64,000 bases of DNA, from IMG/VR virus record IMGVR_UViG_3300031565_000015, positions 1-64,000 of that record. One strand, 5' to 3'. The position numbers were made by a program, and so were the translations under genes. Shown here piece after piece: positions 1 through 64,000 of this stretch. Source of the stretch: a virus. Positions within the stretch are counted from its first letter, which is position 1; the number at the start of each line of letters is the position of its first letter. The notes below the pieces were generated by a model that was given only the letters and a program-made list of their open reading frames with translations, was not told the DNA's origin and ran no database searches.

Positions 1-176
1 GACAGCAGGACAGCAGGACAGCAGGACAGCAGGACAGCAGGACAGCAGGACAGCAGGACAGCAGGACAGCAGGACAGCAGGACAGCAGGACAGCAGGACA
101 GCGGGACAGCAGGACAGCGGGACAGCAGGACAGCAGGACCACAGGACCACAGGACCACAGGACCACAGGATAGCAG
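1..176. repeat. 8-bp tandem repeat array
   Basis: About 17 copies of GACAGC(A/G)G are followed by four copies of GACCACAG and one GATAGCAG. The unit length is not a multiple of three, so the array is unlikely to encode a simple peptide repeat. It starts at the window edge, so its full size is unknown. Its role is unknown. Confidence 0.95.
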
Positions 177-200
177 GGCAGCTACCAGTCAATCACATTA

Positions 201-256
201 ATGGATGGATGGATGGATGGATGGATGGATGGATGGATGGATGGATGGATGGATGG
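201..256. repeat. ATGG tetranucleotide repeat
   Basis: Fourteen tandem copies of ATGG lie between the 8-bp array and the terminator. This is a simple-sequence tract prone to slippage. No gene is evident on either strand. Confidence 0.95.
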
Positions 257-261
257 ACAAT

Positions 262-287
262 AAAAAACCCGGGCGTTGCTGCCCGGG
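262..287 (-). terminator. Rho-independent terminator of the leftward operon
   Basis: Read on the minus strand, GCCCGGGC and GCCCGGG form a GC-rich stem around a short loop and are followed by six T residues. It lies just past the last leftward gene, so it should end the 3219-315 transcript. Confidence 0.85.
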
Positions 288-314
288 CTGTCAGTGTTTT
301 ATATTGTTATGTTT

Positions 315-644
315 TCAAGTGCCCCACATAAATTCAATATGTTTATTGCCCCATAGAATAAATTCTATGAAATAAAATCGTATCTCCTTTCCACCTTGCT
401 TTTTAATTTCTACCAGCATCCTTTGTTCCACTTCAGCCAATATATCCGCCAGTATCATATATTTATCAGTTGTAAATTCAATATCAAACGTCGGCCCAGG
501 TTCCGTACCTTCGGCGGCCATTAGGTTAGGCTCAAGGTTCCCTCCCGGTATCCAGCCCCATGCCCCTTTAAAAAATACTTTGGTCCCCTTAGATATACCT
601 GATTGATCTGACTGTTCACATGCCCAACAACTTTGATATGTCAT
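315..644 (-). CDS. Hypothetical protein, last gene of the left operon
   Basis: A 109-residue soluble protein I do not recognise, with a CWAC pair near the N-terminus. A GGGGGA ribosome site lies about 9 nt before the ATG. The same ribosome-site block (CAGGGGGAAAAATAAA) also precedes the next gene upstream, suggesting that the two were duplicated as cassettes. The terminator at 262-287 follows the gene. Confidence 0.7.
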
Positions 645-664
645 TTTATTTTTCCCCCTGTTAA

Positions 665-688
665 AGCCCGGGCATATCTGCCCGGGCT
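665..688 (-). other. Intergenic hairpin duplicated from the operon end
   Basis: A 10-bp perfect stem (AGCCCGGGCA / TGCCCGGGCT) with a 4-nt loop lies between two leftward genes. It and the 15-20 bp beside it (CTGTCAGTGTTTTAT) repeat the terminator region at 268-301. There is no T-run on the leftward side, so it is more likely an RNA processing or attenuation hairpin than a full terminator. Confidence 0.7.
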
Positions 689-711
689 GTCAGTGTTTTA
701 TGGTGCTATGT

Positions 712-1041
712 TTATTTTAGTCGTTCAAGATCCTGTATCAAATCAATTAGATTCCCGTCGGCGTCATCCGAATAGCATTCATGTAGATGATTTATTTTCT
801 TTTGAATTTCATCCTTTGCCCATTCCCCGGCGTTCGCTGCTATCTCGTTTTTAATTTTCCACTGCATGTCTGAATCACATTCAAACCAGTTATGCATTAC
901 GACATTGACTTTATAAACACCCTTGATTGACAGGATTTCTTTTTCAAATCTTAGTAGGATATCATGGTCAACTTCCTTGTGTATCGGATATAAATCAAAA
1001 TTAACGGTTTGTGTTTGCCCGCCATCTGTTAGTTTAATCAT
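712..1041 (-). CDS. Hypothetical protein
   Basis: A 109-residue protein of unknown function. I chose the ATG at 1041 over an upstream in-frame ATG at 1089 because the GGGGGA ribosome site sits just before 1041. The C-terminus is rich in acidic and amphipathic helix sequence (DLIQDLERLK). It sits in the left early operon with other small unknown genes. Confidence 0.7.
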   Translation of the reverse strand: MIKLTDGGQTQTVNFDLYPIHKEVDHDILLRFEKEILSIKGVYKVNVVMHNWFECDSDMQWKIKNEIAANAGEWAKDEIQKKINHLHECYSDDADGNLIDLIQDLERLK

Positions 1042-1042
1042 T

Positions 1043-1228
1043 TTATTTTTCCCCCTGTATAATAAATCGTTCGCCCTTAATAACCACAATCACTGCCTGC
1101 CTGGTAACTCTTACAATAGCCTTGCGTACTCGATAAATGCCAGCTATAAAAGCCGCGGCCGCGGCCGGGCCTTTGAGACCGTAGATGGTTTTAGTATCAT
1201 AGTATAGGTTGTTGTCTTGTATTATCAT
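1043..1228 (-). CDS. Small hypothetical protein with Ala run
   Basis: A 61-residue basic protein with five consecutive alanines followed by a short hydrophobic stretch. Its ATG overlaps the stop of the upstream gene (ATGA), and a GGGAG ribosome site precedes it, so it is probably translated by coupling. No family recognised. Confidence 0.6.
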   Translation of the reverse strand: MIIQDNNLYYDTKTIYGLKGPAAAAAFIAGIYRVRKAIVRVTRQAVIVVIKGERFIIQGEK

Positions 1229-1377
1229 AATCCTTTAATCTCCCGTTTTAAATCGTTTATGTTCATCATATCCCTATAAGACACCCAGCGGCCCAACCGT
1301 TCGGACAGGGCTATCATTAAGCGCGTGATAGGTATCGTCAGCACGTCCAGCTCGTTTAATAGATCGGTGTCTTTCAT
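1225..1377 (-). CDS. Small hypothetical protein
   Basis: A 50-residue reading frame beginning MKDTDLLNEL. It overlaps its neighbours by four bases on both sides (ATGA junctions), which is strong evidence that it is translated as part of the operon. Function unknown. Confidence 0.6.
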   Translation of the reverse strand: MKDTDLLNELDVLTIPITRLMIALSERLGRWVSYRDMMNINDLKREIKGL

Positions 1378-1718
1378 CGGTTTAAATCCACAAGTTTATA
1401 TTCGCCGGAATCGATCTTTTTCTGGGTTTCTTTTTTGGTCTCGTTTAAGAATTGATTGCGGTATTTGCCGGTTGTTACGGAATAATCCCATTTGTTTTTA
1501 TCAAGATATGCCGAATAAAGAGTTTTTGACCCGTCAAATGTATTATCCTCTGAGGCTATATGTCTGTTGTGCGGGATAAAAGCTATATTTGAATTGTAGG
1601 ATTGAAACATTTGACCCTTGAAAATATAAGTCTTCCCTGTCTCAATAAAACAATCTTCAATGATAAACTGGTTTGGAACCATATTGCCCTTTGCGCTTGT
1701 CATATTAGATACTTTCAT
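1374..1718 (-). CDS. Hypothetical protein
   Basis: A 114-residue soluble protein with no recognised domain. An AGGGGAA ribosome site precedes the ATG. The 3' end overlaps the next gene's start. The C-terminal half is charged (KKETQKKIDSGEYK). Confidence 0.7.
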   Translation of the reverse strand: MKVSNMTSAKGNMVPNQFIIEDCFIETGKTYIFKGQMFQSYNSNIAFIPHNRHIASEDNTFDGSKTLYSAYLDKNKWDYSVTTGKYRNQFLNETKKETQKKIDSGEYKLVDLNR

Positions 1719-1723
1719 TTTAA

Positions 1724-1900
1724 TTATTCCCCTTTTAAATATTCGATTGCTACAAAATGTAGGTTGTAAAAGTCATCATTTGCGAATAGTTTAACCATGC
1801 CAGAAAAACCAATTTCATGATATTCAGTATATTCTTTATAAACTTTTTCCAGCTCATTCTTAAAGTCTTCATTGGTTTTTCTGGCGATAGGTGAATACAA
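1724..1900 (-). CDS. Hypothetical protein, TTG start
   Basis: 58 residues. The longer frame from 1981 would overlap the upstream gene heavily, whereas a TTG at 1900 lies 8 nt after a clear AGGAG, so I choose the TTG. The product is acidic with a C-terminal FVAIEYLKGE. Function unknown. Confidence 0.55.
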   Translation of the reverse strand: MYSPIARKTNEDFKNELEKVYKEYTEYHEIGFSGMVKLFANDDFYNLHFVAIEYLKGE

Positions 1901-1901
1901 T

Positions 1902-2075
1902 TTATTTTCTCCTGTTATTATCAATAAATTTAATACAAGCCGCGTGGACTGCCGGACCAAAAACGCGTTTTTTACTATCACTGTCCCATACTACCCACTG
2001 ACTATGCTTCAACGTCGGACGATATTTAGGGCGCGATAAAACACCTGTCATACTTTTAACAATAGTCAAATTCAT
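1902..2075 (-). CDS. Small basic hypothetical protein
   Basis: A 57-residue basic protein starting MNLTIVKSMTG, with an SQWVVWDSD segment. The ATG overlaps the upstream stop (ATGA), and the stop falls just before the TTG start of the next gene, consistent with coupled translation. Function unknown. Confidence 0.6.
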   Translation of the reverse strand: MNLTIVKSMTGVLSRPKYRPTLKHSQWVVWDSDSKKRVFGPAVHAACIKFIDNNRRK

Positions 2076-2614
2076 TTTTTCGCCTTCATAGTCAATTCAT
2101 AAACGTCAAAGGTGCTGCCGGACGATACGTGTTTAAACTTCCCGCCGATAAACTTAGCAATGGCTGTATAACAGGAAGTACCGATACCGCCATGATAATA
2201 TGGGGAATATTCGCCGGGCAGTGACACGCCATAAGGTTTGACTTTGCGGGTTTTGGCCATCTCATGTAATCTGTAAAGCATGGTTCGATTGAATATGTCA
2301 GCGATAACGGTTGACTCTTTGTCATATCCACACCCGGAACAGGTGGCCGTGTGTCTGGTAAAACGTCCGTCGATATGTGTGACGCTGGCCGTGGCCGTCG
2401 GATTATTTCCCCAGTTACGGGATTTTTTCCATTCAATATTGATTATCATCTTAGATACCTGGCGTTGATCTCGTCCTTCCTGTTCTTTGAGTTCGGCCCG
2501 TTTGATTGCATTGGCGCGTTGTCTATCAGTGAACAGCGACGGCCTATCAATAATAGATTTAATACGTTTTTTGGTCAATGTTGAGTTTTTGATTGTTTCT
2601 TTAAGTGTTGCCAT
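2072..2614 (-). CDS. Hypothetical phage protein with Cys-His cluster
   Basis: 180 residues. A basic helical N-terminus is followed by a segment with ITVE-like strands and a CSGCGYDKES motif that could bind metal. A GGAGG ribosome site precedes the ATG. I do not recognise a named family. It is the longest protein of the left operon. Confidence 0.75.
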   Translation of the reverse strand: MATLKETIKNSTLTKKRIKSIIDRPSLFTDRQRANAIKRAELKEQEGRDQRQVSKMIINIEWKKSRNWGNNPTATASVTHIDGRFTRHTATCSGCGYDKESTVIADIFNRTMLYRLHEMAKTRKVKPYGVSLPGEYSPYYHGGIGTSCYTAIAKFIGGKFKHVSSGSTFDVYELTMKAKK

Positions 2615-2615
2615 G

Positions 2616-2792
2616 TTATTTTTCCTCCATTAATTCTATGTGCTCTAATAAATTTTCGTAGGCTTCCAGTTTACCAACAATTTTCCCTTCGCAAAAATCA
2701 TTTTGTAAAAAACTGTTTTTATAATCTTTTAACTTTTTTTCTTGTTTCTTAATTTTGTTCTTCAAGTAGTCAATGGGTTTCGTTATGGCCAT
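2616..2792 (-). CDS. Small coiled-coil protein
   Basis: 58 residues, very lysine-rich, with a continuous helix (KNKIKKQEKKLKDYK) likely to form a coiled coil. A GGGGAGG ribosome site precedes the ATG. The stop is two bases from the next gene. Function unknown. Confidence 0.65.
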   Translation of the reverse strand: MAITKPIDYLKNKIKKQEKKLKDYKNSFLQNDFCEGKIVGKLEAYENLLEHIELMEEK

Positions 2793-2794
2793 TT

Positions 2795-2935
2795 TTATTT
2801 CCTCCCCATTTTTATAATATTTTTAAGTCTATGCGCCATAAAGCACCCGCTGCAATCCATCATGTACCAAAAGGCCCCTTGGTAACTGTCCGCGCGGCGG
2901 GTTGCTTCGGTCTGTCTGTTTGTTGTCCAGCTCAT
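2795..2935 (-). CDS. Small hypothetical protein
   Basis: 46 residues starting MSWTTNRQTEATRRADSYQ, with a DCSGCFMAHRLKN segment in the second half. A GGGGA ribosome site precedes the ATG. Operon position and spacing support it. Function unknown. Confidence 0.6.
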   Translation of the reverse strand: MSWTTNRQTEATRRADSYQGAFWYMMDCSGCFMAHRLKNIIKMGRK

Positions 2936-2949
2936 GTTCCCCGTCTCCC

Positions 2950-3030
2950 TTATAATGATAGAAAAATTACTGTTAGTATGTAAAGCACTGGCAGCGCGAT
3001 TAATACTGCTATTACGTCGAGTATTTTCAT
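2950..3030 (-). CDS. 26-residue membrane peptide
   Basis: The peptide is a single hydrophobic helix (VIAVLIALPVLYILTVIFL) after MKILD. The ribosome site is weak. It follows a similar tiny membrane peptide gene, so the pair may act in the inner membrane. Function unknown; the small size lowers confidence. Confidence 0.45.
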   Translation of the reverse strand: MKILDVIAVLIALPVLYILTVIFLSL

Positions 3031-3032
3031 GT

Positions 3033-3119
3033 TTAAAAACCCGGTGCTGTTTGAAGTAAACAATTAATAAAAAGGACGGCTATTGCCAGAAAGGTTATAA
3101 TATCGATTAGTTTTTTCAT
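3033..3119 (-). CDS. 28-residue membrane peptide
   Basis: Begins MKKLIDIITFLAIAVLFIN: two lysines and then one membrane helix, with a proline-glycine C-terminus. A GGAGAG ribosome site lies 9-10 nt upstream. Function unknown. Confidence 0.5.
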   Translation of the reverse strand: MKKLIDIITFLAIAVLFINCLLQTAPGF

Positions 3120-3120
3120 A

Positions 3121-3219
3121 TTATTCTGTCTCTCCGGTAAAGTAAAATCGGTAAAATTCATTTTTTTCGGCATCTGTCATATCTTTTACTACTTCCAAAA
3201 CATCGTCTACCCATTCCAT
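3121..3219 (-). CDS. 32-residue acidic peptide, first gene of left operon
   Basis: A short acidic peptide (MEWVDDVLEVVKDMTDAEKN). AAGGAG lies 6 nt before the ATG. It is the first gene after the leftward promoter region. Function unknown. Confidence 0.55.
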   Translation of the reverse strand: MEWVDDVLEVVKDMTDAEKNEFYRFYFTGETE

Positions 3220-3259
3220 GCTTTATCTCCTTATTAAAAATTTAAAGTCTGTCCGTATG

Positions 3260-3284
3260 TCTCACTATATATATAGCATGTCAA
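3260..3284 (-). promoter_or_regulatory. Candidate leftward promoter with palindrome
   Basis: On the minus strand TTGACA (3284-3279) fits a -35 box; the -10 box is poor. A perfect 12-bp palindrome, CTATATATATAG (3265-3276), sits directly downstream in the spacer and may be a repressor or activator site. It lies about 45 bp before the first gene of the left operon. Confidence 0.5.
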
Positions 3285-3319
3285 CACTTATTTTACTGTT
3301 TAATTAAAATAATTTACAA

Positions 3320-3354
3320 TGACAATTTACGTCAAACCCTGCCAATTTATGTCA
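3320..3354. promoter_or_regulatory. Two operator-like half palindromes
   Basis: TGACAATTTACGTCA (3320-3334) and TGCCAATTTATGTCA (3340-3354) are degenerate copies of the perfect palindrome at 3419-3433, spaced exactly 20 bp (two helical turns). They lie between the divergent operons and are likely binding sites of one dimeric regulator. Confidence 0.6.
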
Positions 3355-3417
3355 TATATAATATAACCTACAGCCATGCGGGTTTCCAGACTTATACAGC
3401 TCCAGACCAGTTTTACC

Positions 3418-3445
3418 TTGACAATTTTTGTCATTCGTGTATACT
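3418..3445 (+). promoter_or_regulatory. Rightward promoter overlapped by palindromic operator
   Basis: TTGACA (3418-3423), a 16-bp spacer and TATACT (3440-3445) form a good sigma-70 promoter. TGACAATTTTTGTCA (3419-3433), a perfect palindrome around a TTT centre, covers the -35 box, so binding there would block transcription. No gene begins for about 1 kb downstream. Confidence 0.7.
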
Positions 3446-3663
3446 GGTGGTATCTTAAATCAGTTGGTTTTGTTTGACAGGCGATAAGACCGCATTGACA
3501 CCAGAGCTGTTTGTTCTGTCCGGCAGGGAAGCCTGGAAGCCTGGAAACCGCACCAGACACTATTTTGAGCCTTTTGACCCTGATTCTATGGCTGAAGACC
3601 GGCGCCAGGCAAGGCTATAGCCTAAGAGCCACGCCAGTCAAGGGTTTCAAGAGAAACGCTCAA

Positions 3664-3721
3664 GAACCGCTCTGGGCGCAGGTTTCAGCCGAGAACCGCT
3701 CTGGGCGCGGCTTTCAGCGTT
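3664..3721 (+). repeat. 29-bp direct repeat, two copies
   Basis: GAACCGCTCTGGGCGC starts at 3664 and again at 3693, each followed by a GGTTTCAGC-like segment. The repeats are adjacent and in the same orientation. Confidence 0.8.
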
Positions 3722-3767
3722 TTGGCCCCCGAATGGCGGTCGGGTACCCTCGCGTACCTTTTTCTCT

Positions 3768-3916
3768 ACGGTTCACATTTTTTGAGACGGTTCACATTTT
3801 TCAGCCTCGCGGAGCTTTTATCGGACGGTCCATAAAATTTCTCTCGCGTAGCTTTTTCGGTACGGTCCATAATTTTTCAGCCTCGCGTAGCTCCTTCAAG
3901 ACGGTTCATATTTTTT
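3768..3916 (+). repeat. 37-bp iteron-like direct repeat array
   Basis: Five copies of (T/G)ACGGT(T/C)CA(C/T)A followed by an A/T tract begin at 3768, 3787, 3824, 3861 and 3900; the last four are spaced 37, 37 and 39 bp. Between them lie copies of CTCGCG(T/G)AGCT. An AT-rich stretch follows. This resembles iterons for an origin-binding protein, but no initiator is identified. Confidence 0.7.
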
Positions 3917-4425
3917 CCAGCGGTCAGACCAACCAAATTACACCCTCTCGCAGCGCTCAGTGCCTTAAATTCTTCGATTGCCCTCCGAACCTATACGACC
4001 ATACCAATCTCGTTCCCCACGTCCGTAAAACCACAATAGAATCGTTTCATGTGTTTTACAATACCCTGTACCACCCCGAAACATATTTTCTGCAAATGGG
4101 TGGTCTTAAGTTACTGATTTCTTTTATATTTTATTATCTTAATACTCTTTTATATTCTTTATAGTATAGGGTAGTAAATATATGTAGTAATAACAGTAAG
4201 ATAGAGAAGGTACCGATACAAATACCCTTAACAAACTGTAGTTTCTCTATATGTGTATAACACACGTTATTTTGTTACATTATGATATGAATAATAAAGT
4301 ATAGAAAATATAAATAGTCTATAGGAGTTTGAAACCCTCGGGGTATTGGGTGGCTTTATGGAGAATCCCATTGCTGTAGGCTTTAAGGGCAACCCAAAAT
4401 TTAACCCATTGCGGGTACTTTTCGC

Positions 4426-4454
4426 TTGACAAAGGAACCGACAGGTGATACAGT
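4426..4454 (+). promoter_or_regulatory. Rightward promoter of the 4486-7591 operon
   Basis: TTGACA (4426-4431), a 17-bp spacer and TACAGT (4449-4454) precede the first gene by about 30 bp. The -35 box contains the TTG that would otherwise be read as an upstream start of the next gene. Confidence 0.75.
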
Positions 4455-4485
4455 ACATCCAACACTAACTATAGGAGAGGTAATT

Positions 4486-5379
4486 ATGATTCTTAACGTA
4501 AATGACAACGCTCGTGCGTTCCTGGAAATCAAACAATGTATATCGGTTTGTAGACGAAAAGTTATACATGTAACGCCGGAAGTTATACGAACTTCCAATC
4601 AAACTGTGTCTGTAGTCTTCTCTACCGACACAACTGTGATAGAACCTGGGACTTATAAGGTAGCTAAAGGGGGACAGCATAAATTCCTGCTGAAAGAGTG
4701 GGAAGACCAGAATGATTCAGTCTTCTCCCTTCCGGATGATATGGACTGGCAGTACGACACGACCTACAGCCACAAAGAAGATATTTTCGACAAAACAGGG
4801 GTCGTAATATCTGACCAAATCAACAAACTACTGTACGCAACACAACACGGGAAGCCGGCGGACATTATGTTCGCAGGACCGACAGACCCTCTGATTATAT
4901 CATGTGGCAATGTGACGATAACAGTGACAACTTTAGAAGCTGTCGGCCCTGTCGTTACGAAAAATGTCACAGGTATTCCGGAGCATGTTTTTAAAAAACT
5001 GGAGTCCTACAGTCTCCCGGCAACACAGATCGTAAGGTCTAAAATAGCTGAAAAAGTGAAGCAACCAATCGGTCCAGTGTCTCAGGCCCCCGAAGTCGAG
5101 AAAACGTCAAAATTGATAAACGGAATGCCTTTAACCACATTGAAAACAATTAAAGCGTATGCGGCAGCGGAAGGTATTTCTGCAAACTCTCTGATACTGA
5201 ATATCTTAGAGTCTTGGCTGCCATCAGAATCGGCACCGCTGCCAAAACCACTAAATCACTGCTACACCAAACTAATCCCCGGCATCCCCAAGGGCCACGC
5301 TAAAGCCCTGAAAGCCCACGCAGCCGCCGAAGGAATATCCGTCAACCGATTGATACTGGGATTACTGGAGGAGGTGTAA
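4486..5379 (+). CDS. Protein with two C-terminal ribbon-helix-helix-like motifs
   Basis: 297 residues. The ATG at 4486 follows AGGAGAGG; the in-frame TTG at 4426 is part of the promoter. Residues 1-180 are mostly beta-strand-like and not recognised. The C-terminal 90 residues hold two similar segments (TIKAYAAAEGISANSLI and ALKAHAAAEGISVNRLI) that look like the helix-turn-helix half of Arc/ribbon-helix-helix DNA-binding domains. This suggests a DNA-binding regulator leading the operon, possibly acting on the nearby palindromes. The function is inferred. Confidence 0.65.
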   Translation: MILNVNDNARAFLEIKQCISVCRRKVIHVTPEVIRTSNQTVSVVFSTDTTVIEPGTYKVAKGGQHKFLLKEWEDQNDSVFSLPDDMDWQYDTTYSHKEDIFDKTGVVISDQINKLLYATQHGKPADIMFAGPTDPLIISCGNVTITVTTLEAVGPVVTKNVTGIPEHVFKKLESYSLPATQIVRSKIAEKVKQPIGPVSQAPEVEKTSKLINGMPLTTLKTIKAYAAAEGISANSLILNILESWLPSESAPLPKPLNHCYTKLIPGIPKGHAKALKAHAAAEGISVNRLILGLLEEV

Positions 5380-5380
5380 T

Positions 5381-5662
5381 ATGAGTCTTCCGGATCGAGA
5401 GTTGTTAAGGAGTTTTATTTCTTATGATGAAGGGTGTAAATTACGAAAGCAATTACATTACACTGCCAGGAATTTTTATGTCCCGAAGCATGCACCCTCC
5501 GAGCACCTGAAATTCATGAACGCCAATGAATGTACTTTTACAACGGTCCACGCACAGGATACGAATCATCCATACTACTTTTGTCTCTTCACCGTCAAAA
5601 GTCAGCATGTGTACGGAGATTGCATAGAGGAATGTTTGGATAAAGCGATGGAGGAAATTTAA
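5381..5662 (+). CDS. Hypothetical protein
   Basis: 93 residues, unknown family. GGAGGAGG at the end of the previous gene serves as ribosome site. The C-terminus (GDCIEECLDKAMEEI) is a cysteine-containing acidic helix. Confidence 0.65.
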   Translation: MSLPDRELLRSFISYDEGCKLRKQLHYTARNFYVPKHAPSEHLKFMNANECTFTTVHAQDTNHPYYFCLFTVKSQHVYGDCIEECLDKAMEEI

Positions 5663-5958
5663 TGGCACGGAACGCGCATGAACCAGATAACTGCTTATTG
5701 AGCCGACAAAGGCTGGGAGGAATGATGGATTTTGACACATTGTGGGACGAAAGACCTTGGTGGCCATTTGAATCGACCTCGAAAGAGAGGGCACAATATT
5801 ATTTTAATAAAGGGGTTGAGTCTGTGGTGGCCAATACGGAGCGGCTCAATCAGGAAGTTGAACACGGACAGGCTGGAGAGTGTGATTCAAAAAATTGTCA
5901 CTTAGCCGGTATCGGCTATTGTAGCGAATTGTGTCGTTTTTACCCACCTGCCGGTTAA
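5662..5958 (+). CDS. Hypothetical Cys-containing protein
   Basis: 98 residues. The ATG overlaps the previous stop (TAATG), and a GGAGG site lies 8 nt upstream. The C-terminal CDSKNCHLAGIGYCSELC has four cysteines that could hold zinc. Function unknown. Confidence 0.65.
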   Translation: MARNAHEPDNCLLSRQRLGGMMDFDTLWDERPWWPFESTSKERAQYYFNKGVESVVANTERLNQEVEHGQAGECDSKNCHLAGIGYCSELCRFYPPAG

Positions 5959-5992
5959 CTTAATTATTATTATTTAAACAAGGAGATATAAC

Positions 5993-6226
5993 ATGGCTGG
6001 ATCTTACAGACACATCACGGATGAAAATAATAATTTTCTTGTATGTTCCGATCATCTGGACGTAGCCGAAGGCCCGGGAGAACTGCGAGAGTTTAAAGTT
6101 CCGCCGAGAGATCACAGGGGTAATTGGCTGTGCAGAAAGACAAATCAATGGATGAGTTCATACTGGCATGTAAAAACGCTGTCAGTATGGTCGAAAATGT
6201 TCAGAAGGCAAGTTTTGACGCAATGA
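5993..6226 (+). CDS. Degenerate member of the REFKVP small-protein family
   Basis: 77 residues with an AAGGAGATATA ribosome site. It contains GPGELREFKVP followed by a NWLC segment, as in the proteins at 6393, 6897 and 7244, but it lacks the CxxCIYxYL ending those share. The last 79 bases overlap another small frame (6148-6273), so the C-terminus may have been lost by a frameshift or replaced. Confidence 0.6.
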   Translation: MAGSYRHITDENNNFLVCSDHLDVAEGPGELREFKVPPRDHRGNWLCRKTNQWMSSYWHVKTLSVWSKMFRRQVLTQ

Positions 6227-6273
6227 TAGAAAGACTTTTAAACCCAACCAAACACGAAGGAAGATTATCATGA
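6148..6273 (+). CDS. Small hypothetical protein overlapping its neighbour
   Basis: 41 residues starting MDEFILACKNAVSMVENVQ, an amphipathic helix. Its stop overlaps the ATG of the next gene, suggesting coupling. The ribosome site is weak and it overlaps the 5993 gene by 79 bases; it may instead be a shadow. Confidence 0.35.
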   Translation: MDEFILACKNAVSMVENVQKASFDAMIERLLNPTKHEGRLS

Positions 6274-6389
6274 CTGTCGAGATTAAGAAAACAATCCGAC
6301 CCGGCCACTACCACATCATCTACGCTATATTTGATGAGGACATGGTGTTGGTAAAAACATATACACAAGATTTTTACTGGGAGGAATAG
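6270..6389 (+). CDS. Small hypothetical protein
   Basis: 39 residues (MTVEIKKTIRPGHYHIIYAI) with a GGAAG ribosome site. It lies between two members of the REFKVP family. No recognised family. Confidence 0.5.
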   Translation: MTVEIKKTIRPGHYHIIYAIFDEDMVLVKTYTQDFYWEE

Positions 6390-6392
6390 ATC

Positions 6393-6725
6393 ATGAAAAT
6401 AATTAAGATCCAGACCCCAGGACCCAAACAGTACAGCCTGAACGGAACACCCGTAAAGATCACAGCCACCAACCTGTCTCACAGCGAGTACAGATCTGAC
6501 TACCCGCTGGACACATCTGTGGAAATCGACGGTCTGATATACCTCGTAAGGTTCTCAGAACTGACAGCCCACGAATCACCGGGAGAACTGCGAGAGTTTA
6601 AAGTGCCGCGTGTGAGTAATACGGCTGGCAAATGCCGCAAAGCCCCCACCCGAACAGAATGTGGACATATCGGATGTTCAGAATGTATTTACGATTATTT
6701 ATGGAGGAATAGTGATGAAAAGTAA
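6393..6725 (+). CDS. REFKVP-family protein with CxxC zinc-like end
   Basis: 110 residues with a GGGAGGAA ribosome site. The N-terminal two thirds resemble a small beta domain (MKIIKIQTPGP). The C-terminus has REFKVP, then a spaced C...C...CSECIYDYL pattern shared with the 6897 and 7244 proteins. The cysteines could form a zinc knuckle. Function unknown. Confidence 0.7.
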   Translation: MKIIKIQTPGPKQYSLNGTPVKITATNLSHSEYRSDYPLDTSVEIDGLIYLVRFSELTAHESPGELREFKVPRVSNTAGKCRKAPTRTECGHIGCSECIYDYLWRNSDEK

Positions 6726-6900
6726 AGCCCGGACAGCGCGTAAAAACCACACATGCTCGTGGTGCGGGAGGATTATTAAATCCGGCGAGAGGTATGAAGC
6801 GACTACGTGTTTCCCTAACCAAGAGCCTTACGTCGATGACGTGCCTTGCACCGTCGGCTATTGTAAAGAATGTTCATTTATAAATCTGGAGGAAAAATGA
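6715..6900 (+). CDS. Small zinc-ribbon protein
   Basis: 61 residues. I chose the ATG at 6715 because GGAGGAA precedes it. TARKNHTCSWCGRIIKSGERY is a common start of small phage zinc-ribbon proteins, and GYCKEC supplies the second CxxC pair. It probably binds zinc and perhaps nucleic acid. It sits inside the REFKVP gene cluster. Confidence 0.75.
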   Translation: MKSKARTARKNHTCSWCGRIIKSGERYEATTCFPNQEPYVDDVPCTVGYCKECSFINLEEK

Positions 6901-7247
6901 AAACAATTAAAGTAACGATTCCGGGCACCGAGAGTACCTGGTGTGTTAAAGCCACTGGTGAAGAATGTGTAAGTGTATCATCAGGACACAACATCCACAC
7001 TATGACCCCCGGTAAACCTCTCACGACTATGATAACTACTGAAAGAAGACACTCGGTATATTGCAGGCGTGAAGACCTGGAAGAAACCCCGGGTTATCCA
7101 CCGACCACCCGAGAGTTCAAGGTCCCGGACCCATCGGATTCAGGAACATATTGCGCTTTAACCAATAGAAAGATGGAGTGCAAAGACGCTCATCACTGTC
7201 CAGACTGTATCTACCAGTACTTAGTAGCATTAGGAGCTGACAGATGA
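6897..7247 (+). CDS. REFKVP-family protein
   Basis: 116 residues, starting MKTIKVTIPG after GGAGG; the ATG overlaps the previous stop. It ends with REFKVP and then CALTNRKMEC and CPDCIYQYL. It is a tandem paralogue of the next gene: both begin MKTIKVTIPG and end with the same Cys pattern. Function unknown. Confidence 0.7.
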   Translation: MKTIKVTIPGTESTWCVKATGEECVSVSSGHNIHTMTPGKPLTTMITTERRHSVYCRREDLEETPGYPPTTREFKVPDPSDSGTYCALTNRKMECKDAHHCPDCIYQYLVALGADR

Positions 7248-7591
7248 AAACAATTAAAGTAACGATCCCAGGCAAGCCGTCGGCATTGAAGGTTTTCGGG
7301 AGCGGCCCTGAATGTAAAATTATTAAAACAGGACTTGAGATATTTTTAGTATCAAATCCAGGTTCAATAGCAGCAGACACTTTAATAGAATATAATACTG
7401 GGCATAGATTGTATTGCCTGTTTTCAGACCTGGAAGAAATCCCCTGTACCCTCGCAATCACCAGAGAGTTCAAGGTCCCGAAGTCTGCCAACGGGGGCCA
7501 CCACTGTAATGTTCTGCATAAAATAATGGATTGCCGCGGAGCTTGGTCCGAATGCCCAGACTGCATATACCACTACCTTGCAACACTCTGA
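7244..7591 (+). CDS. REFKVP-family protein, tandem copy
   Basis: 115 residues, starting MKTIKVTIPGK, with an ATGA overlap to the previous gene. It ends REFKVP...CNVLHKIMDC...CPDCIYHYL. Its last 19 bases overlap the 3' end of the oppositely transcribed prim-pol gene, with no visible terminator between the converging operons. Confidence 0.7.
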   Translation: MKTIKVTIPGKPSALKVFGSGPECKIIKTGLEIFLVSNPGSIAADTLIEYNTGHRLYCLFSDLEEIPCTLAITREFKVPKSANGGHHCNVLHKIMDCRGAWSECPDCIYHYLATL

Positions 7592-9906
7592 CCTCCAGCT
7601 CCGCCCTGTACTGCGAGATACCCCTGGGCCTCGCAGTACACGCGGACCCTCTCCGCCATACTCTTGATATTCAGCGCGAGGTGGCCGGATTTAACGTATA
7701 AGACAGGTTTACCCCCCTCATATAGTATCGCATTGTTCGCCCGTCCAACAGCCTCATAGCCGAGGTTTTTCAGTATCTCCGTGCGTTTAGCCGTTGAGAT
7801 CTTCCCGTCGAACAGTTTACTGACAGCCATGGAAGACACCCACCCCCCTATAAAACCAGGAATACCTTCCTCACAAGACTCCCGGACTTTCTGTTCCCAA
7901 ACACCCAGTGAGTTCTCAAACGCTTCTTCGGTACTGGATGTGATTGGCGCTCGGTGGCACTCGCCGGCTGGGTTCAGTGCTGCGGCGATTGGGTAGTGTT
8001 GGAGGTAATGCGTTATGATAGAATATCCACCTTCTCTGGCCCACTTATAGAGATTCGGGAAATACATTCCCCACATTCCGTCCCGTTTCAAATCTTCAAC
8101 AGTTTGCTGAGCGGTATAAAATATACAGAGCCGACGGTCCTCTCTGGTTTTTCGCGCCCCGTCTTTATGGTTTGTATTCATAAAAAAATTAGCTCTATTA
8201 TCTCCGGAAGTCTGATTAGCCCCTTTCCCCTGAATAGGAACTCTCAGCCCTGTTATTAGAGGTTTCAGACATTCTATCAGGTCGTCGTCATCACCTTTGG
8301 TATAAACCTCCTCTATAATAGCCAGAAGCTTACCCTGCACCCAGGCGTTGAAAACATTCCCGACATCTTTTGGGTTGACAAGATGTGTGTACCTCTCTCC
8401 AATAGCCTTTGTCAAACACGTTGTCAAAAAAGACTTACCGTTGCCTTGAACCCCTTGGAGTAACGGCGCCCACTGTAACTTTTCACCTATCAACTGAACA
8501 CACGCCGCCATATAAGTCAAAAGAATTTTCTGGTCCATCTGATCAGGCAGTATCTTACCAACCAATTCGAGAAATGGTGTCGGGTCCCCAGGCGTTGATT
8601 CGACAGGTATAGGCACATATTGATTTAATAGAGTTTTTCCCTCCAGATTTATAACACTTCCAGGGGGCAGTTCTGGGCGGAAACAAACAGCATCCACTTT
8701 CGGAAATCGAAGCGCTTGAGACTCAGTAAACACCTCCCAGGCGTTCTTTGTGGTCTTAGAGTTCACGGAGTCTATGGCGAAGTTGTAACCTCCATACAGC
8801 GCCCGGAACTGGCCCGGCTCCACTAAAGAACCGTTCGGTATGAAAGCCGCGTGATCTTCCAGAACATAAACACACCCTTCAAACAGAGACAGTTGGTCCT
8901 CCGGCGCCAGGAACTGATAGCCCAGGCGGACCTCACCAACTGCCTGATCGGTAGGCGCCACATACGGTGCTGGCTCGGGGAGTGGTTTCTTGCCCTTATA
9001 GACTGCCTTGCACATGCTGACAGCCTTGAGTATAGTGGTCTGCACGTAGTCCGGCCGGTCATGGAATTTATCCCGTTGCCCCAGTGCTGAAGATTCCCAC
9101 AGACGCTGGATGCGCTCACAGTCTTTGCCTGTCCAGAACGCAAGGTGAGAACAGAGCGCAGAGTCCGCCTGAGACCAGTTGAAAGTATCAGAGTCCGACG
9201 GGTACACTCCGGCCAGCGCAGCCTCATCCGCCTCCCACAGTTGCTTGAGCGTAACACCCACCCCCAATATCGCTTTGGCGGACTTAGACTTGAAAGCCTT
9301 GGCCATCAGTTCCGAGTCGTCTTCCGGCCCATACCACTCAGGGTCTGGCGCAGTCGTCCAGTTGGCGTCTACTGATGCAACAGATCCGGCGGTAGGCTGG
9401 AAGTACGTTTCGACTAATTGCCGGTACACATGCTCTGGCGGCGTGAATCCGGAGTCTCCAGTAGCCCCGTTTAAGGTTAAAGCCACAAACCTCTTAGATG
9501 TGTAGAACTGAGAGTTCAAAGGTTTACTGTCGCACCCGTGCGGAATATCAACAGGTTTCCTGCCTATAATGTGAAGACCTTCCCCAGACTGAGAGACCTC
9601 AATGAAACAACCCGCGAATTGCTGACATGACCATTTAGCAATATCATTCCAAGTCCCGTCTGGATTCTTGCAATGGTCTATGTCATAAAAGAAAAGGTCA
9701 TCTGAGTCAGTGAATGTGAACGCTAAAGGCCCGGAGGCGCTTGCAGTCTCACAGTCCACCCATACCGAAGAATCGTGAGCGTCGCAGGCATCCCCTGTTA
9801 AGGGATTTGTTGTTATTTTATCTGTTTTCCCGTTCTCCTTTGGAACGAGTATGTAATTACCGAACTGTTTGAATTGGGACATATACTTCAGGGGTGCTGG
9901 AATCAT
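7573..9906 (-). CDS. Primase-polymerase / superfamily 3-like helicase
   Basis: 777 residues. The N-terminal prim-pol domain shows FFYDIDHC (D75, D77), SQSGEGLH (about 105-112) and YTSKRFVALT. A middle helical part (about 240-300) resembles the bundle domain of NrS-1-type polymerases. The helicase domain carries GVQGNGKS (485-492, Walker A) and LLAIIEE (Walker B) with arginine-rich sensor sequence. The protein should prime, extend and unwind phage DNA. The ATG overlaps the stop of the methyltransferase gene. A remnant of its N-terminus lies at 10775-10885 and a paralogue of its helicase core at 15436-15978. Confidence 0.88.
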   Translation of the reverse strand: MIPAPLKYMSQFKQFGNYILVPKENGKTDKITTNPLTGDACDAHDSSVWVDCETASASGPLAFTFTDSDDLFFYDIDHCKNPDGTWNDIAKWSCQQFAGCFIEVSQSGEGLHIIGRKPVDIPHGCDSKPLNSQFYTSKRFVALTLNGATGDSGFTPPEHVYRQLVETYFQPTAGSVASVDANWTTAPDPEWYGPEDDSELMAKAFKSKSAKAILGVGVTLKQLWEADEAALAGVYPSDSDTFNWSQADSALCSHLAFWTGKDCERIQRLWESSALGQRDKFHDRPDYVQTTILKAVSMCKAVYKGKKPLPEPAPYVAPTDQAVGEVRLGYQFLAPEDQLSLFEGCVYVLEDHAAFIPNGSLVEPGQFRALYGGYNFAIDSVNSKTTKNAWEVFTESQALRFPKVDAVCFRPELPPGSVINLEGKTLLNQYVPIPVESTPGDPTPFLELVGKILPDQMDQKILLTYMAACVQLIGEKLQWAPLLQGVQGNGKSFLTTCLTKAIGERYTHLVNPKDVGNVFNAWVQGKLLAIIEEVYTKGDDDDLIECLKPLITGLRVPIQGKGANQTSGDNRANFFMNTNHKDGARKTREDRRLCIFYTAQQTVEDLKRDGMWGMYFPNLYKWAREGGYSIITHYLQHYPIAAALNPAGECHRAPITSSTEEAFENSLGVWEQKVRESCEEGIPGFIGGWVSSMAVSKLFDGKISTAKRTEILKNLGYEAVGRANNAILYEGGKPVLYVKSGHLALNIKSMAERVRVYCEAQGYLAVQGGAGGQSVAR

Positions 9907-10671
9907 TTAGTTGTCCTTATATTATTGGAGTTTAGACAGTATTTAATATCACCACCGATTCTGTTATGCGCTATCATATAATAGTCGTTGTCTTTCTCAA
10001 TACCGATGAAGTTTCTGTTGAGGTTGGCGCAAGCTACTCCTGTGGTTCCGGAACCCATCGTGAAGTCCAGGACAGTTTCCTGTTCAAGCGTATATGTTTT
10101 TATCAAGTATTCCATCAGTGCTACCGGCTTTTGGGTTGGATGAACTTTCCCTGAACTATTATGAACACATTTTATTCCTTGAATAACAGTGTCCGGATTT
10201 ATAAGGTCGGATTGTCTATCGACATAGTTTTCTTTCTGAGAGCCATAGACTGAGGTCTTGCTATTCTTGGTATTGCCGCTTTTGACTTCAGTTGTCCGGG
10301 CTCTTTTTTTGAGGATTATATGTCGGAGGCGACTCATAGAAAACTGAGATTAATTCATGCCCGCCCATTGGCATTTTCCGAGCGTTCAGATTCCCAGTCT
10401 TCAGGTTTTTAACCCATATCCAATCATACTTATACTCTTTAATATTAGACATACGTAAGGCACTACTGAAAGGCTCTGCCCCGAACAATACAATAGCACC
10501 GTTCGGCTTAATAATCCGCTTCAACTGTGACCACATCAAATCCAGATGGATAACAGAATCCCATCTACACGCCGTTGTCCCATACGGAGGGTCCGTTATG
10601 ATGGCGTCAACACTTCCATCAGGAATATCTTTCATTACTTCCAGGCAATCACCGTATAACAGTGTGTTCAT
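9903..10671 (-). pseudogene. DNA N-methyltransferase split by a one-base frameshift
   Basis: The first part (10671-10288) has GDCLEVMKDIPDGSVDAIITDPPYG (catalytic DPPY) and a SAM-family core. The second part, in another frame (up to 10337), has KPVALMEYLI, the FTMGSGTTGVA SAM-binding motif and NRNFIGIE. The order is that of beta-class adenine/cytosine-N4 methyltransferases, total about 256 residues. The frames meet at a seven-A run (T7 at 10304-10310 on the plus strand); six A would restore one frame. It may be an inactivated gene, a +1 recoding site or a homopolymer sequencing error. Confidence 0.85.
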
Positions 10672-10793
10672 ACCACCCCCTGTTGCTGTGCGTCACGGAT
10701 ATTTTTAATGACAAAATCAATTTTCTCAGGGTCTACCAGATCTGTCCGTTTCCGCATGACTTTAAGGTCTTCAATTACTTGATGAGCGTACAT
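10668..10793 (-). CDS. Small helical protein
   Basis: 41 residues (MYAHQVIEDLKVMRKRTD) with a strong GGAGGTGA site and a stop overlapping the methyltransferase ATG (ATGA). The translation signals are good. Function unknown. Confidence 0.6.
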   Translation of the reverse strand: MYAHQVIEDLKVMRKRTDLVDPEKIDFVIKNIRDAQQQGVV

Positions 10794-10885
10794 TTCACCT
10801 CCATCTTCCCGTCGGGCTGCGGGACAAGAGTATATGTAAGGAACTGTCGGTATTCCGCCATAGCGGACAGTGCTGCTGGAATCAT
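10775..10885 (-). pseudogene. N-terminal remnant of a prim-pol gene
   Basis: 36 residues, MIPAALSAMAEYRQFLTYTL and then VPQPDGK, which align with MIPAPLKYMSQFKQFGNYIL and VPKENGK at the start of the 7573-9906 protein. The frame then stops. It looks like the 5' end of a duplicated or replaced prim-pol gene. Whether it is translated is unclear. Confidence 0.6.
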
Positions 10886-10922
10886 ATTGTCGGTCCTCGG
10901 TTAAAGTGTGTCTGGCTACTGA

Positions 10923-11216
10923 TTAGATGTAATGTGGATTTAGACATCGGCGTGTCTTCATTTGCTTGTAAATCCGCCTATACCATTTAGGCCATGACGG
11001 AACTGGTCCATGCAACCCAGGTAGAAAATGACCATAGAATTTTATGCACCGGTATCCAATTTTAGGGTTATGAGCTGGTGCGAAAAAACCAAACTGCAAA
11101 CCACTCCAACCACAAGGCAGCCAGTCAACCCCAAGGAATATTGCTGTGTACCTGATTTGGATTCTAACCAGACTACCTTTGCACTGACCACTTATTACGT
11201 TTTTATGAATTTTCAT
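10923..11216 (-). CDS. Hypothetical protein
   Basis: 97 residues, basic and aromatic-rich (WLPCGWSGLQFGFF, PSWPKWYRRIYK). An AGGAGAG site precedes the ATG. Function unknown. Confidence 0.6.
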   Translation of the reverse strand: MKIHKNVISGQCKGSLVRIQIRYTAIFLGVDWLPCGWSGLQFGFFAPAHNPKIGYRCIKFYGHFLPGLHGPVPSWPKWYRRIYKQMKTRRCLNPHYI

Positions 11217-11231
11217 GAATCTCTCCTTATA

Positions 11232-11507
11232 TTATGGTCTATGATTTAATTTCCAATCGAAGATAAAACGGCCGGCCGATTTCCTTATGCCGAATTTTTT
11301 CAGTTTAGCCGTAACAATCTTGTGCCGGCCGGAGTGATCAGCACAACAGTAACCACCATTGTGATCTGTCCACGAGGTGCATCCATGCAGGAGGCAAATC
11401 TTAAACGGCTTGTCTGGTTTTCGGAGGGCATACGGCAAGCCATAGCCCGATGCTGCGGCCAGGCCCATCATTATTGTCAAATGTTGACTTATAGATTTCC
11501 CTATCAT
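11232..11507 (-). CDS. Hypothetical protein with Cys/His residues
   Basis: 91 residues with an AAGGAAA site. It contains CLLHGCTSW, HNGGYCCADH and a basic C-terminal half. The N-terminal hydrophobic stretch is short and I would not call it a membrane segment with certainty. Function unknown. Confidence 0.6.
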   Translation of the reverse strand: MIGKSISQHLTIMMGLAAASGYGLPYALRKPDKPFKICLLHGCTSWTDHNGGYCCADHSGRHKIVTAKLKKFGIRKSAGRFIFDWKLNHRP

Positions 11508-11520
11508 TAATTCCGTTTCC

Positions 11521-11706
11521 TTATTTCACTTTGTTCTGTGGATTTTGTTCATCTACGATTTCACAATCTGCCAGACTCCACCACATTTTGAGCTGTCTTT
11601 GATGAGGTTCCTCTGCGTATTCGAAGGTATCTTCCACACAAACTTCTCCGGTTTGTGGGATGTGATCAATGACATTGTAAATTTTCCCGTTCCTTTTTAC
11701 CTTCAT
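11521..11706 (-). CDS. Hypothetical protein
   Basis: 61 residues from the ATG at 11706, which follows AAGGAA; an upstream in-frame ATG at 11781 would overlap the neighbour. The sequence looks like a small beta domain (MKVKRNGKIYNVIDHIPQTG). Function unknown. Confidence 0.6.
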   Translation of the reverse strand: MKVKRNGKIYNVIDHIPQTGEVCVEDTFEYAEEPHQRQLKMWWSLADCEIVDEQNPQNKVK

Positions 11707-11731
11707 GATCCATATTCCTTTTTGTAAGCGG

Positions 11732-12055
11732 TTATTTAATTTTCCTGGGTTCGTATTTAGTCTCACCATCGCACACATCATTCACCCGGTAGTCACAGCC
11801 CACAATTGCACTTTGGTGGTGGCAGTGGTAACAATTTGGATGAAATTTTGTGGCATTGTTCTTCATATCAGAAACGAAAGAAGGCCACGGGCCAGATTCA
11901 AGTTGATCAAGTAATGGTGTTTCTGATTTTGGTTTGGCCGATGCCCTCTTCCCAACTTTCCAACACCGAATAATTGACCCGTGGAAATTGTTGATTTCTG
12001 CCCTGGTATATTGTTCATAAACTTCAATGCAGTATTCAAGAGCTTTGTCTTCCAT
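11732..12055 (-). CDS. Small protein with a DsrA-like N-terminal motif
   Basis: 107 residues with an AAGGAGAAG site. After about 45 residues it contains TPLLDQLESGPWPSFVSDMK, which closely matches the N-terminal segment I recall for dissimilatory sulfite reductase subunit alpha of Desulfovibrio (TPKLDQLESGPWPSFVSDIK). The catalytic and siroheme/Fe-S parts of DsrA are absent. The C-terminus has CYHCHH and two further cysteines, possibly metal-binding. It lies among small unknown genes upstream of the replication genes. It may mimic or bind host DsrA partners; this is inference. Confidence 0.75.
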   Translation of the reverse strand: MEDKALEYCIEVYEQYTRAEINNFHGSIIRCWKVGKRASAKPKSETPLLDQLESGPWPSFVSDMKNNATKFHPNCYHCHHQSAIVGCDYRVNDVCDGETKYEPRKIK

Positions 12056-12079
12056 ATCTTCTCCTTATTTCATTAGATT

Positions 12080-12241
12080 CTACGGTTTGGTTGATTCCAA
12101 CCGCTTAACTTCTTGTCTGGCCTCACTTTCTGCATAATCCTCTGAGGCGTTCCATTCTGGGCTATCTCCTTGGCCGCATCTGGCGCCAGCTTTCCAGCCT
12201 TCGAAGTATGCAGCCTCTATCGCGTCTAATATTTCGTCCAT
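12080..12241 (-). CDS. Small hypothetical protein
   Basis: 53 residues, acidic, starting MDEILDAIEAAYFEGWKAGA, which recalls short phage proteins with an ..A...GW..G helix. AAGGAA precedes the ATG. Function unknown. Confidence 0.6.
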   Translation of the reverse strand: MDEILDAIEAAYFEGWKAGARCGQGDSPEWNASEDYAESEARQEVKRLESTKP

Positions 12242-12245
12242 ATTT

Positions 12246-12506
12246 CTATTCCTTCTCAGTTATTGGGCCTTCGCATCCAACACACTGGCAGTATTTGCCT
12301 TCATAACAATCGCCACCGCTTATGCACTTTTCCTTTGGCGGGTTGAAAGCCTCATGCCAATAAATGAATGGGCAATCTTTCTGGTTTTTGCAAATGGAAT
12401 ACGAATCATCATTTTTCAGGTTGCAAAACCCCACCATTTTTTTGTCGTATGGTTCAAACCTTGCGGGGCATTCGTCTCTTAATTTTATCCATTTTTTTGA
12501 GTCCAT
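12246..12506 (-). CDS. Cysteine-rich hypothetical protein
   Basis: 86 residues with nine or more cysteines (CPARFEPY, GFCNLKN, ICKNQKDCPF, GGDCYEGKYCQCVGC). Such spacing suggests zinc or disulfide stabilisation. AGGAGAG site. Function unknown. Confidence 0.65.
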   Translation of the reverse strand: MDSKKWIKLRDECPARFEPYDKKMVGFCNLKNDDSYSICKNQKDCPFIYWHEAFNPPKEKCISGGDCYEGKYCQCVGCEGPITEKE

Positions 12507-12515
12507 ATCGCTCTC

Positions 12516-12752
12516 CTATTCCCTCTCAGTTATTGCCTTGCGGATACCACTGATTTTCCCCTGGACAGTCTTGAGTGTAAAAGCTGGATTTCTGACTAAA
12601 TCGGAATACATATTCATAACGGAAGCCGCATTATAAAAATCAGCCTTGGTCAAACCATCTTGTGCATATCTCAACCGCCATGCAAGATCGGAATAATTTT
12701 CCCCTGCCGGGTTCGGCCAGGTCGATCCGTCTTTTATTTTTACTCTTTCCAT
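12516..12752 (-). CDS. Hypothetical protein
   Basis: 78 residues with an AGGAGAG site. It begins MERVKIKDGSTWPNPAG and continues as helices (LAWRLRYAQDGLTKADFYNAA). I recognise similar short proteins as phage hypotheticals only. Confidence 0.65.
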   Translation of the reverse strand: MERVKIKDGSTWPNPAGENYSDLAWRLRYAQDGLTKADFYNAASVMNMYSDLVRNPAFTLKTVQGKISGIRKAITERE

Positions 12753-12778
12753 GGTAACGCTCTCCTATTCATCAGTGG

Positions 12779-12925
12779 TTATTTAAAAAGCAGTAGATAC
12801 ATTGCCCCGATAAACGGCCCGGTTGTCATCCCGACGAAAAAAGATAAACACATCAACCCGGCCACATTGCTATCGTGATAATATTTTTCTCCGCGCACTA
12901 TAATTATCCGTTTAAGCTTTTCCAT
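12779..12925 (-). CDS. Small membrane protein
   Basis: 48 residues with AAAGGAG. A basic N-terminus is followed by two short hydrophobic stretches (LMCLSFFVGM and GPFIGAMYLLLF), probably one hairpin in the inner membrane. Function unknown. Confidence 0.6.
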   Translation of the reverse strand: MEKLKRIIIVRGEKYYHDSNVAGLMCLSFFVGMTTGPFIGAMYLLLFK

Positions 12926-12971
12926 AATTCTCCTTTAAAAATTGACCTTATCCATTTCTTTTTTAAGGTGG

Positions 12972-13427
12972 TTATAAATCCCCCACGTCAGATATAAACT
13001 TACCTATCCCACCGAGCGACACGACCAGTTCGAGCCACCGCAACTGAGCGACCTCTCGGGGCGTTCCGGTGTACCGCCATCCAGGTTTCTTAATCTCATA
13101 AGATGTGAACACCCCTACTGGATTCCCGTTGACGCTTACTGGCGTAATCCCAATCAGATCCGAAGACTTCAAGCGGGAGTTGACCTGGGCGCTGTCATTC
13201 CCCAGGCCGTACCGTACCATCCGGCCATCCTCTGACTTACAGGCCCCATTGTTATTCCGGAATAACCTGGCCCCCCGTCGGGAAGTCTCCAGTCTCACCT
13301 GTTGCTGCACATACGCCTCAGACTTACCGTCTGCGTGATTGGCAGTTACTGTGAGTGCGTCCTGTAGTTCCTGGATCGCCTGCGGTGGAAGACCCCACCG
13401 TGCTGCCCATGCGTCGAGTGTCAGCAT
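12972..13427 (-). CDS. VRR-NUC domain nuclease
   Basis: 151 residues from the ATG at 13427, which overlaps the upstream stop (ATGCTGA); a GTG at 13442 is possible. The core has ARLFRNNNGACK, SSDLIGI, YEIKKPGW (the D/E-x-K catalytic motif) and QLRWLELV, as in the VRR-NUC branch of PD-(D/E)XK nucleases. Family members cut branched or damaged DNA; here it probably serves replication or recombination. Confidence 0.82.
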   Translation of the reverse strand: MLTLDAWAARWGLPPQAIQELQDALTVTANHADGKSEAYVQQQVRLETSRRGARLFRNNNGACKSEDGRMVRYGLGNDSAQVNSRLKSSDLIGITPVSVNGNPVGVFTSYEIKKPGWRYTGTPREVAQLRWLELVVSLGGIGKFISDVGDL

Positions 13428-13738
13428 AGGTATGCTTGACACTGGCCATTACGTGATAGGCCATCTTTTTTAGTGAACCAACCAACTCTCTCAACATAAA
13501 AAGAGACAGATCCAACTTGGGTAACTTTTCCTTTAATACCGTCCACCATTACATAATCACCTTCTTTAATATTTGCGAACAGGTAATCATCAAGTTCAGG
13601 TAGTTTCATACTCGCGCAAGCCTTAGAAAATTCTTTCATAGCTTCAGTCGCTTTAAGGGCTGCAAGTCTCAGAGATTCAAAACATTTCTCTGCACGTTCA
13701 ACATCTGACGTATCTATTGTAATCTTAATATCTTTCAT
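13421..13738 (-). CDS. Hypothetical protein
   Basis: 105 residues from the ATG at 13738 after GAGAGGA. A helical middle part is followed by a small beta part (GDYVMVDGIKGKVTQVG) that resembles an SH3-like barrel. Function unknown. Confidence 0.65.
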   Translation of the reverse strand: MKDIKITIDTSDVERAEKCFESLRLAALKATEAMKEFSKACASMKLPELDDYLFANIKEGDYVMVDGIKGKVTQVGSVSFYVERVGWFTKKDGLSRNGQCQAYLC

Positions 13739-13739
13739 A

Positions 13740-14009
13740 TTATATCCTCTCGTACACATGGAAAATTAAAGCCCCGTCCATCAGTTTGACGGAGCCGATG
13801 AATTTACGTGTAATTCCAGCGAAGTCATGAATAGGATGCCCGGTGCCGAAAGTCTGGAAAGACCTTGTAACCAATTGATTTGAAGGATCAACTTCAACCC
13901 AAAGACAGACGTGACCAAACTGTTCATCGACGGAGAGAACTGTGGCGCCACCAGGGATTTCGAGGTCTGTTAGATCAGGACTTAATTTATATTTCCATAT
14001 CGTTTTCAT
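13740..14009 (-). CDS. DUF7352-type phage protein
   Basis: 89 residues. MKTIWKY, GGATVLSVDEQFGHVCLW, FGTGHPI and ALIFHVYE are the hallmarks of a small beta-rich family very common in phages, whose role is unknown. GAGAG lies upstream of the ATG. Confidence 0.75.
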   Translation of the reverse strand: MKTIWKYKLSPDLTDLEIPGGATVLSVDEQFGHVCLWVEVDPSNQLVTRSFQTFGTGHPIHDFAGITRKFIGSVKLMDGALIFHVYERI

Positions 14010-14010
14010 A

Positions 14011-14337
14011 TTATAACCACTCTCTCGATTTCAGAATAACTTTTCCCCACGCTTCAAGAGATCGGTCATCTGCTGTATTTTCAGTTTCGTCTAAGCAAGG
14101 CGATGGAAAACCCTTATCACCTTCCGGCGCACCCATATCAATACCAAACAAAATAGGCTGTGGCGGCATATCCCACTTGCGCGTAAGCTGAGAGACTATC
14201 AGTCTTGCCACTTTTTGAGTCTGGCCGGCAATCAACATATGCGCGGACTCTCTGATTAAATTATCAACAGCATTGACAATATTTTTATATTCGTCAGAAC
14301 TATTACTGATTCCATCTTTCTCAGTCCAGTCATTCAT
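14011..14337 (-). CDS. Hypothetical protein
   Basis: 108 residues from the ATG at 14337, which follows GGAGGGG; a longer frame from 14400 overlaps the upstream gene. Helical N-terminal half, with a segment WDMPPQPILFGIDMG. Function unknown. Confidence 0.65.
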   Translation of the reverse strand: MNDWTEKDGISNSSDEYKNIVNAVDNLIRESAHMLIAGQTQKVARLIVSQLTRKWDMPPQPILFGIDMGAPEGDKGFPSPCLDETENTADDRSLEAWGKVILKSREWL

Positions 14338-14338
14338 A

Positions 14339-14647
14339 TCAAACCCCTCCAGTCCGAACATGCTCAGTGGCCCTGCCAGGAACCACAGGATTCCACTCAC
14401 GTTGCGCGTTCTTAATACGTTTCATCTCCAAGCACGTCGTGATATCGGCAGCCGAGTGACCGTTCCTGGTGGCGCCATCAATCGCCAGGATTATAACATC
14501 GATCCACTCTTCCAGATCACCTGGAGCATGGATAATCTCTACCAGTTCCTTCTCAATGTGGTCAATGATGCCGTTATCATCACACCCGGGTCCGAAGGTC
14601 TCCTGCGACCATTTAACGTGTTTCTCTATCCAGTATTCTAAGATCAT
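14339..14647 (-). CDS. DUF550 MazG-like nucleotide pyrophosphohydrolase
   Basis: 102 residues. KWSQETFGPG, GIIDHIEKELVEI and GDLEEWIDVIILAIDGA match the DUF550 family, all-alpha MazG-like enzymes thought to hydrolyse (d)NTPs; the EExxD/ExxD acidic residues for Mg are present. GGGGG site. It likely adjusts the nucleotide pool during replication. Confidence 0.82.
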   Translation of the reverse strand: MILEYWIEKHVKWSQETFGPGCDDNGIIDHIEKELVEIIHAPGDLEEWIDVIILAIDGATRNGHSAADITTCLEMKRIKNAQREWNPVVPGRATEHVRTGGV

Positions 14648-14898
14648 AATAGTACCCCCGTGGTGGTGTTACATTCTAACTCAGACAGATCTTCGTCTAA
14701 GAAAGCAATCATTGTTCTATGGACTACCCATGAGATGTCCGGTGGTACCGGGCACGGGAAGTCATCAAAGACAATATCATATTCTCCGTCCGCATCCATA
14801 CCTGAAACTGATACTCCTACCGTCCCGATAGGAGGGAAAGGCATATTGTCCGCTTTATATTCTTGATCACTTATTATAACTACGACTTTTCGATTCAT
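14644..14898 (-). CDS. Hypothetical protein
   Basis: 84 residues, acidic, beta-rich (GTVGVSVSGMDADGEYDIVFDDFP). GGGGGAG lies upstream of the ATG and the stop overlaps the next ATG. Function unknown. Confidence 0.65.
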   Translation of the reverse strand: MNRKVVVIISDQEYKADNMPFPPIGTVGVSVSGMDADGEYDIVFDDFPCPVPPDISWVVHRTMIAFLDEDLSELECNTTTGVLL

Positions 14899-15049
14899 TC
14901 CGTAATCTCCCCCGAATTATAGTGTTTATCAATAACTCCCGGCGTTCATCCAGTGTCATGGTACGCCGGGCGTCTGCCAGATCTCTGAGTTTTTTCAAAC
15001 GGATAAGGTACTTACGGTACACCAGATTGCCTACCGCGTCTATACTCAT
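14867..15049 (-). CDS. Small basic hypothetical protein
   Basis: 60 residues from the ATG at 15049 after GTGAGGG (an upstream ATG at 15076 lacks a site). It is helical and rich in arginine (RKYLIRLKKLRDLADARR). It overlaps the following gene's start by about 30 bases. Function unknown. Confidence 0.6.
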   Translation of the reverse strand: MSIDAVGNLVYRKYLIRLKKLRDLADARRTMTLDERRELLINTIIRGRLRNESKSRSYNK

Positions 15050-15237
15050 TATACCCTCACCCCATCCAGTTTGCACATCCGGTCCATTGCCCTGTGGTAC
15101 GCGACGTTCCAGGCGGTGTTCCGCTGGTCAGTGTTCAGATGCGTACAGTTCTGCTTGACATGCTCGTTGGCTTCCGCTACTGCGGCGAAGATGTTACTCT
15201 CGATCATCCCGCGTTTTTCATTATCCAGTAATTTCAT
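15049..15237 (-). CDS. Hypothetical protein
   Basis: 62 residues from the ATG at 15237 with a GGAGG site; the longer frame from 15357 overlaps a membrane-protein gene. Two histidines flank a helix (HVKQNCTHLNTDQRN). Function unknown. Confidence 0.65.
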   Translation of the reverse strand: MKLLDNEKRGMIESNIFAAVAEANEHVKQNCTHLNTDQRNTAWNVAYHRAMDRMCKLDGVRV

Positions 15238-15260
15238 GGTTCCTCCAGTTAATTCAGATA

Positions 15261-15383
15261 TTATCTCACTGCGACAATTATAAAACTGGCAGCAACGAAA
15301 GTATTGCAAAGCTCTATGTTCCCTTTGCATAGCCAAAAAATTGCGAATACAATGCACGCCGTCTGCATTACTAAACTCTTCAT
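15261..15383 (-). CDS. Small membrane protein
   Basis: 40 residues with two hydrophobic helices (ACIVFAIFWLC and FVAASFIIVAV). GGGAGGG site. The leader upstream (15384-15441) is a copy of the one before the helicase-domain gene at 15978. Function unknown. Confidence 0.6.
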   Translation of the reverse strand: MKSLVMQTACIVFAIFWLCKGNIELCNTFVAASFIIVAVR

Positions 15384-15441
15384 GATAACACCCTCCCTGT
15401 TAAAGTTAAAATAATTCCGATAGTATTCCAGTCCGTCAGAA
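15384..15441 (-). repeat. 58-bp leader duplicated at 15979-16038
   Basis: The segment from GGGAGGG back through GAATACTATCGG to CTGACGG is repeated almost exactly upstream of the gene at 15978, with a few changes. This copy keeps the -10 box (TACTAT) but lacks the TTGGAC -35 and the CTATAG-type sites, so it is probably a truncated copy. Confidence 0.85.
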
Positions 15442-15978
15442 TGGAGTTATGTTATAAGATTTAAGAAATTCAGTTACCTCTCCGTACCCACCGTTTTCCG
15501 CCCATTCATATATTTTCTGGAAATCATAGACCGGGTAATAATGAGTATGGAGTACACAAAACCGACGGTCGTATTCCTCGGTACTGATATCGCAGGTGCA
15601 TAGGAAGAAATTAGCTTGATTTTCCTCAGTTACAGGATCTTCTCCCTTCCTATGAACAGTGACCTGGTTATTGACAATGTAGTGTTTTAATGTATCTGAG
15701 GCTGTAAATTCTTCGATAACCACAAGTTTTTTTCCTGATATCCAGGAGTTAAAAACACTATCCACATATGTACCACATACCAAGAAAGTACGTTCAAACC
15801 CAACAGCGTGTCGCAGAAAATTTGCGATAAGTGTTTTACCGTTACCTTCCGGCCCTTGCAGCACCATAGCCCACTGAAATTTCTTTCCAGGATTTTGAAC
15901 GCAAGATGCCATATAGGACAGCAGTGTCTTCTGGTCATTTTCGTTCGGCAACATTCTGTTGATCAGTTCTTTAAACAT
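15436..15978 (-). CDS. Stand-alone helicase-domain paralogue of the prim-pol protein
   Basis: 180 residues from the ATG at 15978 after GGGAGGG. LPNENDQKTLLSYMASCVQ, QGPEGNGKT (42-49, Walker A), FNSWISGKKLVVIEEF (Walker B) and the YEWAENGGYGEVTEFL end align with the helicase part of the 7573-9906 protein. The prim-pol domain and the C-terminal part are missing. It may be a functional partial ATPase, a dominant partner of the full protein, or a decaying duplicate. Confidence 0.8.
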   Translation of the reverse strand: MFKELINRMLPNENDQKTLLSYMASCVQNPGKKFQWAMVLQGPEGNGKTLIANFLRHAVGFERTFLVCGTYVDSVFNSWISGKKLVVIEEFTASDTLKHYIVNNQVTVHRKGEDPVTEENQANFFLCTCDISTEEYDRRFCVLHTHYYPVYDFQKIYEWAENGGYGEVTEFLKSYNITPF

Positions 15979-16014
15979 TATAACACCCTCCCAGTTACTG
16001 TTAAAATAATTCCG

Positions 16015-16070
16015 ATAGTATTCCAGTCCGTCAGAATTGTCCAATTGATTAATCTGATAGGTCTGATAGG
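16015..16070 (-). promoter_or_regulatory. Activator-type promoter for the 15978 gene
   Basis: Minus strand: TTGGAC (16044-16039), 18-bp spacer, TACTAT (16020-16015). Nine bases upstream of the -35 lie two CTGATAGG copies 9 bp apart (16054-16061, 16063-16070), variants of the CTATAGG pair seen at 19983 and 27066. Confidence 0.7.
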
Positions 16071-16074
16071 TTTT

Positions 16075-16359
16075 TTAGATACGAAGAACCCCCTTCTCAA
16101 CTTGGCCTTTAGCTCCCGCCGGCTCCCAAAGAGAAAAACAGATGAAATATATCGGGATAACAACCGTTTCGCAGAGAATAACTGATAAAACGAGATTGCC
16201 TGCTATTAAACGGTATTCGATATCGGGATTACACATTTCTGTTTTATTTACAAGTCCATAAGTCCCATATGTTTTCTCTTTAATTTGTAGGTTTCTCCCG
16301 CAAGAAACCGTCGAAAGCATAATCACCATAGCCAATACACACAATACGGTCTTATTCAT
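16075..16359 (-). CDS. Lipoprotein with C-terminal membrane helix
   Basis: 94 residues from the ATG at 16359 after GGGAGGGG. MNKTVLCVLAMVIMLSTVSC is a lipoprotein signal with cysteine at the lipobox. Later IAGNLVLSVILCETVVIPIY is a membrane helix. The pattern is common in small phage and mobile-element lipoproteins whose function is unknown; envelope modification during infection is possible. Confidence 0.75.
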   Translation of the reverse strand: MNKTVLCVLAMVIMLSTVSCGRNLQIKEKTYGTYGLVNKTEMCNPDIEYRLIAGNLVLSVILCETVVIPIYFICFSLWEPAGAKGQVEKGVLRI

Positions 16360-18374
16360 CGAACCCCCTCCCATATTCTCTCACATAACCCCGCAGCCTC
16401 AGTCCGACCCAAACACTGGGCGGACACCATATCCAGTCCGAACGTGCGGTAGAACCTCATCATAATAACAGAGTCGGACTGACCGGCGGCGCGTTGGTAT
16501 CCACACCATGTGGCTATCATCTCCCGCAGTTCTGTCTGCGCTTCCTGTCGCAGACGGTGGTTTTTCATTGCTCCCAGTACCGCCTGTGGTGGCGCCCCGG
16601 CGTGTCTCAGTTTCTCACCTACCTCGTAGTCCGGAGCATCCACCCGGGCAACCTCTCCCCGCATGGCTGCCAGTACCGCGGGATCTATCTCACTCAGATC
16701 CCCCTCGACCATCTCAATGCTGACGTTACCCTGAGTAACATATTGCCATCCGCAGTACGGGCAGTCTCTCTCATATGCCTCATAGACCGCCAGGCACTCC
16801 CGGCATGTCCGTATTGGGATTAAGTCGTCATCCCGTTTCTTAGACCCTCGGGTGCCTTCCAGGGACCACTCGCGGTATCGGTCCGGAAGTCCATGCCGTT
16901 TGATATTGCCCACGTGATCTATAATAATGGCGTGTTGCTTGCCGTCTAACAGCCTGAGCGATCTTCCGAACTGCTGGACAAAAAGAGGGTAAGAAGCTGT
17001 CGGACGGGCGAAGCTGCACACCTCAATGGCAGGCAGATCGAACCCCTCTCCGAATACGTCTACATTTACCAGTTCTTTCAGGTCTCCCCGGGCGAGCATC
17101 TCAATGGACTTATAGCGCTCTCGGTCCGGGGTACCTGCATGGACCACCCGCGCCGGAACTCCTGCGCCACAGAACGACGCGGCCATATCCTTGGCGGTCT
17201 GAACATCAGGAACGAATGTGACTCCGATCTTACCAGGAGCAAATTTAAGGTAGCTCTTGACCACATCTCCAACGATGGGGGACCGACGGACAGCAGCGGT
17301 CAGTTTCGGCTTGCTGTAGTCACCCGAGCGACCCACAGTGACACCTGTGAGGTCCACGTTACTGTACGGCCCGAATATCCGGTAGTCTGTGAGATACCCA
17401 GCGTTTATCAGTTCTCGCATACCGGGGCCACTCACCAGTGTATCGAATACGCCGGCGGCAGACCGCCCGATACCCTGCCCATCCGCCCGTTCCGGGGTGG
17501 CAGTAACTCCCAGCCCCCGGCAGGACTCAGGGAACAGGCCGATAGCCTGCATCCACTCGTTACCGCCCGCTACGTGGTGACAGTTGTGAACGACTATCCC
17601 GTTGGCTGTGTAGGTATGGAGTTCTTCGACTTCCAGGTTGTAAACGAACCGGTTAGGGGACGTTGCATACAGCATAGAGTTTAACACAGGCACCCAAGCC
17701 CCTGTCTTGGTTAGAACCACATCTTTTCTGGACAGGGCACCGGCTTTAGCCCACCCGCGTTGAGTGAAATAAGGGTGATTGAGAGTAACCTTTGCTGACT
17801 CCATACCCTTAAACCCTATATGTGCCATTACATCAGGCATCGGATTCTTAAACACCCTCAGCATCGGACGCAACTCAAACCCACCAGTCCGCTCGTTATA
17901 AGCTGTGACCTTATCTCCGACACGGATCTGCTCAATCGGTCTGCCGTCAACCGGGGTGCCCGCCGGGAAACACTCATCAGTAACCCACAGTGATGCACGG
18001 TCTATCATCGGCTTGAGTACCTTCTGCCGGTTCAGCAAGGTCTTAACCCCGGCCACAATGCAGTTGGCCCGAGGGTCCTCATAGCGCCGCCCGAACCTGC
18101 GGATCTGCTCCGTTATTATATATTTGCAGAGACTGTCCGAGGCTTGCAGACTGTGAACCACTCCATATTTAGCGAGGGTGAACGACATCTGAGACACCAG
18201 TTCCTGCCGGTGGGCCACGGTGAAAGACACTCCGGTGTGGTGCAGGAGTTTATTGCTGAAGACCACGGTCTTGCCAGATCCTGTTGGGAGCGTAGCGCAT
18301 ACGTTCTGAGCGCCGTCAGCCCATGCGGCGTCTATGTCTTCTGATATCTTCTGTTGGTATGGTCGGAGTTTCAT
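16356..18374 (-). CDS. SF2 DNA/RNA helicase carrying a mini-intein
   Basis: 672 residues including a 130-residue intein. The helicase shows LPTGSGKT (29-36, motif I), VAHRQEL (Ia), DE|CHH (motif II, interrupted by the intein), VTATPERADG (III) and QQFGRSLRL (VI), then a CREC...CPYC zinc ribbon. Spliced length is about 542. It resembles RecG/Rad25-like DEAD-box ATPases found in phage replication modules. The start overlaps the upstream stop (ATGA). Confidence 0.88.
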   Translation of the reverse strand: MKLRPYQQKISEDIDAAWADGAQNVCATLPTGSGKTVVFSNKLLHHTGVSFTVAHRQELVSQMSFTLAKYGVVHSLQASDSLCKYIITEQIRRFGRRYEDPRANCIVAGVKTLLNRQKVLKPMIDRASLWVTDECFPAGTPVDGRPIEQIRVGDKVTAYNERTGGFELRPMLRVFKNPMPDVMAHIGFKGMESAKVTLNHPYFTQRGWAKAGALSRKDVVLTKTGAWVPVLNSMLYATSPNRFVYNLEVEELHTYTANGIVVHNCHHVAGGNEWMQAIGLFPESCRGLGVTATPERADGQGIGRSAAGVFDTLVSGPGMRELINAGYLTDYRIFGPYSNVDLTGVTVGRSGDYSKPKLTAAVRRSPIVGDVVKSYLKFAPGKIGVTFVPDVQTAKDMAASFCGAGVPARVVHAGTPDRERYKSIEMLARGDLKELVNVDVFGEGFDLPAIEVCSFARPTASYPLFVQQFGRSLRLLDGKQHAIIIDHVGNIKRHGLPDRYREWSLEGTRGSKKRDDDLIPIRTCRECLAVYEAYERDCPYCGWQYVTQGNVSIEMVEGDLSEIDPAVLAAMRGEVARVDAPDYEVGEKLRHAGAPPQAVLGAMKNHRLRQEAQTELREMIATWCGYQRAAGQSDSVIMMRFYRTFGLDMVSAQCLGRTEAAGLCERIWEGVR
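17583..17972 (-). other. Mini-intein inside helicase motif II
   Basis: 130 residues (135-264 of the precursor). Block A begins CFPAGTPVDG, block B is VTLNHPYFTQRGW, block F is YNLEVEELHTYTANGIVV and block G ends VVHN with cysteine as the +1 residue. There is no homing endonuclease domain. Insertion falls exactly between E and C of the DECH box, a catalytically essential point, so helicase activity requires splicing. Confidence 0.9.
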
Positions 18375-18709
18375 TCGTGAATATTTCCAATAACTTCCGG
18401 TTCAAAGAGCATTACAGTCTTTAGGTCTGTGGCTCCACACTTGAAAGACCCGTCTTCAAAAGTAACTGGACGCTCTTGGACGCCATCATCCCACAGACAA
18501 TTCCTTCTTGAACGAATAACGTCACCTTCATAGATTTCAAATCCTGTTTTGTCGAAGAATGGACTTAACATCTCCCATTCAGTAATCTGAGTATACCCGG
18601 ACAGATTATCCATGTTTGTAATGTGGCCTTGCTGGATCAACATATTCTGCCAGCATTCTTTTGAATTTGATATCTTTCGGAATATCGCTCTGAGTTTTAT
18701 CTGTCTCAT
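18371..18709 (-). CDS. YopX-family protein
   Basis: 112 residues from the ATG at 18709. MRQIKLRAIF, SPFFDKTGFEIYEGDVI, VTFEDGSF and EVIGNIHE are typical of the YopX beta-rich family widespread in phages. Function unknown. It is coupled to the helicase gene by ATGA. Confidence 0.8.
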   Translation of the reverse strand: MRQIKLRAIFRKISNSKECWQNMLIQQGHITNMDNLSGYTQITEWEMLSPFFDKTGFEIYEGDVIRSRRNCLWDDGVQERPVTFEDGSFKCGATDLKTVMLFEPEVIGNIHE

Positions 18710-18876
18710 AATCCCAACCACCCCCTTAATCTCGACCAAACTGACGGTTTCGTGTACTTCTCTCTGAGTATCTGTTTGAATTTTTCAATATCTTCGTCCG
18801 CGAGTTTCTTTGGGTAGAGAAAACCGCGAGTTCCGTAAGCAAGACGTTCGTAATCCGCTTTAAATTTATCTGTCAT
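18706..18876 (-). CDS. Small hypothetical protein
   Basis: 56 residues, starting MTDKFKADYERLAYG, mostly helix. ATGA overlaps on both ends place it firmly in the operon. Function unknown. Confidence 0.65.
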   Translation of the reverse strand: MTDKFKADYERLAYGTRGFLYPKKLADEDIEKFKQILREKYTKPSVWSRLRGWLGL

Positions 18877-19241
18877 TTTAAATCGTCCGGATGGACTTCA
18901 AATAACTCTGCCATCGGCTCCCGTAGCCTCAATTTTAAATTTTTTATAAGACCTTCCAGGTAAATATTCCTGGCGGTTGTTTCGTCTATTTTTAATTCAG
19001 ACATTTTTTCAGCGGTATAGTACGAATAATCATCAACATACCCTCGCAGTTCGGAATACCCACTGAGACTATATCCGATTAGTTGGGCGAATTGCTGTCG
19101 GTCTTCATTTGTAAAGTTTTTTCTGGCGATAGTGTTCATATCAATTCCGCCATTATCCAATAAATATTCGACTATGTGATTTTTTTTAAACCTCAAAGTC
19201 CCGAGTTCATCTTTTTCCAAGGGCTGTATTGGGTGTTTCAT
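18873..19241 (-). CDS. Conserved phage hypothetical protein
   Basis: 122 residues (the ATG at 19241 fits the GGAG site better than the adjacent ATG at 19244). KHPIQPLEKDELGTLRFKKN and RQQFAQLIGYSLSGYSEL recur in phage hypotheticals that I recall, without known function. Confidence 0.7.
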   Translation of the reverse strand: MKHPIQPLEKDELGTLRFKKNHIVEYLLDNGGIDMNTIARKNFTNEDRQQFAQLIGYSLSGYSELRGYVDDYSYYTAEKMSELKIDETTARNIYLEGLIKNLKLRLREPMAELFEVHPDDLK

Positions 19242-19411
19242 CATTCCTTCTCCGGTATATCACCCTTACAGACAGGGCATGGCAGTTTAGCAAAAAACCC
19301 TAATTCATCATCGTACAAACAGTCGTCACTGTACCCATGATTTTCTTCATCCCAAGGGTCTGGAAATTCCAACCGATCTTTATCGCAGGTCTTACAGCTT
19401 ATTAGATTCAT
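19241..19411 (-). CDS. Small zinc-ribbon protein
   Basis: 56 residues with CKTC near the N-terminus and CPVCKG near the C-terminus, a likely zinc ribbon. It overlaps the neighbouring genes by a few bases. GGGAG site. Confidence 0.65.
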   Translation of the reverse strand: MNLISCKTCDKDRLEFPDPWDEENHGYSDDCLYDDELGFFAKLPCPVCKGDIPEKE

Positions 19412-19908
19412 TTTTCCATCTCCCGAATCGTCCGTATAATCCGAATAGCTTTCACATAACCATGGTCATCAAGGTACTTCTTTCTAACAGCTTTTTCAAA
19501 TGCTTTAAGATCACCTCTGAAGCACCCACAGACTATCTGTTCGGTCGAATCTGAAGGAACCCAATAGGCGCAGGTATTATAGTAGTTGCCACCAATACCT
19601 TTGAACGCGTACCTATTCGGATTTTGTTTAAAGCCCCGGCAGTCCGTGCAGTACCGGCAGTCCGTGCAGTCCGTGCAGTCCGTGCAGTTCGTGCAGTACC
19701 GGCAGTCCGTGCAGTCCGTGCAGTATCGGCAGTCCGTGCAGTTCGTGCAGTTCGTGCAGTACCGGCAGTCCGTGCAGTCCGTGCAGTTCGTGCAGTACCG
19801 GCAGTCCGTCAGAGTTTCCGATGCTGACTTAGCTTGTGGTTCTGTATAGAAATCTTCGCCCCATCTGTTCCCCTGCTCGTCTGCCCAATATCCGTCTTTA
19901 AGTTCCAT
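19408..19908 (-). CDS. Protein with C-x-x tripeptide repeats
   Basis: 166 residues. After an N-terminal (E)GYWADEQGNRWGEDFYTEP lead comes a run of about 20 C-x-x triplets (DCRYCTNCTDC and variants, residues about 35-91), then a globular C-terminus (CAYWVPSDSTEQIVCGCFRG). Regular cysteine every third residue suggests a right-handed beta-helix-like stack, as in pentapeptide-type solenoids. Function unknown. GGGAG site and a strong upstream promoter. Confidence 0.75.
   Translation of the reverse strand: MELKDGYWADEQGNRWGEDFYTEPQAKSASETLTDCRYCTNCTDCTDCRYCTNCTNCTDCRYCTDCTDCRYCTNCTDCTDCTDCRYCTDCRGFKQNPNRYAFKGIGGNYYNTCAYWVPSDSTEQIVCGCFRGDLKAFEKAVRKKYLDDHGYVKAIRIIRTIREMEK
19640..19810. repeat. 9-bp coding repeat (C-x-x triplets)
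   Basis: The sequence is built from GCAGTCCGT and GCAGTACCG units in mixed order. It encodes the cysteine triplets of the 19408-19908 protein and is prone to length change. Confidence 0.9.
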
Positions 19909-19944
19909 TTCGTTTCTCCCGTTACTGTTAATTCATAGTGTATC

Positions 19945-19998
19945 AGTATAATATCCAGCCCTGAAAGTCCAATTGATTTTGGCTATAGGATCTATAGG
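19945..19998 (-). promoter_or_regulatory. Activator-type promoter for the 19908 gene
   Basis: Minus strand TTGGAC (19972-19967), 16-bp spacer, TATACT (19950-19945). Ten bases upstream of the -35 are two CTATAGG copies 9 bp apart (19983-19989, 19992-19998). The start of the next gene upstream (20001) abuts the site. Confidence 0.75.
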
Positions 19999-20000
19999 TT

Positions 20001-20180
20001 TTATGAATTGTAGTCGGGTAGTGGACACCATTCAGGTATTTCCCCCGCTTTAGGTTCCCACCAGCAGATTTCTTTCTCTGCTTGCTCACACCATGAGACA
20101 TAGTTCGGACCTGAAACGGTTGACGGAGTTTCGTCTCTACACGGGCAGCCCAAACAGTCTTCTATTTTTAAAATTTTCAT
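20001..20180 (-). CDS. Small Cys/Trp-rich protein
   Basis: 59 residues with CLGCPC near the N-terminus and CWWEP, EWC near the C-terminus. AAAGGAGAG site. A partial CTATATGG/CTATAG pair (20200-20214) lies upstream. Function unknown. Confidence 0.6.
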   Translation of the reverse strand: MKILKIEDCLGCPCRDETPSTVSGPNYVSWCEQAEKEICWWEPKAGEIPEWCPLPDYNS

Positions 20181-20221
20181 ATCTCTCCTTTGATTTTGGC
20201 TATATGGTCTATAGATTGTGA

Positions 20222-20581
20222 CTATGACCGTCGTTTTTTCCGCCCAGAACGTTTTAAGAGTTTCAATTGTCGTTTACTCTTAGAAGAATAGTCTTTCGGG
20301 ACATGCGGTGTTTTTGGAACAGACACTATCTCTTGGTAAGCGTCCGGTCTCGGCTCTAATCCTTCCATCCAATATACAAAATTTATAGCACCTATCTCTA
20401 AGAAAAGTTTCAGATCGCAAATTTCATAAGGAAACTCATTGTGCCACACGCCCGTATGGCATTTACAGCACAGATCAGGCACCTTTCCGTCTCGATACTC
20501 TTTCCATCCCGAAAGCCCTCTACTTCCACCAAGGGCTGTATTATCCACAGCCCCACAGCAATCACATATAAACAGTGGCAT
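20222..20581 (-). CDS. Zinc-ribbon hypothetical protein
   Basis: 119 residues from the ATG at 20581. MPLFICDCCGAVDNTALGG and DLCCKCHTGVWH give two CxxC pairs; the phage-protein type is familiar (C-terminal lysine/arginine-rich tail). Role unknown, perhaps nucleic-acid binding. Confidence 0.7.
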   Translation of the reverse strand: MPLFICDCCGAVDNTALGGSRGLSGWKEYRDGKVPDLCCKCHTGVWHNEFPYEICDLKLFLEIGAINFVYWMEGLEPRPDAYQEIVSVPKTPHVPKDYSSKSKRQLKLLKRSGRKKRRS

Positions 20582-20585
20582 ATCA

Positions 20586-22736
20586 TCACTTCCTATACCG
20601 ATGCCCACGCCACCCGCCAGATGCACTGATCGGCCAGTCTGCGAACCACGGCTCTCTGACTTCCATTAACTGCTCGAACTCTTCGACACTGCCGAAACCT
20701 ATCGGCACCTCAGACACAATCTCATCATGGACATGCAGTACCGGCGGATACCCGGCGGCGTTCACTCGCAGTAACGCGGAGGCCATGATATCTCGCGCCA
20801 CGGACTGGCACAGATTTTCCGTCAGTTTCGAGCCATATGTCTGAATCCTGCACCATTTATGGGTGTACCCGTCCATCCCCATATAGGAGATCTGCTGTAC
20901 TTCCTGGCCCCGGGGATCAGTCCCATGGCTCAACCTCGGCTCATGGTAAGACAGGCATCGCCCGGACGGTAATCTGATATACAGAACGTCCCCAAATACA
21001 CCAAATTTAATATCCCTGTAAGAGTATTCAGTTCCGGGATTTGCGATCGCCAGGACCGTCATACCCTCAACGCCATAGAACTCCCGATAGAACTCCCATC
21101 TGCCCATAACCTTCCGCCACTGACCGCCCCAAAACTCCACAATAGCTGGGGATGCTTCCCGCCACGCAAGGATATTCTGCTTGATTTCTTCTTCTGTACA
21201 ATACTCCCCGGCACCGAACCGTAAAGAAGCGTCTATCCACCCCCCGAAACCGTTCGCTAATTCGTTTACCTTACCCTTTTTACGCAACGGGTGGTGCTTT
21301 CCGGTAGCCGTCTTGTGCGCGAGGATCTCTTCCAACGGCACTCCAGTAATCATACTGATGGACGCCTCGTATATCTTCCCATGGGTGCGGAACACATCTA
21401 AACGCCACTCCTCGCCCGCCAGTGCCGCCAGTACAACAGCTTCAATAGCACTGAAATCTGAACAGATTAACTCCTTGCCCGGACCGGCCACCAGTAAAGA
21501 TCTCATACAAGAGCCGATCAGGTCAAGGGAGCTACCCCACCGCCCCTCTATCTGTTCCAGATCACCAGTGTGGATATCAACCAGAGCACGTTCGGCCAGG
21601 GTGTTCCCCCACTCCATACCATCTTCTTCGGGTCCGCCGTTCCGAAAATTTTGGGGTTGAATTTGCCGCCCCGCCCATCGCCCCGTGCGTTCAGCCCCGC
21701 AGTATACGAACGAGTCTCTGATCCGCCCGTCACTGTTGAGACATCTCTGCATTGCGAACAGTTTCTTAACCGCCGCCCCGCCAATAGCCTGGCGGATTTC
21801 CAGAACTCGACGAACATCAGATGGGAGATCGGCCCGTTCCAGGGAGTCCACTACCGTCTGTTTGTCCAGACTCGGGAAGGCGAACCCACGGGACTGAAAC
21901 CATTTATCCCCGGCGGACCCCTTGGACACCTCATCAACTGTCATAACATCGGGTTTTTCGAGCGCAGGGTTCCAAGTAATACGCTGCAATTCAGCGGTGT
22001 ATTTATTACTGGCAGCATGGAATAATCTGACACATGCTTCCAGTCCTTCCAGGTCAATAGCCACCCCCCGTACGTTAATCTCCTGGTCGATCAACCACAC
22101 CTGAGTCTCAAATTCCGACATCTCTGGCATTCGTGATGACACGTCCTGTTCGGCCACAACATCCTGGTCATTATACTCGTACATCTCGTAATGTAACTCA
22201 GGGTACTTCTCGAACGAACGGTACAGTTCTTTACAGGCTTTGGTAGGTTTCTTCGGGATTGACAGCAACTGAATGAGTTTTTTGCCTCTCGGGTCTTTAC
22301 CCCGACCAGGTGTGACTATACTGGCCACCTTCTCCAATGCGCCGGGCAGTCCCCATGCTCTGGCCTTGGCCGCAGAACATCTTAATTGGTGTAACGGCAG
22401 CTCCGGCCACCCCATTCGCAGATAGCAGACGTAAAACCAGAAGTAATACTCGAATCCGGAATTGTGCGCCTCTATAAGCCCGCCGGAGTGGAGATAATGG
22501 AATAATGGGGCGGGACCTGCCGTATTAACAGGGGTCCAGAGTCGGACCCCACATCCGTCATTCAGATTGTACGCTAAGGAGATGACTCTGGCTGACGGAT
22601 GTTCCGCGTAAACCGGGGCATTCACACATTGTATCCCGGGTTTACCTTTCATTAACGGTTTAAAGTACCCGCAACTTTCGTCGAATACATAACCTGCTTC
22701 ACTGTAGCACTCAAAGTCCATTGCGGGTATTATCAT
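20586..22736 (-). CDS. Family A DNA polymerase with 3'-5' exonuclease
   Basis: 716 residues. The exonuclease domain has MDFECY (D7, E9), EAHNSGFEYYFW (89-100) and YNDQDVVAEQDV (188-199). The polymerase domain has TGRWAGRQIQPQN (351-363), SDFSAIEA (D427, motif A), KGKVNELANGFGG (487-499, O-helix) and VHDEIVSEVP (about 669, motif C). AAGGAG precedes the ATG. It should be the phage replicative polymerase, working with the prim-pol/helicase and SSB. Confidence 0.93.
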   Translation of the reverse strand: MIIPAMDFECYSEAGYVFDESCGYFKPLMKGKPGIQCVNAPVYAEHPSARVISLAYNLNDGCGVRLWTPVNTAGPAPLFHYLHSGGLIEAHNSGFEYYFWFYVCYLRMGWPELPLHQLRCSAAKARAWGLPGALEKVASIVTPGRGKDPRGKKLIQLLSIPKKPTKACKELYRSFEKYPELHYEMYEYNDQDVVAEQDVSSRMPEMSEFETQVWLIDQEINVRGVAIDLEGLEACVRLFHAASNKYTAELQRITWNPALEKPDVMTVDEVSKGSAGDKWFQSRGFAFPSLDKQTVVDSLERADLPSDVRRVLEIRQAIGGAAVKKLFAMQRCLNSDGRIRDSFVYCGAERTGRWAGRQIQPQNFRNGGPEEDGMEWGNTLAERALVDIHTGDLEQIEGRWGSSLDLIGSCMRSLLVAGPGKELICSDFSAIEAVVLAALAGEEWRLDVFRTHGKIYEASISMITGVPLEEILAHKTATGKHHPLRKKGKVNELANGFGGWIDASLRFGAGEYCTEEEIKQNILAWREASPAIVEFWGGQWRKVMGRWEFYREFYGVEGMTVLAIANPGTEYSYRDIKFGVFGDVLYIRLPSGRCLSYHEPRLSHGTDPRGQEVQQISYMGMDGYTHKWCRIQTYGSKLTENLCQSVARDIMASALLRVNAAGYPPVLHVHDEIVSEVPIGFGSVEEFEQLMEVREPWFADWPISASGGWRGHRYRK

Positions 22737-22759
22737 GCGTCTATGCTCCTTGGTTTAGA

Positions 22760-23725
22760 TTAATAGGGAATGTCGTCAGTGGGGGCTCCAGTATTTAGCG
22801 GACCGTAGTGCGGCGGGATAGGCTGTTGCTGGCCGGGGGCCTGGAACTGCTGGCCGGGGGCCTGGAACTGGGGCCCGCCCTGTGGGGCCTGGAACTGGGG
22901 CCCGCCCTGTGGGGCCTGGAACTGGGGCCCGCCCTGTGGGGCCTGGAACTGCGGACCGGCAGGAGCGCCCTGTGGGGGTTGGAACTGTGGACCGGCAGGA
23001 GCGCCCTGTGGTGCCTGGAACTGCGGACCGGCAGGAGCGCCCTGTGGTGCCTGGAACTGCGGACCGGCAGGAGCGCCCTGTGGTGCCTGGAACTGCTGTC
23101 CCGCCGAGGGCTGGCCGGGGGGCATGATTCCGGCAGTCGGGGCAACAGGTGTCGCACTGGCGCCGGCAGGCAGTTGAACTGCTGGAGCACCTGTCAGTAT
23201 AGAAGGATCGGCCCCGCCGGATTTGATCTCGGACCCATAGCCTACCACTTCAAACAATTCAGGATATAATTTGATTCCAGGAGTCTGCCTTTTACCGACA
23301 TCGGCATTGTTGCTTTTAATGACGAACGGCACCCTGACGTAATCACCACACTTGACCTGGGATTTATCCGTAATCTGCAAAACCTGTCCGTTTTCCTGAC
23401 GATAAGTGCTGAAGGGGTACAGACTCCCCATGGAGAAAACCCAACAGCCCTGCCAGCCTTCTTTGTCCTTGAAAGCGATCTGATCGCCGTCTTTATACTT
23501 CCAGCTAAAATTGTTCGCCTGGAACTCACCTCTTGGCCATGACAACTGCGCCACTGAGTTGAGCATGGCCAACACATTATTCACTGTGGGGTCTGTTTTC
23601 TGAACAGCCACCCCCACATAGTAGTGTTGCCCTGTAATATTTCCCTGTTGGTCTTTGTCGTCATAAGGTGTGAACAAATTACCTTCAACGAACCGCCCTA
23701 CAATCCACTGTCTTTCATCAGCCAT
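22760..23725 (-). CDS. DUF2815-type single-stranded DNA-binding protein with repeat tail
   Basis: 321 residues. The N-terminal ~180 residues form an OB-fold-like domain (FVEGNLFTPYDDK, GDYVRVPFVIKSN) of the DUF2815 ssDNA-binding group. The C-terminal third is a low-complexity PQFQAPQG(AP/GG) repeat, ending in TDDIPY, an acidic tip like those SSBs use to recruit partners. It lies directly upstream of polA in the transcript. Confidence 0.8.
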   Translation of the reverse strand: MADERQWIVGRFVEGNLFTPYDDKDQQGNITGQHYYVGVAVQKTDPTVNNVLAMLNSVAQLSWPRGEFQANNFSWKYKDGDQIAFKDKEGWQGCWVFSMGSLYPFSTYRQENGQVLQITDKSQVKCGDYVRVPFVIKSNNADVGKRQTPGIKLYPELFEVVGYGSEIKSGGADPSILTGAPAVQLPAGASATPVAPTAGIMPPGQPSAGQQFQAPQGAPAGPQFQAPQGAPAGPQFQAPQGAPAGPQFQPPQGAPAGPQFQAPQGGPQFQAPQGGPQFQAPQGGPQFQAPGQQFQAPGQQQPIPPHYGPLNTGAPTDDIPY

Positions 23726-24782
23726 TGATAATACTCCTTATTGCGTCTAAATCGACGAGGTTAAGTTTATGTCCTTGTAATTCCCGTTTAGCCATGAAGT
23801 CAATCATGCCGTCATCTATCAGTTTCCTGTCAATCGCCTGAGTCGGTGTGATTGGGGACTCGGGCTGCCGGAGGTCGATACCCATTTCATCACCGGCGGT
23901 AATAGCATCCACTGTCCATTTTAAAGCACTCATGGTCTGTCGGGCCTCATACCCCGGCAGTAGTTTACCGCCTTTGATGAGTGCCAATCCATGGGCCTCC
24001 AGTGCTGTCAGTCTATGTTTGATCCTCGCTGCCGCAGTCTCCAGCCTGGACAGTTCGATTGCAACTTCATTTGGTGTCGGGGCGAAACTATCTGATATTC
24101 CAGCAGCATCCATGCAGTCTCCCGCAGCATGGGCGTTCGTTGGACAGTTTATAATGTGCTTACAGTACCGGCAGTGGTCGCCAGAACAGGTCGGTGCGTC
24201 CGGCAGTACCGCCAGTCTAACCTGATTGTCAATCTGGTTGGTGTAATTCCGGAGCAGTTCCGCGCTAAATCCCCAGGACCAGACAGGGCCTCCAGACCGT
24301 CTGTTCGCCCGGGGCTGGCATATATGAATCTGCACGTCCCTAATACCCGGTGTGGCTTTAATTATCGCACCTGTTATGCACTGCCAGTTGTTTTCAGGGA
24401 ACACCCATCCATGGCCGTACTTAAAGTCAACGATGTGCAGTGTGTACCCTGAGATCGCCCAGAAGTCGGGTATGCAGACCACAGTGTGCCCACTGACTTC
24501 CAGTTCCCCTCGGTCTTCCACACCTCCACGCTCGGCGTTCAGAGAGTAGCAGAACGCGGTGTATTTCTCAACCGCTGTTATCATCTCCTGGTCTACCCAC
24601 ACATCCAGGATCTGCTGACCCAGGAACTCTGACGGCAACTTACGTTCGAGCAGACACATCTCTGCCACTTTAGCCGCCGCCCGTCCTTCCCAGTTCGGCT
24701 CACCGTAAGGATACTGTTTCTCTGCCAGGTACGAACCGGCGCATCCCATAACCCGGAATAGCCCGGAAGCGTTGAACTTCAT
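23718..24782 (-). CDS. DUF2800 nuclease (PD-(D/E)XK)
   Basis: 354 residues. CGAGSYLAEKQYP-like start (GCAGSYLAEK), GHTVVCIPDFWAI, LHIVDFKYGHGWV (catalytic D-x-K) and a CSGDHCRYCKHIINC cysteine cluster match DUF2800, a Cas4/RecB-like exonuclease family in phages. It likely processes DNA ends in recombination. The ATG region overlaps the next gene. Confidence 0.82.
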   Translation of the reverse strand: MKFNASGLFRVMGCAGSYLAEKQYPYGEPNWEGRAAAKVAEMCLLERKLPSEFLGQQILDVWVDQEMITAVEKYTAFCYSLNAERGGVEDRGELEVSGHTVVCIPDFWAISGYTLHIVDFKYGHGWVFPENNWQCITGAIIKATPGIRDVQIHICQPRANRRSGGPVWSWGFSAELLRNYTNQIDNQVRLAVLPDAPTCSGDHCRYCKHIINCPTNAHAAGDCMDAAGISDSFAPTPNEVAIELSRLETAAARIKHRLTALEAHGLALIKGGKLLPGYEARQTMSALKWTVDAITAGDEMGIDLRQPESPITPTQAIDRKLIDDGMIDFMAKRELQGHKLNLVDLDAIRSIING

Positions 24783-25912
24783 GACTGCGGACCCGTCAGG
24801 CCGAGGGCCAGAGCTGCCGCAGGAATACTGCTCGGAGTGTTCTGGAGTGCAGCTATTGTCGGCAGTCCGGCAGCCGCGAGGATACCGTCAGCCGCCACAT
24901 GGTTGATACCTTTACCGGCGGCTTCCCGCATCAACGGAGCCCACTTGGTGATAGACCCGTAGGCTGGCAGTTCGCCGGGGGCTGTTGGCAAGGGAAGTTC
25001 CTGCTGGACGGGGGGTGCTGGCGGAACGGTCTGATTCGTTGGTGTGTTAAGGTATCCAGGGCTGTTGGTGGGCGCGGTCGTTTCGGCAACCGGGGGCGAT
25101 GTCTGAACCGGAGGAACTGACTGAAACTGGTCTGTTACAGGTGCGGACGCTGTGATGAAACCCCCTTCTGTCGTGGGATTTGTAGGAGCTAACTGATTTA
25201 ACGCTTCCGCGCCTGCGGAACGATGACTGTCATTGAATGTTTCTGTCGGTACCTTCTGAAACTGATCGACTACCGGCTCAACAGTGTGGTATTTCTGGAA
25301 CAATTCAGTCTTAACCTGCGCCAGCAGGATCGGATCAACCCCCTTCCGATGAATCCAGGACCCTTCCTTCTTGTCACCCACAGTCTGTTTGTACTTGGTT
25401 TTCCCAGAACTGTGGATACGTTTATCCCATGGAATACCTTCGGAGTCGAGTTCAGGTGCGTTGGTGGTAGCTGCCTGAACTGGCGGTGCCGTCTGCACCG
25501 GAGGAACTGGCGGTGCTACCGTACTGCAAGGCATGGCAGAATATAAGGGTGATGTTTCAACCCATTCGTTCATGAGTCCTGACTGCGGCGGTGTTCCCCC
25601 AGCACATGATGCGTCTCCAGATCTTCTTGATATGATCTCTTCAATTGCTTCCTGCGCTGGAGGATCTTCCTTCCAGGTTTCCATGGGTTTTAATTTCACT
25701 TCAGGATCTGGTTTTACAGCACAGCCAGTGCATTCTGTACCTAATGGGTTTTCTTTTTTACCCAAAGCGTAGATGCCTTTTTCAGATTCATAACGAATAC
25801 GGACCTCCTCCTCTTTTTTCAATCTTTCGTAATCCTGTCGGCTTTCGTCGTCAGGCAGCACTCTCGCAATGTCGAGCATTGCGCGTCCAATAATTCTTAA
25901 AATCTCTTTCAT
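24779..25912 (-). CDS. Phage protein with PWDKRIHSSGK motif
   Basis: 377 residues. It contains LDSEGIPWDKRIHSSGKTK followed by RKGVDPILLAQVKTEL, a module seen in many phage hypotheticals. The flanks are proline-rich linkers with repeated PPVQT segments. The C-terminus (GELPAYGSITKWAPLM... and INHVAADGILAAAGLPTIAAL) is helical. It is coupled to the DUF2800 gene, suggesting a recombination role, but function is unknown. Confidence 0.7.
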   Translation of the reverse strand: MKEILRIIGRAMLDIARVLPDDESRQDYERLKKEEEVRIRYESEKGIYALGKKENPLGTECTGCAVKPDPEVKLKPMETWKEDPPAQEAIEEIISRRSGDASCAGGTPPQSGLMNEWVETSPLYSAMPCSTVAPPVPPVQTAPPVQAATTNAPELDSEGIPWDKRIHSSGKTKYKQTVGDKKEGSWIHRKGVDPILLAQVKTELFQKYHTVEPVVDQFQKVPTETFNDSHRSAGAEALNQLAPTNPTTEGGFITASAPVTDQFQSVPPVQTSPPVAETTAPTNSPGYLNTPTNQTVPPAPPVQQELPLPTAPGELPAYGSITKWAPLMREAAGKGINHVAADGILAAAGLPTIAALQNTPSSIPAAALALGLTGPQS

Positions 25913-25935
25913 AGTTTTCTCCTGTTATTTGAGTG

Positions 25936-26319
25936 TTATTGTATTTTAAGATCCACATCAGGTACGATAACCTGTGGCTTAAATATTACCTTATAGTGAT
26001 AAGTGCTGACATCAACAGCGTCCAGTTGCTCTGCAAAATATGTCACATTATCGGATAGTCCCAGATAATGCTTTTTATACTCTTTTGATCCTGTCTTACA
26101 CGTAACTCGCAGAATACCAGAACTTGGCTCAATAGAGCATCTTCCTTCCAGCGTGAGCATATAGGTGTCGGTGATGCCATTGTAAAAGACTATACGCCTG
26201 TTTATCTCGAACATATCCGCTGCTTTAGAAAGATTGTGGGAAGCAACATCGGCATCCGTGCTACACCCAATAAGCGCCCCAAGTAACAGAACTGCGATAA
26301 ACATTTTTAAATACTTCAT
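25936..26319 (-). CDS. Beta-sandwich lipoprotein
   Basis: 127 residues. MKYLKMFIAVLLLGALIGC is a lipoprotein signal. The mature part (DVASHNLSKAADMFEINRRIVFYNGITD, CKTGSKEYKKHYLGLSDNVTYF, VIFKPQVIVPDV) is a family frequent in phages and prophages, function unknown; export to the periplasmic side is predicted. GGAGG site. Confidence 0.8.
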   Translation of the reverse strand: MKYLKMFIAVLLLGALIGCSTDADVASHNLSKAADMFEINRRIVFYNGITDTYMLTLEGRCSIEPSSGILRVTCKTGSKEYKKHYLGLSDNVTYFAEQLDAVDVSTYHYKVIFKPQVIVPDVDLKIQ

Positions 26320-26335
26320 ACTGCCATACCTCCTG

Positions 26336-26641
26336 TTATTTAATGATTTTAACCGGGCAACCGAAATGGTCTTCCAGTTCTTTAATTGTGACTTCTTTCA
26401 CAGTTTCCGGCACCAGATACGCTTTTGAATGCAGATAGATCTTCCCGTTCCGAGTGTTCTTGATGAACACGTCGTGCCTCTGGTGGCCAGAAGCTGATGA
26501 GAGGTACGGACCGACCTCATGACCTACAATTTGAAAGGTAGTTTCCTCCCAACCAGCACCTGTATTGCACCGTGGTTGGAAGCTATCAACTCTAATCATC
26601 CAACTTATGTCAATAACCCTGACCTTATCTCCTGTCTTCAT
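26336..26641 (-). CDS. Hypothetical protein
   Basis: 101 residues, GGGAGGA site. The start (MKTGDKVRVIDISWM) and middle suggest a small beta barrel; the C-terminus KEVTIKELEDHFGCPVKIIK is familiar from short phage proteins. Function unknown. Confidence 0.7.
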   Translation of the reverse strand: MKTGDKVRVIDISWMIRVDSFQPRCNTGAGWEETTFQIVGHEVGPYLSSASGHQRHDVFIKNTRNGKIYLHSKAYLVPETVKEVTIKELEDHFGCPVKIIK

Positions 26642-26681
26642 AATAATCCTCCCGTTCTGTTGGTTAATGTTAATTATAAAC

Positions 26682-26712
26682 CAGTAGTATCAGTATAATA
26701 TTAATTTGTCAA
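26682..26712 (-). promoter_or_regulatory. Leftward promoter with ATTATACTGATAC element
   Basis: Minus strand TTGACA (26712-26707) and, 17 bp on, TACTAC (26689-26684). Between them lies ATTATACTGATAC, an element repeated at 58794-58824 and partly at 19938-19952. It precedes the 26641-26336 gene by about 45 bp. Confidence 0.65.
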
Positions 26713-26726
26713 GCTATATTTTGTTT

Positions 26727-26993
26727 TTAACACCCTTCCATGACGGCAAGGTTTGTTTTGTGGTTACATTTTTCACAGATGAACATATAACAGCCTGCAC
26801 CCCAGGCAGAATCCATTAGGCATTCCCCTTCTTCCTGAACATGGTCTCTGGTAAGTTCTTTATCTTCAATAACTTTCAGGTCGTATGTGTATTCTTCAAT
26901 GTCTGGATCATACGCCCCGTTCTGATCACAATCATCACAACATGGAATGACTTGGATTTTAAATAAAATCCCACTGCATTTTTTACATTTCAT
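26727..26993 (-). CDS. Zinc-ribbon hypothetical protein
   Basis: 88 residues. MKCKKCSG, CCDDCD and FICEKCNHK provide three Cys pairs. The acidic middle is unrecognised. GGAGAA site; transcribed from the divergent promoter pair at 27051. Confidence 0.7.
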   Translation of the reverse strand: MKCKKCSGILFKIQVIPCCDDCDQNGAYDPDIEEYTYDLKVIEDKELTRDHVQEEGECLMDSAWGAGCYMFICEKCNHKTNLAVMEGC

Positions 26994-27050
26994 ATAAAAT
27001 TCTCCAGTTCTGTGAGTTACGGCCTCAACCTACATCTCTCAGCCATAAAA

Positions 27051-27121
27051 GTCCAATTGATTGTTCCTATAGAACCTATAGATTTTAACAATTGGACATC
27101 TGTTCGGTCTGGTGGTAAGTG
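27051..27121. promoter_or_regulatory. Divergent activator-type promoter pair
   Basis: One doubled site (CCTATAG at 27066-27072 and 27075-27081) is flanked by a leftward TTGGAC (27056-27051) and a rightward TTGGAC (27092-27097), each about 10 bp away. The rightward -10 is TAAGTG (27116-27121), the leftward one is poor (TAGGTT). CTATAG is self-complementary, so one bound activator could serve both directions. Confidence 0.7.
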
Positions 27122-27161
27122 TGGGTTCACAGTTGTCTTACTTTAATCAGGAGGTAATCAA

Positions 27162-27581
27162 ATGTTTTTTATTTACGATCAAAATAATAATTATCTATTC
27201 ACAGTAACAGACGAAGAAATGATTGATTATACAGAATATGAAAATTATTCTTACGTGGAAACGGACCATCCAGAACACCCCCTACCTTGGACGTACGAAA
27301 ATCCAGAAGAAACAGCTTTTTGCTCAGGTGTAAAATCTTTTGGTAGTTGTAGTGATTACGTTAGCTCAATAGACACATCGGGTGTACTGGACGAGTCTAA
27401 AATACCAGGAACTGTGTCTTTCATGCCAGAGCCTGAACTCAGAGACGTACTGATCGTCGGAACGCCACTGACAATCCACTTGGATGACAAAGAGTTCTGT
27501 ACTGCTGAGATTGCCACAGTTATCGAACTTGAAGATGGTTCTCTGGATTTTACAATTAAAAACGTGAGGGTAACAGAATGA
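27162..27581 (+). CDS. Hypothetical protein
   Basis: 139 residues, very acidic. MFFIYDQNNNYLFTVTDEEMI and then a proline/acid-rich middle. The second half is beta-like (DVLIVGTPLTIHLDDKEF). CAGGAGG site. Function unknown. First gene of the rightward accessory operon. Confidence 0.7.
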   Translation: MFFIYDQNNNYLFTVTDEEMIDYTEYENYSYVETDHPEHPLPWTYENPEETAFCSGVKSFGSCSDYVSSIDTSGVLDESKIPGTVSFMPEPELRDVLIVGTPLTIHLDDKEFCTAEIATVIELEDGSLDFTIKNVRVTE

Positions 27582-27817
27582 AAGATTATTCCTACCAAGA
27601 CGTAGAAGGGCAGGATTTCAGCAAACAGGACTTACGGGACTACAACTTCAACCATATTTACGCGCCGGAGGTTTCTTTTGCAGGGTCCAACCTGGCAGGT
27701 GTTGACTTATCGAGCGGCTATCTGCTCGGGGCGGATTTCTCAGGTGCCGTCCTCAGTAATGTAAAGATGAGCGCAGGTGACTTATGGTACGCACAAGATC
27801 AGGGGGCTATTGTATGA
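27578..27817 (+). CDS. Pentapeptide-repeat protein
   Basis: 79 residues. QDFSKQDLRDYNF, VSFAGSNLAGVDL, GADFSGAVLSNV show A(D/N)LxG-type pentapeptides forming a short right-handed beta-helix. The ATG overlaps the previous stop. Pentapeptide proteins can bind gyrase; nothing specific indicates that here. Confidence 0.75.
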   Translation: MKDYSYQDVEGQDFSKQDLRDYNFNHIYAPEVSFAGSNLAGVDLSSGYLLGADFSGAVLSNVKMSAGDLWYAQDQGAIV

Positions 27818-27993
27818 TTCCACAGAAATACAAAGACGCCAGATTAAATCCGGAATATGTAGACTATCTGGAACGGGAAGTCCGGAAGCTCGGTAAGGTA
27901 CGACAGGCGCTGTACGCTCTGGAAGGAAAAGACGACGGGTCGATCCACGTCTTATGGGACTGTGTAACCTCTATCTTAAAGGCCCTCTCATGA
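27814..27993 (+). CDS. Small helical protein
   Basis: 59 residues from the ATG at 27814 (overlapping the previous stop). EYVDYLEREVRKLGKVRQAL is a coiled-coil-like helix. AGGGGG site. Function unknown. Confidence 0.6.
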   Translation: MIPQKYKDARLNPEYVDYLEREVRKLGKVRQALYALEGKDDGSIHVLWDCVTSILKALS

Positions 27994-28148
27994 CATACCT
28001 CGACGCACTACCACTGCTCATAGCTATAGAGTCTTTCGGGGCGGCAATCTCCCGGCTCTGGCGTGGGCGGTGGGGGTCAGGACTGTACTGGCTGTCCGCC
28101 GGCATGTTAAATCTATCAGTTATATTCCTGATTAAGAGGTATGGGTGA
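27990..28148 (+). CDS. Small membrane protein
   Basis: 52 residues from the ATG at 27990, coupled by ATGA. Two hydrophobic helices (ALPLLIAIESFGAAI and WLSAGMLNLSVIFLI). Could be holin-like given the endolysin 2 kb downstream, but that is inference. Confidence 0.55.
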   Translation: MTYLDALPLLIAIESFGAAISRLWRGRWGSGLYWLSAGMLNLSVIFLIKRYG

Positions 28149-28393
28149 AGTGGCTGATTCTGATAGCCCTGATAGCGCTACCGAGTCCGGTATATTACGA
28201 CCGAGCCGCCCTGGAAAATATCCACACTATCAGTGCTGCCAGTGACTACCAGATATATGAACGAACCACAACACATAAAACGAGGAGACCTAAACATGAG
28301 AAAATTAATACTCTTCAGATGGAATTATCCGTTGAGATGGTACGTCAGGCGCGTAGGACTGGCAGATCCTTACCGCGACGGTACTCCGAATAG
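28145..28393 (+). CDS. Hypothetical secreted or membrane-anchored protein
   Basis: 82 residues with a GTG start overlapping the previous stop. VKWLILIALIALPSPVYY looks like a signal peptide or anchor. The second half overlaps the next gene by about 100 bases, so its true C-terminus is doubtful. Confidence 0.45.
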   Translation: MKWLILIALIALPSPVYYDRAALENIHTISAASDYQIYERTTTHKTRRPKHEKINTLQMELSVEMVRQARRTGRSLPRRYSE

Positions 28394-28472
28394 GATACTG
28401 ATGACTAAGTGGGTCATGCGACTGACAGGTGTTAAGCTCGGGAAGGCGTATGAGTTTGTTAAGAACGTATAG
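28296..28472 (+). CDS. Small basic hypothetical protein
   Basis: 58 residues from the ATG at 28296 after GAGGAGACC. It is arginine- and tryptophan-rich (WNYPLRWYVRRVG). Good translation signal despite overlap with 28145-28393. Function unknown. Confidence 0.6.
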   Translation: MRKLILFRWNYPLRWYVRRVGLADPYRDGTPNRILMTKWVMRLTGVKLGKAYEFVKNV

Positions 28473-28519
28473 TCTGGAATAGGACGCTCAACAAATAATC
28501 ATATAAAAAGGACAATAAA

Positions 28520-29080
28520 ATGTTTAATTTTAACGAATGGCAAGTGGCTGGATATGTAAGTATCATAATCTTTGTTTTGTGGATTATTTCTTTTATCGCG
28601 GCAGAAATTTGGAAATATGTGTGGGCATGGATAGATGACAGCAAACCCGAAAAGAGAAATTTTATAATAAACAAACTTGGTTCTCTTGTTGAATCTAAAT
28701 GGAAATATCCTGTTTATAATTGCGCTGAAAGACACGCTAAAGACCCAAGTGAAAGAGGTGAAATATTTGGGTACGCCAAAGACAAAAAGTATAATGAAAC
28801 ATCCTGTCATGGCCTGGATGAGGGGTGCAGTAAAGACTATGTTTACGCGAGTTCTATGATGCACAAAGACACCTTCAATTTGTCGTTTAAGATTATCCCA
28901 ATCACGGTACTTACGCCGTTTTGGGTATTAATATCAATAAAATTTTATACCGCAGGAATGGTTATTGGAGGCCTTATATTAACAGCATACCTTTCAAGAT
29001 TTACAAGAAGGTTAAGCAAAAAATTTAAAATTCATTCAGCCGACAAATCAATCCATTTAACACCGTCAGAAGACAAATAA
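28520..29080 (+). CDS. Multi-span membrane protein
   Basis: 186 residues with an N-terminal helix (YVSIIIFVLWIISFIAAEIW), a soluble middle with CAERHA, CHGLDEGCSKD, and two further helices (IIPITVLTPFWVLISI and GMVIGGLILTAYL). Its codons are more A-rich than the neighbours'. Function unknown. Confidence 0.7.
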   Translation: MFNFNEWQVAGYVSIIIFVLWIISFIAAEIWKYVWAWIDDSKPEKRNFIINKLGSLVESKWKYPVYNCAERHAKDPSERGEIFGYAKDKKYNETSCHGLDEGCSKDYVYASSMMHKDTFNLSFKIIPITVLTPFWVLISIKFYTAGMVIGGLILTAYLSRFTRRLSKKFKIHSADKSIHLTPSEDK

Positions 29081-29122
29081 CTACAGATTGGACAATCTAT
29101 GCTGAATAAAAAGGAGGATACC

Positions 29123-29359
29123 ATGTCTTGCTGGACAAAAGAAGAACTCGAAAACATGCTTGAGGATGTGGTCAACGAGCTTGATTTATCAGAATCGGCC
29201 ATTGAAGAACATGGCCCGAATGGGACAGCACCCGCGGTACTTGTTCGCCTTGTTCTTGACCAAAAAGATAGGGAGATTCAACTCCTGAAAAAAGGGTTTG
29301 TTGATTTGTCTGAAAACGAGGCAATGGCCCGTAGAGAATTGCACGAAAGACTATATTAA
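29123..29359 (+). CDS. Small acidic helical protein
   Basis: 78 residues from the ATG at 29123 after AAGGAGG. WTKEELENMLEDVVNELDLSE is an acidic helix and the C-terminus is helical. Such short acidic proteins are common in phage accessory operons; function unknown. Confidence 0.65.
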   Translation: MSCWTKEELENMLEDVVNELDLSESAIEEHGPNGTAPAVLVRLVLDQKDREIQLLKKGFVDLSENEAMARRELHERLY

Positions 29360-29396
29360 TCGCCCTATTTGGACGAATACGTTAAGGAGAAACATC

Positions 29397-29642
29397 ATGC
29401 TAAAAATTAAACAGTCAGAAGAAAATTTTATCCTATATGAGAGAGGCGAATTTAAAAAACCGATAATGATTGTTGATATTTGCGAACTTCAAGAACTCCA
29501 TTCAGAAATTTCATACAACATCGAACTTTACGAAGAATGGCAGAAAAAGCAAAAGCTTAAATCGTGCCTCCTGTACACAGACCCAATTAAAAGCTGTCAA
29601 GCTATAAAAGACAGGGCAGATGAATTAAATAGAAAAAGATAA
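29397..29642 (+). CDS. Hypothetical protein
   Basis: 81 residues from the ATG at 29397 after AAGGAG. A beta start (MLKIKQSEENFILYERG) followed by helices. Function unknown. Confidence 0.65.
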   Translation: MLKIKQSEENFILYERGEFKKPIMIVDICELQELHSEISYNIELYEEWQKKQKLKSCLLYTDPIKSCQAIKDRADELNRKR

Positions 29643-29671
29643 CAGCATATTTATTATAGGGAGGATTTGGG

Positions 29672-30043
29672 ATGAAAATCAATATATCTGAAGAGGTAAG
29701 AAACAGTAAATCGCTGGCAGGACATATTATTCTTCACGGCCTGACAGAAATAATGACACTGAAACAGTGGGGTAAATGGGCAGACCACAAATTGAAGGGA
29801 TCTGACGATATTTATTCTGATATCCAGTTGACCGTTGATGGTATGCCGGTTCCTTTCATGTCTTTTGTCAGAGCATGGGATATGCAAACAGATGATCTCA
29901 TGAAAAAAGAAGTTGAAAAAACTATATCTAATCGTTTTTCAGATGTCACTCAGATTCTATATGACCTAAAAAAAAGAATTAAACCAGAGATAGAATCACG
30001 CCTTGAAGATTGGGAAAAAGAAGAAGAAGTGTCTGACTTATAA
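29672..30043 (+). CDS. Hypothetical protein
   Basis: 123 residues with GGGAGGA. Mostly helical; contains GKWADHKLKGSDDIYSD and an acidic C-terminus (EDWEKEEEVSDL). Function unknown. Confidence 0.7.
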   Translation: MKINISEEVRNSKSLAGHIILHGLTEIMTLKQWGKWADHKLKGSDDIYSDIQLTVDGMPVPFMSFVRAWDMQTDDLMKKEVEKTISNRFSDVTQILYDLKKRIKPEIESRLEDWEKEEEVSDL

Positions 30044-30059
30044 TCATAGGAGACAACCA

Positions 30060-30476
30060 ATGACAGGACAATTAGCAGATCACTTTTATAGAGACGAGTT
30101 CCAATGCAAATGTGGTTGCAAATTCGACACTGTGGACGCTGAACTGATTAACGGCCCCCTCAACTTCCTCCGGACAGATAACGTCCGGGTGACAATTCTG
30201 AGTGGCTGTCGGTGCCTTGAGCACAATGAGACCGTTCAACTCGAAGAGAACCCAGATTACGTTCCATACTCATCGAAATCAACCCATATGGACGGTAAGG
30301 CTGCTGATATCACAGTTGAGAGACAGCAGGGCAAGGCGTGGGTTCTTGTCTCTCCGGATGAAGTAGCCACCCGACTTGAGACCAGGTATCCTGACAGATA
30401 TGGTATCGGTAGGTACAAGACATTCACCCACATCGATGTCCGTTCCGGCGGACCGGCTCGGTGGGACAGACGATGA
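30060..30476 (+). CDS. M15-type peptidase (endolysin)
   Basis: 138 residues from the ATG at 30060 after AGGAG. FYRDEFQCKCGC, LSGCRCLEHN, STHMDGKAADI (H76, D83) and FTHIDVRSG (H124) are the zinc site of M15 D,D- or L,D-endopeptidases. It lacks a signal peptide, so it needs a holin to reach the wall. It should cut peptidoglycan peptides at lysis. Confidence 0.85.
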   Translation: MTGQLADHFYRDEFQCKCGCKFDTVDAELINGPLNFLRTDNVRVTILSGCRCLEHNETVQLEENPDYVPYSSKSTHMDGKAADITVERQQGKAWVLVSPDEVATRLETRYPDRYGIGRYKTFTHIDVRSGGPARWDRR

Positions 30477-30946
30477 GGTATTATACCGGCACCGGCAGCC
30501 CCTCCGCTCCGAGGGATATCCTCGATCTGATGACCAATATAGCCTTCCGTCTCGCTCAGGCCGGATATACTCTCCGTTCCGGAGGGGCTGCCGGTGCGGA
30601 CAAGGCGTTCGAACGGGGGGCCGGTGGTAACGCAGATATTTATCGGGCGAATGATGCGACGTGGGAAGCGATGGAGATGGCCAGGAAGTATCACTCAGCC
30701 TGGGGGCGATGTAGCTCATATGCTCGTAAACTTCATGCGCGGAACGCATTCCAGGTCTTAGGTCCGGGGCTCGACAAACCGTCTGAATTTATGATCTGTT
30801 GGACTCCTGACGGATGTATCTCACATGCCGACAGATCTCGATTTACCGGCGGCACTGGAACGGCCATATCAATTGCAGAAGCGTATGGCGTCCCGATATT
30901 CAACCTGCAACGTAAGGCTCACCGGGATTGGGCGGAGAACAGTTAG
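30473..30946 (+). CDS. SLOG / DprA-like domain protein
   Basis: 157 residues from the ATG at 30473, overlapping the endolysin stop. RYYTGTGSPSAP, LAQAGYTLRSGGAAGADKAFE and TGGTGTAISIAEAYGVPIFNL form a Rossmann-like nucleotide/ligand-binding fold of the SLOG superfamily (DprA, LOG). Related phage proteins are thought to bind nucleotides or ssDNA. Its role next to the lysis gene is unknown. Confidence 0.8.
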   Translation: MRYYTGTGSPSAPRDILDLMTNIAFRLAQAGYTLRSGGAAGADKAFERGAGGNADIYRANDATWEAMEMARKYHSAWGRCSSYARKLHARNAFQVLGPGLDKPSEFMICWTPDGCISHADRSRFTGGTGTAISIAEAYGVPIFNLQRKAHRDWAENS

Positions 30947-31128
30947 TCGAGTGGCTCCAGGCCGTCAGAATCTAATGGAGGTAAAGGTTCGCACCGTCTG
31001 GAGTCATAATCAACATCAGCCCATATAGACCGGACCCTGACACTGATGTCTTTATTCGCTACCGTTTCGTACTTCGTTGAACACCCTGACAGCACCGCCA
31101 GCATTATCACAATCAACAGATATTTCAT
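30943..31128 (-). CDS. Small lipoprotein, possible outer spanin
   Basis: 61 residues, MKYLLIVIMLAVLSGC, with a lipobox and a short mature part with prolines near the C-terminus. GGGAG site. Its position in the lysis region and its size fit an o-spanin, with 31420-31752 as a candidate partner, but its last 4 bases run into the oppositely oriented SLOG gene and the assignment is tentative. Confidence 0.6.
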   Translation of the reverse strand: MKYLLIVIMLAVLSGCSTKYETVANKDISVRVRSIWADVDYDSRRCEPLPPLDSDGLEPLD

Positions 31129-31466
31129 TTAAAATTACTCCCTATTCCGAAAAATGCCCCTATTCTAACACCCAAATAGCCGACCTTACTTGTTATCTTC
31201 CAGGACGTTTTGCCTACATCAATTTCAAACTGTTTATCGGCGTATGCCCGTTCTGCTTTGTTTTTGGCTCTGCCGCACCGGAAGTCATGGCGACAACTGG
31301 CGACAGGGTGTCTGTGCCTCGGGAAGAACCCCTGGAACAACCGAGGTACGGAAGAACCGTCCCATGTGAAGTCTATCGGGATATATTCATCGTCACAAAC
31401 CAACGGAGCGGTCAAAGCCCTATGGTCCGGTTGGCCCTCTACGTTTCGCATGTATATCAGTGTCAT
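31125..31466 (-). CDS. DUF1353 family protein
   Basis: 113 residues. ALTAPLVCDDEYIPIDFTWDGSSVPRLFQGFFP and RHRHPVASCRHDFRCG match DUF1353, a phage protein near lysis and tail genes with conserved D-x-SVP and HD residues. GGAGGGGG site. Activity not known. Confidence 0.8.
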   Translation of the reverse strand: MTLIYMRNVEGQPDHRALTAPLVCDDEYIPIDFTWDGSSVPRLFQGFFPRHRHPVASCRHDFRCGRAKNKAERAYADKQFEIDVGKTSWKITSKVGYLGVRIGAFFGIGSNFK

Positions 31467-31752
31467 TTATTTCCCCCTCCAGTTTCTCTATGCGATAATC
31501 GTGATTCATAACCGTCACCCGAAGATTGTCAGTATCCCGGCACATTGTGGTTATTTTACTTGATATAGCTGACTCTAATTTATCCATTGTTTTCTGCTGG
31601 GCGTTAGACCTCTCCACCAGAACCCCAACATCGTGTTTAAAATCGGATAATATATTCAGTCCAAGAGCTACCATAGATGCTATTAATCCCATAACTGTAG
31701 TTTTATATGCTACTAACCCCCAATGCTCTTTTACCGGCTGTGGTGTCGCCAT
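31420..31752 (-). CDS. Membrane-anchored coiled-coil protein
   Basis: 110 residues from the ATG at 31752 (GAGGTGAG site). One membrane helix (TTVMGLIASMVALGLNIL) near the N-terminus is followed by a long coiled coil ending in HAKRRGPTGP. The layout (N-terminal helix, periplasmic coiled coil) fits an i-spanin or a holin accessory. Confidence 0.6.
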   Translation of the reverse strand: MATPQPVKEHWGLVAYKTTVMGLIASMVALGLNILSDFKHDVGVLVERSNAQQKTMDKLESAISSKITTMCRDTDNLRVTVMNHDYRIEKLEGEINDTDIHAKRRGPTGP

Positions 31753-31759
31753 ACTCACC

Positions 31760-32491
31760 TCATAGATACTGTCTAAGTGGTCCAATTACCTTCTGGTATT
31801 CGGTAAGGCAGTTGGTACCAATCCCCCATTTGGTTCCGACAATCCCCCGAAGCTCTTTCCGTCTCTGGCAGTTCTTAATGCCAGTGTTGATTAAAAAATG
31901 CCGTTCACTCGCAATCCATTTATCCTTTCGTATCTCCCCGAACTTCCTGTTAAATTTATACCAAATCCCGTCAGAAATCAAGGATAGAGAGTTTCCTTTA
32001 ACAAGTGTGCATACGCACAATACCAAACCGATAATACTCTTGGGATATGTGATGGCCAGGAAGATATCGTGGCTGTTCAGTTCTTCTGATTTATCAGGAT
32101 CAAACCGTGCTAACACCCTGTAAATCTGATAAGCTACCAGAGCTGTGAATACGGGGATAAATGCTGATTCCACCAGACCAGCAGCCCATGAGATGCTGAA
32201 AGCCCCAGATGTATGTCTGATGCCCCAAGCAACTTCCCGGGCTGCGTGATCCTCAGTGAGTTGAACCCATGAGAACCACGTGGCCCCAGCCGTCTCATAA
32301 ATTAGAAAATACAGCCAGAATACTTTCAACTTCAACCTCCGGTATGGTACCAGATGCACAATATACCCAAGTAGACAGATTATGCAGAAATGTAAACCGA
32401 GCGAGTGGTAAATTTTAGTTTCAAGATAAGTGGGGGCGACAGAGTAGATACGCCCTGTCACCCCGAAAATTATATAGAACAGAAATTCCAA
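31760..32491 (-). CDS. Multi-span membrane protein with conserved C-terminal region
   Basis: 243 residues. At least four membrane helices in residues 1-165 (IIFGVTGRIYS, LHFCIICLLGYIVHLV, VFWLYFLIYE, SAFIPVFTALVAYQIY). The C-terminal region includes RKFGEIRKDKWIASERHFLINTG-like sequence (IASERHFLINTGIKNC) and GTKWGIGTNCLTEY, with paired cysteines. Function unknown; lysis-region location. Confidence 0.65.
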   Translation of the reverse strand: MEFLFYIIFGVTGRIYSVAPTYLETKIYHSLGLHFCIICLLGYIVHLVPYRRLKLKVFWLYFLIYETAGATWFSWVQLTEDHAAREVAWGIRHTSGAFSISWAAGLVESAFIPVFTALVAYQIYRVLARFDPDKSEELNSHDIFLAITYPKSIIGLVLCVCTLVKGNSLSLISDGIWYKFNRKFGEIRKDKWIASERHFLINTGIKNCQRRKELRGIVGTKWGIGTNCLTEYQKVIGPLRQYL

Positions 32492-32761
32492 TCAGCTACC
32501 ACCACACTTTACATCGCCCGCGTCATCCAACAGCTCCTGGAGTCGCTTGAAGTCGGCATCGTGGTCAGGGCAATCCTCTTGCGCTTGTTTAAGAACTCCG
32601 GCAACCAATTCGAAAAGGTCACCCTTCCCCTCTACGCTCACTGCCGTCTTTTCGCTGCATCTGAAAGCGTCAAGAGCTTTGGCATTAGCCTCCAGAGCCG
32701 CCGCTATTTTCGGGCAGTCTATCGCTATACTGGCTATAATCTTCATTGCTTCTTCAATCAT
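32492..32761 (-). CDS. Hypothetical helical protein
   Basis: 89 residues from the ATG at 32761 (TGAGGAG). Helix-rich, acidic, with three cysteines (DCPKIAA, EDCPDHD, VKCGG). Function unknown. Confidence 0.6.
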   Translation of the reverse strand: MIEEAMKIIASIAIDCPKIAAALEANAKALDAFRCSEKTAVSVEGKGDLFELVAGVLKQAQEDCPDHDADFKRLQELLDDAGDVKCGGS

Positions 32762-33176
32762 TCTTTTTCTCCTCAATCAGTGGTAAAATTAAATCCATTT
32801 CGTCCCCGGTCAGCACGTCATACCTGGGATCGCCCCAAACCTCAAAGTCAACAACTATTTTTTCAATTCCAAGATCAATTTCCGCGTCCATCAGTTCTTT
32901 AATGTCCTTCTGGAACTCCATCACGTTTTTTATTGTGATCCCCCCGCCTTCGGCTTCAATAACTTTTCCGCCGATATCTTTTTCAGCGTAATGCGACACA
33001 AGAGCTTGTCTGGCTTCCTCCAGTACCTTAAAATCATCGGTTATTTTAGCCAGGCATCTCCGTATTGCGTACTGGTCTTTAACTGGCAGTTTTTTCGTTT
33101 TGATTGATTCAATAGCTGGGTTGATTGCATGGTTACGCACCATTGTGTTTGTGATTTGCTCGTTTGTCATTTTCAT
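32754..33176 (-). CDS. DUF1617-like tail-region protein
   Basis: 140 residues. LPVKDQYAIRRCLAKITDDFKVLEEARQALV and MEFQKDIKELMDAEIDLGIEKI are familiar from tail-region phage proteins of the DUF1617 kind. All-helical with a beta end. GGGAG site. Confidence 0.6.
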   Translation of the reverse strand: MKMTNEQITNTMVRNHAINPAIESIKTKKLPVKDQYAIRRCLAKITDDFKVLEEARQALVSHYAEKDIGGKVIEAEGGGITIKNVMEFQKDIKELMDAEIDLGIEKIVVDFEVWGDPRYDVLTGDEMDLILPLIEEKKND

Positions 33177-33178
33177 TT

Positions 33179-35602
33179 TTAAGCTCCCGTTTTAAGTTGT
33201 TTAAGTTCTTTTTCGAGTTGTTTAATTCGTTCATTTGCGTCCTCTGCCCATATTGCGGTTCCCATAGCAATTTTACAGGCTGATTTTGCATATTTAGTCA
33301 CATCAGTCGGATTTGTTGTGGCGCCTTTAAATGGCTTATTAGGTTTCTTTGCATCTTCTAACGCCCACTTCAAATAATCCTCGGAGACAAGCTCCGCCTT
33401 GTCCTTATAAATAGAATGTTTTTTGATGTCGGGAGAAAAAGTATACCAATCGTCATCTGCATATGCGGCACCGGCACCGGTAAAGCCGAAACAGTAATTA
33501 AACTCTCCCCCATTCATTCCATACCATTGCACAGCACTGTCTTGAGTGGGACTTGTTATATCCAAAATACCGTATTCTTCCCGCCAGTATTCTGTTTTAG
33601 CTGGCACACTATCATTCCCATAGTATTTTTTCACAGCTATAAAGTCTGAATCGGCAGGACTCGCAGAATTATGATAATATTCCTGGACAATACCCGTAGT
33701 GCCAGCATCGGTGGACTCAAGATTAAATAGTGATGTCCCTGTACTCTTAACTCTTAATTTATAAGTGCTGGAGGTGTCGCCTATTATTACGTTGCCCCTA
33801 TCTAATGTTAAAACATTTGAATAAGACGTTCCTGCGTTTACTTGGTCAAATGTCCACCTTACGACCCCAGCAGTTATCGTGGTCTTTAAGTCTAAATTAT
33901 AAGCGGTCGCACCGGGATACTGCCAACGCTGATATACAGTTTGGTCAGCAGTAGACGTGGATGTAACCCCCAATCTCCCATTAACAGTCAAAACCCCACT
34001 CGCCAAACCCAACAGATCGGGATCAGCAGTTATGCCTATATTTCCTCCATTTACCAAGAGATCACCGTCCATGTGGACGTCACACCCTACAAAAGCAGCA
34101 TACCCAGCCGTATAAAACTCAAGGCGTTCGGCTGACACTATTCCCACATAATTACCGTCTGTGAGCCTATAATCCCCTGTCGAGTAAATAGACCCATTTA
34201 CACCAAGGAGATTTGTCGAGCATTGCAGAAGATCGGGATCAGAGGTATTACCGATATACCCGGAATCAGGAATACCGATGTTTCCAGTAAATGTACTCAA
34301 ACCTGTTTTGTCAATTGTTAATCGAACAGTACCCGCCGTAACTATTGTCGCATAGCTATTGTCTATTGCAGCGCCATAGGCGTTGAATGAAGCCTCTCCT
34401 AAACCAGAATCATAATCAGCCGACAAACTTGCGCGTAAAGTATTTAGTGTCAATGCGGCGTCGATACTCCCGCTGTCCATATAAAGTCCGATTGTGGAAT
34501 CTGCCCTCAATGTGATGGTCTGAAAAGGCCATAAAGACCCTGTGGATGTACTCTGTTTCCATCCAATATTAAATGTACTCGTTCCCGTATCCTCTGGCCA
34601 AATTCCAAACACCCCGCCCGAAGTGTTTGTCCCGAATGATATGTCTTTCGTTCCATCCCATTTTAAGATACCCGTGTTCGTATCATCCCCGATCAGGGTT
34701 ATATTCCCACCTGCCAGTACATTAATGCCTGCCACGCCCGCGCTGCTTAAAGTAATGATATCTGTTATGTTATTTCGTAAACTTAAAGATCCGCCAGTCA
34801 TGTAAATATTATTTTGACCCGCCCCTACCTGTCCAATGGTTGTGGTGGCCCCGTATGTGGCGTACAGCGTTCCACCATCATAAATCTGCATACCACTTGA
34901 AGATAATTTTATGTGCTCATTTGCTTGATCTCCAAGGTAAGCAACACCCGAAGCAAGTTCGAAATTCTTTACGCTATTGGCATACCCTTCCATTCCGGTT
35001 GCGGTAATAAGGAATTGGTTTGTTGTCCCTGCGGCTTTTCTTAGTAAATATAGATAACCACCATCAAGCACCCCCAATTGAGCCCGTCCATATGTTGCGC
35101 CATTAGGAAGACTGTCCAAGGTATGACCGGTTAAAGCCGCAACCGTGGCGGATTGATTTGCGCTTGTCTGGTCTGCATTTGCACCGACATCTGAGATATC
35201 TGCCGACGTGATTTGATTTGTTAGGGTTATAGAGCCCTTCATCGTTATCGTGCCGTCTGTGCCATTAATAATGATATAGTGAGCCGCTAAAGTAGAATCC
35301 CCGGCAGCAAGCCCATATTTGTCAGCAACTATTCCATAGCCACCGTTAAGATTTCCGACCAAAACCATATCGGTACTCGATTCAACAACTTTTATGACAG
35401 GGACGGAAGGGTCTATCTTTATATGATCTGCCGTGCTTCCAACTCTTAATAACCCCGGGAGCGTGTTTAGCACCTGAGTCGAGTCGTCGTCCTGGGAGTC
35501 AGGTCCGGCCACAACCATATCCCATGTGCCGATAGGGGTGTCTTCACCTACTGTTTTTGCCACCGGAGTTATGTCTGCCCAGTCTTGTAATGAAAAGCCC
35601 AT
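33179..35602 (-). CDS. Tail fibre / receptor-binding protein
   Basis: 807 residues. A short N-terminal attachment part (MGFSLQDWADITPVAKTVGE) is followed by long beta-rich repeats with many TG-x-L and NG-x-I units (about 150-620), and a C-terminal piece with a coiled coil (ANERIKQLEKELKQLKTGA) typical of trimeric fibres. It likely sits at the tail tip and recognises the host. Confidence 0.7.
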   Translation of the reverse strand: MGFSLQDWADITPVAKTVGEDTPIGTWDMVVAGPDSQDDDSTQVLNTLPGLLRVGSTADHIKIDPSVPVIKVVESSTDMVLVGNLNGGYGIVADKYGLAAGDSTLAAHYIIINGTDGTITMKGSITLTNQITSADISDVGANADQTSANQSATVAALTGHTLDSLPNGATYGRAQLGVLDGGYLYLLRKAAGTTNQFLITATGMEGYANSVKNFELASGVAYLGDQANEHIKLSSSGMQIYDGGTLYATYGATTTIGQVGAGQNNIYMTGGSLSLRNNITDIITLSSAGVAGINVLAGGNITLIGDDTNTGILKWDGTKDISFGTNTSGGVFGIWPEDTGTSTFNIGWKQSTSTGSLWPFQTITLRADSTIGLYMDSGSIDAALTLNTLRASLSADYDSGLGEASFNAYGAAIDNSYATIVTAGTVRLTIDKTGLSTFTGNIGIPDSGYIGNTSDPDLLQCSTNLLGVNGSIYSTGDYRLTDGNYVGIVSAERLEFYTAGYAAFVGCDVHMDGDLLVNGGNIGITADPDLLGLASGVLTVNGRLGVTSTSTADQTVYQRWQYPGATAYNLDLKTTITAGVVRWTFDQVNAGTSYSNVLTLDRGNVIIGDTSSTYKLRVKSTGTSLFNLESTDAGTTGIVQEYYHNSASPADSDFIAVKKYYGNDSVPAKTEYWREEYGILDITSPTQDSAVQWYGMNGGEFNYCFGFTGAGAAYADDDWYTFSPDIKKHSIYKDKAELVSEDYLKWALEDAKKPNKPFKGATTNPTDVTKYAKSACKIAMGTAIWAEDANERIKQLEKELKQLKTGA

Positions 35603-35611
35603 AATGCCCTC

Positions 35612-37522
35612 TTATTTATCGTATGTTTTGGCTGTAAACGACATGCTGATATCTTCTTTTATCTGCATTGATTTAATCAGTGCGTCAAAGACTCCTCCGT
35701 ATTCGTCACCACTTATAGTTACCACATCGTTGGGCTCCATGGCAAGTAGAGTGGCTTTCGAATTGAAACTTATCTGAGATTTAGCAAGCAGTTTTCTCTT
35801 CAGGGCGAGAACTCCGATCCGTTGAGCGTCCTGTGAGTCTCGAACCAAATGTGTGGTGATTGTTTCATCTGAAATATTATTGCTCACATCTATGACATAT
35901 GTATCTCCTGTATCCCAATCGTCACTTGAGAGGGTCCCCGTAACTGTTGTCGCTGTGTTTGCGGTGATTGGTGCTGTTGCTCCGGTAGCTGTGTTAGTGG
36001 CCGTCCCCCCAACCAGACTGTCAACCGGCCAGTCCTGCCCGGCATCTGTCAGTGAGGAGGCGTTATCAGCCCCAGTGTGCGCTCCGGATGAAAACTTGGA
36101 TGATACTCTCACTTTCTGCCACATATTCTGTATCTCGTCGGCAGGTTGCCACTCAATGAATCCACTGTCTGTATCTATCCGTTCCAGAAGATTAGCACGG
36201 AAACTGTCAGGCCCTATCTCCTGCGGTTTGGTGATGTCAGCATTCGTAATAGTCTTTACAGATGTTTTCGAATAAGGGAACAGGCATATTTTTTCACGAA
36301 CTGTGATATATGAATTGCATTGGAGCAGCAGCGCCGACAGCACAGTTTTTCTGGGAATTTTAACGTCGAACACACCGTCCCATACTAAACTCTGACCGGC
36401 ATTGATGACCTCTGTGGCTCCAAAAGAAACGTCATCTATGTCTGCGGACTGGAACCCCATATCTATCAGAATCCAACGGATTAAAGACGCAGGGCCGCCA
36501 ATCACGAATAGATCCCCTGTATCCCAGTCATTGTCAGCCCCGCCAGATAAAGTCCCCTCCACAGTTGTTCCGGCGTTGTCCGTTATTTTAGCATAACTCC
36601 CATCTGTTAGATTAACGACGTAAGAGCCAATGAGGGCGTCCACCACCCATGTGGCCCCGGCATGTGTCAAACCTGCTGCCCCGTCCGCCCCGGTGTGCGC
36701 CCCTGTCTCGCTTCCATTTATCTGCGCGGTGTCGGTGCGAGTGAATAGTGTCGGGATAGGATAGAAAGCGTCGCCGTTCCGAAATAAACCGTGCGCCCCT
36801 CCTGCGGCGATTAAAGCCAGGAACACTCTGTAGCTTACCCCGTCCAATCCGGTAGCGTCGCTCTGCGTAAATGTAAACCCCGGTGATGACCAGTCATGCT
36901 TGTATCCCATATCTCTGGGGGACCTAACCTTACTGATTGAATACGTTTTGGATGCAGGCCCCAGGAGGTAATACCGAACACCGCCGCTCAATATGCTCTG
37001 GAGGGGTACAAAAGGGTTTCCAATTGGGACAGGAACACACCGTTGTGTGTCCGCAGTATCGTTGGATAAGAAAGCGTCCTTTACTAAATTTGTATTAGGG
37101 TAGTCCCCCTGAAGGTACTGCTGGACGAAATCTTCGCACTCAAAGAGTAGTTTCTGAGACTCAGAGTTGCATCTTTTTACATTGAAACTCCAAGTTCCCA
37201 TGATCAAATCATTTACCACAAGTTCTACTTTTACAGAGGCGTCTATGAAGTCAGAAGCGTCCAGAATACTCCCGGCATTACTGGCCTGAAAACTGAGCGT
37301 ATTGGGAGCTTGCACCCCGTACTCTGACTCGGAAGCCGAGAGGGATATACCACTGAAAGTTCCTGCGATAACCTTTGCAGAATAGTCTACCGCATCGTAG
37401 GTTATTTCGACCAGTGACCACCTGTGTGTTACGGCCCCCCGTGTGATAATAGTTAATAGCCAAGCGAACGTTTTAGAAGTTGCCGCCGCCGCCGCAATCT
37501 GTGGTGCCGAGTAACTAAGCAT
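35612..37522 (-). CDS. Tail hub protein (DUF2163-like) with two repeat domains
   Basis: 636 residues. N-terminal part (YDAVDYSAKVIAGTFSGISL, GTWSFNVKRCNS, IGNPFVPLQSILSG) is like hub/baseplate proteins of siphoviruses. Two copies of a ~68-residue beta domain lie at residues 274-343 and 480-546 (GAHTGADGAAGLTHAG and GAHTGADNASSLTDAG, each ending WDTGD-x-(F/Y)VI). These may be carbohydrate-binding or exposed decorations. It follows the tape measure and a minor tail gene, in the normal tail-tip position. Confidence 0.7.
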   Translation of the reverse strand: MLSYSAPQIAAAAATSKTFAWLLTIITRGAVTHRWSLVEITYDAVDYSAKVIAGTFSGISLSASESEYGVQAPNTLSFQASNAGSILDASDFIDASVKVELVVNDLIMGTWSFNVKRCNSESQKLLFECEDFVQQYLQGDYPNTNLVKDAFLSNDTADTQRCVPVPIGNPFVPLQSILSGGVRYYLLGPASKTYSISKVRSPRDMGYKHDWSSPGFTFTQSDATGLDGVSYRVFLALIAAGGAHGLFRNGDAFYPIPTLFTRTDTAQINGSETGAHTGADGAAGLTHAGATWVVDALIGSYVVNLTDGSYAKITDNAGTTVEGTLSGGADNDWDTGDLFVIGGPASLIRWILIDMGFQSADIDDVSFGATEVINAGQSLVWDGVFDVKIPRKTVLSALLLQCNSYITVREKICLFPYSKTSVKTITNADITKPQEIGPDSFRANLLERIDTDSGFIEWQPADEIQNMWQKVRVSSKFSSGAHTGADNASSLTDAGQDWPVDSLVGGTATNTATGATAPITANTATTVTGTLSSDDWDTGDTYVIDVSNNISDETITTHLVRDSQDAQRIGVLALKRKLLAKSQISFNSKATLLAMEPNDVVTISGDEYGGVFDALIKSMQIKEDISMSFTAKTYDK

Positions 37523-37928
37523 CTGCTATCCTCCCTATAACTTTTAGCCTTACGCTGCTTACAGCCTGATAGAAATGGTAGTCGCTCCGGCTCAGAGCAT
37601 CTCTGAACTTAATCACATATGTGTGAGTGTCGGTCGGGTGTGCCCATTTAAACGACTTTGAAATACCGTAGGCTTTGGCAGTGTCAAAATAAAAGTCCAT
37701 AATTGTGCCGATATCAGAACTCGTTTTAACAGAAAAAACGAGCGTTGCATAGAATATCTTTTTGGAGCTATACGTTACAACTTCCTCCGACCCATCTCCC
37801 GCCATGTGGATCACTTGGTTGAACTGCCCGTCTTCTATTATTACCTGCTGAGGGCTGACAGAAAAAGTCGTGGTGGCGTAATCAGGTGTTACTGTGTCTA
37901 AATAATCATACATCTCTTTTGCAGCCAT
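37515..37928 (-). CDS. Minor tail protein, distal-tail position
   Basis: 137 residues, beta-rich (QVIIEDGQFNQVIHMAG, YVIKFRDALSRSDYHFYQAVSSVRL). It lies directly between the tape measure and the hub, so a distal-tail role is likely by position. Its end overlaps the hub start. Confidence 0.65.
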   Translation of the reverse strand: MAAKEMYDYLDTVTPDYATTTFSVSPQQVIIEDGQFNQVIHMAGDGSEEVVTYSSKKIFYATLVFSVKTSSDIGTIMDFYFDTAKAYGISKSFKWAHPTDTHTYVIKFRDALSRSDYHFYQAVSSVRLKVIGRIADA

Positions 37929-40900
37929 TATGCCACACTCCTTACCGCTTGGATCAGGTCAGTATCCCCGCCTTTCAGTCCTTTTTTAACTACGGTGTTT
38001 ATCACCTGACCATCAACATTCAGATTTATTGTTAGATTTACTTCTTTCCCAGATCCCGATCCCACATATTTCGCAACTGCTTTACCGATTGCGTCCGGAT
38101 CGGCACCTACTGATTTTAGAAAACTTTCATTTTTATCACTTCCGTATACGGGCACAATCCATTCTTGACCAGCTTCACCCGCTATCGATGGGCCCGTAGT
38201 TAGCCCCCCTCCAGCGTACTTTGGCATACCGTCACTAACCACTATTCCTCCAACAGATTGGCCTAATGAATTCACTTTCAGCCAACGGTCCATGGTGTGA
38301 CCAAACATGTCCGCAATTGTTTTACCTTGCCAAATCCACGAATAAGTTACCGCGGCTTCTTTTTCATACGCTTCTATAGTTTTCCCGGCAGTGGCCCCCC
38401 CGAGGTCCGATCCTGCAAAAGTCAAACCCAACCCCTCTGAGAAACTATTGAAAAATCCAACAACCGTCTCTAACTGGCTCTTAACATTCCCGCTCAAAGT
38501 ATTAATAGCAGTATTCGCGTCAGTAAAGGGGCTTTCTGTATTCAATAATGCAGCATAAAGGGCCATCGCCCCTGTCGTATCATCACCTTTCGCTATATCC
38601 GCAGCACCGCCCACATCTTTTAACGGGGTTTCGAGATTCCCAAGGTTCGTAACGACATCATCAAACGCCTGCTGAAAAGGTGTTCCTGTTTTTACTTTAG
38701 CAATGATCAGATCCGCGTAACCAGGTACCAACCCGATCGCTGTCATAAAGTCATAGAGAGCGTTAGTGGCGTTCTCAATGTTTCCTCCGGCGGAAACTCC
38801 CAGATCGAGATCTTGGGTTGTTTCAGAATTTACCCAAATGCCATCCCCGCTATTTAACTGCTCCAAGAAACCAAACCCCTTAGATTCCGCATATGATTTA
38901 CCAAGGTCGTCTGCGTCAGGTAATGATACCGCCCATTGCCCAGCTTCCGCTATCCACTTCCAGACGCTTTTTGTATTGGCAAATGTTTCAGCCATATCCG
39001 TGATATTTTTATTTACAGCCGTAAGGTTCCAGCCAGCAACCATATCACTCAATTGAGTGGGAGGGGCTCCCCCGGCATTATCTCCTCCAGATATGGTTGT
39101 CCCGAGGAAAGCAGAATTTACCATATTTCCTAAACTTGCAAAATTGAAGTTAACCCATGAAGACCAATCTATCTTCTTTTTCTCTACGGGGTCTAAGAAC
39201 TGTACCATATCAATCCAGTTGTACTCTTCCTTGGTAATTAGATTGAGTGGATCTGTGACGCTAGGTAATGACCATAATTGTCCTTCTGTATATGTGGTTA
39301 AAACTCCCGTATTTATAGGTACGTCAAACAGCTGTCCCTTAGAGTATATTGTAAGGACCGTATTGTTTCCAGGAACAGAGAATAATTGCCCTTCTGTGTA
39401 TGTTGTTAAAACATCAGTATTTGCTGGAACATTAAATAACTGACTTTCAGCATAAGTTGTTAAAACATCCGTGTTCAAAGGGACAGAGAATAATTGCCCT
39501 TCGCTGTATTTAGTTAAAACATCCGTGTTTCCAGGAACAGAGAATAATTGCCCTTCTGTGTATGTTGTTAAAACATCAGATGGTAATGGCACGTCTATAA
39601 TTTCATTTTTTAAATAGGTTGTAATAAAATTTTCAGTGTTTGTATCATTTGGCAATTGGTACATCGCGTCTTTGGTGTATATTGTCTTGACAAGTGGGTT
39701 TGTGGGATCAAGTGGCAAGGGGAAAGACACCATGTCATCCCATTCATAGGAAATTTTAGTACCCCCGACGGTAGTTACCCATTCAGTACCATACACACCC
39801 TTGAGCATTTCTAAGCCTCCGAGGACGTTATCAAATATTGTGGAGTACCCTTCTGAATCCGCATAGTAAGACTTCATAAACGGCAAGAAATTCTGCTCAA
39901 TAAAAGAAACCAAATCCCCAACGTTCTCCGGAGATTCAACAGCCGCAGCCATTTTCTCCCCATAAACCTTATCAAAAAACTCCTTACTTCCAACGGTTGC
40001 TAAAGACCCCCCTTGTAAAGATATTATGGCATCATCTATTGTATTTATACTCCCCAATAAAGTATCCGCCAGCGCCTTCTGCTCACTCAATTGCTGCTCG
40101 GTCAGAGCGTCGATTTCCATCAGGATATCAACCATGTTTTCAAGGGCCGCCAGACCATTTTCATAGAATCCCTCCTCCGTCGGGTCTAAGCCGTTGGCGT
40201 ATTGGGATACAGTATTGAATTGGTTTGTCCATTCTGCCACACCCCATTCGGATCGTTGCTTTCCCATGAGCCATTCTATGATCCTGTCACCCTGACCTGA
40301 TATCGCCTTCTTCTTTTCATCTATGATTTGTTGAATTTCTCTTTGTGCAGCCTCGGCTGACAGTTGGTTCGCTTTAGCAGTATTCTCCGTAAGAGTCTTC
40401 AGAGATTCGTTAGCTTCTTCCTGCGCAGATATCATATCTTTATAGGCGTTAACGGCGTCCATACTTCTAAATTCTTGCCCGCCGTACTTATATATAGTAA
40501 AGTTAGCAAACCCTCCCGAGGAGGTAGACTGAGCGGTTGATGCCCCTCCGGAACTTGGCGCTGATGATGGACTGGAAGCCGCTGACAACTCGTCGTTCAG
40601 TGCTTTGATCTTCTGGAGCTTCAACCGCTCAAGGGACACCTCATCCGTTGCATATTTCTCACGTTCCGCAAAGTCTTTTTCCAGCAGATCCATCTTATAG
40701 TCGAATGTCTCTTGTGCTGTTTTTTCCAGTTCTTCCTGAATCTTCGCGTCAACGTCCTCCACCTTTTTGGCGTACTTTTCAGCGACTTCAAGCTCTTTAT
40801 TTACTATTTCATCTGTCAGTCGGGCGGATTCAGCGGCGAACCACTCCTCCAGCTTTATCTTATCCTCTACGTGCAGGGCGTAAGTGTCGTACTTTCTCTG

Positions 40901-42937
40901 AAGGATGAGATTGTCGTACTCCTCAGAATCCATTGTGATCTTTTCGTAATCGGACTGGAAGTCTTCCTGTATTTTATTACGCTCATCTACTGCGTCTTTT
41001 TCCGCCTTGATCTGCTCCTGGAGAGATTTTTCAGCGGCTTTAGCCCGTTTGTCGAGTATTTTATTGATATCCGCGTTCAACTGGTCTTCTATCTCTTTTT
41101 TATCTCGGCCAGTGGCTTGGTACGCAGCGAGATCTTCTTTGTAACTGGTGAGCTTGGCATCATCTGTCTTAGCAATGCGTTTCATCACATCTTCTTCAAT
41201 TTTATCGGCAGCAGCGCTCATAGCTTTTCTCTGTGCTTCAAGAGCCTGAGTTAACGGACTCGTAGGAACGGGGCTGGCTGTTGGGCTCCGGTAGGACCCT
41301 ATGCCTGAACTGCTTTCGTATATTAAGTTTGCTTCTGCTAACTGTTTCACCAGTTCTATCTCTTTTTTGATCTCCTCTTGCCTTGCTTTCATGGGGGCGC
41401 CGTCCCCAACCCACATAGCTGCTCTTCCAGCTTTTTCGTAGGCAAGTTCTAATAGTCTAACTTTCTCTTCTGAAGTAAGAATCTCCCCGTTCAACTCTTT
41501 CATTTTTAATTGAATATCACTTGTGCCGAGAGTCAGAGCTTCATTCCATGATAACGCTCCGCCAGCCGCCATACCGAACTGAGCCCCTGCGTCACCAACT
41601 ATCTTCATTACAGCACCGAGACCCCCTGCAACCCATACTGATGACTTTGCGATACTTCCCATGCCTGTAGCAAAATTAGTTAAGTTTGTAGTCAAACTCG
41701 GGTCTTTCAGCATAACTGTTAGTTCTCTCATACCATCGACGATGGCCGTCATAAACCCACCGCGCGCCATTTGATTCTTAGCATCCTCCCACGCCATAGC
41801 CAGTTCATTAATGGCTTTAACAGAATCAGCAATAGTCCCCTGGAAACTCTCTTCCATAGCCACACGGAACTTGGGTAGGAAATCTTCTGAGTAAACTTCT
41901 CCGGCACTTACGGCTTTATCGAAAGCCTCGACAGTCATACCCATGGCTCTTGCACCAATTTGAAATGCACCAGGAAGCGAGTCGCCCATTTGCCTCCTAA
42001 TTTCTTCCATGCTGACCTTACCTTTCGACATCATCTGTTCCAAGGCAAGGAAAACTAAACTGGTCTTTTCAGACGAAAGCCCCATAACGGCAGAGGCATT
42101 GGAGATTGAACGGAAGATCGCTTGTACTTCTTTCATCGGAATTTTACTACTCTGAGCGGCGGCGAGGAATCCTTTGTAGCCGTCCCTCAACGTATAGAAG
42201 TTCAGACCGAGTGAGGCTGAAGTGTCACGTAAGAAAGCCATTTCCTTCTCGGCAGCAGCCACAGAGCCGGTGATAGCTTTGTAAGCATTGTCAGCAACGA
42301 GCGTTTCCTGCCCGGTCTTGAAGACCGCCATCCCGAGTTCTTTGATCGTGTATGCGGCTGCGATAGCTGATCCGAACCCTATAAGTTCGGCAGTCATCAT
42401 CCCCATAGAGCGCGTGAAGTTAGCCGCAGTTGTGTGGGCGCCGGACATATTGCCCTGCATCTTCTTGACGGACCCGGCCATCTTATCGGCCTGAGTGCTT
42501 GAATATCCCATCTGGATGGCGAGTGCTTTAGATTCACGGGCTGTCAGCCCCATTGCGTTGGAAAGGGTCTTTAACGAGGTTGTGGCCGTCGTTAAAGCCC
42601 TGTTACGTAACATCTTCTCTACCATGGAGGCGTACTGAGCTTCGGTGATACCGGCTTGCTTGGCCACACCTGATAAACCGGAAGCGATCTGTTGGGCTGA
42701 CTGAGTGAATCCTTGGCTAGAGGACTTGGCTGACTGTGCAAGCCTTGACAAGCCCATAGACAAATCTTCGATCCCCTTAGACGCTGTTCTGGGGGTCACT
42801 GCATTGTTCAAGGCTTTGCTGACTTCAGTTCCGGACTTCTTGGCGAACGTGCGGAGTGAAGACATATCCTTCTCAAACTGAGTGGTGTCCCCTTTTACTT
42901 GAACATATATACTGCCGATCGCCCCTACAGTTGTCAT
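37928..42937 (-). CDS. Tail tape measure protein
   Basis: 1669 residues, the longest gene here. A helical N-terminus is followed by the tape-measure domain (SLGLNFYTLRDGYKGFLAAA, KTSLVFLALEQMMSKGKVSM, EIRRQMGDSLPGAFQIGARAMGM) around 240-370, long coiled coils to about 870, six 18-residue repeats near 1120-1230, and a C-terminal region with GLTTGPSIAGEAGQEWIVPVYG typical of tape-measure ends. Length predicts a tail of about 250 nm if 1.5 angstrom per residue applies. Its ATG overlaps the chaperone stop. Confidence 0.9.
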   Translation of the reverse strand: MTTVGAIGSIYVQVKGDTTQFEKDMSSLRTFAKKSGTEVSKALNNAVTPRTASKGIEDLSMGLSRLAQSAKSSSQGFTQSAQQIASGLSGVAKQAGITEAQYASMVEKMLRNRALTTATTSLKTLSNAMGLTARESKALAIQMGYSSTQADKMAGSVKKMQGNMSGAHTTAANFTRSMGMMTAELIGFGSAIAAAYTIKELGMAVFKTGQETLVADNAYKAITGSVAAAEKEMAFLRDTSASLGLNFYTLRDGYKGFLAAAQSSKIPMKEVQAIFRSISNASAVMGLSSEKTSLVFLALEQMMSKGKVSMEEIRRQMGDSLPGAFQIGARAMGMTVEAFDKAVSAGEVYSEDFLPKFRVAMEESFQGTIADSVKAINELAMAWEDAKNQMARGGFMTAIVDGMRELTVMLKDPSLTTNLTNFATGMGSIAKSSVWVAGGLGAVMKIVGDAGAQFGMAAGGALSWNEALTLGTSDIQLKMKELNGEILTSEEKVRLLELAYEKAGRAAMWVGDGAPMKARQEEIKKEIELVKQLAEANLIYESSSGIGSYRSPTASPVPTSPLTQALEAQRKAMSAAADKIEEDVMKRIAKTDDAKLTSYKEDLAAYQATGRDKKEIEDQLNADINKILDKRAKAAEKSLQEQIKAEKDAVDERNKIQEDFQSDYEKITMDSEEYDNLILQRKYDTYALHVEDKIKLEEWFAAESARLTDEIVNKELEVAEKYAKKVEDVDAKIQEELEKTAQETFDYKMDLLEKDFAEREKYATDEVSLERLKLQKIKALNDELSAASSPSSAPSSGGASTAQSTSSGGFANFTIYKYGGQEFRSMDAVNAYKDMISAQEEANESLKTLTENTAKANQLSAEAAQREIQQIIDEKKKAISGQGDRIIEWLMGKQRSEWGVAEWTNQFNTVSQYANGLDPTEEGFYENGLAALENMVDILMEIDALTEQQLSEQKALADTLLGSINTIDDAIISLQGGSLATVGSKEFFDKVYGEKMAAAVESPENVGDLVSFIEQNFLPFMKSYYADSEGYSTIFDNVLGGLEMLKGVYGTEWVTTVGGTKISYEWDDMVSFPLPLDPTNPLVKTIYTKDAMYQLPNDTNTENFITTYLKNEIIDVPLPSDVLTTYTEGQLFSVPGNTDVLTKYSEGQLFSVPLNTDVLTTYAESQLFNVPANTDVLTTYTEGQLFSVPGNNTVLTIYSKGQLFDVPINTGVLTTYTEGQLWSLPSVTDPLNLITKEEYNWIDMVQFLDPVEKKKIDWSSWVNFNFASLGNMVNSAFLGTTISGGDNAGGAPPTQLSDMVAGWNLTAVNKNITDMAETFANTKSVWKWIAEAGQWAVSLPDADDLGKSYAESKGFGFLEQLNSGDGIWVNSETTQDLDLGVSAGGNIENATNALYDFMTAIGLVPGYADLIIAKVKTGTPFQQAFDDVVTNLGNLETPLKDVGGAADIAKGDDTTGAMALYAALLNTESPFTDANTAINTLSGNVKSQLETVVGFFNSFSEGLGLTFAGSDLGGATAGKTIEAYEKEAAVTYSWIWQGKTIADMFGHTMDRWLKVNSLGQSVGGIVVSDGMPKYAGGGLTTGPSIAGEAGQEWIVPVYGSDKNESFLKSVGADPDAIGKAVAKYVGSGSGKEVNLTINLNVDGQVINTVVKKGLKGGDTDLIQAVRSVA
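39254..39577 (-). repeat. Six 54-bp repeats in the tape measure gene
   Basis: The repeats encode an 18-residue unit DVLTTYTEGQLFSVPGNT and close variants (LTKYSEGQLFSVPLNT, LTTYAESQLFNVPANT, LTIYSKGQLFDVPINT). Two or three more degenerate units flank them. Such repeats can expand or contract and change tail length. Confidence 0.9.
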
Positions 42938-43251
42938 GGCTTACTTTCCCTCATCTTAGATATGAAATGCCTGCCCAAGTTCACTACCTTCCGGAAACAG
43001 TCTTTCCGGAACTCAACCTCGCACAGATCCATGGCGGGGTATATCGCCAGTTCGTTCAGCGCTACCGGTCCGCTGAACCCCATTATGTATTGATCCTGAA
43101 CAAGTGGGTATACGTCCAGAGCGTCTTCATTCTCTGGGAGGCAGTCTGGCAGACATATCTTGCACTGTTCAGAATCAAAGTTATCCCCTTTTAGCTTACG
43201 GCACCTTTCGCAGCTTGGCTTTTCTTTGAGCCTTTCGGCTCGCTCAATGAG
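42934..43251 (-). CDS. Frameshift-encoded tail assembly chaperone extension (T part)
   Basis: The -1 frame after the slippery site is open for 105 residues and ends overlapping the tape measure ATG. It begins LIERAERLKEKPSCERC and holds two Cys pairs (CERC, CKICLPDC). It has no own ribosome site before a good ATG, so I read it as the C-terminal part of a fusion made by frameshift, as in lambda gpG-T. Confidence 0.85.
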   Translation of the reverse strand, partial: LIERAERLKEKPSCERCRKLKGDNFDSEQCKICLPDCLPENEDALDVYPLVQDQYIMGFSGPVALNELAIYPAMDLCEVEFRKDCFRKVVNLGRHFISKMRESKP

Positions 43252-43649
43252 TTTTTTTCGATCCGGGCCACCCTGTCCTCTTCCTGCTCCGCAAGGATTT
43301 CAAGACACTTGCCTACGAACTGTGCGAAACCCGGATTTGTTTGCATCAGGCGGGTTTTGGTTTCGGAGTCACAGATGTATGGAGTGCCGTCATCTTCTGT
43401 GAGATCCTTCCATTCAACGATGCAGTAGTCCCACAGCATCTCCGAGAACTTATCCTCATCGGGATCAATAACATCCCACCGACCTCCGTGCTTAAATTCC
43501 ACACGTTTTTTATTACATGCTTTCTGAACCTTCTTGCGCTGCTCGTTGTTCATGGCCCGGATACGGATCTCTCCGGATTCAGGATCAGTGTCATCAAATT
43601 TGAACCATACGCCAGGGTTCGGATCTCTCAGTGAAAAAACAGTTGCCAT
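43191..43649 (-). CDS. Tail assembly chaperone (G part)
   Basis: 152 residues. ASRDPNPGVWFKF-like start (FSLRDPNPGVWFKFDDTD), ARAMNNEQRKKVQKACNKKR and LWDYCIVEWKDLTEDDG are typical of tail assembly chaperones. It lies between the tube and tape measure genes. About residue 133 it meets the slippery A AAA AAC. Confidence 0.85.
   Translation of the reverse strand: MATVFSLRDPNPGVWFKFDDTDPESGEIRIRAMNNEQRKKVQKACNKKRVEFKHGGRWDVIDPDEDKFSEMLWDYCIVEWKDLTEDDGTPYICDSETKTRLMQTNPGFAQFVGKCLEILAEQEEDRVARIEKNSLSEPKGSKKSQAAKGAVS
43251..43257 (-). promoter_or_regulatory. Slippery heptamer A AAA AAC for -1 frameshifting
   Basis: In the zero frame the codons are GAA AAA AAC (A43257 to C43251). The heptamer matches X XXY YYZ exactly, the -1 frame downstream is fully open, and the gene order is that of phage tail chaperone pairs. 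The fused product would be about 238 residues. Confidence 0.9.
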
Positions 43650-43748
43650 AATTTTACATCTCCCTTATTCCCGTAATTAATAAAATGGCCGGGAGGGGGC
43701 CGGGAGTACCCCCTGTTCCATCATGATGGCCCGGCCAGTGGTAACTCA
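43650..43748 (-). other. Intergenic hairpin between tube and chaperone genes
   Basis: GGCCGGG near 43687 and CCCGGCC near 43732 can form a long-range stem enclosing GGGGG and CCCCC, a strong structure that may attenuate or process the late mRNA so that the tube gene is expressed more than the chaperone. Confidence 0.55.
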
Positions 43749-44198
43749 TTAAACCAGGACCAAAAGCCCTGATACTTTAGCCGTAAACGAAGTCGTTCCG
43801 AGTCCAGACTTATCCATACCAACGTTGAATGTGGTGATTGTGCAGGAGCTTACGACCGTCGGCGCCCCGGTGGTCAGTGTGGGGCTGAAATACCCGGCGG
43901 TGGCGCAGGGTGTGTAGTAACTGGTGTCGTTGATGTACAGGCGGAGGCTTGTGAGCGCTGAATTATACAAGTTCGCCTGCTGTAGCGCCTGCTGGCCCGT
44001 AGTATCGGTCGGGTCGTAATGCCCATTAAAAGTAACAGACCCTCCGTCTTTCATCCCGTATAGGAATGTTTTCCACTCATCACCAAACGCTGAACTGTCG
44101 AACTCCTCAACTGTAACTCCGTCATAACTCCAAGTGCCCATCCCGGCTACGGTGCTGGCCCCGAGAGTGACCTTGCCATCTTTACCTACAATAGCCAT
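43749..44198 (-). CDS. Major tail (tube) protein
   Basis: 149 residues. GKDGKVTLGASTVAGMGTWSYDGV, SSAFGDEWKTFLYGMKDGGSVTFNGHYD and the beta-rich end are typical of long-tail tube proteins. It precedes the chaperone gene. Confidence 0.85.
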   Translation of the reverse strand: MAIVGKDGKVTLGASTVAGMGTWSYDGVTVEEFDSSAFGDEWKTFLYGMKDGGSVTFNGHYDPTDTTGQQALQQANLYNSALTSLRLYINDTSYYTPCATAGYFSPTLTTGAPTVVSSCTITTFNVGMDKSGLGTTSFTAKVSGLLVLV

Positions 44199-44209
44199 AA
44201 TCTGTTCTC

Positions 44210-45439
44210 CTAAGTTTTCGGGGTCAGAACCTTACACATTTGGTGCAAAGTTTTGTTGACCTCCATGGTTATTAAGTGCCCGACCTCGATTGAGGTATCC
44301 ACAAAGATCCTCACTCCTACTGATCTGGCCTTACTGCAAAAATTTATATCTTCGCCCACGTGTCTCCCGTCCACAAAGCCGAACTCGAACCATTTGCCAT
44401 CTATTTTATCACCTATCTGCATATCAAACAAGAGACAGCCTGTTCCTGTAGCATCGATCTCAATTAGGTCTCCTGAATATGCTTCCTCATCTGACACGTT
44501 GTGGTACTTACCGAGTTCACCCCGAAGAAATATCGGATCGAACGGCATCCATCTCCTGTGGACCCTGACCCCACAGATGTCGACCTTGTGGGACATCAGT
44601 TTAGTGAGCGTATCGTGAGGGTAGACCTGATCGGTGTCGAGCATGAGCAGATATCTTGCGCCTTCCATCTGCGCCTGTTCTACCAGAGAGTTCCGCGCGT
44701 CTGCTATCGACATCCCCCACGGCCCGTGTGGGAATTTCGGGACCAGAAGAGTATATGATTCAGGTTTCTCCATACAGGCATAAGATGTGAAGAATTGGAC
44801 GGGCACTGTCGGGTCTACCAACGGAAATCCGATAGCTATTTTATTCCCGTACCTCTCTCGTTTCCGGCGGATGTAAGTCTTGCGGTCCTTCGCCAATACG
44901 TCATCCGAGTATGAAATCTTCAGGGCTGCGTCCTCGGAATCCCCTCTTCCGTTAAAAGGGTGGTCGTGAAGTATCTTAGAGCCTTTAGCAACTTTAAACC
45001 TCCCCATCTCGGAAGCGATATCTCTCAACTCATCATCGCTGAAACAATGATGATATTCTGTCGAGTAGAAAGATTCTCCACCCGTAAATTCAAGCATTTT
45101 CTTGTGAGACAGGACGTGGCCGTAGTCCATCCAGTCCCCTCTCAGTTCTGTCATCAACCCTACGACACCCCACCCGTCTTCAAACGTCTCCATTGTGGCC
45201 ACAGCTTCTTCAAGGAAACCTGCTTGCGGTACCGAATCATCCCCGAGTAACAAAACAAGGTCGTATTTCGTTTGCGCTATCATAGGGATTATCTTTTTAA
45301 GCACACTGGTCTCGGATTTATCGACTTTTGAGATTATCTCGTACTCAATGTCACCGGCGTTGGCCGCTATCGCTTTCAGACAATCGTTCACCTTTTCAGT
45401 CCTGGTAATTGGTATAACTATCGACACTCCCGGTCTCAT
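44210..45439 (-). CDS. Two-domain glycosyltransferase (GT2-like)
   Basis: 409 residues. An N-terminal GT-A-like domain (VSIVIPITRTEKVNDCLKAI, LVLLLGDDSVPQAGFLE) is followed by a second (YLLMLDTDQVYPHDTLTKLM with DxD, VDICGVRVHRRWMPFDPIF, GCLLFDMQIGDKIDGKWFEF, VGEDINFCSKARSVGV). Transferases of this kind use nucleotide sugars. Its position inside the tail gene block suggests that the phage glycosylates a virion protein. Confidence 0.8.
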   Translation of the reverse strand: MRPGVSIVIPITRTEKVNDCLKAIAANAGDIEYEIISKVDKSETSVLKKIIPMIAQTKYDLVLLLGDDSVPQAGFLEEAVATMETFEDGWGVVGLMTELRGDWMDYGHVLSHKKMLEFTGGESFYSTEYHHCFSDDELRDIASEMGRFKVAKGSKILHDHPFNGRGDSEDAALKISYSDDVLAKDRKTYIRRKRERYGNKIAIGFPLVDPTVPVQFFTSYACMEKPESYTLLVPKFPHGPWGMSIADARNSLVEQAQMEGARYLLMLDTDQVYPHDTLTKLMSHKVDICGVRVHRRWMPFDPIFLRGELGKYHNVSDEEAYSGDLIEIDATGTGCLLFDMQIGDKIDGKWFEFGFVDGRHVGEDINFCSKARSVGVRIFVDTSIEVGHLITMEVNKTLHQMCKVLTPKT

Positions 45440-45825
45440 TTATAATACCTCGCCATATATTTTATCATGTATCTGAAATACTCATCGTTCTCTCCGTCCC
45501 GTAAAGGCTGTTGGTACCCACGTTCCATAATAATCGAAGTGTACCCAGTAGCAGTGGGTCTCGCGTCGTCATACAGAGTCGTAAGTGCTCCGTAAGCAGT
45601 GTCTCTCAGAGCAGATGTGGCAGCTATTATGTCGAATTGAATTGATACCAGTTCATACATCTTGCCAGCAAACCAATAGTCCGGGACAGCGAAAACATTA
45701 AAAAAAGCGTAAGTCATGGTAGCCCCCTGCGGAGCACGCTCTCTGAACATCCCTCCGGGCAGAGCGGCTTTCAGTGCTGCGCTCCCTGAGTATTTTGCGT
45801 ATATTCCGGCTAATATCGCTTTCAT
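45436..45825 (-). CDS. Tail terminator-like protein (DUF3168-type)
   Basis: 129 residues. LPGGMFRERAPQGATMTYAFF and the beta-helix order suit the tail terminator/completion family by position (after head-tail joining genes, before the tube). The start overlaps the previous stop. Confidence 0.7.
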   Translation of the reverse strand: MKAILAGIYAKYSGSAALKAALPGGMFRERAPQGATMTYAFFNVFAVPDYWFAGKMYELVSIQFDIIAATSALRDTAYGALTTLYDDARPTATGYTSIIMERGYQQPLRDGENDEYFRYMIKYMARYYK

Positions 45826-46079
45826 TGCTTCGCCTGTAATGGGATTAAATCATACCCATAGTGTTTTGCGGCTTCACGAACATTTTCCAACGATAGAAGT
45901 GGCTCTGCTTCAATATCAAGACCTTCCATATATAAGCTTATCTGTGCTGAACAGATTTCATCTCTCCGCATTCTGATATCACATTTAGTGATTCCGGAAA
46001 TCTTCCGCCCGTCAGACGATATAAACTCCGCGTCACGAGTGTTCGAACTGCATTTTATCCTAATGTATTCTTTTACCAT
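45822..46079 (-). CDS. Hypothetical protein
   Basis: 85 residues, beta-rich, starting MVKEYIRIKCSSNTRDAEF. Lies between the gp10-like and terminator genes. GGGAGGAG site. Function unknown. Confidence 0.65.
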   Translation of the reverse strand: MVKEYIRIKCSSNTRDAEFISSDGRKISGITKCDIRMRRDEICSAQISLYMEGLDIEAEPLLSLENVREAAKHYGYDLIPLQAKQ

Positions 46080-46091
46080 AATCTCCTCCCG

Positions 46092-46436
46092 TTATTTAAC
46101 CCCGAATTGTTGCCGAGCAAGCGATATGTTCATCATCCTGGCAGGCTCAAGGTACGGATGGGGTTGCGCTGGTCGTGGGCCTCCGTGTCCATGCTCTACC
46201 AAAAACGCCTGCATGGCCCCCTTACCACCTGCTCTGGTAATATATCCGCCATCTGGAAATTTACTTTTCTTGGCACGGATAGACCGTCTGAGGGCTCCGG
46301 TCTTATCCTGGAAGCCGGGCACCATGGACTTAGCGTCCCGGGCGATCTGCTTTGCTATTATCTCGGATTTCTCATCCAGAAACCTCTCCAGTTCCTCCAT
46401 GAATGGCTCGACATTCCAGGTCACTGTTGCTGTCAT
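46092..46436 (-). CDS. HK97 gp10-like head-tail joining protein
   Basis: 114 residues from the ATG at 46436. ARDAKSMVPGFQDKTGALRRSI and the PHPYLEPA end are the hallmarks of HK97 gp10-type tail-completion proteins. GAGGTGA site. Confidence 0.8.
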   Translation of the reverse strand: MTATVTWNVEPFMEELERFLDEKSEIIAKQIARDAKSMVPGFQDKTGALRRSIRAKKSKFPDGGYITRAGGKGAMQAFLVEHGHGGPRPAQPHPYLEPARMMNISLARQQFGVK

Positions 46437-46756
46437 GCTTTCACCTCGCACCATAAGATCATATCATTATCCCTCCCGTAATCTTGTGTGGATGTGATAT
46501 CATAATTCTTGCCGCCTGTCACTACTCTTACCGATGTGACGATCCGACTGTCCCGGCGGATCTTCAGTTTTATCATCTCATTGGACGTCAGCTTGCCGGA
46601 CTCTATCAGTTCATTGCCTTTCAGTGGCATTCGCTTTGCCCGAGTCGGGGCGCCGGCAATAGCCGCCCATGTCTGAGTCGGAGAACCTGTCGAGTCTACA
46701 CCCGTAGAGAAAGACTGAAACTGAACAACAGTATCGAGATCTCCCGCCCGTATCAT
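46433..46756 (-). CDS. Head closure protein (SPP1 gp16-like)
   Basis: 107 residues from the ATG at 46756 after GGGTGG. IRAGDLDTVVQFQSFSTG, TWAAIAGAPTRAKRMPL and KNYDITSTQDYGRDNDM are typical of head-tail closure (PF05521-type) proteins. Confidence 0.8.
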   Translation of the reverse strand: MIRAGDLDTVVQFQSFSTGVDSTGSPTQTWAAIAGAPTRAKRMPLKGNELIESGKLTSNEMIKLKIRRDSRIVTSVRVVTGGKNYDITSTQDYGRDNDMILWCEVKA

Positions 46757-47559
46757 GCGAACCACCCGAGTCTGTAATTTCCGAGCAGATTTTGAAGATA
46801 GTTCGGTATTACCTGGATTGTCTGACCCTGACCGATCACAATAGTCTCTCGGTTGGCGTAAGCATCTCCTACCATCATCAGAATAGCGACCCTGATCGGT
46901 TCCGGAACTGCGAGTGGTACTGCCACACCACCGGTGGTGTAAGCGGCGTTATATGATGATCCATCGAGGCTGTAGGTGTCAGCCGTCAGTTTGGTTATAT
47001 TCCAGGTGCCGTTGGCGTTCGTGTTCCCGCCGACATCCGATATGCGTACCCTGCGGCCCGTAAGGTACCCATGCCCGACCTGTGGGATCACAATGGGTGA
47101 GGCTGAAGATGCTCCGGTGATTGCCGTTGCAGCATGAGTTCCATATCCGCAGGTGAACTCGATCCGGATAGGGTTGCTCGGATACAGGCTCTCTGTCGGC
47201 CAGGACTCGTTATACCCAAGGACCACTCGGCCCGGGTCAGATTCGATATCAACGATATACTCTGAGGCAGTTACCGTATTCTCGGTCCCGTCCGTATCGA
47301 GATACTTCACACTCCCGACTGATTGGAGCGTACCGTAAGGCATATTAAACCAGTCGCCTGCCGGCCACTCATCTGCGTAGGCAGTCCAGGTCTGGGTCAG
47401 CAGTTTGCGGTTGGTGATACTCTCAACGGAAGCCACGGCTGAGAATATGAGTGACTGAACGTACCCGTAGTCTTCACTCGGAACACCATTTAGATGCTTG
47501 ATCGCTTCGTCCAGAGAGACCACGTTGCCTGTCGGTTCTGTTACTATTTTAGTTTTCAT
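46753..47559 (-). CDS. Head-tail adaptor (gp6-like) with inserted FCCH-like domain
   Basis: 268 residues. The ends (SLDEAIKHLNGV, IFSAVASVESITNRKLLTQT and RVAILMMVGDAYANRE) are adaptor-type. Residues about 143-215 (ITGASSASPIVIPQVGHGYL, NTNANGTWNITKLTADTYSL, SYNAAYTTGG) are a beta domain often labelled FCCH in phage proteins, here inserted before the last helices. It may decorate the neck. Confidence 0.78.
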   Translation of the reverse strand: MKTKIVTEPTGNVVSLDEAIKHLNGVPSEDYGYVQSLIFSAVASVESITNRKLLTQTWTAYADEWPAGDWFNMPYGTLQSVGSVKYLDTDGTENTVTASEYIVDIESDPGRVVLGYNESWPTESLYPSNPIRIEFTCGYGTHAATAITGASSASPIVIPQVGHGYLTGRRVRISDVGGNTNANGTWNITKLTADTYSLDGSSYNAAYTTGGVAVPLAVPEPIRVAILMMVGDAYANRETIVIGQGQTIQVIPNYLQNLLGNYRLGWFA

Positions 47560-49193
47560 TCAATCCATCCTCTAACTGCTGCTGTGCATGTAGTTCCGCC
47601 AGCCGAATAGTCGCCCACTGCCGTCATTTTGATATCTGTCTTCTCTGGAAAAGATCCTGGCACTTCGAGGGGTCTAAATGACGACCCGTTAAGAGAAAAC
47701 AACTCACCGGCAGGAAGGAAAAAAGTCTTTCCGAACAATCTATACTTTGGAGTAAAAGTTACAGCGTTAAGCTTCAAGGAGTTCCCACCGGCACCACTGC
47801 CGACATTCAGACTTGTAAGGTGTAAAGTCTTTCCAGCGGGAACCGTATAAATCAATTGCCTACAGGCGGTAAGCCCTATTGGTATTACAGAGTAGGTTAT
47901 CGTATTTGGGGTGCCTGAAGTATTCTTAACTGTTATGCGCCCGACTGCTCCACCGGAAGACCCTACCTGAGTGGCATAACAGGAATTTATTCGTAAAAAC
48001 AGCGCCGTCGTGGTCACAACTCCTGTTCCGTTCAGAGTAACTTCCTCCGAAATCTCAGCATAGTTTGCGTCAAGTCCCGACAGCATCATCTTTTCCACAC
48101 CTGTGTTGCCCTCATCATCATTGGCAGAGGTAGAAACCACATTCAACTGCTGGGCCGCCGCCGGGAAAACATACAGGCTCGCAGTACCACCTTCTCCTTC
48201 CCACACATCAACGGCAGTGGCGTTCACACCAGAAACCCTCCCAAACTTACTGTAGGGGGTGTGGCCAGCTATATCACCCTCCGACAATGCCAATAGGTAA
48301 TCCTGTGAACAGATCTGCGGAGACTCCGCGTTGAACTGAAGACCTTTGTACGTTCCGGTTACTGTGTCGTATATCTTACCTGATACTTCGGCTCCAGTTG
48401 AGTCGAATTGGGTTGTTTTCAACTGAGTATTAGAATTTACAGATACCCCAGACTCCAGTTCTTCCAGACTGACCTTTATATTGGCGCCGTTCGTCAGGCT
48501 AACATTATCGTAAACTCCATCGGCTCTTTGGCCCGTTATAACAGCTTTCACAAGCTCGGCGTCATCCTGACTAACAATAGGGTCATCTATGTTATGACTT
48601 GACCACTTGATTGGGCCTTTTTTAATAACAGGGTGAATATAAAAAGATGTTTGCGCAACTGCCCCGTTAGTATAAACCATCCGATAATAAGCTGACTGGG
48701 CGGAAGGCGAGAAGAACTTATTGGCCCCAGCGACAATATCATAGCACTCCCCTTCATGCCAGTCTGTGCCGTTACAAGAATACTGTACCGACAGCTCGCC
48801 TGCTTGATCAGATCCAACCAGTGTGGCGATACAAGAATACCCAAGTATATTGGTGGCCGTTCCGGTAAAAACTTCCGCAATACCAAGGGGTGTTATAGTT
48901 GTATTATTAACATCTATTTTCCCATCTAATATCACATGTAGCTGACCGTCGGCGTCTATGGCTGCTTGGTTCGTACCATCTGTTATAATTACTTCAGTCC
49001 CTGACGCAAGTGCCACTGTTGGGCTCACAAGATACCAAGCATCGTCCGCAAGATTGAAGAAATACGTCTTACTGGTATCAACTTCCCGCCACCGGGAGCC
49101 GTTAGGTACGGTATTCCCGGCAGCGATAGTCGGTTTGGTCTCGGTTGACTTCCCCGAGAAGTTTTTTATGGTTGTCTCAAAAGAGTCAGACAT
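47556..49193 (-). CDS. Large virion protein (head fibre or decoration candidate)
   Basis: 545 residues from the ATG at 49193, which overlaps the previous stop (TAATG). Beta-rich throughout (DADGQLHVILDGKIDV, TVPAGKTLHLTSLNV, SLNGSSFRPLEVPGSFP). It lies in the head block after small structural genes. Assignment is by position and composition. Confidence 0.6.
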   Translation of the reverse strand: MSDSFETTIKNFSGKSTETKPTIAAGNTVPNGSRWREVDTSKTYFFNLADDAWYLVSPTVALASGTEVIITDGTNQAAIDADGQLHVILDGKIDVNNTTITPLGIAEVFTGTATNILGYSCIATLVGSDQAGELSVQYSCNGTDWHEGECYDIVAGANKFFSPSAQSAYYRMVYTNGAVAQTSFYIHPVIKKGPIKWSSHNIDDPIVSQDDAELVKAVITGQRADGVYDNVSLTNGANIKVSLEELESGVSVNSNTQLKTTQFDSTGAEVSGKIYDTVTGTYKGLQFNAESPQICSQDYLLALSEGDIAGHTPYSKFGRVSGVNATAVDVWEGEGGTASLYVFPAAAQQLNVVSTSANDDEGNTGVEKMMLSGLDANYAEISEEVTLNGTGVVTTTALFLRINSCYATQVGSSGGAVGRITVKNTSGTPNTITYSVIPIGLTACRQLIYTVPAGKTLHLTSLNVGSGAGGNSLKLNAVTFTPKYRLFGKTFFLPAGELFSLNGSSFRPLEVPGSFPEKTDIKMTAVGDYSAGGTTCTAAVRGWIE

Positions 49194-49771
49194 TATTCTG
49201 AAATTTCTTCCCACATAAAACTAAATTGAATAGAAGTAGCTCCAGTTGCCAGGGTGGTGTCAGTCACAATCGAGCGACCAGGGGCAAGGATAATGCTACC
49301 TCCAAGATCGATGATCCCTCTGGAAGTTAATGCCGTAGTTGCATTAGTCCCGATAGACCCCAACACTTTAACGATAATAGGGACAACTATTGTGGCAGCG
49401 TCATCAACATAAGCTACCGATGTGGCGTACGCGTTCCGGGTACACCTGGCGACAATAGCAGCCGCAAAGCCTGAATCAGTTGTAGTGGCCAGAGCGAGAA
49501 CAGAATCTCCGGCGGCAGCTTGATCCAAAGCCCATCCAAATTCATGGACAATAATAATTTTTCCACTGCCGGTTGGGTTCGCGAGCCCAAGACCCGTAAA
49601 GGTTGTGTTTAAAGTTGTACTTGTGCTTACCGGGGTTTGGTTGGCAGCATAAAAAAGCCTTCCGTTAATGGCCGCGTCTGCGTATTTTCCACCCCCAGGA
49701 ACTGTAACCAATTTCCTGTCTGAATTAATCAATGGCGCCTGTCCGACGCCAGCCGTTGTTTTTCCGTACAT
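49193..49771 (-). CDS. Putative virion structural protein
   Basis: 192 residues. Alanine/threonine-rich beta protein (NGRLFYAANQTPVSTSTTL, RGIIDLGGSIILAPG, ATSIQFSFMWEE). Function unknown; head-block location. Confidence 0.65.
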   Translation of the reverse strand: MYGKTTAGVGQAPLINSDRKLVTVPGGGKYADAAINGRLFYAANQTPVSTSTTLNTTFTGLGLANPTGSGKIIIVHEFGWALDQAAAGDSVLALATTTDSGFAAAIVARCTRNAYATSVAYVDDAATIVVPIIVKVLGSIGTNATTALTSRGIIDLGGSIILAPGRSIVTDTTLATGATSIQFSFMWEEISE

Positions 49772-49783
49772 TAGTAATCCCCT

Positions 49784-49966
49784 TTATTGATAGTTCAACG
49801 CATAAATTCTACGCAAATCCTGCTCCCACGCACCGTCATAATAGATATACTCTTCACCAGTATCTACTACGTGGATTGTGGACCCTTCTGCCACCGCAGT
49901 TTCAGGCCACGCATCAGAGGACAGAACATTCCACCGATGAATAACCGTTTGCAATTTAACAGTCAT
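49784..49966 (-). CDS. Small hypothetical protein
   Basis: 60 residues with AEGSTIHVVDTGEEYIYYDGAWEQDLR, a pattern seen at the edges of phage fibre and head proteins. Function unknown. Confidence 0.55.
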   Translation of the reverse strand: MTVKLQTVIHRWNVLSSDAWPETAVAEGSTIHVVDTGEEYIYYDGAWEQDLRRIYALNYQ

Positions 49967-49975
49967 GGTGTCACC

Positions 49976-50500
49976 CTACCTGATTGCTTCTACATAAGCC
50001 CCATCACTCATGGGGACATAGAACAGTGAATGATACCCGGCACCGGCTGTTTGACTCGCAGTTGTGGTCAAATGCCCGATAGTCCCTACCCCATCCTTGT
50101 ATCCAACGATCATCGGCTGGACGCAGGGGAGGTCAGAAATACCGCCGGTTGTGTTGGTACTTACATGAGTTGTTCCACCAACAGCCCCGCCAGTCCAATA
50201 AACTCTTCCACCGACAGTAATACTGGCGATAGAAAGACTTACGAGGCCCAGTTTTGTCGAAACTATTGCGGGGGTATGAGTGGCAGACGAGTATGTGTAT
50301 TGAAACAACGTCGCGTCTGCTGCGAAATTCGTTGTGACTTCAAGCATCAAATTCATCAGGAGGATTCGCCCATATACATTAAAATCCTCTACTTGGGTTT
50401 GTGCCATGTATGTCGTGTTCAACATAACTCCAGTGTCGACCTGCATACCTCTAATGAGGTCGCCAATTCTTGCTCTTGTACTTGGTGCGTAGTTAGCCAT
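49976..50500 (-). CDS. Putative virion structural protein
   Basis: 174 residues, beta-rich (LMNLMLEVTTNFAADATLFQ, GTIGHLTTTASQTAGAGYH). AGGAG site. Lies in the capsid gene block. Function unknown. Confidence 0.6.
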   Translation of the reverse strand: MANYAPSTRARIGDLIRGMQVDTGVMLNTTYMAQTQVEDFNVYGRILLMNLMLEVTTNFAADATLFQYTYSSATHTPAIVSTKLGLVSLSIASITVGGRVYWTGGAVGGTTHVSTNTTGGISDLPCVQPMIVGYKDGVGTIGHLTTTASQTAGAGYHSLFYVPMSDGAYVEAIR

Positions 50501-50512
50501 TTGTCAGCTCTC

Positions 50513-50791
50513 CTATCTTCTTTTGGTGTTTCGTTTCGGCGTTATTGCCGGTTTTTCCACTTCAGGTTCTTCTTCCGGTACTTCAGGTACTTCAGGTACT
50601 TCAGGTACTTCAGGTACTTCAGGTTTCACCTTAGCAGCCTGTTCCGCTTCATAAACTTCATCCAGGTGGGTCTGGTACGGAACGGCTATCCCATTCTCAC
50701 AGAACCTTCGGGCGAGGGACCTTTCGACATAACAGGACTGACCGTCTTTGTAGCCATCCTTATCTTGTTTAAAATAAATGTGCATAGTCAT
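50513..50791 (-). CDS. Small protein with VPE repeat linker
   Basis: 92 residues. An N-terminal domain (HIYFKQDKDGYKDGQSCYVERSLARRFC) is followed by a linker of five PEV tripeptides encoded by 9-bp repeats (50577-50625), and a basic tail (TPKRNTKRR). Head-region small protein; function unknown. Confidence 0.65.
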   Translation of the reverse strand: MTMHIYFKQDKDGYKDGQSCYVERSLARRFCENGIAVPYQTHLDEVYEAEQAAKVKPEVPEVPEVPEVPEVPEEEPEVEKPAITPKRNTKRR

Positions 50792-50837
50792 CTTACACTC
50801 TCCTTTTTATAGGGGGCCGTTAAGCCCCCTTGCTATT

Positions 50838-51308
50838 TTAGGCAGTGGCTGTCAATGACCGATTACCTGTGTATCTGGGTTCAAGGATTGCTACTGCATG
50901 GACGACTGCCGAAGTGCCGGCGGCAGAAATTGCAACCGTCAACCAGTTCTCGCCATTGGCCACATCCATGTCACTTCCATCAACTTCCAGGACCAACATC
51001 TTATTGGCAAAGGTGGCCGCAGCAATGGTGAGGGTGGCCGCGGAAACATTGGCTGTTAGAACGTCGGCATTGGCAGACCCGATAGTCGCTCCGCCATAGG
51101 CGTAGTCGAAGGTCAGGGCGCTGGTGGTGGCCCCGTCCGTGGCGCCAGAATTGACAGTCAGAACAGCATCGCCCACCATCGCCCCGAAGGTGATGATAAT
51201 GGCTGCTCGGTGAAAACCTTTCATGTTAATGGAGTCCATTGAGACTCCGGCACCTGTGTCCGCGCTGTTAAGGATCGGGACAATCTTTTTCTCTTCTGCT
51301 AATCTCAT
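50838..51308 (-). CDS. Putative head decoration or structural protein
   Basis: 156 residues. MRLAEEKKIVPILNSADTGAGVSMD and GFHRAAIIITFGAMVGDAVLTV suit a family of small phage structural proteins often encoded near capsids. Beta-rich, alanine-rich end. Exact role unknown. Confidence 0.65.
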   Translation of the reverse strand: MRLAEEKKIVPILNSADTGAGVSMDSINMKGFHRAAIIITFGAMVGDAVLTVNSGATDGATTSALTFDYAYGGATIGSANADVLTANVSAATLTIAAATFANKMLVLEVDGSDMDVANGENWLTVAISAAGTSAVVHAVAILEPRYTGNRSLTATA

Positions 51309-51318
51309 TTTTAATACC

Positions 51319-52326
51319 TCATATTGTTAATTGTTCATTGCATATTAATTCGCGGTAAGTGCACCCTTCCGTCATGTGAAGCTCCTTATGACATAACTTA
51401 CAAAGAGTTATGCAGTTGTCCGGGTCATTACCGACCATCTTATTCTGAGTGTAGCTTAAAATATGATGGCAATGTAAAGTTTTTTCTGACCCGCATTTCT
51501 GACAACGGTAGCCGTCACGCTTTAAAACAAGTTGTCTTAGAAAAGGAACAACTTCTCTGGATGTGGCTTTTTTAAAACCTTTTGGGAATGAACGCCGGTG
51601 ATAGATCGAACATGCGTCCTTGCATCCTTCGTCACAATAAAATCTGCTTTCTTGGCTGATTGATCCTCTGCCATTGAGAGATTTTATTCTGTCTTGGACC
51701 TGCTCCCTTGTAGGGACTACTGCCTTACCGCAATACGTGCATTCTACTGAAAGCGAGCCGTCTTCATTTTCTGATACTTTTTCAGCGAAGGATAGTTGCG
51801 ACGCATAGGTTTCATACGACGCAACTTGATTTCCCCCGGCCCAATTAGGGCTTTGCTCGCCAGAAAAATGTTTACTGATACCCGCGTACTGACAGGCATT
51901 GTCGCAATAGACGTTGCCTGTCTCGGGTATCCTCGACGGGTTTACTTCCATCGCTTTTCCACAACTTGCACACTTCGTTTTTATCTTCTGGACATACTTC
52001 GGGTTGTTCTCGCCCATAAACCTTTCTTTTGCGGCTTTCCTGTTCCATTGCTGGAAATGTTTTTTACCGCAAAAGAAATTTCCGGTTTTATTACTTTTGA
52101 TATCTTTAGGGAATACAGAAACGTCTTTGCCACAAACGGCGCAATTGAATATCTTGGACTTCAACGCAACTTTCACACCGTGCTTTTTTAGCCAATTACC
52201 GATGGAGTTTTTACTAAACCCAATCTCTGCTACTATTTGGCTAAAACTTAGACCATTTTTATACAACTCAATAGCCTTTTTTTGTGTTTCCAGAGAAGCT
52301 CTATTTCTGTATTTACTTGGCATCAA
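51319..52326 (-). CDS. HNH homing endonuclease with helix-turn-helix
   Basis: 335 residues. A transposase-like HTH (LETQKKAIELYKNGLSFSQI and EIGFSKNSIGNWLKKHGV) at the N-terminus, then several CxxC zinc modules (CAVCGKD, CASCGKA, CTYCGKA), and an HNH domain (LKRDGYRCQKCGS, LHCHHILSY, NCITLCKLCHKELH). It sits immediately after the capsid gene, a common place for free-standing homing endonucleases. Confidence 0.87.
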   Translation of the reverse strand: MMPSKYRNRASLETQKKAIELYKNGLSFSQIVAEIGFSKNSIGNWLKKHGVKVALKSKIFNCAVCGKDVSVFPKDIKSNKTGNFFCGKKHFQQWNRKAAKERFMGENNPKYVQKIKTKCASCGKAMEVNPSRIPETGNVYCDNACQYAGISKHFSGEQSPNWAGGNQVASYETYASQLSFAEKVSENEDGSLSVECTYCGKAVVPTREQVQDRIKSLNGRGSISQESRFYCDEGCKDACSIYHRRSFPKGFKKATSREVVPFLRQLVLKRDGYRCQKCGSEKTLHCHHILSYTQNKMVGNDPDNCITLCKLCHKELHMTEGCTYRELICNEQLTI

Positions 52327-52347
52327 TAAAATCCCCTAAAGCCTTTA

Positions 52348-53661
52348 TTATGCTCTCGTATCCAATTTAATAAAATGACTTAAGGTCGATGTGCCCTTGA
52401 AAGGCGTAATTGGCGATCCTAAAAGCGGTTGGCCGTCAAATCTGTAGGTAAATTTGAATGTGCTCTCGTCTACCAGGAATTGAACATGCACAGAAACATC
52501 ACCTTTCAACCCACCTTTGTCAATAGCTTTATACTGGCTGAAATCGCACAGCATAATGTCTCCTGTTGTACCTACGGTTTGACATTGCTCAATCGGAACT
52601 ACAGGGCGGCCAAACAAGGTGCCATAAGGACTTACAGAAACACCGCCAGCGGGCATGTAAACAGGAACACCGCCGGTACCGACCGCGATACTCATCTGAT
52701 TCAACTGAGGCTCACAATCCTGATTAATAATCCATACCGCGTTCGGGCGGGATTTTGCCATCAAACGGGACCACATGTTGTTGATGTTCTCAAAAACGAT
52801 GGTGCCAGCAGCTTGCCCATTCTCTTTACCGACAGAAACGACACACCCTGAGTTAAGAATGCCGAGAGCTTCCCCCGCACCTGTTCCATTTATGATATGG
52901 TCTGTGAGTTTGAAATCAAACTCATCTCTGAACCCTTCAGTGATGGTCTGCGCCAGAGCGTTTGTGTCTTCAAGAAGCTCATCAGTGGCATAGCAAATAC
53001 CCATGAGTTTGTTTAGCTTCAAACTGATTTGCCTGAACTTCGGTCTACTCGCTGTTACCGCTGCGGCTTCTGCGGCTGTGTAAACTGCGATACCGCCCGC
53101 TCGGGAGCCATTAACCCTGGAGGTCTCATCGAGACCATTGAGCTCCATACTGTTCTTGTTTCCGGACAACGTGATTTTCGAAACTTTGGGCAGGATCATT
53201 CCTGAGTCCCATACGTTCTTCAGAATACTGTCGGAGTATTCAGTCTGAACCAGGAACCCTCCGTCGGATGGAGTGGTTTCGTTCAAGCCAGAAGCCGCAT
53301 TGTATAGTCGCGGGTCTACTGCCCCGCCTCTGGTTCCAGCCACCATAACAGCCGCCATCTGAGAGCCGAAAGAAGCGAACTTATCCTTGGTCCGGTTGTC
53401 CACACCTACTTCATACTTGGAACCGTCTTTTACAGCAGTCTTCCTGGGCAGAGGGGCATCCAGTCTTGACGTAATTTCTTCCTGGCGTTCCATGGCGAGA
53501 ACCATTTTCTCGACATCTTCAATTTTATCGAGGATGTCATTTTTCAAATCAATTTCTTCGCCCGTTAAGTCTCTGGACGCAGAAATGGCAGCGGCATCGA
53601 GGTCGCCTACTTTATTGGTGAGATCTTTGATCTCCTGTCGGTACTGAGTGATTGTCTTCAT
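52348..53661 (-). CDS. Major capsid protein, HK97-type
   Basis: 437 residues. A helical N-terminal delta region (ITQYRQEIKDLTNKVGDLDAA, residues about 1-100) precedes the core (LNETTPSDGGFLVQTEYSDSI, VSKITLSGNKNSMELNGLDE, KPKFRQISLKLNKLMGICYATDELLED). It follows the protease gene, which probably removes the delta region. GGAG site. Confidence 0.92.
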   Translation of the reverse strand: MKTITQYRQEIKDLTNKVGDLDAAAISASRDLTGEEIDLKNDILDKIEDVEKMVLAMERQEEITSRLDAPLPRKTAVKDGSKYEVGVDNRTKDKFASFGSQMAAVMVAGTRGGAVDPRLYNAASGLNETTPSDGGFLVQTEYSDSILKNVWDSGMILPKVSKITLSGNKNSMELNGLDETSRVNGSRAGGIAVYTAAEAAAVTASRPKFRQISLKLNKLMGICYATDELLEDTNALAQTITEGFRDEFDFKLTDHIINGTGAGEALGILNSGCVVSVGKENGQAAGTIVFENINNMWSRLMAKSRPNAVWIINQDCEPQLNQMSIAVGTGGVPVYMPAGGVSVSPYGTLFGRPVVPIEQCQTVGTTGDIMLCDFSQYKAIDKGGLKGDVSVHVQFLVDESTFKFTYRFDGQPLLGSPITPFKGTSTLSHFIKLDTRA

Positions 53662-53676
53662 CGTAAATTTACTCCT

Positions 53677-54558
53677 TTAAATTAATTTTTTTAAAACTCT
53701 ATCCGCTCGTGCAAGCAAGGCGGCAGAAGACATTCTCTTATCAAATTCCTTCGGTTCAACGATAGGAATCACCTCATCTACGACTGTGGCCACAGGTTCG
53801 ATGGGTTCCGGTTCCGGTGTGGCGGAAACATCTCGTTTCTCACCTGCCAGCCCTTCAGATATGATAGCCTTTGCCTGTTTAATAGGGCATCCTGCGTCCC
53901 GTAGAATGCGCTCAACTTCTCTTGCTGTTAAATCTTTATCTTCACCGGATTTCAATTTATCCGGAACTTTCGCAAATACTGACAGGTCGAACATCGTGGC
54001 TTTCGCTTCCGATTCTCCGGCTATGCTATCGATAAATCCAGCATCGAGAGCTTCCTGTGCTGTGAACCAAGTTTCAGCTTCCATCAGCGCCAGAACGTCT
54101 TCCTCAGACTTGCCGGATTTATCCATGTAAGTCTTGGCAATCGTGCCACGCACTTTGTCCAGCAGTTCGGCCTCTTTCCTGAAATCCTCAGCGCCCCCGG
54201 CCATCATAGACCAGGGCTCATGGATCATCATGAAAGCGTTCTCAGCCATAACAACCTCATCCGCAGCCATTACAATAACGGAAGCGATGGAAGCCGCCAG
54301 ACCGTCCACATGGGCGACCACTCGGGCCGGATGCTGCTTGACAGCATTAAATATGGTGGTGCCATCAAATACCGACCCGCCCGGGGAGTTGACCCGGATA
54401 TTTATCAGCTTTGATGTGATTTTGTTAAAATCTTTGACGAATACACTGGCATCTACACCCCAAAAAGACACCTCGTCATAAATGTAGACAGTTGTTTCGT
54501 CCGCTTTGTTCTCAATCCTGTACGCATTGCGAGTGTTTCTTTGGAATATGCTTCTCAT
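53677..54558 (-). CDS. ClpP-like prohead protease
   Basis: 293 residues. IRVNSPGGSVFDGTTIFN, HVDGLAASIASVI (Ser90) and FMMIHEPWSMMAG (His113) form the Ser/His part of a ClpP/S49-type head-maturation protease. It lies between portal and capsid, the usual order. Its ATG overlaps the portal stop. Confidence 0.9.
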   Translation of the reverse strand: MRSIFQRNTRNAYRIENKADETTVYIYDEVSFWGVDASVFVKDFNKITSKLINIRVNSPGGSVFDGTTIFNAVKQHPARVVAHVDGLAASIASVIVMAADEVVMAENAFMMIHEPWSMMAGGAEDFRKEAELLDKVRGTIAKTYMDKSGKSEEDVLALMEAETWFTAQEALDAGFIDSIAGESEAKATMFDLSVFAKVPDKLKSGEDKDLTAREVERILRDAGCPIKQAKAIISEGLAGEKRDVSATPEPEPIEPVATVVDEVIPIVEPKEFDKRMSSAALLARADRVLKKLI

Positions 54559-55838
54559 AATGATTCCTCGTCATCGTTATCCGATCCGTCCGTATCGGGT
54601 GGATCAGTGGTTTCCTGTAGGTTCTTACCAACATCTTCAAGTTTCTGTACGTTCAAAGATATGTGATGCACGTACCCATCGTCTATTGGGTTCATGTCTT
54701 CTTTTGCTCTGACCTCATTTATACTGAACACACCTCTGTCCAACAATACCGTATAAAAATCAGCCCGGTCCTTGCTGCTCCCTCGTAACAGACCTTCGAG
54801 AATGTGCTTGAAATATAATCCATTACGGAACTCAGGTACTGTTAGTAACTGCAAGTTATAGTTCTGCTCAAGACGGACAGCCCATGGTAACAAGCAATCT
54901 GTCACAAAGGCTGTCTGCTCAGACTCTATGTTATTGAAGGATGACTTCGAGAGGTCTTTGAGTTTATGTGGGGGGATATTAAACATCCGAGCTATTTCAG
55001 ATATCTGCCACGCTCTCGACTCAATGAACTGTGAGTCATTCGGTGGTATTCCGAGGGTTTCAATCTTCATGCCCTCTTCAAGCAGCATGAGTTTGTGACT
55101 CTTACCGAGTCCTGAGTGCGCGTCTTTCAGGGAGCTACTGAGATTTTTATGGGCTATTTCCGACAGTTTACCAGGGTGATTAACAATCGTTCCCGGGTGC
55201 GTCCCTTGCCCGAAGTAGTTACTCCCGAAAGTCTCCATGGCTTTAGCAAGACCGATACCATTGCGCGCCATGTGTATCACGGAGTACCCAATAAACCCAT
55301 CGAACCCAAGGCCCGGGACGTGCATGATCTGGCGCCGACCGAGAACCACCGGGTCATCAACACCGACATTTATTTCATAAACCATGTCCCCGTCGATCAT
55401 CTTAGGTGACACACGGTTCGGTGTGATTGGCCACAACTCAACTATCTGGCCCCTGGTATTATAAACTTTCTCGGCGTATCCATTGCCCCACGTAAGGATG
55501 TGGGACAGCAAACACTCACGGACAGCCATGGCCGTCATAAGCGGATTACCGGCGGAGTGCATCGTTCTGTATAAAGGGTGTGTTATCGCAGGAAGGGTGT
55601 TTTTACCTTGAGCTTGCATAAGGTGCAGAGGGAGCGCACCGATGGTGCCCGCAATGAGAGACACTGCGTTCCAGACGGCAGAATAGGTTAAAGCTGTGTA
55701 CTCATTTATATTTTCACCTGAAGGGGATTGATGTCCCGCAAGGTTCCATAGCGCCGAGTTCCACATCTTTTCATCAGTTATTCTGGCAGCCGCCGATATC
55801 AGCGCTCCTGGGCGAGGCATTCGGGACATAAGGCCCAT
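54555..55838 (-). CDS. Portal protein, HK97-type
   Basis: 427 residues. YTALTYSAVWNAVSLIAGTIG, LLSHILTWGNGYAEKVYNTRG, IGYSVIHMARNGIGLAKAMETFGSNYFGQGTHPGTIV-like middle (VIHMARNGIGLAKAMETF) and SRAWQISEIARMFNIPPHKL are portal hallmarks. It forms the dodecameric ring for DNA entry. The start overlaps a small membrane gene; ATG at 55838 or 55829. Confidence 0.9.
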   Translation of the reverse strand: MGLMSRMPRPGALISAAARITDEKMWNSALWNLAGHQSPSGENINEYTALTYSAVWNAVSLIAGTIGALPLHLMQAQGKNTLPAITHPLYRTMHSAGNPLMTAMAVRECLLSHILTWGNGYAEKVYNTRGQIVELWPITPNRVSPKMIDGDMVYEINVGVDDPVVLGRRQIMHVPGLGFDGFIGYSVIHMARNGIGLAKAMETFGSNYFGQGTHPGTIVNHPGKLSEIAHKNLSSSLKDAHSGLGKSHKLMLLEEGMKIETLGIPPNDSQFIESRAWQISEIARMFNIPPHKLKDLSKSSFNNIESEQTAFVTDCLLPWAVRLEQNYNLQLLTVPEFRNGLYFKHILEGLLRGSSKDRADFYTVLLDRGVFSINEVRAKEDMNPIDDGYVHHISLNVQKLEDVGKNLQETTDPPDTDGSDNDDEESL

Positions 55839-55987
55839 CAGCTTTTATTCCCCATGAGATACCCGGCTATGATAAATAACGCGCCCACAACAGAAAAAGC
55901 GATCCAGGGCTCTTTCAGATACAAACCATATCCGAGAGTTCCGATGCCGCCTAAAAATAGTACGTCTCTAATGTCTATTCGCTTCAA
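55838..55987 (-). CDS. Small membrane protein with TTG start
   Basis: 49 residues. TTG at 55987 follows GGGGG by 8 nt, and the stop overlaps the portal ATG. Two hydrophobic helices (DVLFLGGIGTLGYGLYL, AFSVVGALFIIAGYLM). Function unknown; first gene after the promoter at 56018. Confidence 0.55.
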   Translation of the reverse strand: MKRIDIRDVLFLGGIGTLGYGLYLKEPWIAFSVVGALFIIAGYLMGNKS

Positions 55988-56017
55988 ATAAAATACCCCC
56001 GCTAACGGTTAGTGTAT

Positions 56018-56047
56018 AAAATACCACTACGTTATCGGGGGTGTCAA
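56018..56047 (-). promoter_or_regulatory. Leftward promoter upstream of portal operon
   Basis: Minus strand TTGACA (56047-56042), 18-bp spacer, TATTTT (56023-56018). A palindrome CTAACGGTTAG (56002-56012) lies just downstream, near the expected start of transcription. It would drive the head and tail genes. Confidence 0.6.
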
Positions 56048-56072
56048 GGGGTTGTATTGGGTTCAAGCACTG

Positions 56073-56279
56073 TTAGGGGGCAGGAAGTAAAATAGGTCCC
56101 ATCCATTTAGCTTTTTTTAACATCCCATGCCTGCCCACTCTTCTACCATTAGTCGTACGTTCAACAACTGGTGACAGTGTTCCTACACCACTGACAATAA
56201 CCAGTTCCGGACACCCTCTCCAAACATCCAACATTAACCAATACCCATCTTCTGTCGGTACTTCTTTCCACTCTGTCAT
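56073..56279 (-). CDS. Small hypothetical protein
   Basis: 68 residues, beginning MTEWKEVPTEDGYWLMLD; the (P)TEDGY(W/Y) core also occurs in the 61213-61503 protein (WQDQPTEDGYYWFDD). The two belong to a loose family of short phage proteins of this kind. Function unknown. Confidence 0.65.
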   Translation of the reverse strand: MTEWKEVPTEDGYWLMLDVWRGCPELVIVSGVGTLSPVVERTTNGRRVGRHGMLKKAKWMGPILLPAP

Positions 56280-56291
56280 AATATCCTCCTG

Positions 56292-56726
56292 TTATAATCT
56301 AACCCCCGGTACCCACCATTTCTCAGGGTCCCACCAACCCGTGAAATCCGGGCATCCGGGACACTCACGAGTCTCGCAGTCCGGCAGAGACTGGCAGTAA
56401 TCTCCGCGTTTATCAACCGACCACTTCGGTGCCGGCACCCTGGGTTTCTGCGGGGGGCTGAAACTCTCCCTACGTCTCTTTGCCATGGCCTCCGCCGCGC
56501 AGTCTGGACATCTGATACCCCCTGGGCCTGTCGGCTTCAGCATGTACCATTCCAGGCAGTCCTCACACTGTTTCTTGCGCCCAGTTACCGGCTGTTTGTG
56601 TTCCCGGCAGAGGATGCGGGTGCTGTGACCGGTACGTGATCGATATATCCCTGATTTTGGAAGCTCACAGCCACATTTGCAAATATAGATTATTTCAGTA
56701 TTTAAGCCTTGGAACTCTGAGGTCAT
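56292..56726 (-). CDS. Multi-zinc-ribbon hypothetical protein
   Basis: 144 residues with CKCGCELP, KKQCEDCLEWYM, RCPDCAAEAM and CPGCPDF. Four Cys pairs suggest two zinc ribbons, perhaps DNA binding. GGGAG site. Confidence 0.65.
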   Translation of the reverse strand: MTSEFQGLNTEIIYICKCGCELPKSGIYRSRTGHSTRILCREHKQPVTGRKKQCEDCLEWYMLKPTGPGGIRCPDCAAEAMAKRRRESFSPPQKPRVPAPKWSVDKRGDYCQSLPDCETRECPGCPDFTGWWDPEKWWVPGVRL

Positions 56727-56904
56727 TTAAACTCTCCCGCAATAAGAACTGTTTTCTGATAGCATGTCGGAGTATCTTCTCCCGTAGTGGCCTGGTGGCA
56801 GTATAATACATCGGGCAGTCCCGTGAGTGCGTTCCGCGCTGCCAGTACCCACGTCCCGAGAACCCACAGAACGCGCAGGGGCTGTTAAGAACGTGTTTTG
56901 TCAT
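56695..56904 (-). CDS. Small Cys-containing protein
   Basis: 69 residues. SPCAFCGFSGRGYW and DCPMYY form a Cys cluster, then a basic helix. AAGGAA site. Overlaps the next gene by 32 bases. Function unknown. Confidence 0.6.
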   Translation of the reverse strand: MTKHVLNSPCAFCGFSGRGYWQRGTHSRDCPMYYTATRPLREKILRHAIRKQFLLRESLNDLRVPRLKY

Positions 56905-57025
56905 CAGCTTTAGGTTCCTTCCACTTATAGGATTTACAGCGCGGGCAAGTCCTGGGATTATCCACCAGTGGAGTCCACACCCATGTGCATCGCTTACAGG
57001 TCTGTTCTTTTCGTTTCTTACTCAT
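56885..57025 (-). CDS. Small zinc-ribbon protein
   Basis: 46 residues. CKRCTWVWTPLVDNPRTCPRC is a classic phage zinc-ribbon (CxxC-x17-CxxC). GGGAG site. Probably nucleic-acid binding. Overlaps both neighbours slightly. Confidence 0.7.
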   Translation of the reverse strand: MSKKRKEQTCKRCTWVWTPLVDNPRTCPRCKSYKWKEPKADDKTRS

Positions 57026-57209
57026 AGTTCACTCCCACTGTTATTTTTGGTGTTAATCCGGTCAGCATTCCGCGTTTGTCATAGATTAGCTCGCTGTGAA
57101 GGCACACTTTCTCGACGTACACTCCGGTCTCTTTCTGGAACTCTGTCAGAAGATGGAGAATATCGAACTCCAGTTTCTGTTTCTTTTCTTTAGTTTCTTT
57201 TAAATCCAT
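57018..57209 (-). CDS. Hypothetical protein
   Basis: 63 residues: a helical lysine-rich N-terminus (DLKETKEKKQKLEFDILHLL) and a beta end. Overlaps neighbours. Function unknown. Confidence 0.6.
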   Translation of the reverse strand: MDLKETKEKKQKLEFDILHLLTEFQKETGVYVEKVCLHSELIYDKRGMLTGLTPKITVGVNYE

Positions 57210-57444
57210 TTAACACCTCTATTTCAACTGTTATTCGTTTCTCCCCTGTCCGTGGGTCGGTGAATCTCCGCATTCCTCTGAAGCTGCCAGGGCCGAACAT
57301 CAGATCATATTTGTGCCGGTACTTAGCGCACCCCGGGTCGAACCGACGGTAAGTATTCGTCAGTTTCGCCCAAGACCAGAAATTCTTTGCTGTATCTGGC
57401 AATTTAGAACCGTCTGAACGGAACTGGCGGTTCTGGATCGGCAC
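57190..57444 (-). CDS. Hypothetical protein, uncertain start
   Basis: 84 residues if the GTG at 57444 is used; no clear ribosome site, and the first 40 bases overlap the upstream gene. The middle (TYRRFDPGCAKYRHKYDLMFG) and FTDPRTGEKRITVEIEV look like real protein. Function unknown. Confidence 0.5.
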   Translation of the reverse strand: MPIQNRQFRSDGSKLPDTAKNFWSWAKLTNTYRRFDPGCAKYRHKYDLMFGPGSFRGMRRFTDPRTGEKRITVEIEVLNGFKRN

Positions 57445-57784
57445 ACATTAAATTCAAGTGCTTTTCCATGCTCTCGATATGTTTCGCAGTGTCTTCAATA
57501 CTTTTCTGATAAAGATTTTCGATAAATCCATGATCAAAGAAGGTACGGCCTTTAGCTGGACAAAGTTCATTCAGCCCAGAAGCTACTGAGCATTTGACAT
57601 CTTTTCCAAGATCTCTGCACATCCTTTGGACACGAACAGCCTCTCTGCCGCTGCGAAACAAAATCCGATCACCGGTCTTTACTGCTTCCACCATCCGTGT
57701 AGTTCTGCCTGACCTTCTGGCCGACTGAAAATACCCGTTGACCATTCCTTTTACAGCATTGTCAATTCCGAAAAAATCTGTCAT
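57404..57784 (-). CDS. P-loop-like phage hypothetical
   Basis: 126 residues. SARRSGRTTRMVEAVKTGDRI resembles the start of a P-loop NTP-binding protein, followed by FRSGREAVRVQRMCRDLGKD. Full motor motifs are absent. GGAGATATAAT site. Confidence 0.6.
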   Translation of the reverse strand: MTDFFGIDNAVKGMVNGYFQSARRSGRTTRMVEAVKTGDRILFRSGREAVRVQRMCRDLGKDVKCSVASGLNELCPAKGRTFFDHGFIENLYQKSIEDTAKHIESMEKHLNLMCADPEPPVPFRRF

Positions 57785-57788
57785 AATA

Positions 57789-58214
57789 TTATATCTCCGT
57801 GCATTTACCAGTTACTGCCACCAGAGCGGAATCAAAGTCCGCCCCGACCCCTGAGATGAACAGGTCTATCTTTTCCTGCTGTTTCTCAGATAAATTCTGC
57901 CATTTCTGTCGGCCATGTTCCGTTCTCTTCAGAACGATGGAACAGCGAGTCTGTATGCTCCAATCGCACGAATAGAACCGCCAGCCTGTTGGAATTGTGT
58001 TGAGCGGAGACAGTCTGTACGGAAGTAATTTTAAGCCTACATCACCGGCGATTCTCCTGGCTATCTCTTTTTCTTGTTCAGAGTATTTGGATTTTAATAA
58101 CCCTTTTTCGTCCAGTTTTCTGATCAACTCCTTCTGCCAGGGTCGTAGATTTGCACCCAATACTTCCGAACAGAAGGTTATAAGTCTGTCAGCTTTCGTT
58201 GTCGTATTATTCAC
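57789..58214 (-). CDS. Hypothetical protein with terminase-like N-terminal segment
   Basis: 141 residues from a GTG at 58214 that follows AAGGAG; ATG at 58235 is an alternative. FCSEVLGANLRPWQKELIRKL recalls the start of terminase large subunits, but no ATPase motifs follow. Function unknown. Confidence 0.6.
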   Translation of the reverse strand: MNNTTTKADRLITFCSEVLGANLRPWQKELIRKLDEKGLLKSKYSEQEKEIARRIAGDVGLKLLPYRLSPLNTIPTGWRFYSCDWSIQTRCSIVLKRTEHGRQKWQNLSEKQQEKIDLFISGVGADFDSALVAVTGKCTEI

Positions 58215-58470
58215 CGTGGGACTCCTTGTATTCATGGATTAAACTATGCAGAGCCAGTATTCCGTCTCTGAACTTCAAATTCATAAGATCGACATACGAA
58301 TCGGCTATTTCCAATTCAGAAATTATGAACTGAAAATTATGAAATTCTCCGAACTTGAAAACTCGTAAACGAATCTTGAACCAAGAGTCTTCTTGAGTAA
58401 GCAGTATCTCCCCATCATCACCAAAGTGGTGTTTCATCATTTTCATGGCGTCGAACAGATCAAATTTCAT
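58207..58470 (-). CDS. Hypothetical protein
   Basis: 87 residues, with a GGAGAA site. N-terminal helix (MKFDLFDAMKMMKHHFGDDG), then beta. Function unknown. Confidence 0.65.
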   Translation of the reverse strand: MKFDLFDAMKMMKHHFGDDGEILLTQEDSWFKIRLRVFKFGEFHNFQFIISELEIADSYVDLMNLKFRDGILALHSLIHEYKESHGE

Positions 58471-58766
58471 TTCAGTTTCTCCAGTTCACGTTTGTTTTCT
58501 TCGACCTCCGCAATCTTTTTGGCGTTCTTGGCTTTCAGCATGTCGTACTGAGATTTAAAATGAGTGACCTTTTTTTCACAAGTTTTACATTTCTCATACC
58601 CATACCCGTAATAATCAACCCAATAAAAATCAGTTTTACTGTGATAGCACTCCAGCATTTTCAGTCTTTTGTATAGCTCGCCGTTGTCTCGTGTCAGGTT
58701 ATCAATCCTGTCATTCAAGACCTCGACTGTACTCTTTAGCTCTCTGATCGTCTTAAAGAAAAACAT
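58467..58766 (-). CDS. Coiled-coil protein with CxxC
   Basis: 99 residues. Two coiled-coil arms (TIRELKSTVEVLNDRIDNL and AKKIAEVEENKRELEKLK) flank KCKTCEKKV. Translated from the promoter at 58794. Function unknown. Confidence 0.65.
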   Translation of the reverse strand: MFFFKTIRELKSTVEVLNDRIDNLTRDNGELYKRLKMLECYHSKTDFYWVDYYGYGYEKCKTCEKKVTHFKSQYDMLKAKNAKKIAEVEENKRELEKLK

Positions 58767-58793
58767 TTTATATCCTCCCGGTTAAATTTAATA

Positions 58794-58824
58794 CAGTAGT
58801 ATCAGTATAATCTTTATTTGTCAA
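58794..58824 (-). promoter_or_regulatory. Leftward promoter with ATTATACTGATAC element
   Basis: Minus strand TTGACA (58824-58819), 17-bp spacer, TACTAC (58801-58796). The 18 bp CAGTAGTATCAGTATAAT are identical to 26682-26699. It lies just after the terminase gene and before 58766-58467. Confidence 0.7.
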
Positions 58825-58834
58825 GTGGTATTTA

Positions 58835-60406
58835 TTATAATACCAATACCCCCCGTCCTTCATAAACTGATGGTTCGGCAATAGCGTCGGAGTGGGCGGC
58901 GCTTAAAGCCATGGCCGCTGCTACAATTCCGTCTATTCTGCCGGTTGATTTAATCTTATCGAACTTACGACCTCCGGCTGGATCTGCCTGGACCCGAGTA
59001 TTCGCTGCGCACATGTGCATCACAGGGTGTTTCCCGTGTCTCATGCGCCCTTCGACCAGGGCGTCCTCCAGTCTCTCGACCGCCGGGCTCATGTCTTTAT
59101 ACCCTTGGCCGTGCGGAATGAGCCTCAGACCGCCCGGAATTTCATCATCCTGGCCCTCTATCCATGCGTCCACACCTTCTGCTATCAGTTCGCGCTGAAG
59201 GTCCGCTATGCGCCATCTATCGAACCGTATGCCCCCAATTTCGTATTTGCCGTGGGCTTTACCCAACTCTATGGCGACATACCGATAATCTATCGTTTTT
59301 CCGGGTACTGCTGTCAATTTCTCTTGACTTACCCATAGGGAATATGGGGCTTTATCCCGGTCTTCTCTGAAAGCAAGGGTGTCCGCCGGGGTGAAAAAGT
59401 GCATCATCATGTGGATTATCCCGTCGTCATCTTCACATGTGAACACCAGGGCAGTGAGGTCGTTCTTGGCCGAGAGATCAAGACCTCCGTAACATTTACG
59501 GTCATAAAATACGCTCTCATCTACCGGACCTGAATTTTCCTTCCAGACTTCAGGTGTGATGAAATGCTCGGACGCGGAGATCCGCTGATTCAGGTAGAGA
59601 TTCCGAAAACCAGCCGCCATGGACGGCATTTTCTTGGCTTTTTTAGCATAATCTCGCATACCGATGAGAGATCTGAAGTCACCAAGAGCCGGATTAGCTT
59701 GGTACCATACTTCTTCGTTCCAGATATCTTCCTCGTCCAATGGGACTGCGTATAGGAAACTCACGAATGCCGGATCTTCTTTAGTCTCACCGTAATCTAT
59801 CAACTGTGATAGGAGAGCGGTGTCCGATGGTGCCTGGGTAGAGAATGTCCACACCATCGGTTCTTCATGGGCATCAGTGGAGGTCATCAGCGCGTCGTAC
59901 AGAGTTCGGTCAGTCCCGAACTCCGCCAGCTCATCAAACGCGATGAATGACGAACTCTTCCCCATTTTACCCTTCTTTTCGCCTGATAATACGGTAAATA
60001 CTGATCCGGACACTGGGTCCTGGATCTTTTTACGGGATTCAGTGACGTTCAGACGTTCAGAGAGTTCTTCGTCCATGTAGACGATAGCACTGGTATAATT
60101 GAAGATGATAGCCGCCTGCTCCCTGTCAATCGAGAGGCTGTAAAGCTGGCCGTTACGGACGGCCTCCGGGCCGCAGAGGTGGCAGAGGCAGAGCGCCGCT
60201 ACAAAAGCTGATTTACCGTTCTTGCGTCCAATTGAGAGGACCGCTTGACGGACCAGACGCAACCCTGTTTCGCTTACCGGGTCATAAACCGCCCGGATAA
60301 TATCTTTCTGCCAGTCCCGCAGCACGAACGGCATCCCTGCGTTCGTCCCGTCTGGTAGACGCAGGGTCTCAATGAACTCTATTATGGCTGTGGATCGGTT
60401 AATCAA
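58835..60406 (-). CDS. terL: Terminase large subunit
   Basis: 523 residues. LSIGRKNGKSAFVAALCLC (Walker A, about 57-75), SSFIAFDELAEFG (Walker B, about 152-163) and GGLDLSAKNDLTALV (nuclease Asp310). It packages DNA through the portal together with the small subunit. The TerS, TerL order is standard. Confidence 0.93.
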   Translation of the reverse strand: MINRSTAIIEFIETLRLPDGTNAGMPFVLRDWQKDIIRAVYDPVSETGLRLVRQAVLSIGRKNGKSAFVAALCLCHLCGPEAVRNGQLYSLSIDREQAAIIFNYTSAIVYMDEELSERLNVTESRKKIQDPVSGSVFTVLSGEKKGKMGKSSSFIAFDELAEFGTDRTLYDALMTSTDAHEEPMVWTFSTQAPSDTALLSQLIDYGETKEDPAFVSFLYAVPLDEEDIWNEEVWYQANPALGDFRSLIGMRDYAKKAKKMPSMAAGFRNLYLNQRISASEHFITPEVWKENSGPVDESVFYDRKCYGGLDLSAKNDLTALVFTCEDDDGIIHMMMHFFTPADTLAFREDRDKAPYSLWVSQEKLTAVPGKTIDYRYVAIELGKAHGKYEIGGIRFDRWRIADLQRELIAEGVDAWIEGQDDEIPGGLRLIPHGQGYKDMSPAVERLEDALVEGRMRHGKHPVMHMCAANTRVQADPAGGRKFDKIKSTGRIDGIVAAAMALSAAHSDAIAEPSVYEGRGVLVL

Positions 60407-60605
60407 TACGTATCACATTGTCCGCGTCGAAACCATAGCAGAAATCTATTGGCTCTATTTTTTCTAAAGCCAAAATAAAAGACGGCACGGCTTTTTTCAA
60501 AAATAGATAATCCATGTTCTTAGACCAATGTGATGGTCTTGGTATTTTCATTTCGTGGAAAAACTCGCGTATAGCAGTTTCGAGCGACCTTTCTGAAACT
60601 AACAT
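60399..60605 (-). CDS. Hypothetical protein
   Basis: 68 residues, GAGGTGAG site, between TerS and TerL. Helical; starts MLVSERSLETAIREFFHEMK. Function unknown. Confidence 0.6.
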   Translation of the reverse strand: MLVSERSLETAIREFFHEMKIPRPSHWSKNMDYLFLKKAVPSFILALEKIEPIDFCYGFDADNVIRID

Positions 60606-60608
60606 CTC

Positions 60609-60743
60609 TCACCTCTTCTTGCGTAGAAAGTTCAAAATATCCCTCAGTGTTACATCCTCTTTCAGCACTCGCTTCGGTGGTGGAGGTGGAGGGGGCGGCG
60701 GCTTGACGGCATTCTTCGGGCAAGGTCTTGGTGCATGTGTCAT
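60609..60743 (-). CDS. Small polyproline protein
   Basis: 44 residues with a run of eight prolines (residues about 15-22), followed by a short basic helix (DILNFLRKKR). GGGGTGATGAT site. Function unknown. Confidence 0.55.
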   Translation of the reverse strand: MTHAPRPCPKNAVKPPPPPPPPPKRVLKEDVTLRDILNFLRKKR

Positions 60744-60747
60744 ATCA

Positions 60748-61209
60748 TCACCCCTTAAACATCTTCCGGCCTGACGTGGCCGCTGGTTTCTTCCGGCTGT
60801 CGGTATTGACGCCCCGCTGTTTCAGGTGGCGACTGGTGGTACACATAGACCCCAGGGAGTCTTTCTTCACGCCGAACCATGGGTTTTTCATGGGTTTCAT
60901 CAGTGGCTCTCGATACCCCTCCACGTCCTGTTTCATAAACCCGACCACCATTTCCACAACTGCTCCCTCCTTGGCCAGAACCTTACTGGCTTGATTGTGA
61001 ATATCTTCCGCATCGCAGAACCCTCGGAGCAGCACAACGGCTTCCGGATCGAATGTTCCCTCCGGGTGGCCCGCTACTATTCGTTTGAATAAATTGCGTG
61101 CGCGGGCTGTCATGCCGTGTGGGGGGTTCGGCCTGGGCTGTCTGGTGGTTGTCGGTAATACTGTTATCGCGTTCTTTTGTCCTTCCGGAACTGGGCCTCG
61201 TTTTCCCAT
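60748..61209 (-). CDS. terS: Terminase small subunit, P27 type
   Basis: 153 residues. MGKRGPVPEGQKNAI is the conserved start of the P27 small-terminase family; LFKRIVAGHPEGTFDPEAV and KKPAATSGRKMFKG suit the helical middle and basic tail. It should recognise the packaging site. Confidence 0.88.
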   Translation of the reverse strand: MGKRGPVPEGQKNAITVLPTTTRQPRPNPPHGMTARARNLFKRIVAGHPEGTFDPEAVVLLRGFCDAEDIHNQASKVLAKEGAVVEMVVGFMKQDVEGYREPLMKPMKNPWFGVKKDSLGSMCTTSRHLKQRGVNTDSRKKPAATSGRKMFKG

Positions 61210-61212
61210 GGT

Positions 61213-61503
61213 TTATTCCTCCTCTGGCGGTTTTATTGGACCATACCATTTTCCGGCCACTTCACTTACCGTATAATCGTGAAGATTTCCAAGAAAATTA
61301 ACCCTTGTTAAACCAGCATGTTTTGATTTTCTGAATTCAGCGAACATAATTCCGTGGTCGCTATCATCGAACCAATAATACCCATCTTCGGTAGGCTGGT
61401 CTTGCCATGTTCCAGCCAATGGTCTTCCGCAGATTCTGCAAAAATTCCCAGATGCTCTGTTATCAGAACATTCTATGCAATCTGATTGTTTTAATTTATC
61501 CAT
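61213..61503 (-). CDS. Small zinc-ribbon/PTEDGY protein
   Basis: 96 residues. CIECSDNRASGNFCRICGRPL is a zinc ribbon, WQDQPTEDGYYWFDD is shared with 56073-56279, and the end (KWYGPIKPPEEE) is typical of short phage proteins of this group. AGGAGG site. Confidence 0.65.
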   Translation of the reverse strand: MDKLKQSDCIECSDNRASGNFCRICGRPLAGTWQDQPTEDGYYWFDDSDHGIMFAEFRKSKHAGLTRVNFLGNLHDYTVSEVAGKWYGPIKPPEEE

Positions 61504-61521
61504 ACTCTCCTCCTACTATTA

Positions 61522-61884
61522 ATTCAGGCAGAGGGGCAAACATACTCTGCGTCTTGTACACGCTGCTTCCAGCGGATGCCCTGATTGTTTGCACTCGCCC
61601 GGTGTTATTCAGTTGGTGGCTCAACGTAACACCAGTGTGTTACTTTATAAGCGAAATCAATCCAATCTTTCGGTTTTTTAGGGTCATCAACTTCGCTTCT
61701 GAACCCAAGTTCTATAGTCATGTCATCCTCGCCCCAATATCTACCAAATCCCAATACCATTTCCCCGGTATCTGGCAGCTTATCAATGCTTTTTATCCAA
61801 TCCATATCATCCCCCTATCGTTATTCAGGCAGAGGTGCAAACATACTCTGCGTCTTGTACACGCTTTTTCCAGCAGATGCCCTG
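61522..61884. repeat. 62-bp direct repeat flanking a DUF551 gene
   Basis: The 62-bp segments at 61522-61583 and 61823-61884 differ at only a few positions. The second encodes the end of a 22-residue frame; the first keeps the same frame without a start codon. They may mark a duplication that carried the gene between them. Confidence 0.85.
61605..61805 (-). CDS. DUF551 protein
   Basis: 66 residues. DWIKSIDKLPDTGEMVLGFG and KVTHWCYVEPP match DUF551, short phage proteins of unknown role. GGGGGATGAT site. It lies between the two repeats. Confidence 0.8.
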   Translation of the reverse strand: MDWIKSIDKLPDTGEMVLGFGRYWGEDDMTIELGFRSEVDDPKKPKDWIDFAYKVTHWCYVEPPTE

Positions 61885-61893
61885 CGTACTCAT
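61825..61893 (-). CDS. 22-residue peptide
   Basis: MSTQGICWKKRVQDAEYVCT-type peptide with GAGAGGA before the ATG. Its 3' two thirds fall in the 62-bp repeat; the other copy has no start. It may be a real tiny protein or a decayed fragment. Confidence 0.3.
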   Translation of the reverse strand: MSTQGICWKKRVQDAEYVCTSA

Positions 61894-61913
61894 ATTATTC
61901 CTCTCTCCGTGTA

Positions 61914-62029
61914 AAGGAGGACGGGATTCGAACCCGCACCTGTCCATATTTTTGATGTTCGGTGACATCGAGGGCTCGAAACCTCGGGCCTGGAATTCTC
62001 CAGCACAGTAACCATTGTGTTACCTCCTT
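61914..62029 (-). tRNA. tRNA-like element, anticodon uncertain
   Basis: On the minus strand AAGGAGG and CCTCCTT pair perfectly as an acceptor stem, and GCGGGTTCGAATCCCGT is a good T arm. CACA/TGTG around ATGGTTAC fits a D arm. The span is 116 nt, too long for a normal tRNA; the middle holds three hairpins (CTGG/CCAG, CGAGG/CCTCG, GATGT/ACATC), none a clean 7-nt anticodon loop. No encoded CCA. It may be a tRNA with an enlarged variable region or intron, or a decayed tRNA. Confidence 0.5.
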
Positions 62030-62033
62030 ATAA

Positions 62034-62339
62034 TCACCTCTTCCAAGGATGCCCGTCGTGCAGAGGGTATCCTTCTTCGTCATAGCCAGCCGGGTCTTTT
62101 ATTCTCCCATGGCGCTTCTCATGGCACAGGAAGCATAGGGACCATAAGTTCTCCGGGGCGTTATTATATTGGTTCTCATCCAGATGATGGACCGTCCAGG
62201 CGGCTTTGTGGATCTGTTTAGACGCGCAGTCCTCGCAGAGTGGATGTTCTGCGAGGTGTAGTCGTCTCACACGCCGCCACACTGTTCCATACCCTCTGGA
62301 ACTTGCCGACCCTCGGTTATCTTTACGTGTCCATGCCAT
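62034..62339 (-). CDS. HNH endonuclease, packaging-associated type
   Basis: 101 residues. EHPLCEDCASK, WTVHHLDENQYN and NLWSLCFLCHEKRH form the HNH nuclease. Such small HNH proteins near terminase genes assist DNA packaging in HK97-like phages. Confidence 0.85.
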   Translation of the reverse strand: MAWTRKDNRGSASSRGYGTVWRRVRRLHLAEHPLCEDCASKQIHKAAWTVHHLDENQYNNAPENLWSLCFLCHEKRHGRIKDPAGYDEEGYPLHDGHPWKR

Positions 62340-62355
62340 ACAGTATATGTATCAT

Positions 62356-62799
62356 TTAGTCGGTTGCTGTGTCAAGCGCTAACCTCCTATGTAAGAACTC
62401 CAAGATCTCAAAGTTCGTCATTTTATTTATGTCTCTGATAGACTCGCAGGTCACTCTGCCGGTTACTTGGATCTGTAAGTCAACAGACGTGTACGAACAG
62501 GACAAACCTGTGGCGTAACCTGAAAAATCTAAAGTCTCACCGTTTTGAATGGTTGCTTTAAATAAGACCATGTCTCCTGACATCTGGGTGTTTTGGAGAC
62601 TGAGGTACTGTTTTCCTGAGCAATGCAAAGAGAATGAAAAACTCTCAGACTTCATGCCACATACGTACTGTCTGTACACTTGGCCTGGTTCTTCCGGCAG
62701 CTCAATACTATCCCGAGACACAACCCGTTCCACAGACCGGACGACCCCGCAGTTTATTTGCGAGCCGTCAGGATCTATGATGAATAGCGCGTTATTCAT
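62356..62799 (-). CDS. Hypothetical protein
   Basis: 147 residues from the ATG at 62799 (GGAAGTGGG site). Beta-rich N-terminal part (FIIDPDGSQINCGVVRSV) and a helical end. Function unknown. Confidence 0.65.
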   Translation of the reverse strand: MNNALFIIDPDGSQINCGVVRSVERVVSRDSIELPEEPGQVYRQYVCGMKSESFSFSLHCSGKQYLSLQNTQMSGDMVLFKATIQNGETLDFSGYATGLSCSYTSVDLQIQVTGRVTCESIRDINKMTNFEILEFLHRRLALDTATD

Positions 62800-63029
62800 C
62801 TGTCCCACTTCCATCCTGTGAGGGTCTGCATTTCTCTCGTCTCATGCGGGAACACGAAGTCATCCACATCTTTGTCGAGCAGAGAAGTCATGTCAGACTC
62901 CAGTTTCGCCAGGACTTTCCGGGCTGCGTCCAGTTCCAGTTGTTTTTCTTTCAGCAGGTATTTGATGCGTTCTTTCCGTTCTGCTGTGATTTCCGCCTTT
63001 ACTTCTGTCATTACGTCTTTTACTTTCAT
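62796..63029 (-). CDS. Coiled-coil protein
   Basis: 77 residues: a long helix (ERIKYLLKEKQLELDAARKV) and a C-terminal HETREMQTLTGWKWDR. Overlaps the previous and next genes by ATGA. Function unknown. Confidence 0.65.
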   Translation of the reverse strand: MKVKDVMTEVKAEITAERKERIKYLLKEKQLELDAARKVLAKLESDMTSLLDKDVDDFVFPHETREMQTLTGWKWDR

Positions 63030-63172
63030 AACAAACTCACTCCATATTTAAGTATTAAAAAAGATAATGCTGCTGCCGCTACGAGAGTTAAAATAGTATT
63101 CCTTGTGCCTTCTTCCTCATGGATGGCCCAAAGTAAGAACACCCCTGCACATAATATGGCTGCCGGTTTCAT
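63026..63172 (-). CDS. Small membrane protein
   Basis: 48 residues. Two hydrophobic helices (PAAILCAGVFLLWAI and ILTLVAAAALSFLIL). GAGGAA site. Function unknown; holin-like in size only. Confidence 0.55.
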   Translation of the reverse strand: MKPAAILCAGVFLLWAIHEEEGTRNTILTLVAAAALSFLILKYGVSLL

Positions 63173-63333
63173 ACTTCCTCACATCGGGTAATTACGGTTA
63201 TATTTACGCTCAGATCCCGAGTGCATTTAATCTCAGTGTCTGGGCAGTTCCCTATCGGTTCGTGGTCTTTACCGTGGGGGCACCGGCAGCATTTACGGAA
63301 CTGTTGGTCATATTTGTTACATTTTACTTTCAT
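63169..63333 (-). CDS. Small Cys-rich protein
   Basis: 54 residues with CCRCPHGKDH, GNCPDTEIKC, RC. GGAGGG site. Possible metal binding. Function unknown. Confidence 0.6.
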   Translation of the reverse strand: MKVKCNKYDQQFRKCCRCPHGKDHEPIGNCPDTEIKCTRDLSVNITVITRCEEV

Positions 63334-63485
63334 GGCACCCTCCGTTTCTTTGGGATTATAAATTTAATATGGTATCGTTCGATAGCCTCTTTGATTTTTT
63401 TGTTCACTATCCGGTAGCCACCTGCTACATACGGTGTTTTAACCCTGGCCAGTTTTAATAAGACTTCTATCCCGAATGATTTCAT
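63330..63485 (-). CDS. Small basic protein
   Basis: 51 residues, rich in lysine and arginine (GGYRIVNKKIKEAIERYH). GGAGGGTGT site in the duplicated leader. Overlaps neighbours by ATGA. Function unknown. Confidence 0.6.
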   Translation of the reverse strand: MKSFGIEVLLKLARVKTPYVAGGYRIVNKKIKEAIERYHIKFIIPKKRRVP

Positions 63486-63745
63486 ACACCCTCCACTCGC
63501 CCGGTCTCAGGCAGGTTAAATACATGGAAACCGTGCTGTTTTTCCCCGGTATATCTCCAATCAGTTCCGTCAGTCTCAGTTAATAGTATTAAGTCATCTA
63601 CGCCACCGAGCCTCTTTAATACTTCATAAAATTCTTCCATCCTCTCAGGATCAGGTGGTCGGAACCAAGAAAGTCCATATTTCTTACCAAGACTGATCCC
63701 AATCCCAGAAGGTCTGTGGACTAAAAACATCCTGTTATCTGCCAT
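63482..63745 (-). CDS. Hypothetical protein with LPETGRVEGV end
   Basis: 87 residues; a beta-rich core (FLVHRPSGIGISLGKKYGLS, DDLILLTETDGTDW). It ends LPETGRVEGV, the same ten residues as the next gene upstream; the shared DNA includes the following ribosome site. Function unknown. Confidence 0.65.
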   Translation of the reverse strand: MADNRMFLVHRPSGIGISLGKKYGLSWFRPPDPERMEEFYEVLKRLGGVDDLILLTETDGTDWRYTGEKQHGFHVFNLPETGRVEGV

Positions 63746-63921
63746 TATACACCCTCCACTCGCCCGGTCTCAGGCAGTAACCATTTTACCACATCTTTCT
63801 TCGCTGTGAGTACTGACCGTATGGCTGGCGCCCCGAGCAGATCCTTGATCCGGTAGACCCTGGCGGTCATGGTGGACGGTTGGACTACGTAGATGAATGT
63901 CTTTTTGTTTTTATTTTTCAT
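63745..63921 (-). CDS. Small basic protein with LPETGRVEGV end
   Basis: 58 residues: KNKNKKTFIYVVQPSTMTARV, then a charged helix and LPETGRVEGV. TAATG junction with the next gene. AAGGAG site. Function unknown. Confidence 0.6.
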   Translation of the reverse strand: MKNKNKKTFIYVVQPSTMTARVYRIKDLLGAPAIRSVLTAKKDVVKWLLPETGRVEGV

Positions 63922-63934
63922 GGTGGGCGGCTCC

Positions 63935-64000
63935 TTATGATATTTTCAGATAAGAAGTTATGTTGTATCCTTTAACCTTCCGATAGTCGCTTAAAAGCAT
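63935..64000 (-). CDS. 3' end of a gene cut by the window edge
   Basis: The frame MLLSDYRKVKGYNITSYLKI runs to the window end and stops at 63935, 14 nt before the next gene's ATG. It may start at 64000 or continue outside. Nothing more can be said. Confidence 0.4.
   Translation of the reverse strand: MLLSDYRKVKGYNITSYLKIS

Follow-up and report, generated by a model that had tools for sequence, protein, structure and literature searches.

The window analysed here comprises bases 1 to 64,000 of a 68,859-base virus record, and its phage carries terminase, portal, ClpP-type protease and HK97-type capsid genes. On the minus strand, positions 11732 to 12055 (stop codon included) encode a 107-residue protein, P0001, whose coordinates and length agree with the initial annotation. 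The open reading frame begins with ATG, and a Shine-Dalgarno-like AAGGAG, read from the sequence, lies 5 nt upstream (12061 to 12066, minus strand).

P0001 is, by its matches, a chimera in which a short phage module is followed by an arm like that at the N-terminus of dissimilatory sulfite reductase alpha (DsrA) and then by a CxxC tail, all on the minus strand. The module, residues 1 to 40 (11936 to 12055), was delimited by tblastn and by an alignment of six sequences with Vibrio-phage proteins, which yields the consensus xCVDVYxDFSEEEIxSMPPSIxxxWxxGK with five invariant columns; the tblastn matches are to Vibrio phages 501E54-1 and 424E50-1 (E = 1e-3) and to H188 (E = 0.2). The same module makes up the C-terminal part of small Vibrio-phage proteins (H188, 424E50-1, 1.191.O and others), whose chains end a few residues later, whereas P0001 continues with the DsrA arm. 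The arm occupies residues 41 to 70 (11846 to 11935), as located by TIGR02064, by phmmer against the PDB and by an arm profile. The remaining residues, 71 to 107 (11735 to 11845), form a Cys/His-rich tail with C75xxC78, C87 and C95, and this tail had no match in the phage collection. With cysteines at positions 9, 31, 75, 78, 87 and 95, the protein does contain the CYHCHH cluster noted at the outset, and the tail is a possible metal site. AlphaFold, run on the P0001 sequence by itself, gave a low-quality and uninformative model (mean pLDDT, 40.5).

An accessory slot in the phage genome

P0001 occupies a swapped accessory slot (9907 to 12515, minus strand), which a close relative, L062, fills with other genes. 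The slot lies between two conserved minus-strand flanks: a 777-residue primase with NrS-1 polymerase HBD and DUF5906 domains (7573 to 9906; identical to its L062 counterpart at 609 of 774 aligned residues) and a 78-residue protein of phrog_3472 (12516 to 12752; 67 of 78 identical in L062). When seven slot ORFs were compared with the whole L062 record, five, P0001 included, were unmatched at 0.01, and the other two, both methylase-like, matched a gene elsewhere in that record. P0001 was likewise absent from the 25 related phage records searched (L062 and 24 terminase-related records, many of them short fragments), and a search of IMG/VR for relatives of the whole protein found none.

Several neighboring features deserve mention in their own right. 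Immediately upstream of P0001 is an 86-residue Cys-rich protein (12246 to 12506, minus strand) with no PHROG match up to an E-value of 1. A DEAD/ResIII helicase of 672 residues (16356 to 18374, minus strand) carries an intein-like HINT insert at residues 146 to 264; its L062 homologue is 543 residues long, with 466 of 542 aligned residues identical, and is 129 residues shorter, which fits an intein-free copy. The 202-residue product of positions 15436 to 16044 (minus strand) is identical at 81 of 192 aligned residues to residues 431 to 680 of the primase, resembling a partial paralogue of its helicase part. On the plus strand, three adjacent small paralogues (6393 to 7591) have an EFKVP...C pattern in common, neighbors agreeing at 32 of 108 and 50 of 112 aligned residues, and a 166-residue ORF at 19408 to 19908 (minus strand) consists mostly of TDCRYCTNC-type repeats.

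Match of P0001 to the N-terminal arm of DsrA

Residues 46 to 65 of P0001 form a 20-mer, TPLLDQLESGPWPSFVSDMK, whose exact sequence recurs at the N-terminus of numerous DsrA proteins from Desulfobacterota. The identical string appears in 39 of 46 motif rows from 48 bacterial loci, rows for which the scan pattern had pre-selected close matches and from which two of the loci (L069 and L109) are absent. In the best cases (e.g., L119 and L140), 22 of 25 residues are identical when P0001 residues 41 to 65 are set against the first 25 residues of DsrA. Database searches bore out the near-identity to DsrA stated in the initial annotation. In a phmmer search of the PDB, P0001 matched five DsrA chains (2xsj_A, 3.6e-9; 2v4j_A, 9.5e-7; 3mm5_A, 1.2e-6; 3or1_A, 9.5e-6; 3or2_A, 1.6e-5), and the next match was unrelated (E = 0.33). 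Its sole match in NCBIfam was TIGR02064 (dsrA; E = 8.9e-7), confined to profile positions 1 to 31 of 402. A profile built from 71 DsrA arms, with P0001 left out, gave P0001 61.6 bits, and among 22,498 reversed ORFs from the collected loci none scored above 9.6 bits.

The likeness to DsrA spans some 30 to 45 residues and fades at about residue 70 to 94. The DsrA enzyme body, with its siroheme and Fe-S cysteine motifs, is absent: P0001 ends 42 residues past the 20-mer, and there is no DsrA match beyond residue 94, in keeping with the initial annotation. That there is no match outside the motif region tells, taken literally, against that annotation, yet a protein bearing only the arm predicts the same. 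The TIGR02064 score of 28.1 bits falls short of the curated cut-off of 392.85, and because whole-protein membership fails, P0001 is classed apart from DsrA. Nor is it a phage dsrA auxiliary metabolic gene, since it does not encode a whole DsrA. The two proteins are alike over the first 25 to 30 or so residues of DsrA, including all 11 key residues of the arm, but DsrA has about 420 to 440 residues and an N-terminal arm, whereas in the 107 residues of P0001 the arm is internal and the rest of DsrA is missing. At the DNA level, the nearest dsrA seen differs from the P0001 20-mer at 12 of 60 bases, all of them silent, which fits, without proving, selection on the peptide. In PHROGs, the first positions of phrog_24411 (435 positions; annotated as of unknown function) are matched by P0001.

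The 11 key residues (L9, D10, L12, E13, G15, P16, W17, P18, S19, F20 and K25) are invariant in 32 aligned DsrA sequences (19 bacterial and 13 phage-borne), an invariance that is partly selected because the loci were gathered largely by motif patterns. The PDB chains, found by whole-protein search and including the Archaeoglobus enzyme (3MM5), provide a control independent of those patterns: four of the five chains keep all 11 residues, and the fifth, 2xsj_A, keeps 10, with Q in place of E13. A DsrA model from the 32 sequences (mean pLDDT, 73.4) places helices at residues 7 to 14 and 20 to 33 around a low-confidence hinge at 15 to 18, and it carries no information on the contacts of the arm. 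We found no statement of the role of the arm or of its contacts in DsrAB among the openly licensed papers searched, nor in the accessible portion of PMC10229431.

The motif is rare outside DsrA, and within the searched data the arm is close to a DsrA fingerprint, since the contigs from scans of IMG/VR, and the matches listed and opened in bacterial genomes, were almost all DsrA. Four scans of IMG/VR used S-or-T forms of the motif, and the loosest pattern, for which a rough estimate predicts 2 to 3 chance DNA matches across the database, retrieved 61 contigs. By translation, 58 of these (31 + 1 + 22 + 4) carry DsrA genes, two of which (L009 and L170) run off the contig shortly past the arm; the remaining 3 encode different small proteins (L163, L178 and L202). 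The motif is therefore not common in unrelated phage proteins; had it been so, this would have counted against the initial annotation. A T-only scan returned L163, L178 and a third contig, L191, whose translation contains no DsrA-like arm and which was set aside as a chance match. The collected loci contain 158 S-type matches (12 different strings), a count that takes in P0001 and loci that occur more than once. Three single phage contigs (L008, L022 and L030) have two adjacent dsrA-like genes, each with an arm of its own.

Among 395 Desulfobacterota genomes, 183 were matched by P0001 at 1e-4; the other 212 were not, and these may have a dsrA with another arm. Frame length was checked among the matches listed, and the odd-sized frames that were opened proved to be contig ends or long upstream frames of dsrA. 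The 48 genomes picked for their close arms yielded a single strong match each, in a DsrA-sized or contig-cut frame, and additional matches in those genomes were weak (E = 0.004 to 0.5). A candidate second arm protein in one genome (G177) was ruled out, being dsrA split across two overlapping contigs. A Desulfobacterota DsrA split in this way (L183, 5374 to 5613, and L184) carries about 35 extra N-terminal residues ahead of the arm, and its neighbors, named by eye, are dsrC-like and cobyrinate-synthase-like genes. The T-type pattern occurred in none of 390 Desulfobacterota genomes.

Arm-bearing proteins of other phages

Of the three small proteins, L163 has 71 residues, starts with MSKTPTLEELESGPWPTF, and contains CNNC and three further cysteines; L178 has 77 residues, starts with MSLLDELESGPWPTF, and contains CFEC. 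In both, the arm is at the extreme N-terminus, as it is in DsrA, and a CxxC follows the arm, as it does in P0001. In L202 (about 140 residues; IMG genome 2602042027), the arm lies inside a different protein, which lacks a CxxC. The profile of 71 arms gave 35.7 bits for L178, 33.7 for L163 and 28.0 for L202, with full-sequence E-values of 2.1e-5, 9.1e-5 and 0.0056, respectively (1.7e-13 for P0001), assuming 1e8 ORFs. Because the real number of ORFs in IMG/VR may be some 10-fold higher, L202 is doubtful, and its weakest score, internal arm and lack of CxxC leave it a doubtful member of the group. Whereas P0001 keeps all 11 key residues, L178 keeps 10, L163 keeps 9 and L202 keeps 8, counts that are partly selected in these three, which were found by pattern. 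TIGR02064 was also matched by L178 (0.0016), L163 (0.004) and L202 (0.0045), the first positions of phrog_24411 were matched by L163 and weakly by L178 (0.11), and L202 matched phrog_2107, thymidylate kinase (0.0034). All three have T where the collected DsrA arms have S. A DsrA-like lead-in precedes the arm in both P0001 and L163, but beyond the arm nothing convincing is common to the four proteins, so that the group rests on about 20 residues. A DsrA-like arm in a non-DsrA phage protein occurs in P0001, L163, L178 and, most weakly, L202.

The phages that carry these proteins are themselves distinct. Portal and capsid genes of the L163 record (G466) are of SU10 type, and the L178 record (G467) has a P22-type coat and another terminase type, so their capsid types differ; in each, an integrase lies about 1.3 kb away. 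The nearest relative of the L202 helicase is a Moorella phage helicase (28.7%). One gene from the L178 arm protein is a Radical-SAM-like phage protein (L196, 11927 to 12751, minus strand; Pfam E = 8.2e-5, under the curated cut-off). Searches of phages with L163 and L178 returned no small relative, just Lau218-type DsrA and weak matches, and a plasmid search with L163 returned no match. Pfam had no match for P0001, L163 or L178, and the PADLOC anti-phage defence models had none for these three or L202.

Searches for a host found no link. The phage primase matched none of the 395 Desulfobacterota genomes at 1e-20, an empty result that is uninformative without a positive control, and a DNA search with 19,901 of the 64,000 window bases returned 3 short matches, with no spacer array in the stretches read. 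The sulfate-reducing host proposed in the initial annotation, like its binding or poisoning of sulfite reductase, is a hypothesis. The name of the L178 contig contains metagenome 3300035698, which the accessible part of PMC8542988 lists as an Ace Lake dataset; the same source places sulfate-reducing Desulfobacterota in Ace Lake.

Possible roles of a free DsrA arm

The reading that we favor, to which we give slightly less than an even chance, is that P0001 mimics the DsrA arm in docking and thereby targets the sulfite reductase of the host. It would be an accessory protein composed of a phage module, a copy of the first 30 or so residues of DsrA, and a Cys/His tail. Its arm would take the docking site of the arm of DsrA itself, on the partner subunit or on whatever reads the DsrA N-terminus, and once docked it would tether the phage part to the host's sulfite reductase or keep that enzyme from assembling, such that sulfite respiration would be altered during infection or lysogeny. 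Docking, its target, the host and the direction of the effect are what we infer under this reading. It is favored by the exact 20-mer, by a DsrA match that runs from the start of the profile, by the constraint on the arm in DsrA, by all 11 key residues being kept in P0001, by the silence of its 12 base differences, by the recurrence of non-DsrA arm proteins in other phages, and by the location of P0001 in a swapped slot. It is weakened by the lack of a host link or a full-length relative, by the T for S in the three other proteins, and by a likeness among the four proteins that is confined to the arm; moreover, the arm, N-terminal in DsrA, is internal in P0001, which may hinder docking.

We consider it improbable that P0001 captured an inert scrap of host dsrA by illegitimate recombination and that its arm has no function. 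A chimera of this kind, sitting in an accessory slot subject to turnover, absent from 25 related records and holding just 30 or so DsrA residues, is what such a capture would leave; however, all 20 arm residues are intact while the DNA differs from the nearest dsrA only silently (although the donor may be another gene and the changes may lie in dsrA), and two or three other phages carry such an arm too. The strong conservation of the arm in DsrA, together with the CxxC that follows it in P0001, L163 and L178, would also suit an adaptor or tag, by which a host factor acting on nascent DsrA (in assembly, cofactor insertion, proteolysis or targeting) reads the arm and the Cys/His tail is brought there, DsrAB not being inhibited; but no such host factor was identified in the analysis, L202 lacks the CxxC, and we regard this role as quite unlikely. 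Least probable is convergence, in which L[DE]xLExGPWP[ST]F is a helix-Pro-Trp-helix element of unrelated cause and its likeness to DsrA says nothing about a partner: the T of L163, L178 and L202 against the S of the 158 S-type matches, the internal arm and weakest score of L202, the 2 to 3 chance matches expected and the clear chance match in the T-only scan all lean that way, but P0001 is identical to DsrA at 22 of the latter's first 25 residues, its lead-in is common to L163, the T-type pattern is absent from the 390 Desulfobacterota genomes, and reversed-ORF decoys reach 9.6 bits at most.

Docking mimicry by P0001 would differ from what is known of sulfur genes in phages. Whole phage dsrA genes have been described, and the accessible portion of PMC8190135 treats sulfur-oxidation genes; the main text available there contains neither "truncated" nor "N-terminal." The dsrA genes of sulfur-oxidizer phages (the same source, as accessible, and the Lau218 records) resemble P0001 in placing a DsrA N-terminus in a phage gene. 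The 58 DsrA contigs from IMG/VR hold dsrA genes, some of them cut by the contig end, whereas P0001 has an enzyme-free arm with the sequence found in Desulfobacterota, and its TIGR02064 match at positions 1 to 31 alone sets it apart from full phage dsrA genes, as first proposed. We take these 58, by their likeness, to be probably of the oxidative type. No account of a free DsrA arm was found among the openly licensed papers searched. Among phage regulators of host energy metabolism, cyanophage CP12 and NblA are small proteins that work by binding; P0001 would compare with them in how it works and not by homology, and its binding element would be copied from a host enzyme. We group P0001 with phage proteins acting on host metabolism and not with DsrA.

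A more general claim, that arm-bearing takeover proteins have been acquired independently by different phages and plug into host DsrAB to control dissimilatory sulfur respiration, is rather doubtful. Phages are known to add whole sulfur genes, and a free arm would instead act by mimicry; if the docking reading is true, sulfate reducers could have their sulfite respiration slowed, redirected or held by such an arm, with consequences for the sulfide produced in sediments, in guts and in industrial systems. By isolating the arm, P0001 offers a ready-made natural probe, and hence a handle on the purpose of the conserved N-terminal arm of DsrA. The recurrence of the arm in small virus proteins suggests that viruses may grip or jam the respiration of their hosts.

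Follow-up and report, generated by a model that had tools for sequence, protein, structure and literature searches.

Inteins are usually pictured as a splicing domain combined with an in-frame endonuclease domain. Two other kinds of element serve as points of comparison: BIL domains, which are not known to require a +1 nucleophile or to occur in conserved motifs with intein-free homologues, and I-Bth0305I, which is known as an intron-encoded enzyme. The nearest published case to the inteins with a nested endonuclease described below is the ShiLan domain, which, like the Pacc40 gp60 insertion, hides an out-of-frame HNH endonuclease in a phage methylase (PMC11855218). That paper refers in turn to a preprint on actinophage inteins of 'non-canonical architecture' (10.1101/2025.01.02.630785) and to earlier work on non-canonical inteins (Gorbalenya 1998, NAR 26:1741). 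In the literature searched, outside which these two lie, no intein was found described whose homing endonuclease is nested out of frame, and a partial prior description of the family is possible.

The intein analysed here lies in a 64,000-nt stretch of phage DNA (the window; positions 1 to 64,000 of IMG/VR record IMGVR_UViG_3300031565_000015). It has in common with the Mtu RecA mini-intein, the Ssp and Npu DnaB mini-inteins and gp41-1 the HINT fold, C1, TxxH, a penultimate His, a C-terminal Asn and a +1 nucleophile; as in those systems there is no endonuclease domain, and a conserved motif of a DNA-metabolism ATPase is hit. It differs from these class 1 mini-inteins in its host, a phage RadD-like SF2 helicase, and in its site, DE^CHH (caret, point of insertion). 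Its full-length relatives differ from the same systems in that the endonuclease is encoded in another frame, not as an in-frame domain. As a whole, the data are best explained by a self-splicing class 1 mini-intein derived from a mobile lineage with a nested endonuclease, a reading that we consider very probable.

The window helicase and its intein

The product of the intein-bearing gene matched the ResIII (6.6e-14) and Helicase_C (5.6e-9) domains, the curated RadD-like model NF053632 (1e-28) and the phrog_16 DNA helicase family (5e-75). Its predicted features, in window coordinates, are as follows.

16356..18374, minus strand: intein-bearing RadD-like SF2 phage helicase gene; 672-aa precursor, 542 aa once spliced
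17973..18374, minus strand: N-extein, 134 aa, with Walker A LPTGSGKT; terminates in ...SLWVTDE
17973..17978, minus strand: D and E codons of motif II, immediately 5′ of the intein
17583..17972, minus strand: mini-intein, 130 aa, C1 to N130, precursor residues 135-264; splits DE^CHH between E and C
17934..17972, minus strand: block A with the nucleophile C1 (C1-FPAGTPV); C1, F2, A4, G5 and T6 invariant in alignment A4
17760..17801, minus strand: block B, TxxH (T63-LNH66); T63 and H66 invariant in alignment A4
17601..17648, minus strand: block F, FVYNLEVEELHTYTANG; from the alignment and TIGR01443 intein_Cterm
17583..17600, minus strand: block G with penultimate H129 and N130 (VVH129-N130), then the +1 Cys; V128-H129-N130 invariant in alignment A4
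17580..17582, minus strand: +1 Cys codon TGT, trans-esterification nucleophile and residue 3 of DECHH
16356..17582, minus strand: C-extein, 408 aa; starts CHHVAGGNEW

The same tailed-phage genome encodes a family A DNA polymerase (window 20589-22736, minus strand). Also present in the window are genes for an NrS-1 polymerase-like primase-polymerase (7576-9906, minus strand; HBD domain, 4e-16, and DUF5906) and for a 166-aa protein with a tandem cysteine repeat (CTDCRYCTNCTDC...; 19408-19908, minus strand). A DUF2800 gene (23721-24782) is close to the helicase, in an arrangement shared with Vibrio phages.

The boundaries 17583-17972 and the length of 130 residues given in the preliminary description of this DNA proved exact to the base, and the blocks A, B, F and G that it listed were all recovered by alignment and profile models. 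The intein runs from CFPAGTPV... to ...GIVVHN, followed by the C of motif II, and it matched the profiles PT-HINT (5e-15), Intein_splicing (1.5e-7) and TIGR01443 intein_Cterm (3.6e-8, passing the cut-off). The AF2 model (pLDDT 97.0, pTM 0.89) has the HINT fold, and Foldseek matched it to BIL domain 2lwy and to the Mtu RecA, Ssp DnaB and gp41-1 inteins, with TM-scores of 0.91 to 2lwy and 0.80 to the Mtu RecA intein. The sequence features of a class 1 intein (C1, T63, H66, H129, N130 and the +1 Cys) are present, and the insertion is precise and in frame, with intein-free homologues whose motif II is contiguous. The only Cys inside the intein is C1. A class 3 intein (no N-terminal nucleophile, WCT motif) was ruled out by C1 and the lack of an internal Cys, and a BIL domain by the +1 Cys, which is the C of DECHH, and the conserved-motif context. 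Sequence and model thus identify the element as a predicted class 1 mini-intein.

The preliminary description had also stated that the endonuclease is missing, and this was borne out: none was detected in frame, both other sense frames of the intein are full of stops, and no homologue of the nested endonuclease of the family is present in the 68.9-kb record of the window phage. The element is thus without a homing endonuclease, either in frame or nested. To place it near the smallest functional inteins was fair, as the structure entry of the gp41-1 intein is 128 residues long. It is not unique in size; the intein of one relative (L021), at 128 aa, is shorter by two residues. Taken alone, the window intein is a compact natural mini-intein, new and at a defined helicase site, of a kind that is already known.

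Intein-free relatives, which had been proposed as a check, were sought, and a phage contig in IMG/VR (L002) was found to encode the same helicase with a contiguous DECHH. The joined window exteins (...WVTDE/CHHVAGGNEW) equal the L002 sequence, and a protein-guided alignment placed the junction, exact to the base, between E and C of motif II, where the preliminary description had put it: L002 reads ...ASLWVTDECHHVAGGNEWMQA..., while the window reads ...ASLWVTDE/intein/CHHVAGGNEWMQA.... The exteins of the two phages are 86% identical, with a dN/dS of 0.14 over 542 codons and no stops or frameshifts, and further segments of the two genomes are shared at 78-97% DNA identity. Since other intein-free phage relatives have DEAHH or DESHH at motif II, the Cys of L002 may be the leftover of an earlier intein, or may be what made the site receptive. 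DNA identity between the two sets of exteins is highest near the insertion site (0.88-0.93, versus 0.66-0.82 over much of the gene), and values of 0.87-0.92 occur again downstream of it; the peak is compatible with co-conversion and also with conservation of motif II. Among GenBank phages, no close relatives of the window DNA were detected at megablast sensitivity.

Self-excision would proceed in four steps: an N-S acyl shift at C1, trans-esterification to the +1 Cys, cyclisation of Asn130, which would be helped by H129, and an S-N shift. Splicing would restore DECHH and thereby the ATPase activity of the helicase. With 130 residues splitting motif II, the unspliced helicase can soundly be predicted to be inactive. 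The low extein dN/dS indicates that the helicase is kept under strong purifying selection as a protein; a non-splicing intein would therefore be hard to reconcile with so constrained a helicase, and the constraint indirectly backs splicing. A decayed intein that has lost splicing and left the helicase dead might be read from block F, where a position that is often Asp in inteins is N112. However, the alignment shows Asn at this position throughout the motif II family, full-length members included; every nucleophile and the two catalytic His are preserved, with no variation in the family; and the exteins show the constraint and the uninterrupted 542 codons noted above. Decay is considered very improbable.

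It had further been suggested that splicing could act as a switch; redox, temperature, ATP or DNA would then be the cue that triggers splicing of an otherwise inactive helicase. An ATPase motif is indeed interrupted, so activity must come after splicing, and PMC6195587 reports conditional splicing for another helicase intein, that of mycobacterial DnaB. Against this, the window sequence carries no sign of regulation: C1 is the sole Cys of the intein, and on the N side the nearest 25 or so extein residues are free of Cys, so that no nearby extein Cys offers a disulfide trap. The closest relative, L002, is intein-free yet shares other phage genome segments, so regulation is not needed there. A large selfish family (below) inserts at motif II, which explains the position without regulation, and the mini form is explained without a switch by a one-off loss of the endonuclease from a parasitic element. 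A switch was therefore judged very improbable.

A nested +1-frame endonuclease in full-length relatives

A tblastn search with the helicase first revealed relatives, phages in which a longer insert occupies this position, and the family was then gathered by two degenerate-pattern scans of IMG/VR and later searches. The collection amounts to 120 different inteins in SF2 helicases, placed at motif II (DE^CHH or close variants) or at adjacent motif II sites. Their carriers are phages and members of several bacterial phyla, with Ktedonobacter, Riflebacteria, Planctomycetota and Myxococcota genomes among the bacterial ones. Intein lengths are bimodal, at about 128-150 aa (n = 11, the window intein included) and about 270-400 aa (most others). 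The long forms have an extra 150-230 residues between blocks B and F, which are of low complexity in the intein frame and contain no recognisable endonuclease motif in that frame. An endonuclease ORF of 190-300 codons is present in the +1 frame inside 102 of the 120 collected inteins, a proportion that is not a population frequency, as the seed set was collected by junction patterns. In two Vibrio phages (13VV501A and PS65A.1; L011 and L012) an apparent second intein was seen at Walker A (GAGK^C...THN^TVV) beside the motif II mini-intein. In another carrier (L293) a nested-endonuclease intein occupies a shifted site after DEAHHA (DEAHHA^CADSW), which suggests retargeting near motif II.

The nested product consists of one to three N-terminal CxxC...CxxxC zinc-finger modules and a DUF559 nuclease domain (1e-11 to 1e-12), and contains a segment, ASxRMKxNNPM...RGGNG, that we take to resemble a NUMOD-type DNA-binding motif. 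More than 40 columns of its alignment (A3) are invariant, among them E195, D197, H201 and D210. An AF2 model had a pLDDT of 81.6 overall and about 80-94 over most of the nuclease domain, with the domain arrangement uncertain, and its top folds were 3hrl and the I-Bth0305I catalytic domain 3r3p (probability 1.00; E 4.5e-3 for 3r3p). The product thus has both the E, D, H and D residues and the PD-(D/E)XK/Vsr-like fold of the EDxHD/DUF559 type. Examples of the nested ORF lie at JQ177061.1:7725-8474 (L003), MT104474.1:32639-33274 (L004, Pseudomonas phage MR14), MG592463.1:45205-45987 (L005) and MW824411.1:30239-30868 (L013). In the six GenBank phage records of carriers that were inspected (CP-T1, MR14, 1.088.O, K391, 1.194.O and 104E43.1), the helicase CDS alone is annotated over the nested ORF.

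Free-standing homologues of the nested endonuclease were found in two contigs. In L285 (2968-3582) the gene is directly upstream of an intein-free helicase with motif II DESHH, and in L261 (2956-3603) it is directly upstream of an intein-less helicase gene whose frame breaks at motif II, through a real or a sequencing indel. This arrangement looks like a stage of collaborative homing. Given its sporadic distribution and its adjacency to the target gene, the nested product is regarded as a putative homing endonuclease.

Long alternative frames are common in GC-rich DNA, and the overlapping ORF could in principle be spurious, a by-product of composition. Substitutions in 12 independent pairs of inteins argue otherwise. 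Counts at intein codon positions 1/2/3 were 206/145/476 in the splicing domain and 796/451/415 in the overlap, a switch of phase at the overlap with a chi-square p of about 1e-56. Since the wobble position of +1-frame codons falls on intein position 1, the excess at this position means that substitutions in the overlap follow the +1 frame. Single close pairs are starker, with 34/4/1 in the overlap of L005 and L007. A stop-codon simulation was biased, its inteins having been picked for an open frame, and was superseded by an unbiased count in which viral and bacterial genomes were searched with the endonuclease's own sequence. Of the 97 homologues found independently in this way, 94 overlie a stop-free intein frame, and a recognisable intein C-junction follows 92 of those 94; the third frame contains 2-33 stops across the homologues. 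The expectation from synonymous recoding is about 8 stops in the intein frame per intein, and 15 in AT-rich inteins, in which the dual openness holds as well. The product is also a conserved DUF559/EDxHD protein, with its many invariant columns, that occurs as a free-standing gene. A spurious ORF is, on these grounds, hardly credible.

The median position of the nested ATG is nt 259 of the intein, right behind block B. A Shine-Dalgarno match of at least 4 nt precedes 55% of nested ATGs, versus 23% of the remaining ATGs of these inteins (p 2e-13). In some full-length relatives a clear Shine-Dalgarno sequence or ATG is missing, and in some relatives the nested endonuclease may be made by programmed frameshifting rather than internal initiation; against frameshifting, 69 of 101 nested ATGs are preceded by a +1-frame stop at a distance of no more than 14 codons. 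The preferred account is internal initiation. The full-length alleles would then carry an endonuclease nested in the +1 frame between blocks B and F, not fused in frame, and translated from its own internal start, while the intein frame across the nested ORF would serve as a disposable linker, discarded by splicing. The nested endonuclease would cut intein-free motif II DNA and so drive homing.

Origin of the window copy

The window intein is proposed to be an endonuclease-less derivative of this widespread lineage, which occupies motif II of SF2 helicases in phages and some bacteria. In the splicing domain it shares 45-51% identity with full-length nested-ORF inteins, versus 34-40% with other mini-inteins, and in a tree of 134 columns, in which few forks are resolved, it clusters among endonuclease-bearing inteins (SH-aLRT 87). 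In the extein tree, the window and L002 are sisters (100), adjoining L078, a carrier of a full-length intein. A single clade of all mini-inteins was rejected (AU test, p-AU 0.005), and the endonuclease was therefore lost or, less simply, gained several times. A search of the window intein for remains of the nested ORF gave nothing readable, with several stops in both the +1 and the +2 frame. The window intein branch is long (1.41 changes per site), and its placement beside any one intein is tentative.

Because a relic is absent and the branch is long, a never-mobile origin was kept as a rival: the mini-inteins would be ancestral, the nested-endonuclease forms a later invasion, and the window lineage would never have had an endonuclease. 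The free-standing homologues beside intein-less helicase genes (L285, L261) are a plausible source of such an invasion. This order of events is nevertheless thought unlikely, as the mini-inteins are scattered among endonuclease-bearing inteins, and the endonuclease occupies the same position and frame in nearly all full-length forms, which suggests that it invaded once and was then lost repeatedly. The mini-inteins are most simply accounted for by such losses of the inner gene, with the window copy as one case, and the window copy is likely to be a deletion descendant of a nested-endonuclease allele. We infer splicing activity, internal initiation, homing activity and, in the window lineage, loss of the nested ORF by deletion.

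Significance and comparison with known systems

The lineage behind the window intein weighs more than the window intein itself. Over a hundred inteins, in phages and several bacterial phyla, hold their endonuclease as an overlapping gene of 190-300 codons. It is highly probable that the motif II lineage is a two-in-one mobile element, with an intein in the helicase frame and a zinc-finger EDxHD homing endonuclease in the +1 frame expressed through internal initiation, and that the mini-inteins are repeated deletion products. If this is true, splicing and mobility are encoded by overlapping genes in place of fused domains, an architecture which predicts that splicing and homing are controlled separately. 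The lineage would rank among the clearer natural examples of overlapping genes in prokaryotic viruses and offer many independent replicates for the study of dual-frame constraint, and the window mini-intein would show what remains once the inner gene is lost.

The best match of the window intein in both fold and sequence is BIL domain 2lwy; unlike BIL domains, it has a +1 nucleophile and lies in a conserved motif with intein-free homologues. The EDxHD (Vsr-like) homing endonuclease I-Bth0305I is a close known counterpart of the nested nuclease, whose model matches 3r3p and in which E, D, H and D are conserved; unlike I-Bth0305I, the nested nuclease lies across an intein in the +1 frame and has one to three N-terminal zinc-finger modules. 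The likeness to the ShiLan domain and the Pacc40 gp60 insertion lies in an out-of-frame endonuclease ORF nested in an insertion that is open in the host frame, and in a free-standing homologue beside the intact target gene in other phages (PMC11855218). The ShiLan and Pacc40 gp60 insertions have no splicing domain, are thought to be retained in the protein, and encode HNH enzymes with a GTG start and no Shine-Dalgarno sequence (PMC11855218). A ShiLan-type insertion was ruled out for the full-length relatives of the window intein by two differences: a complete intein forms their outer frame, and their nuclease belongs to the DUF559/EDxHD type.
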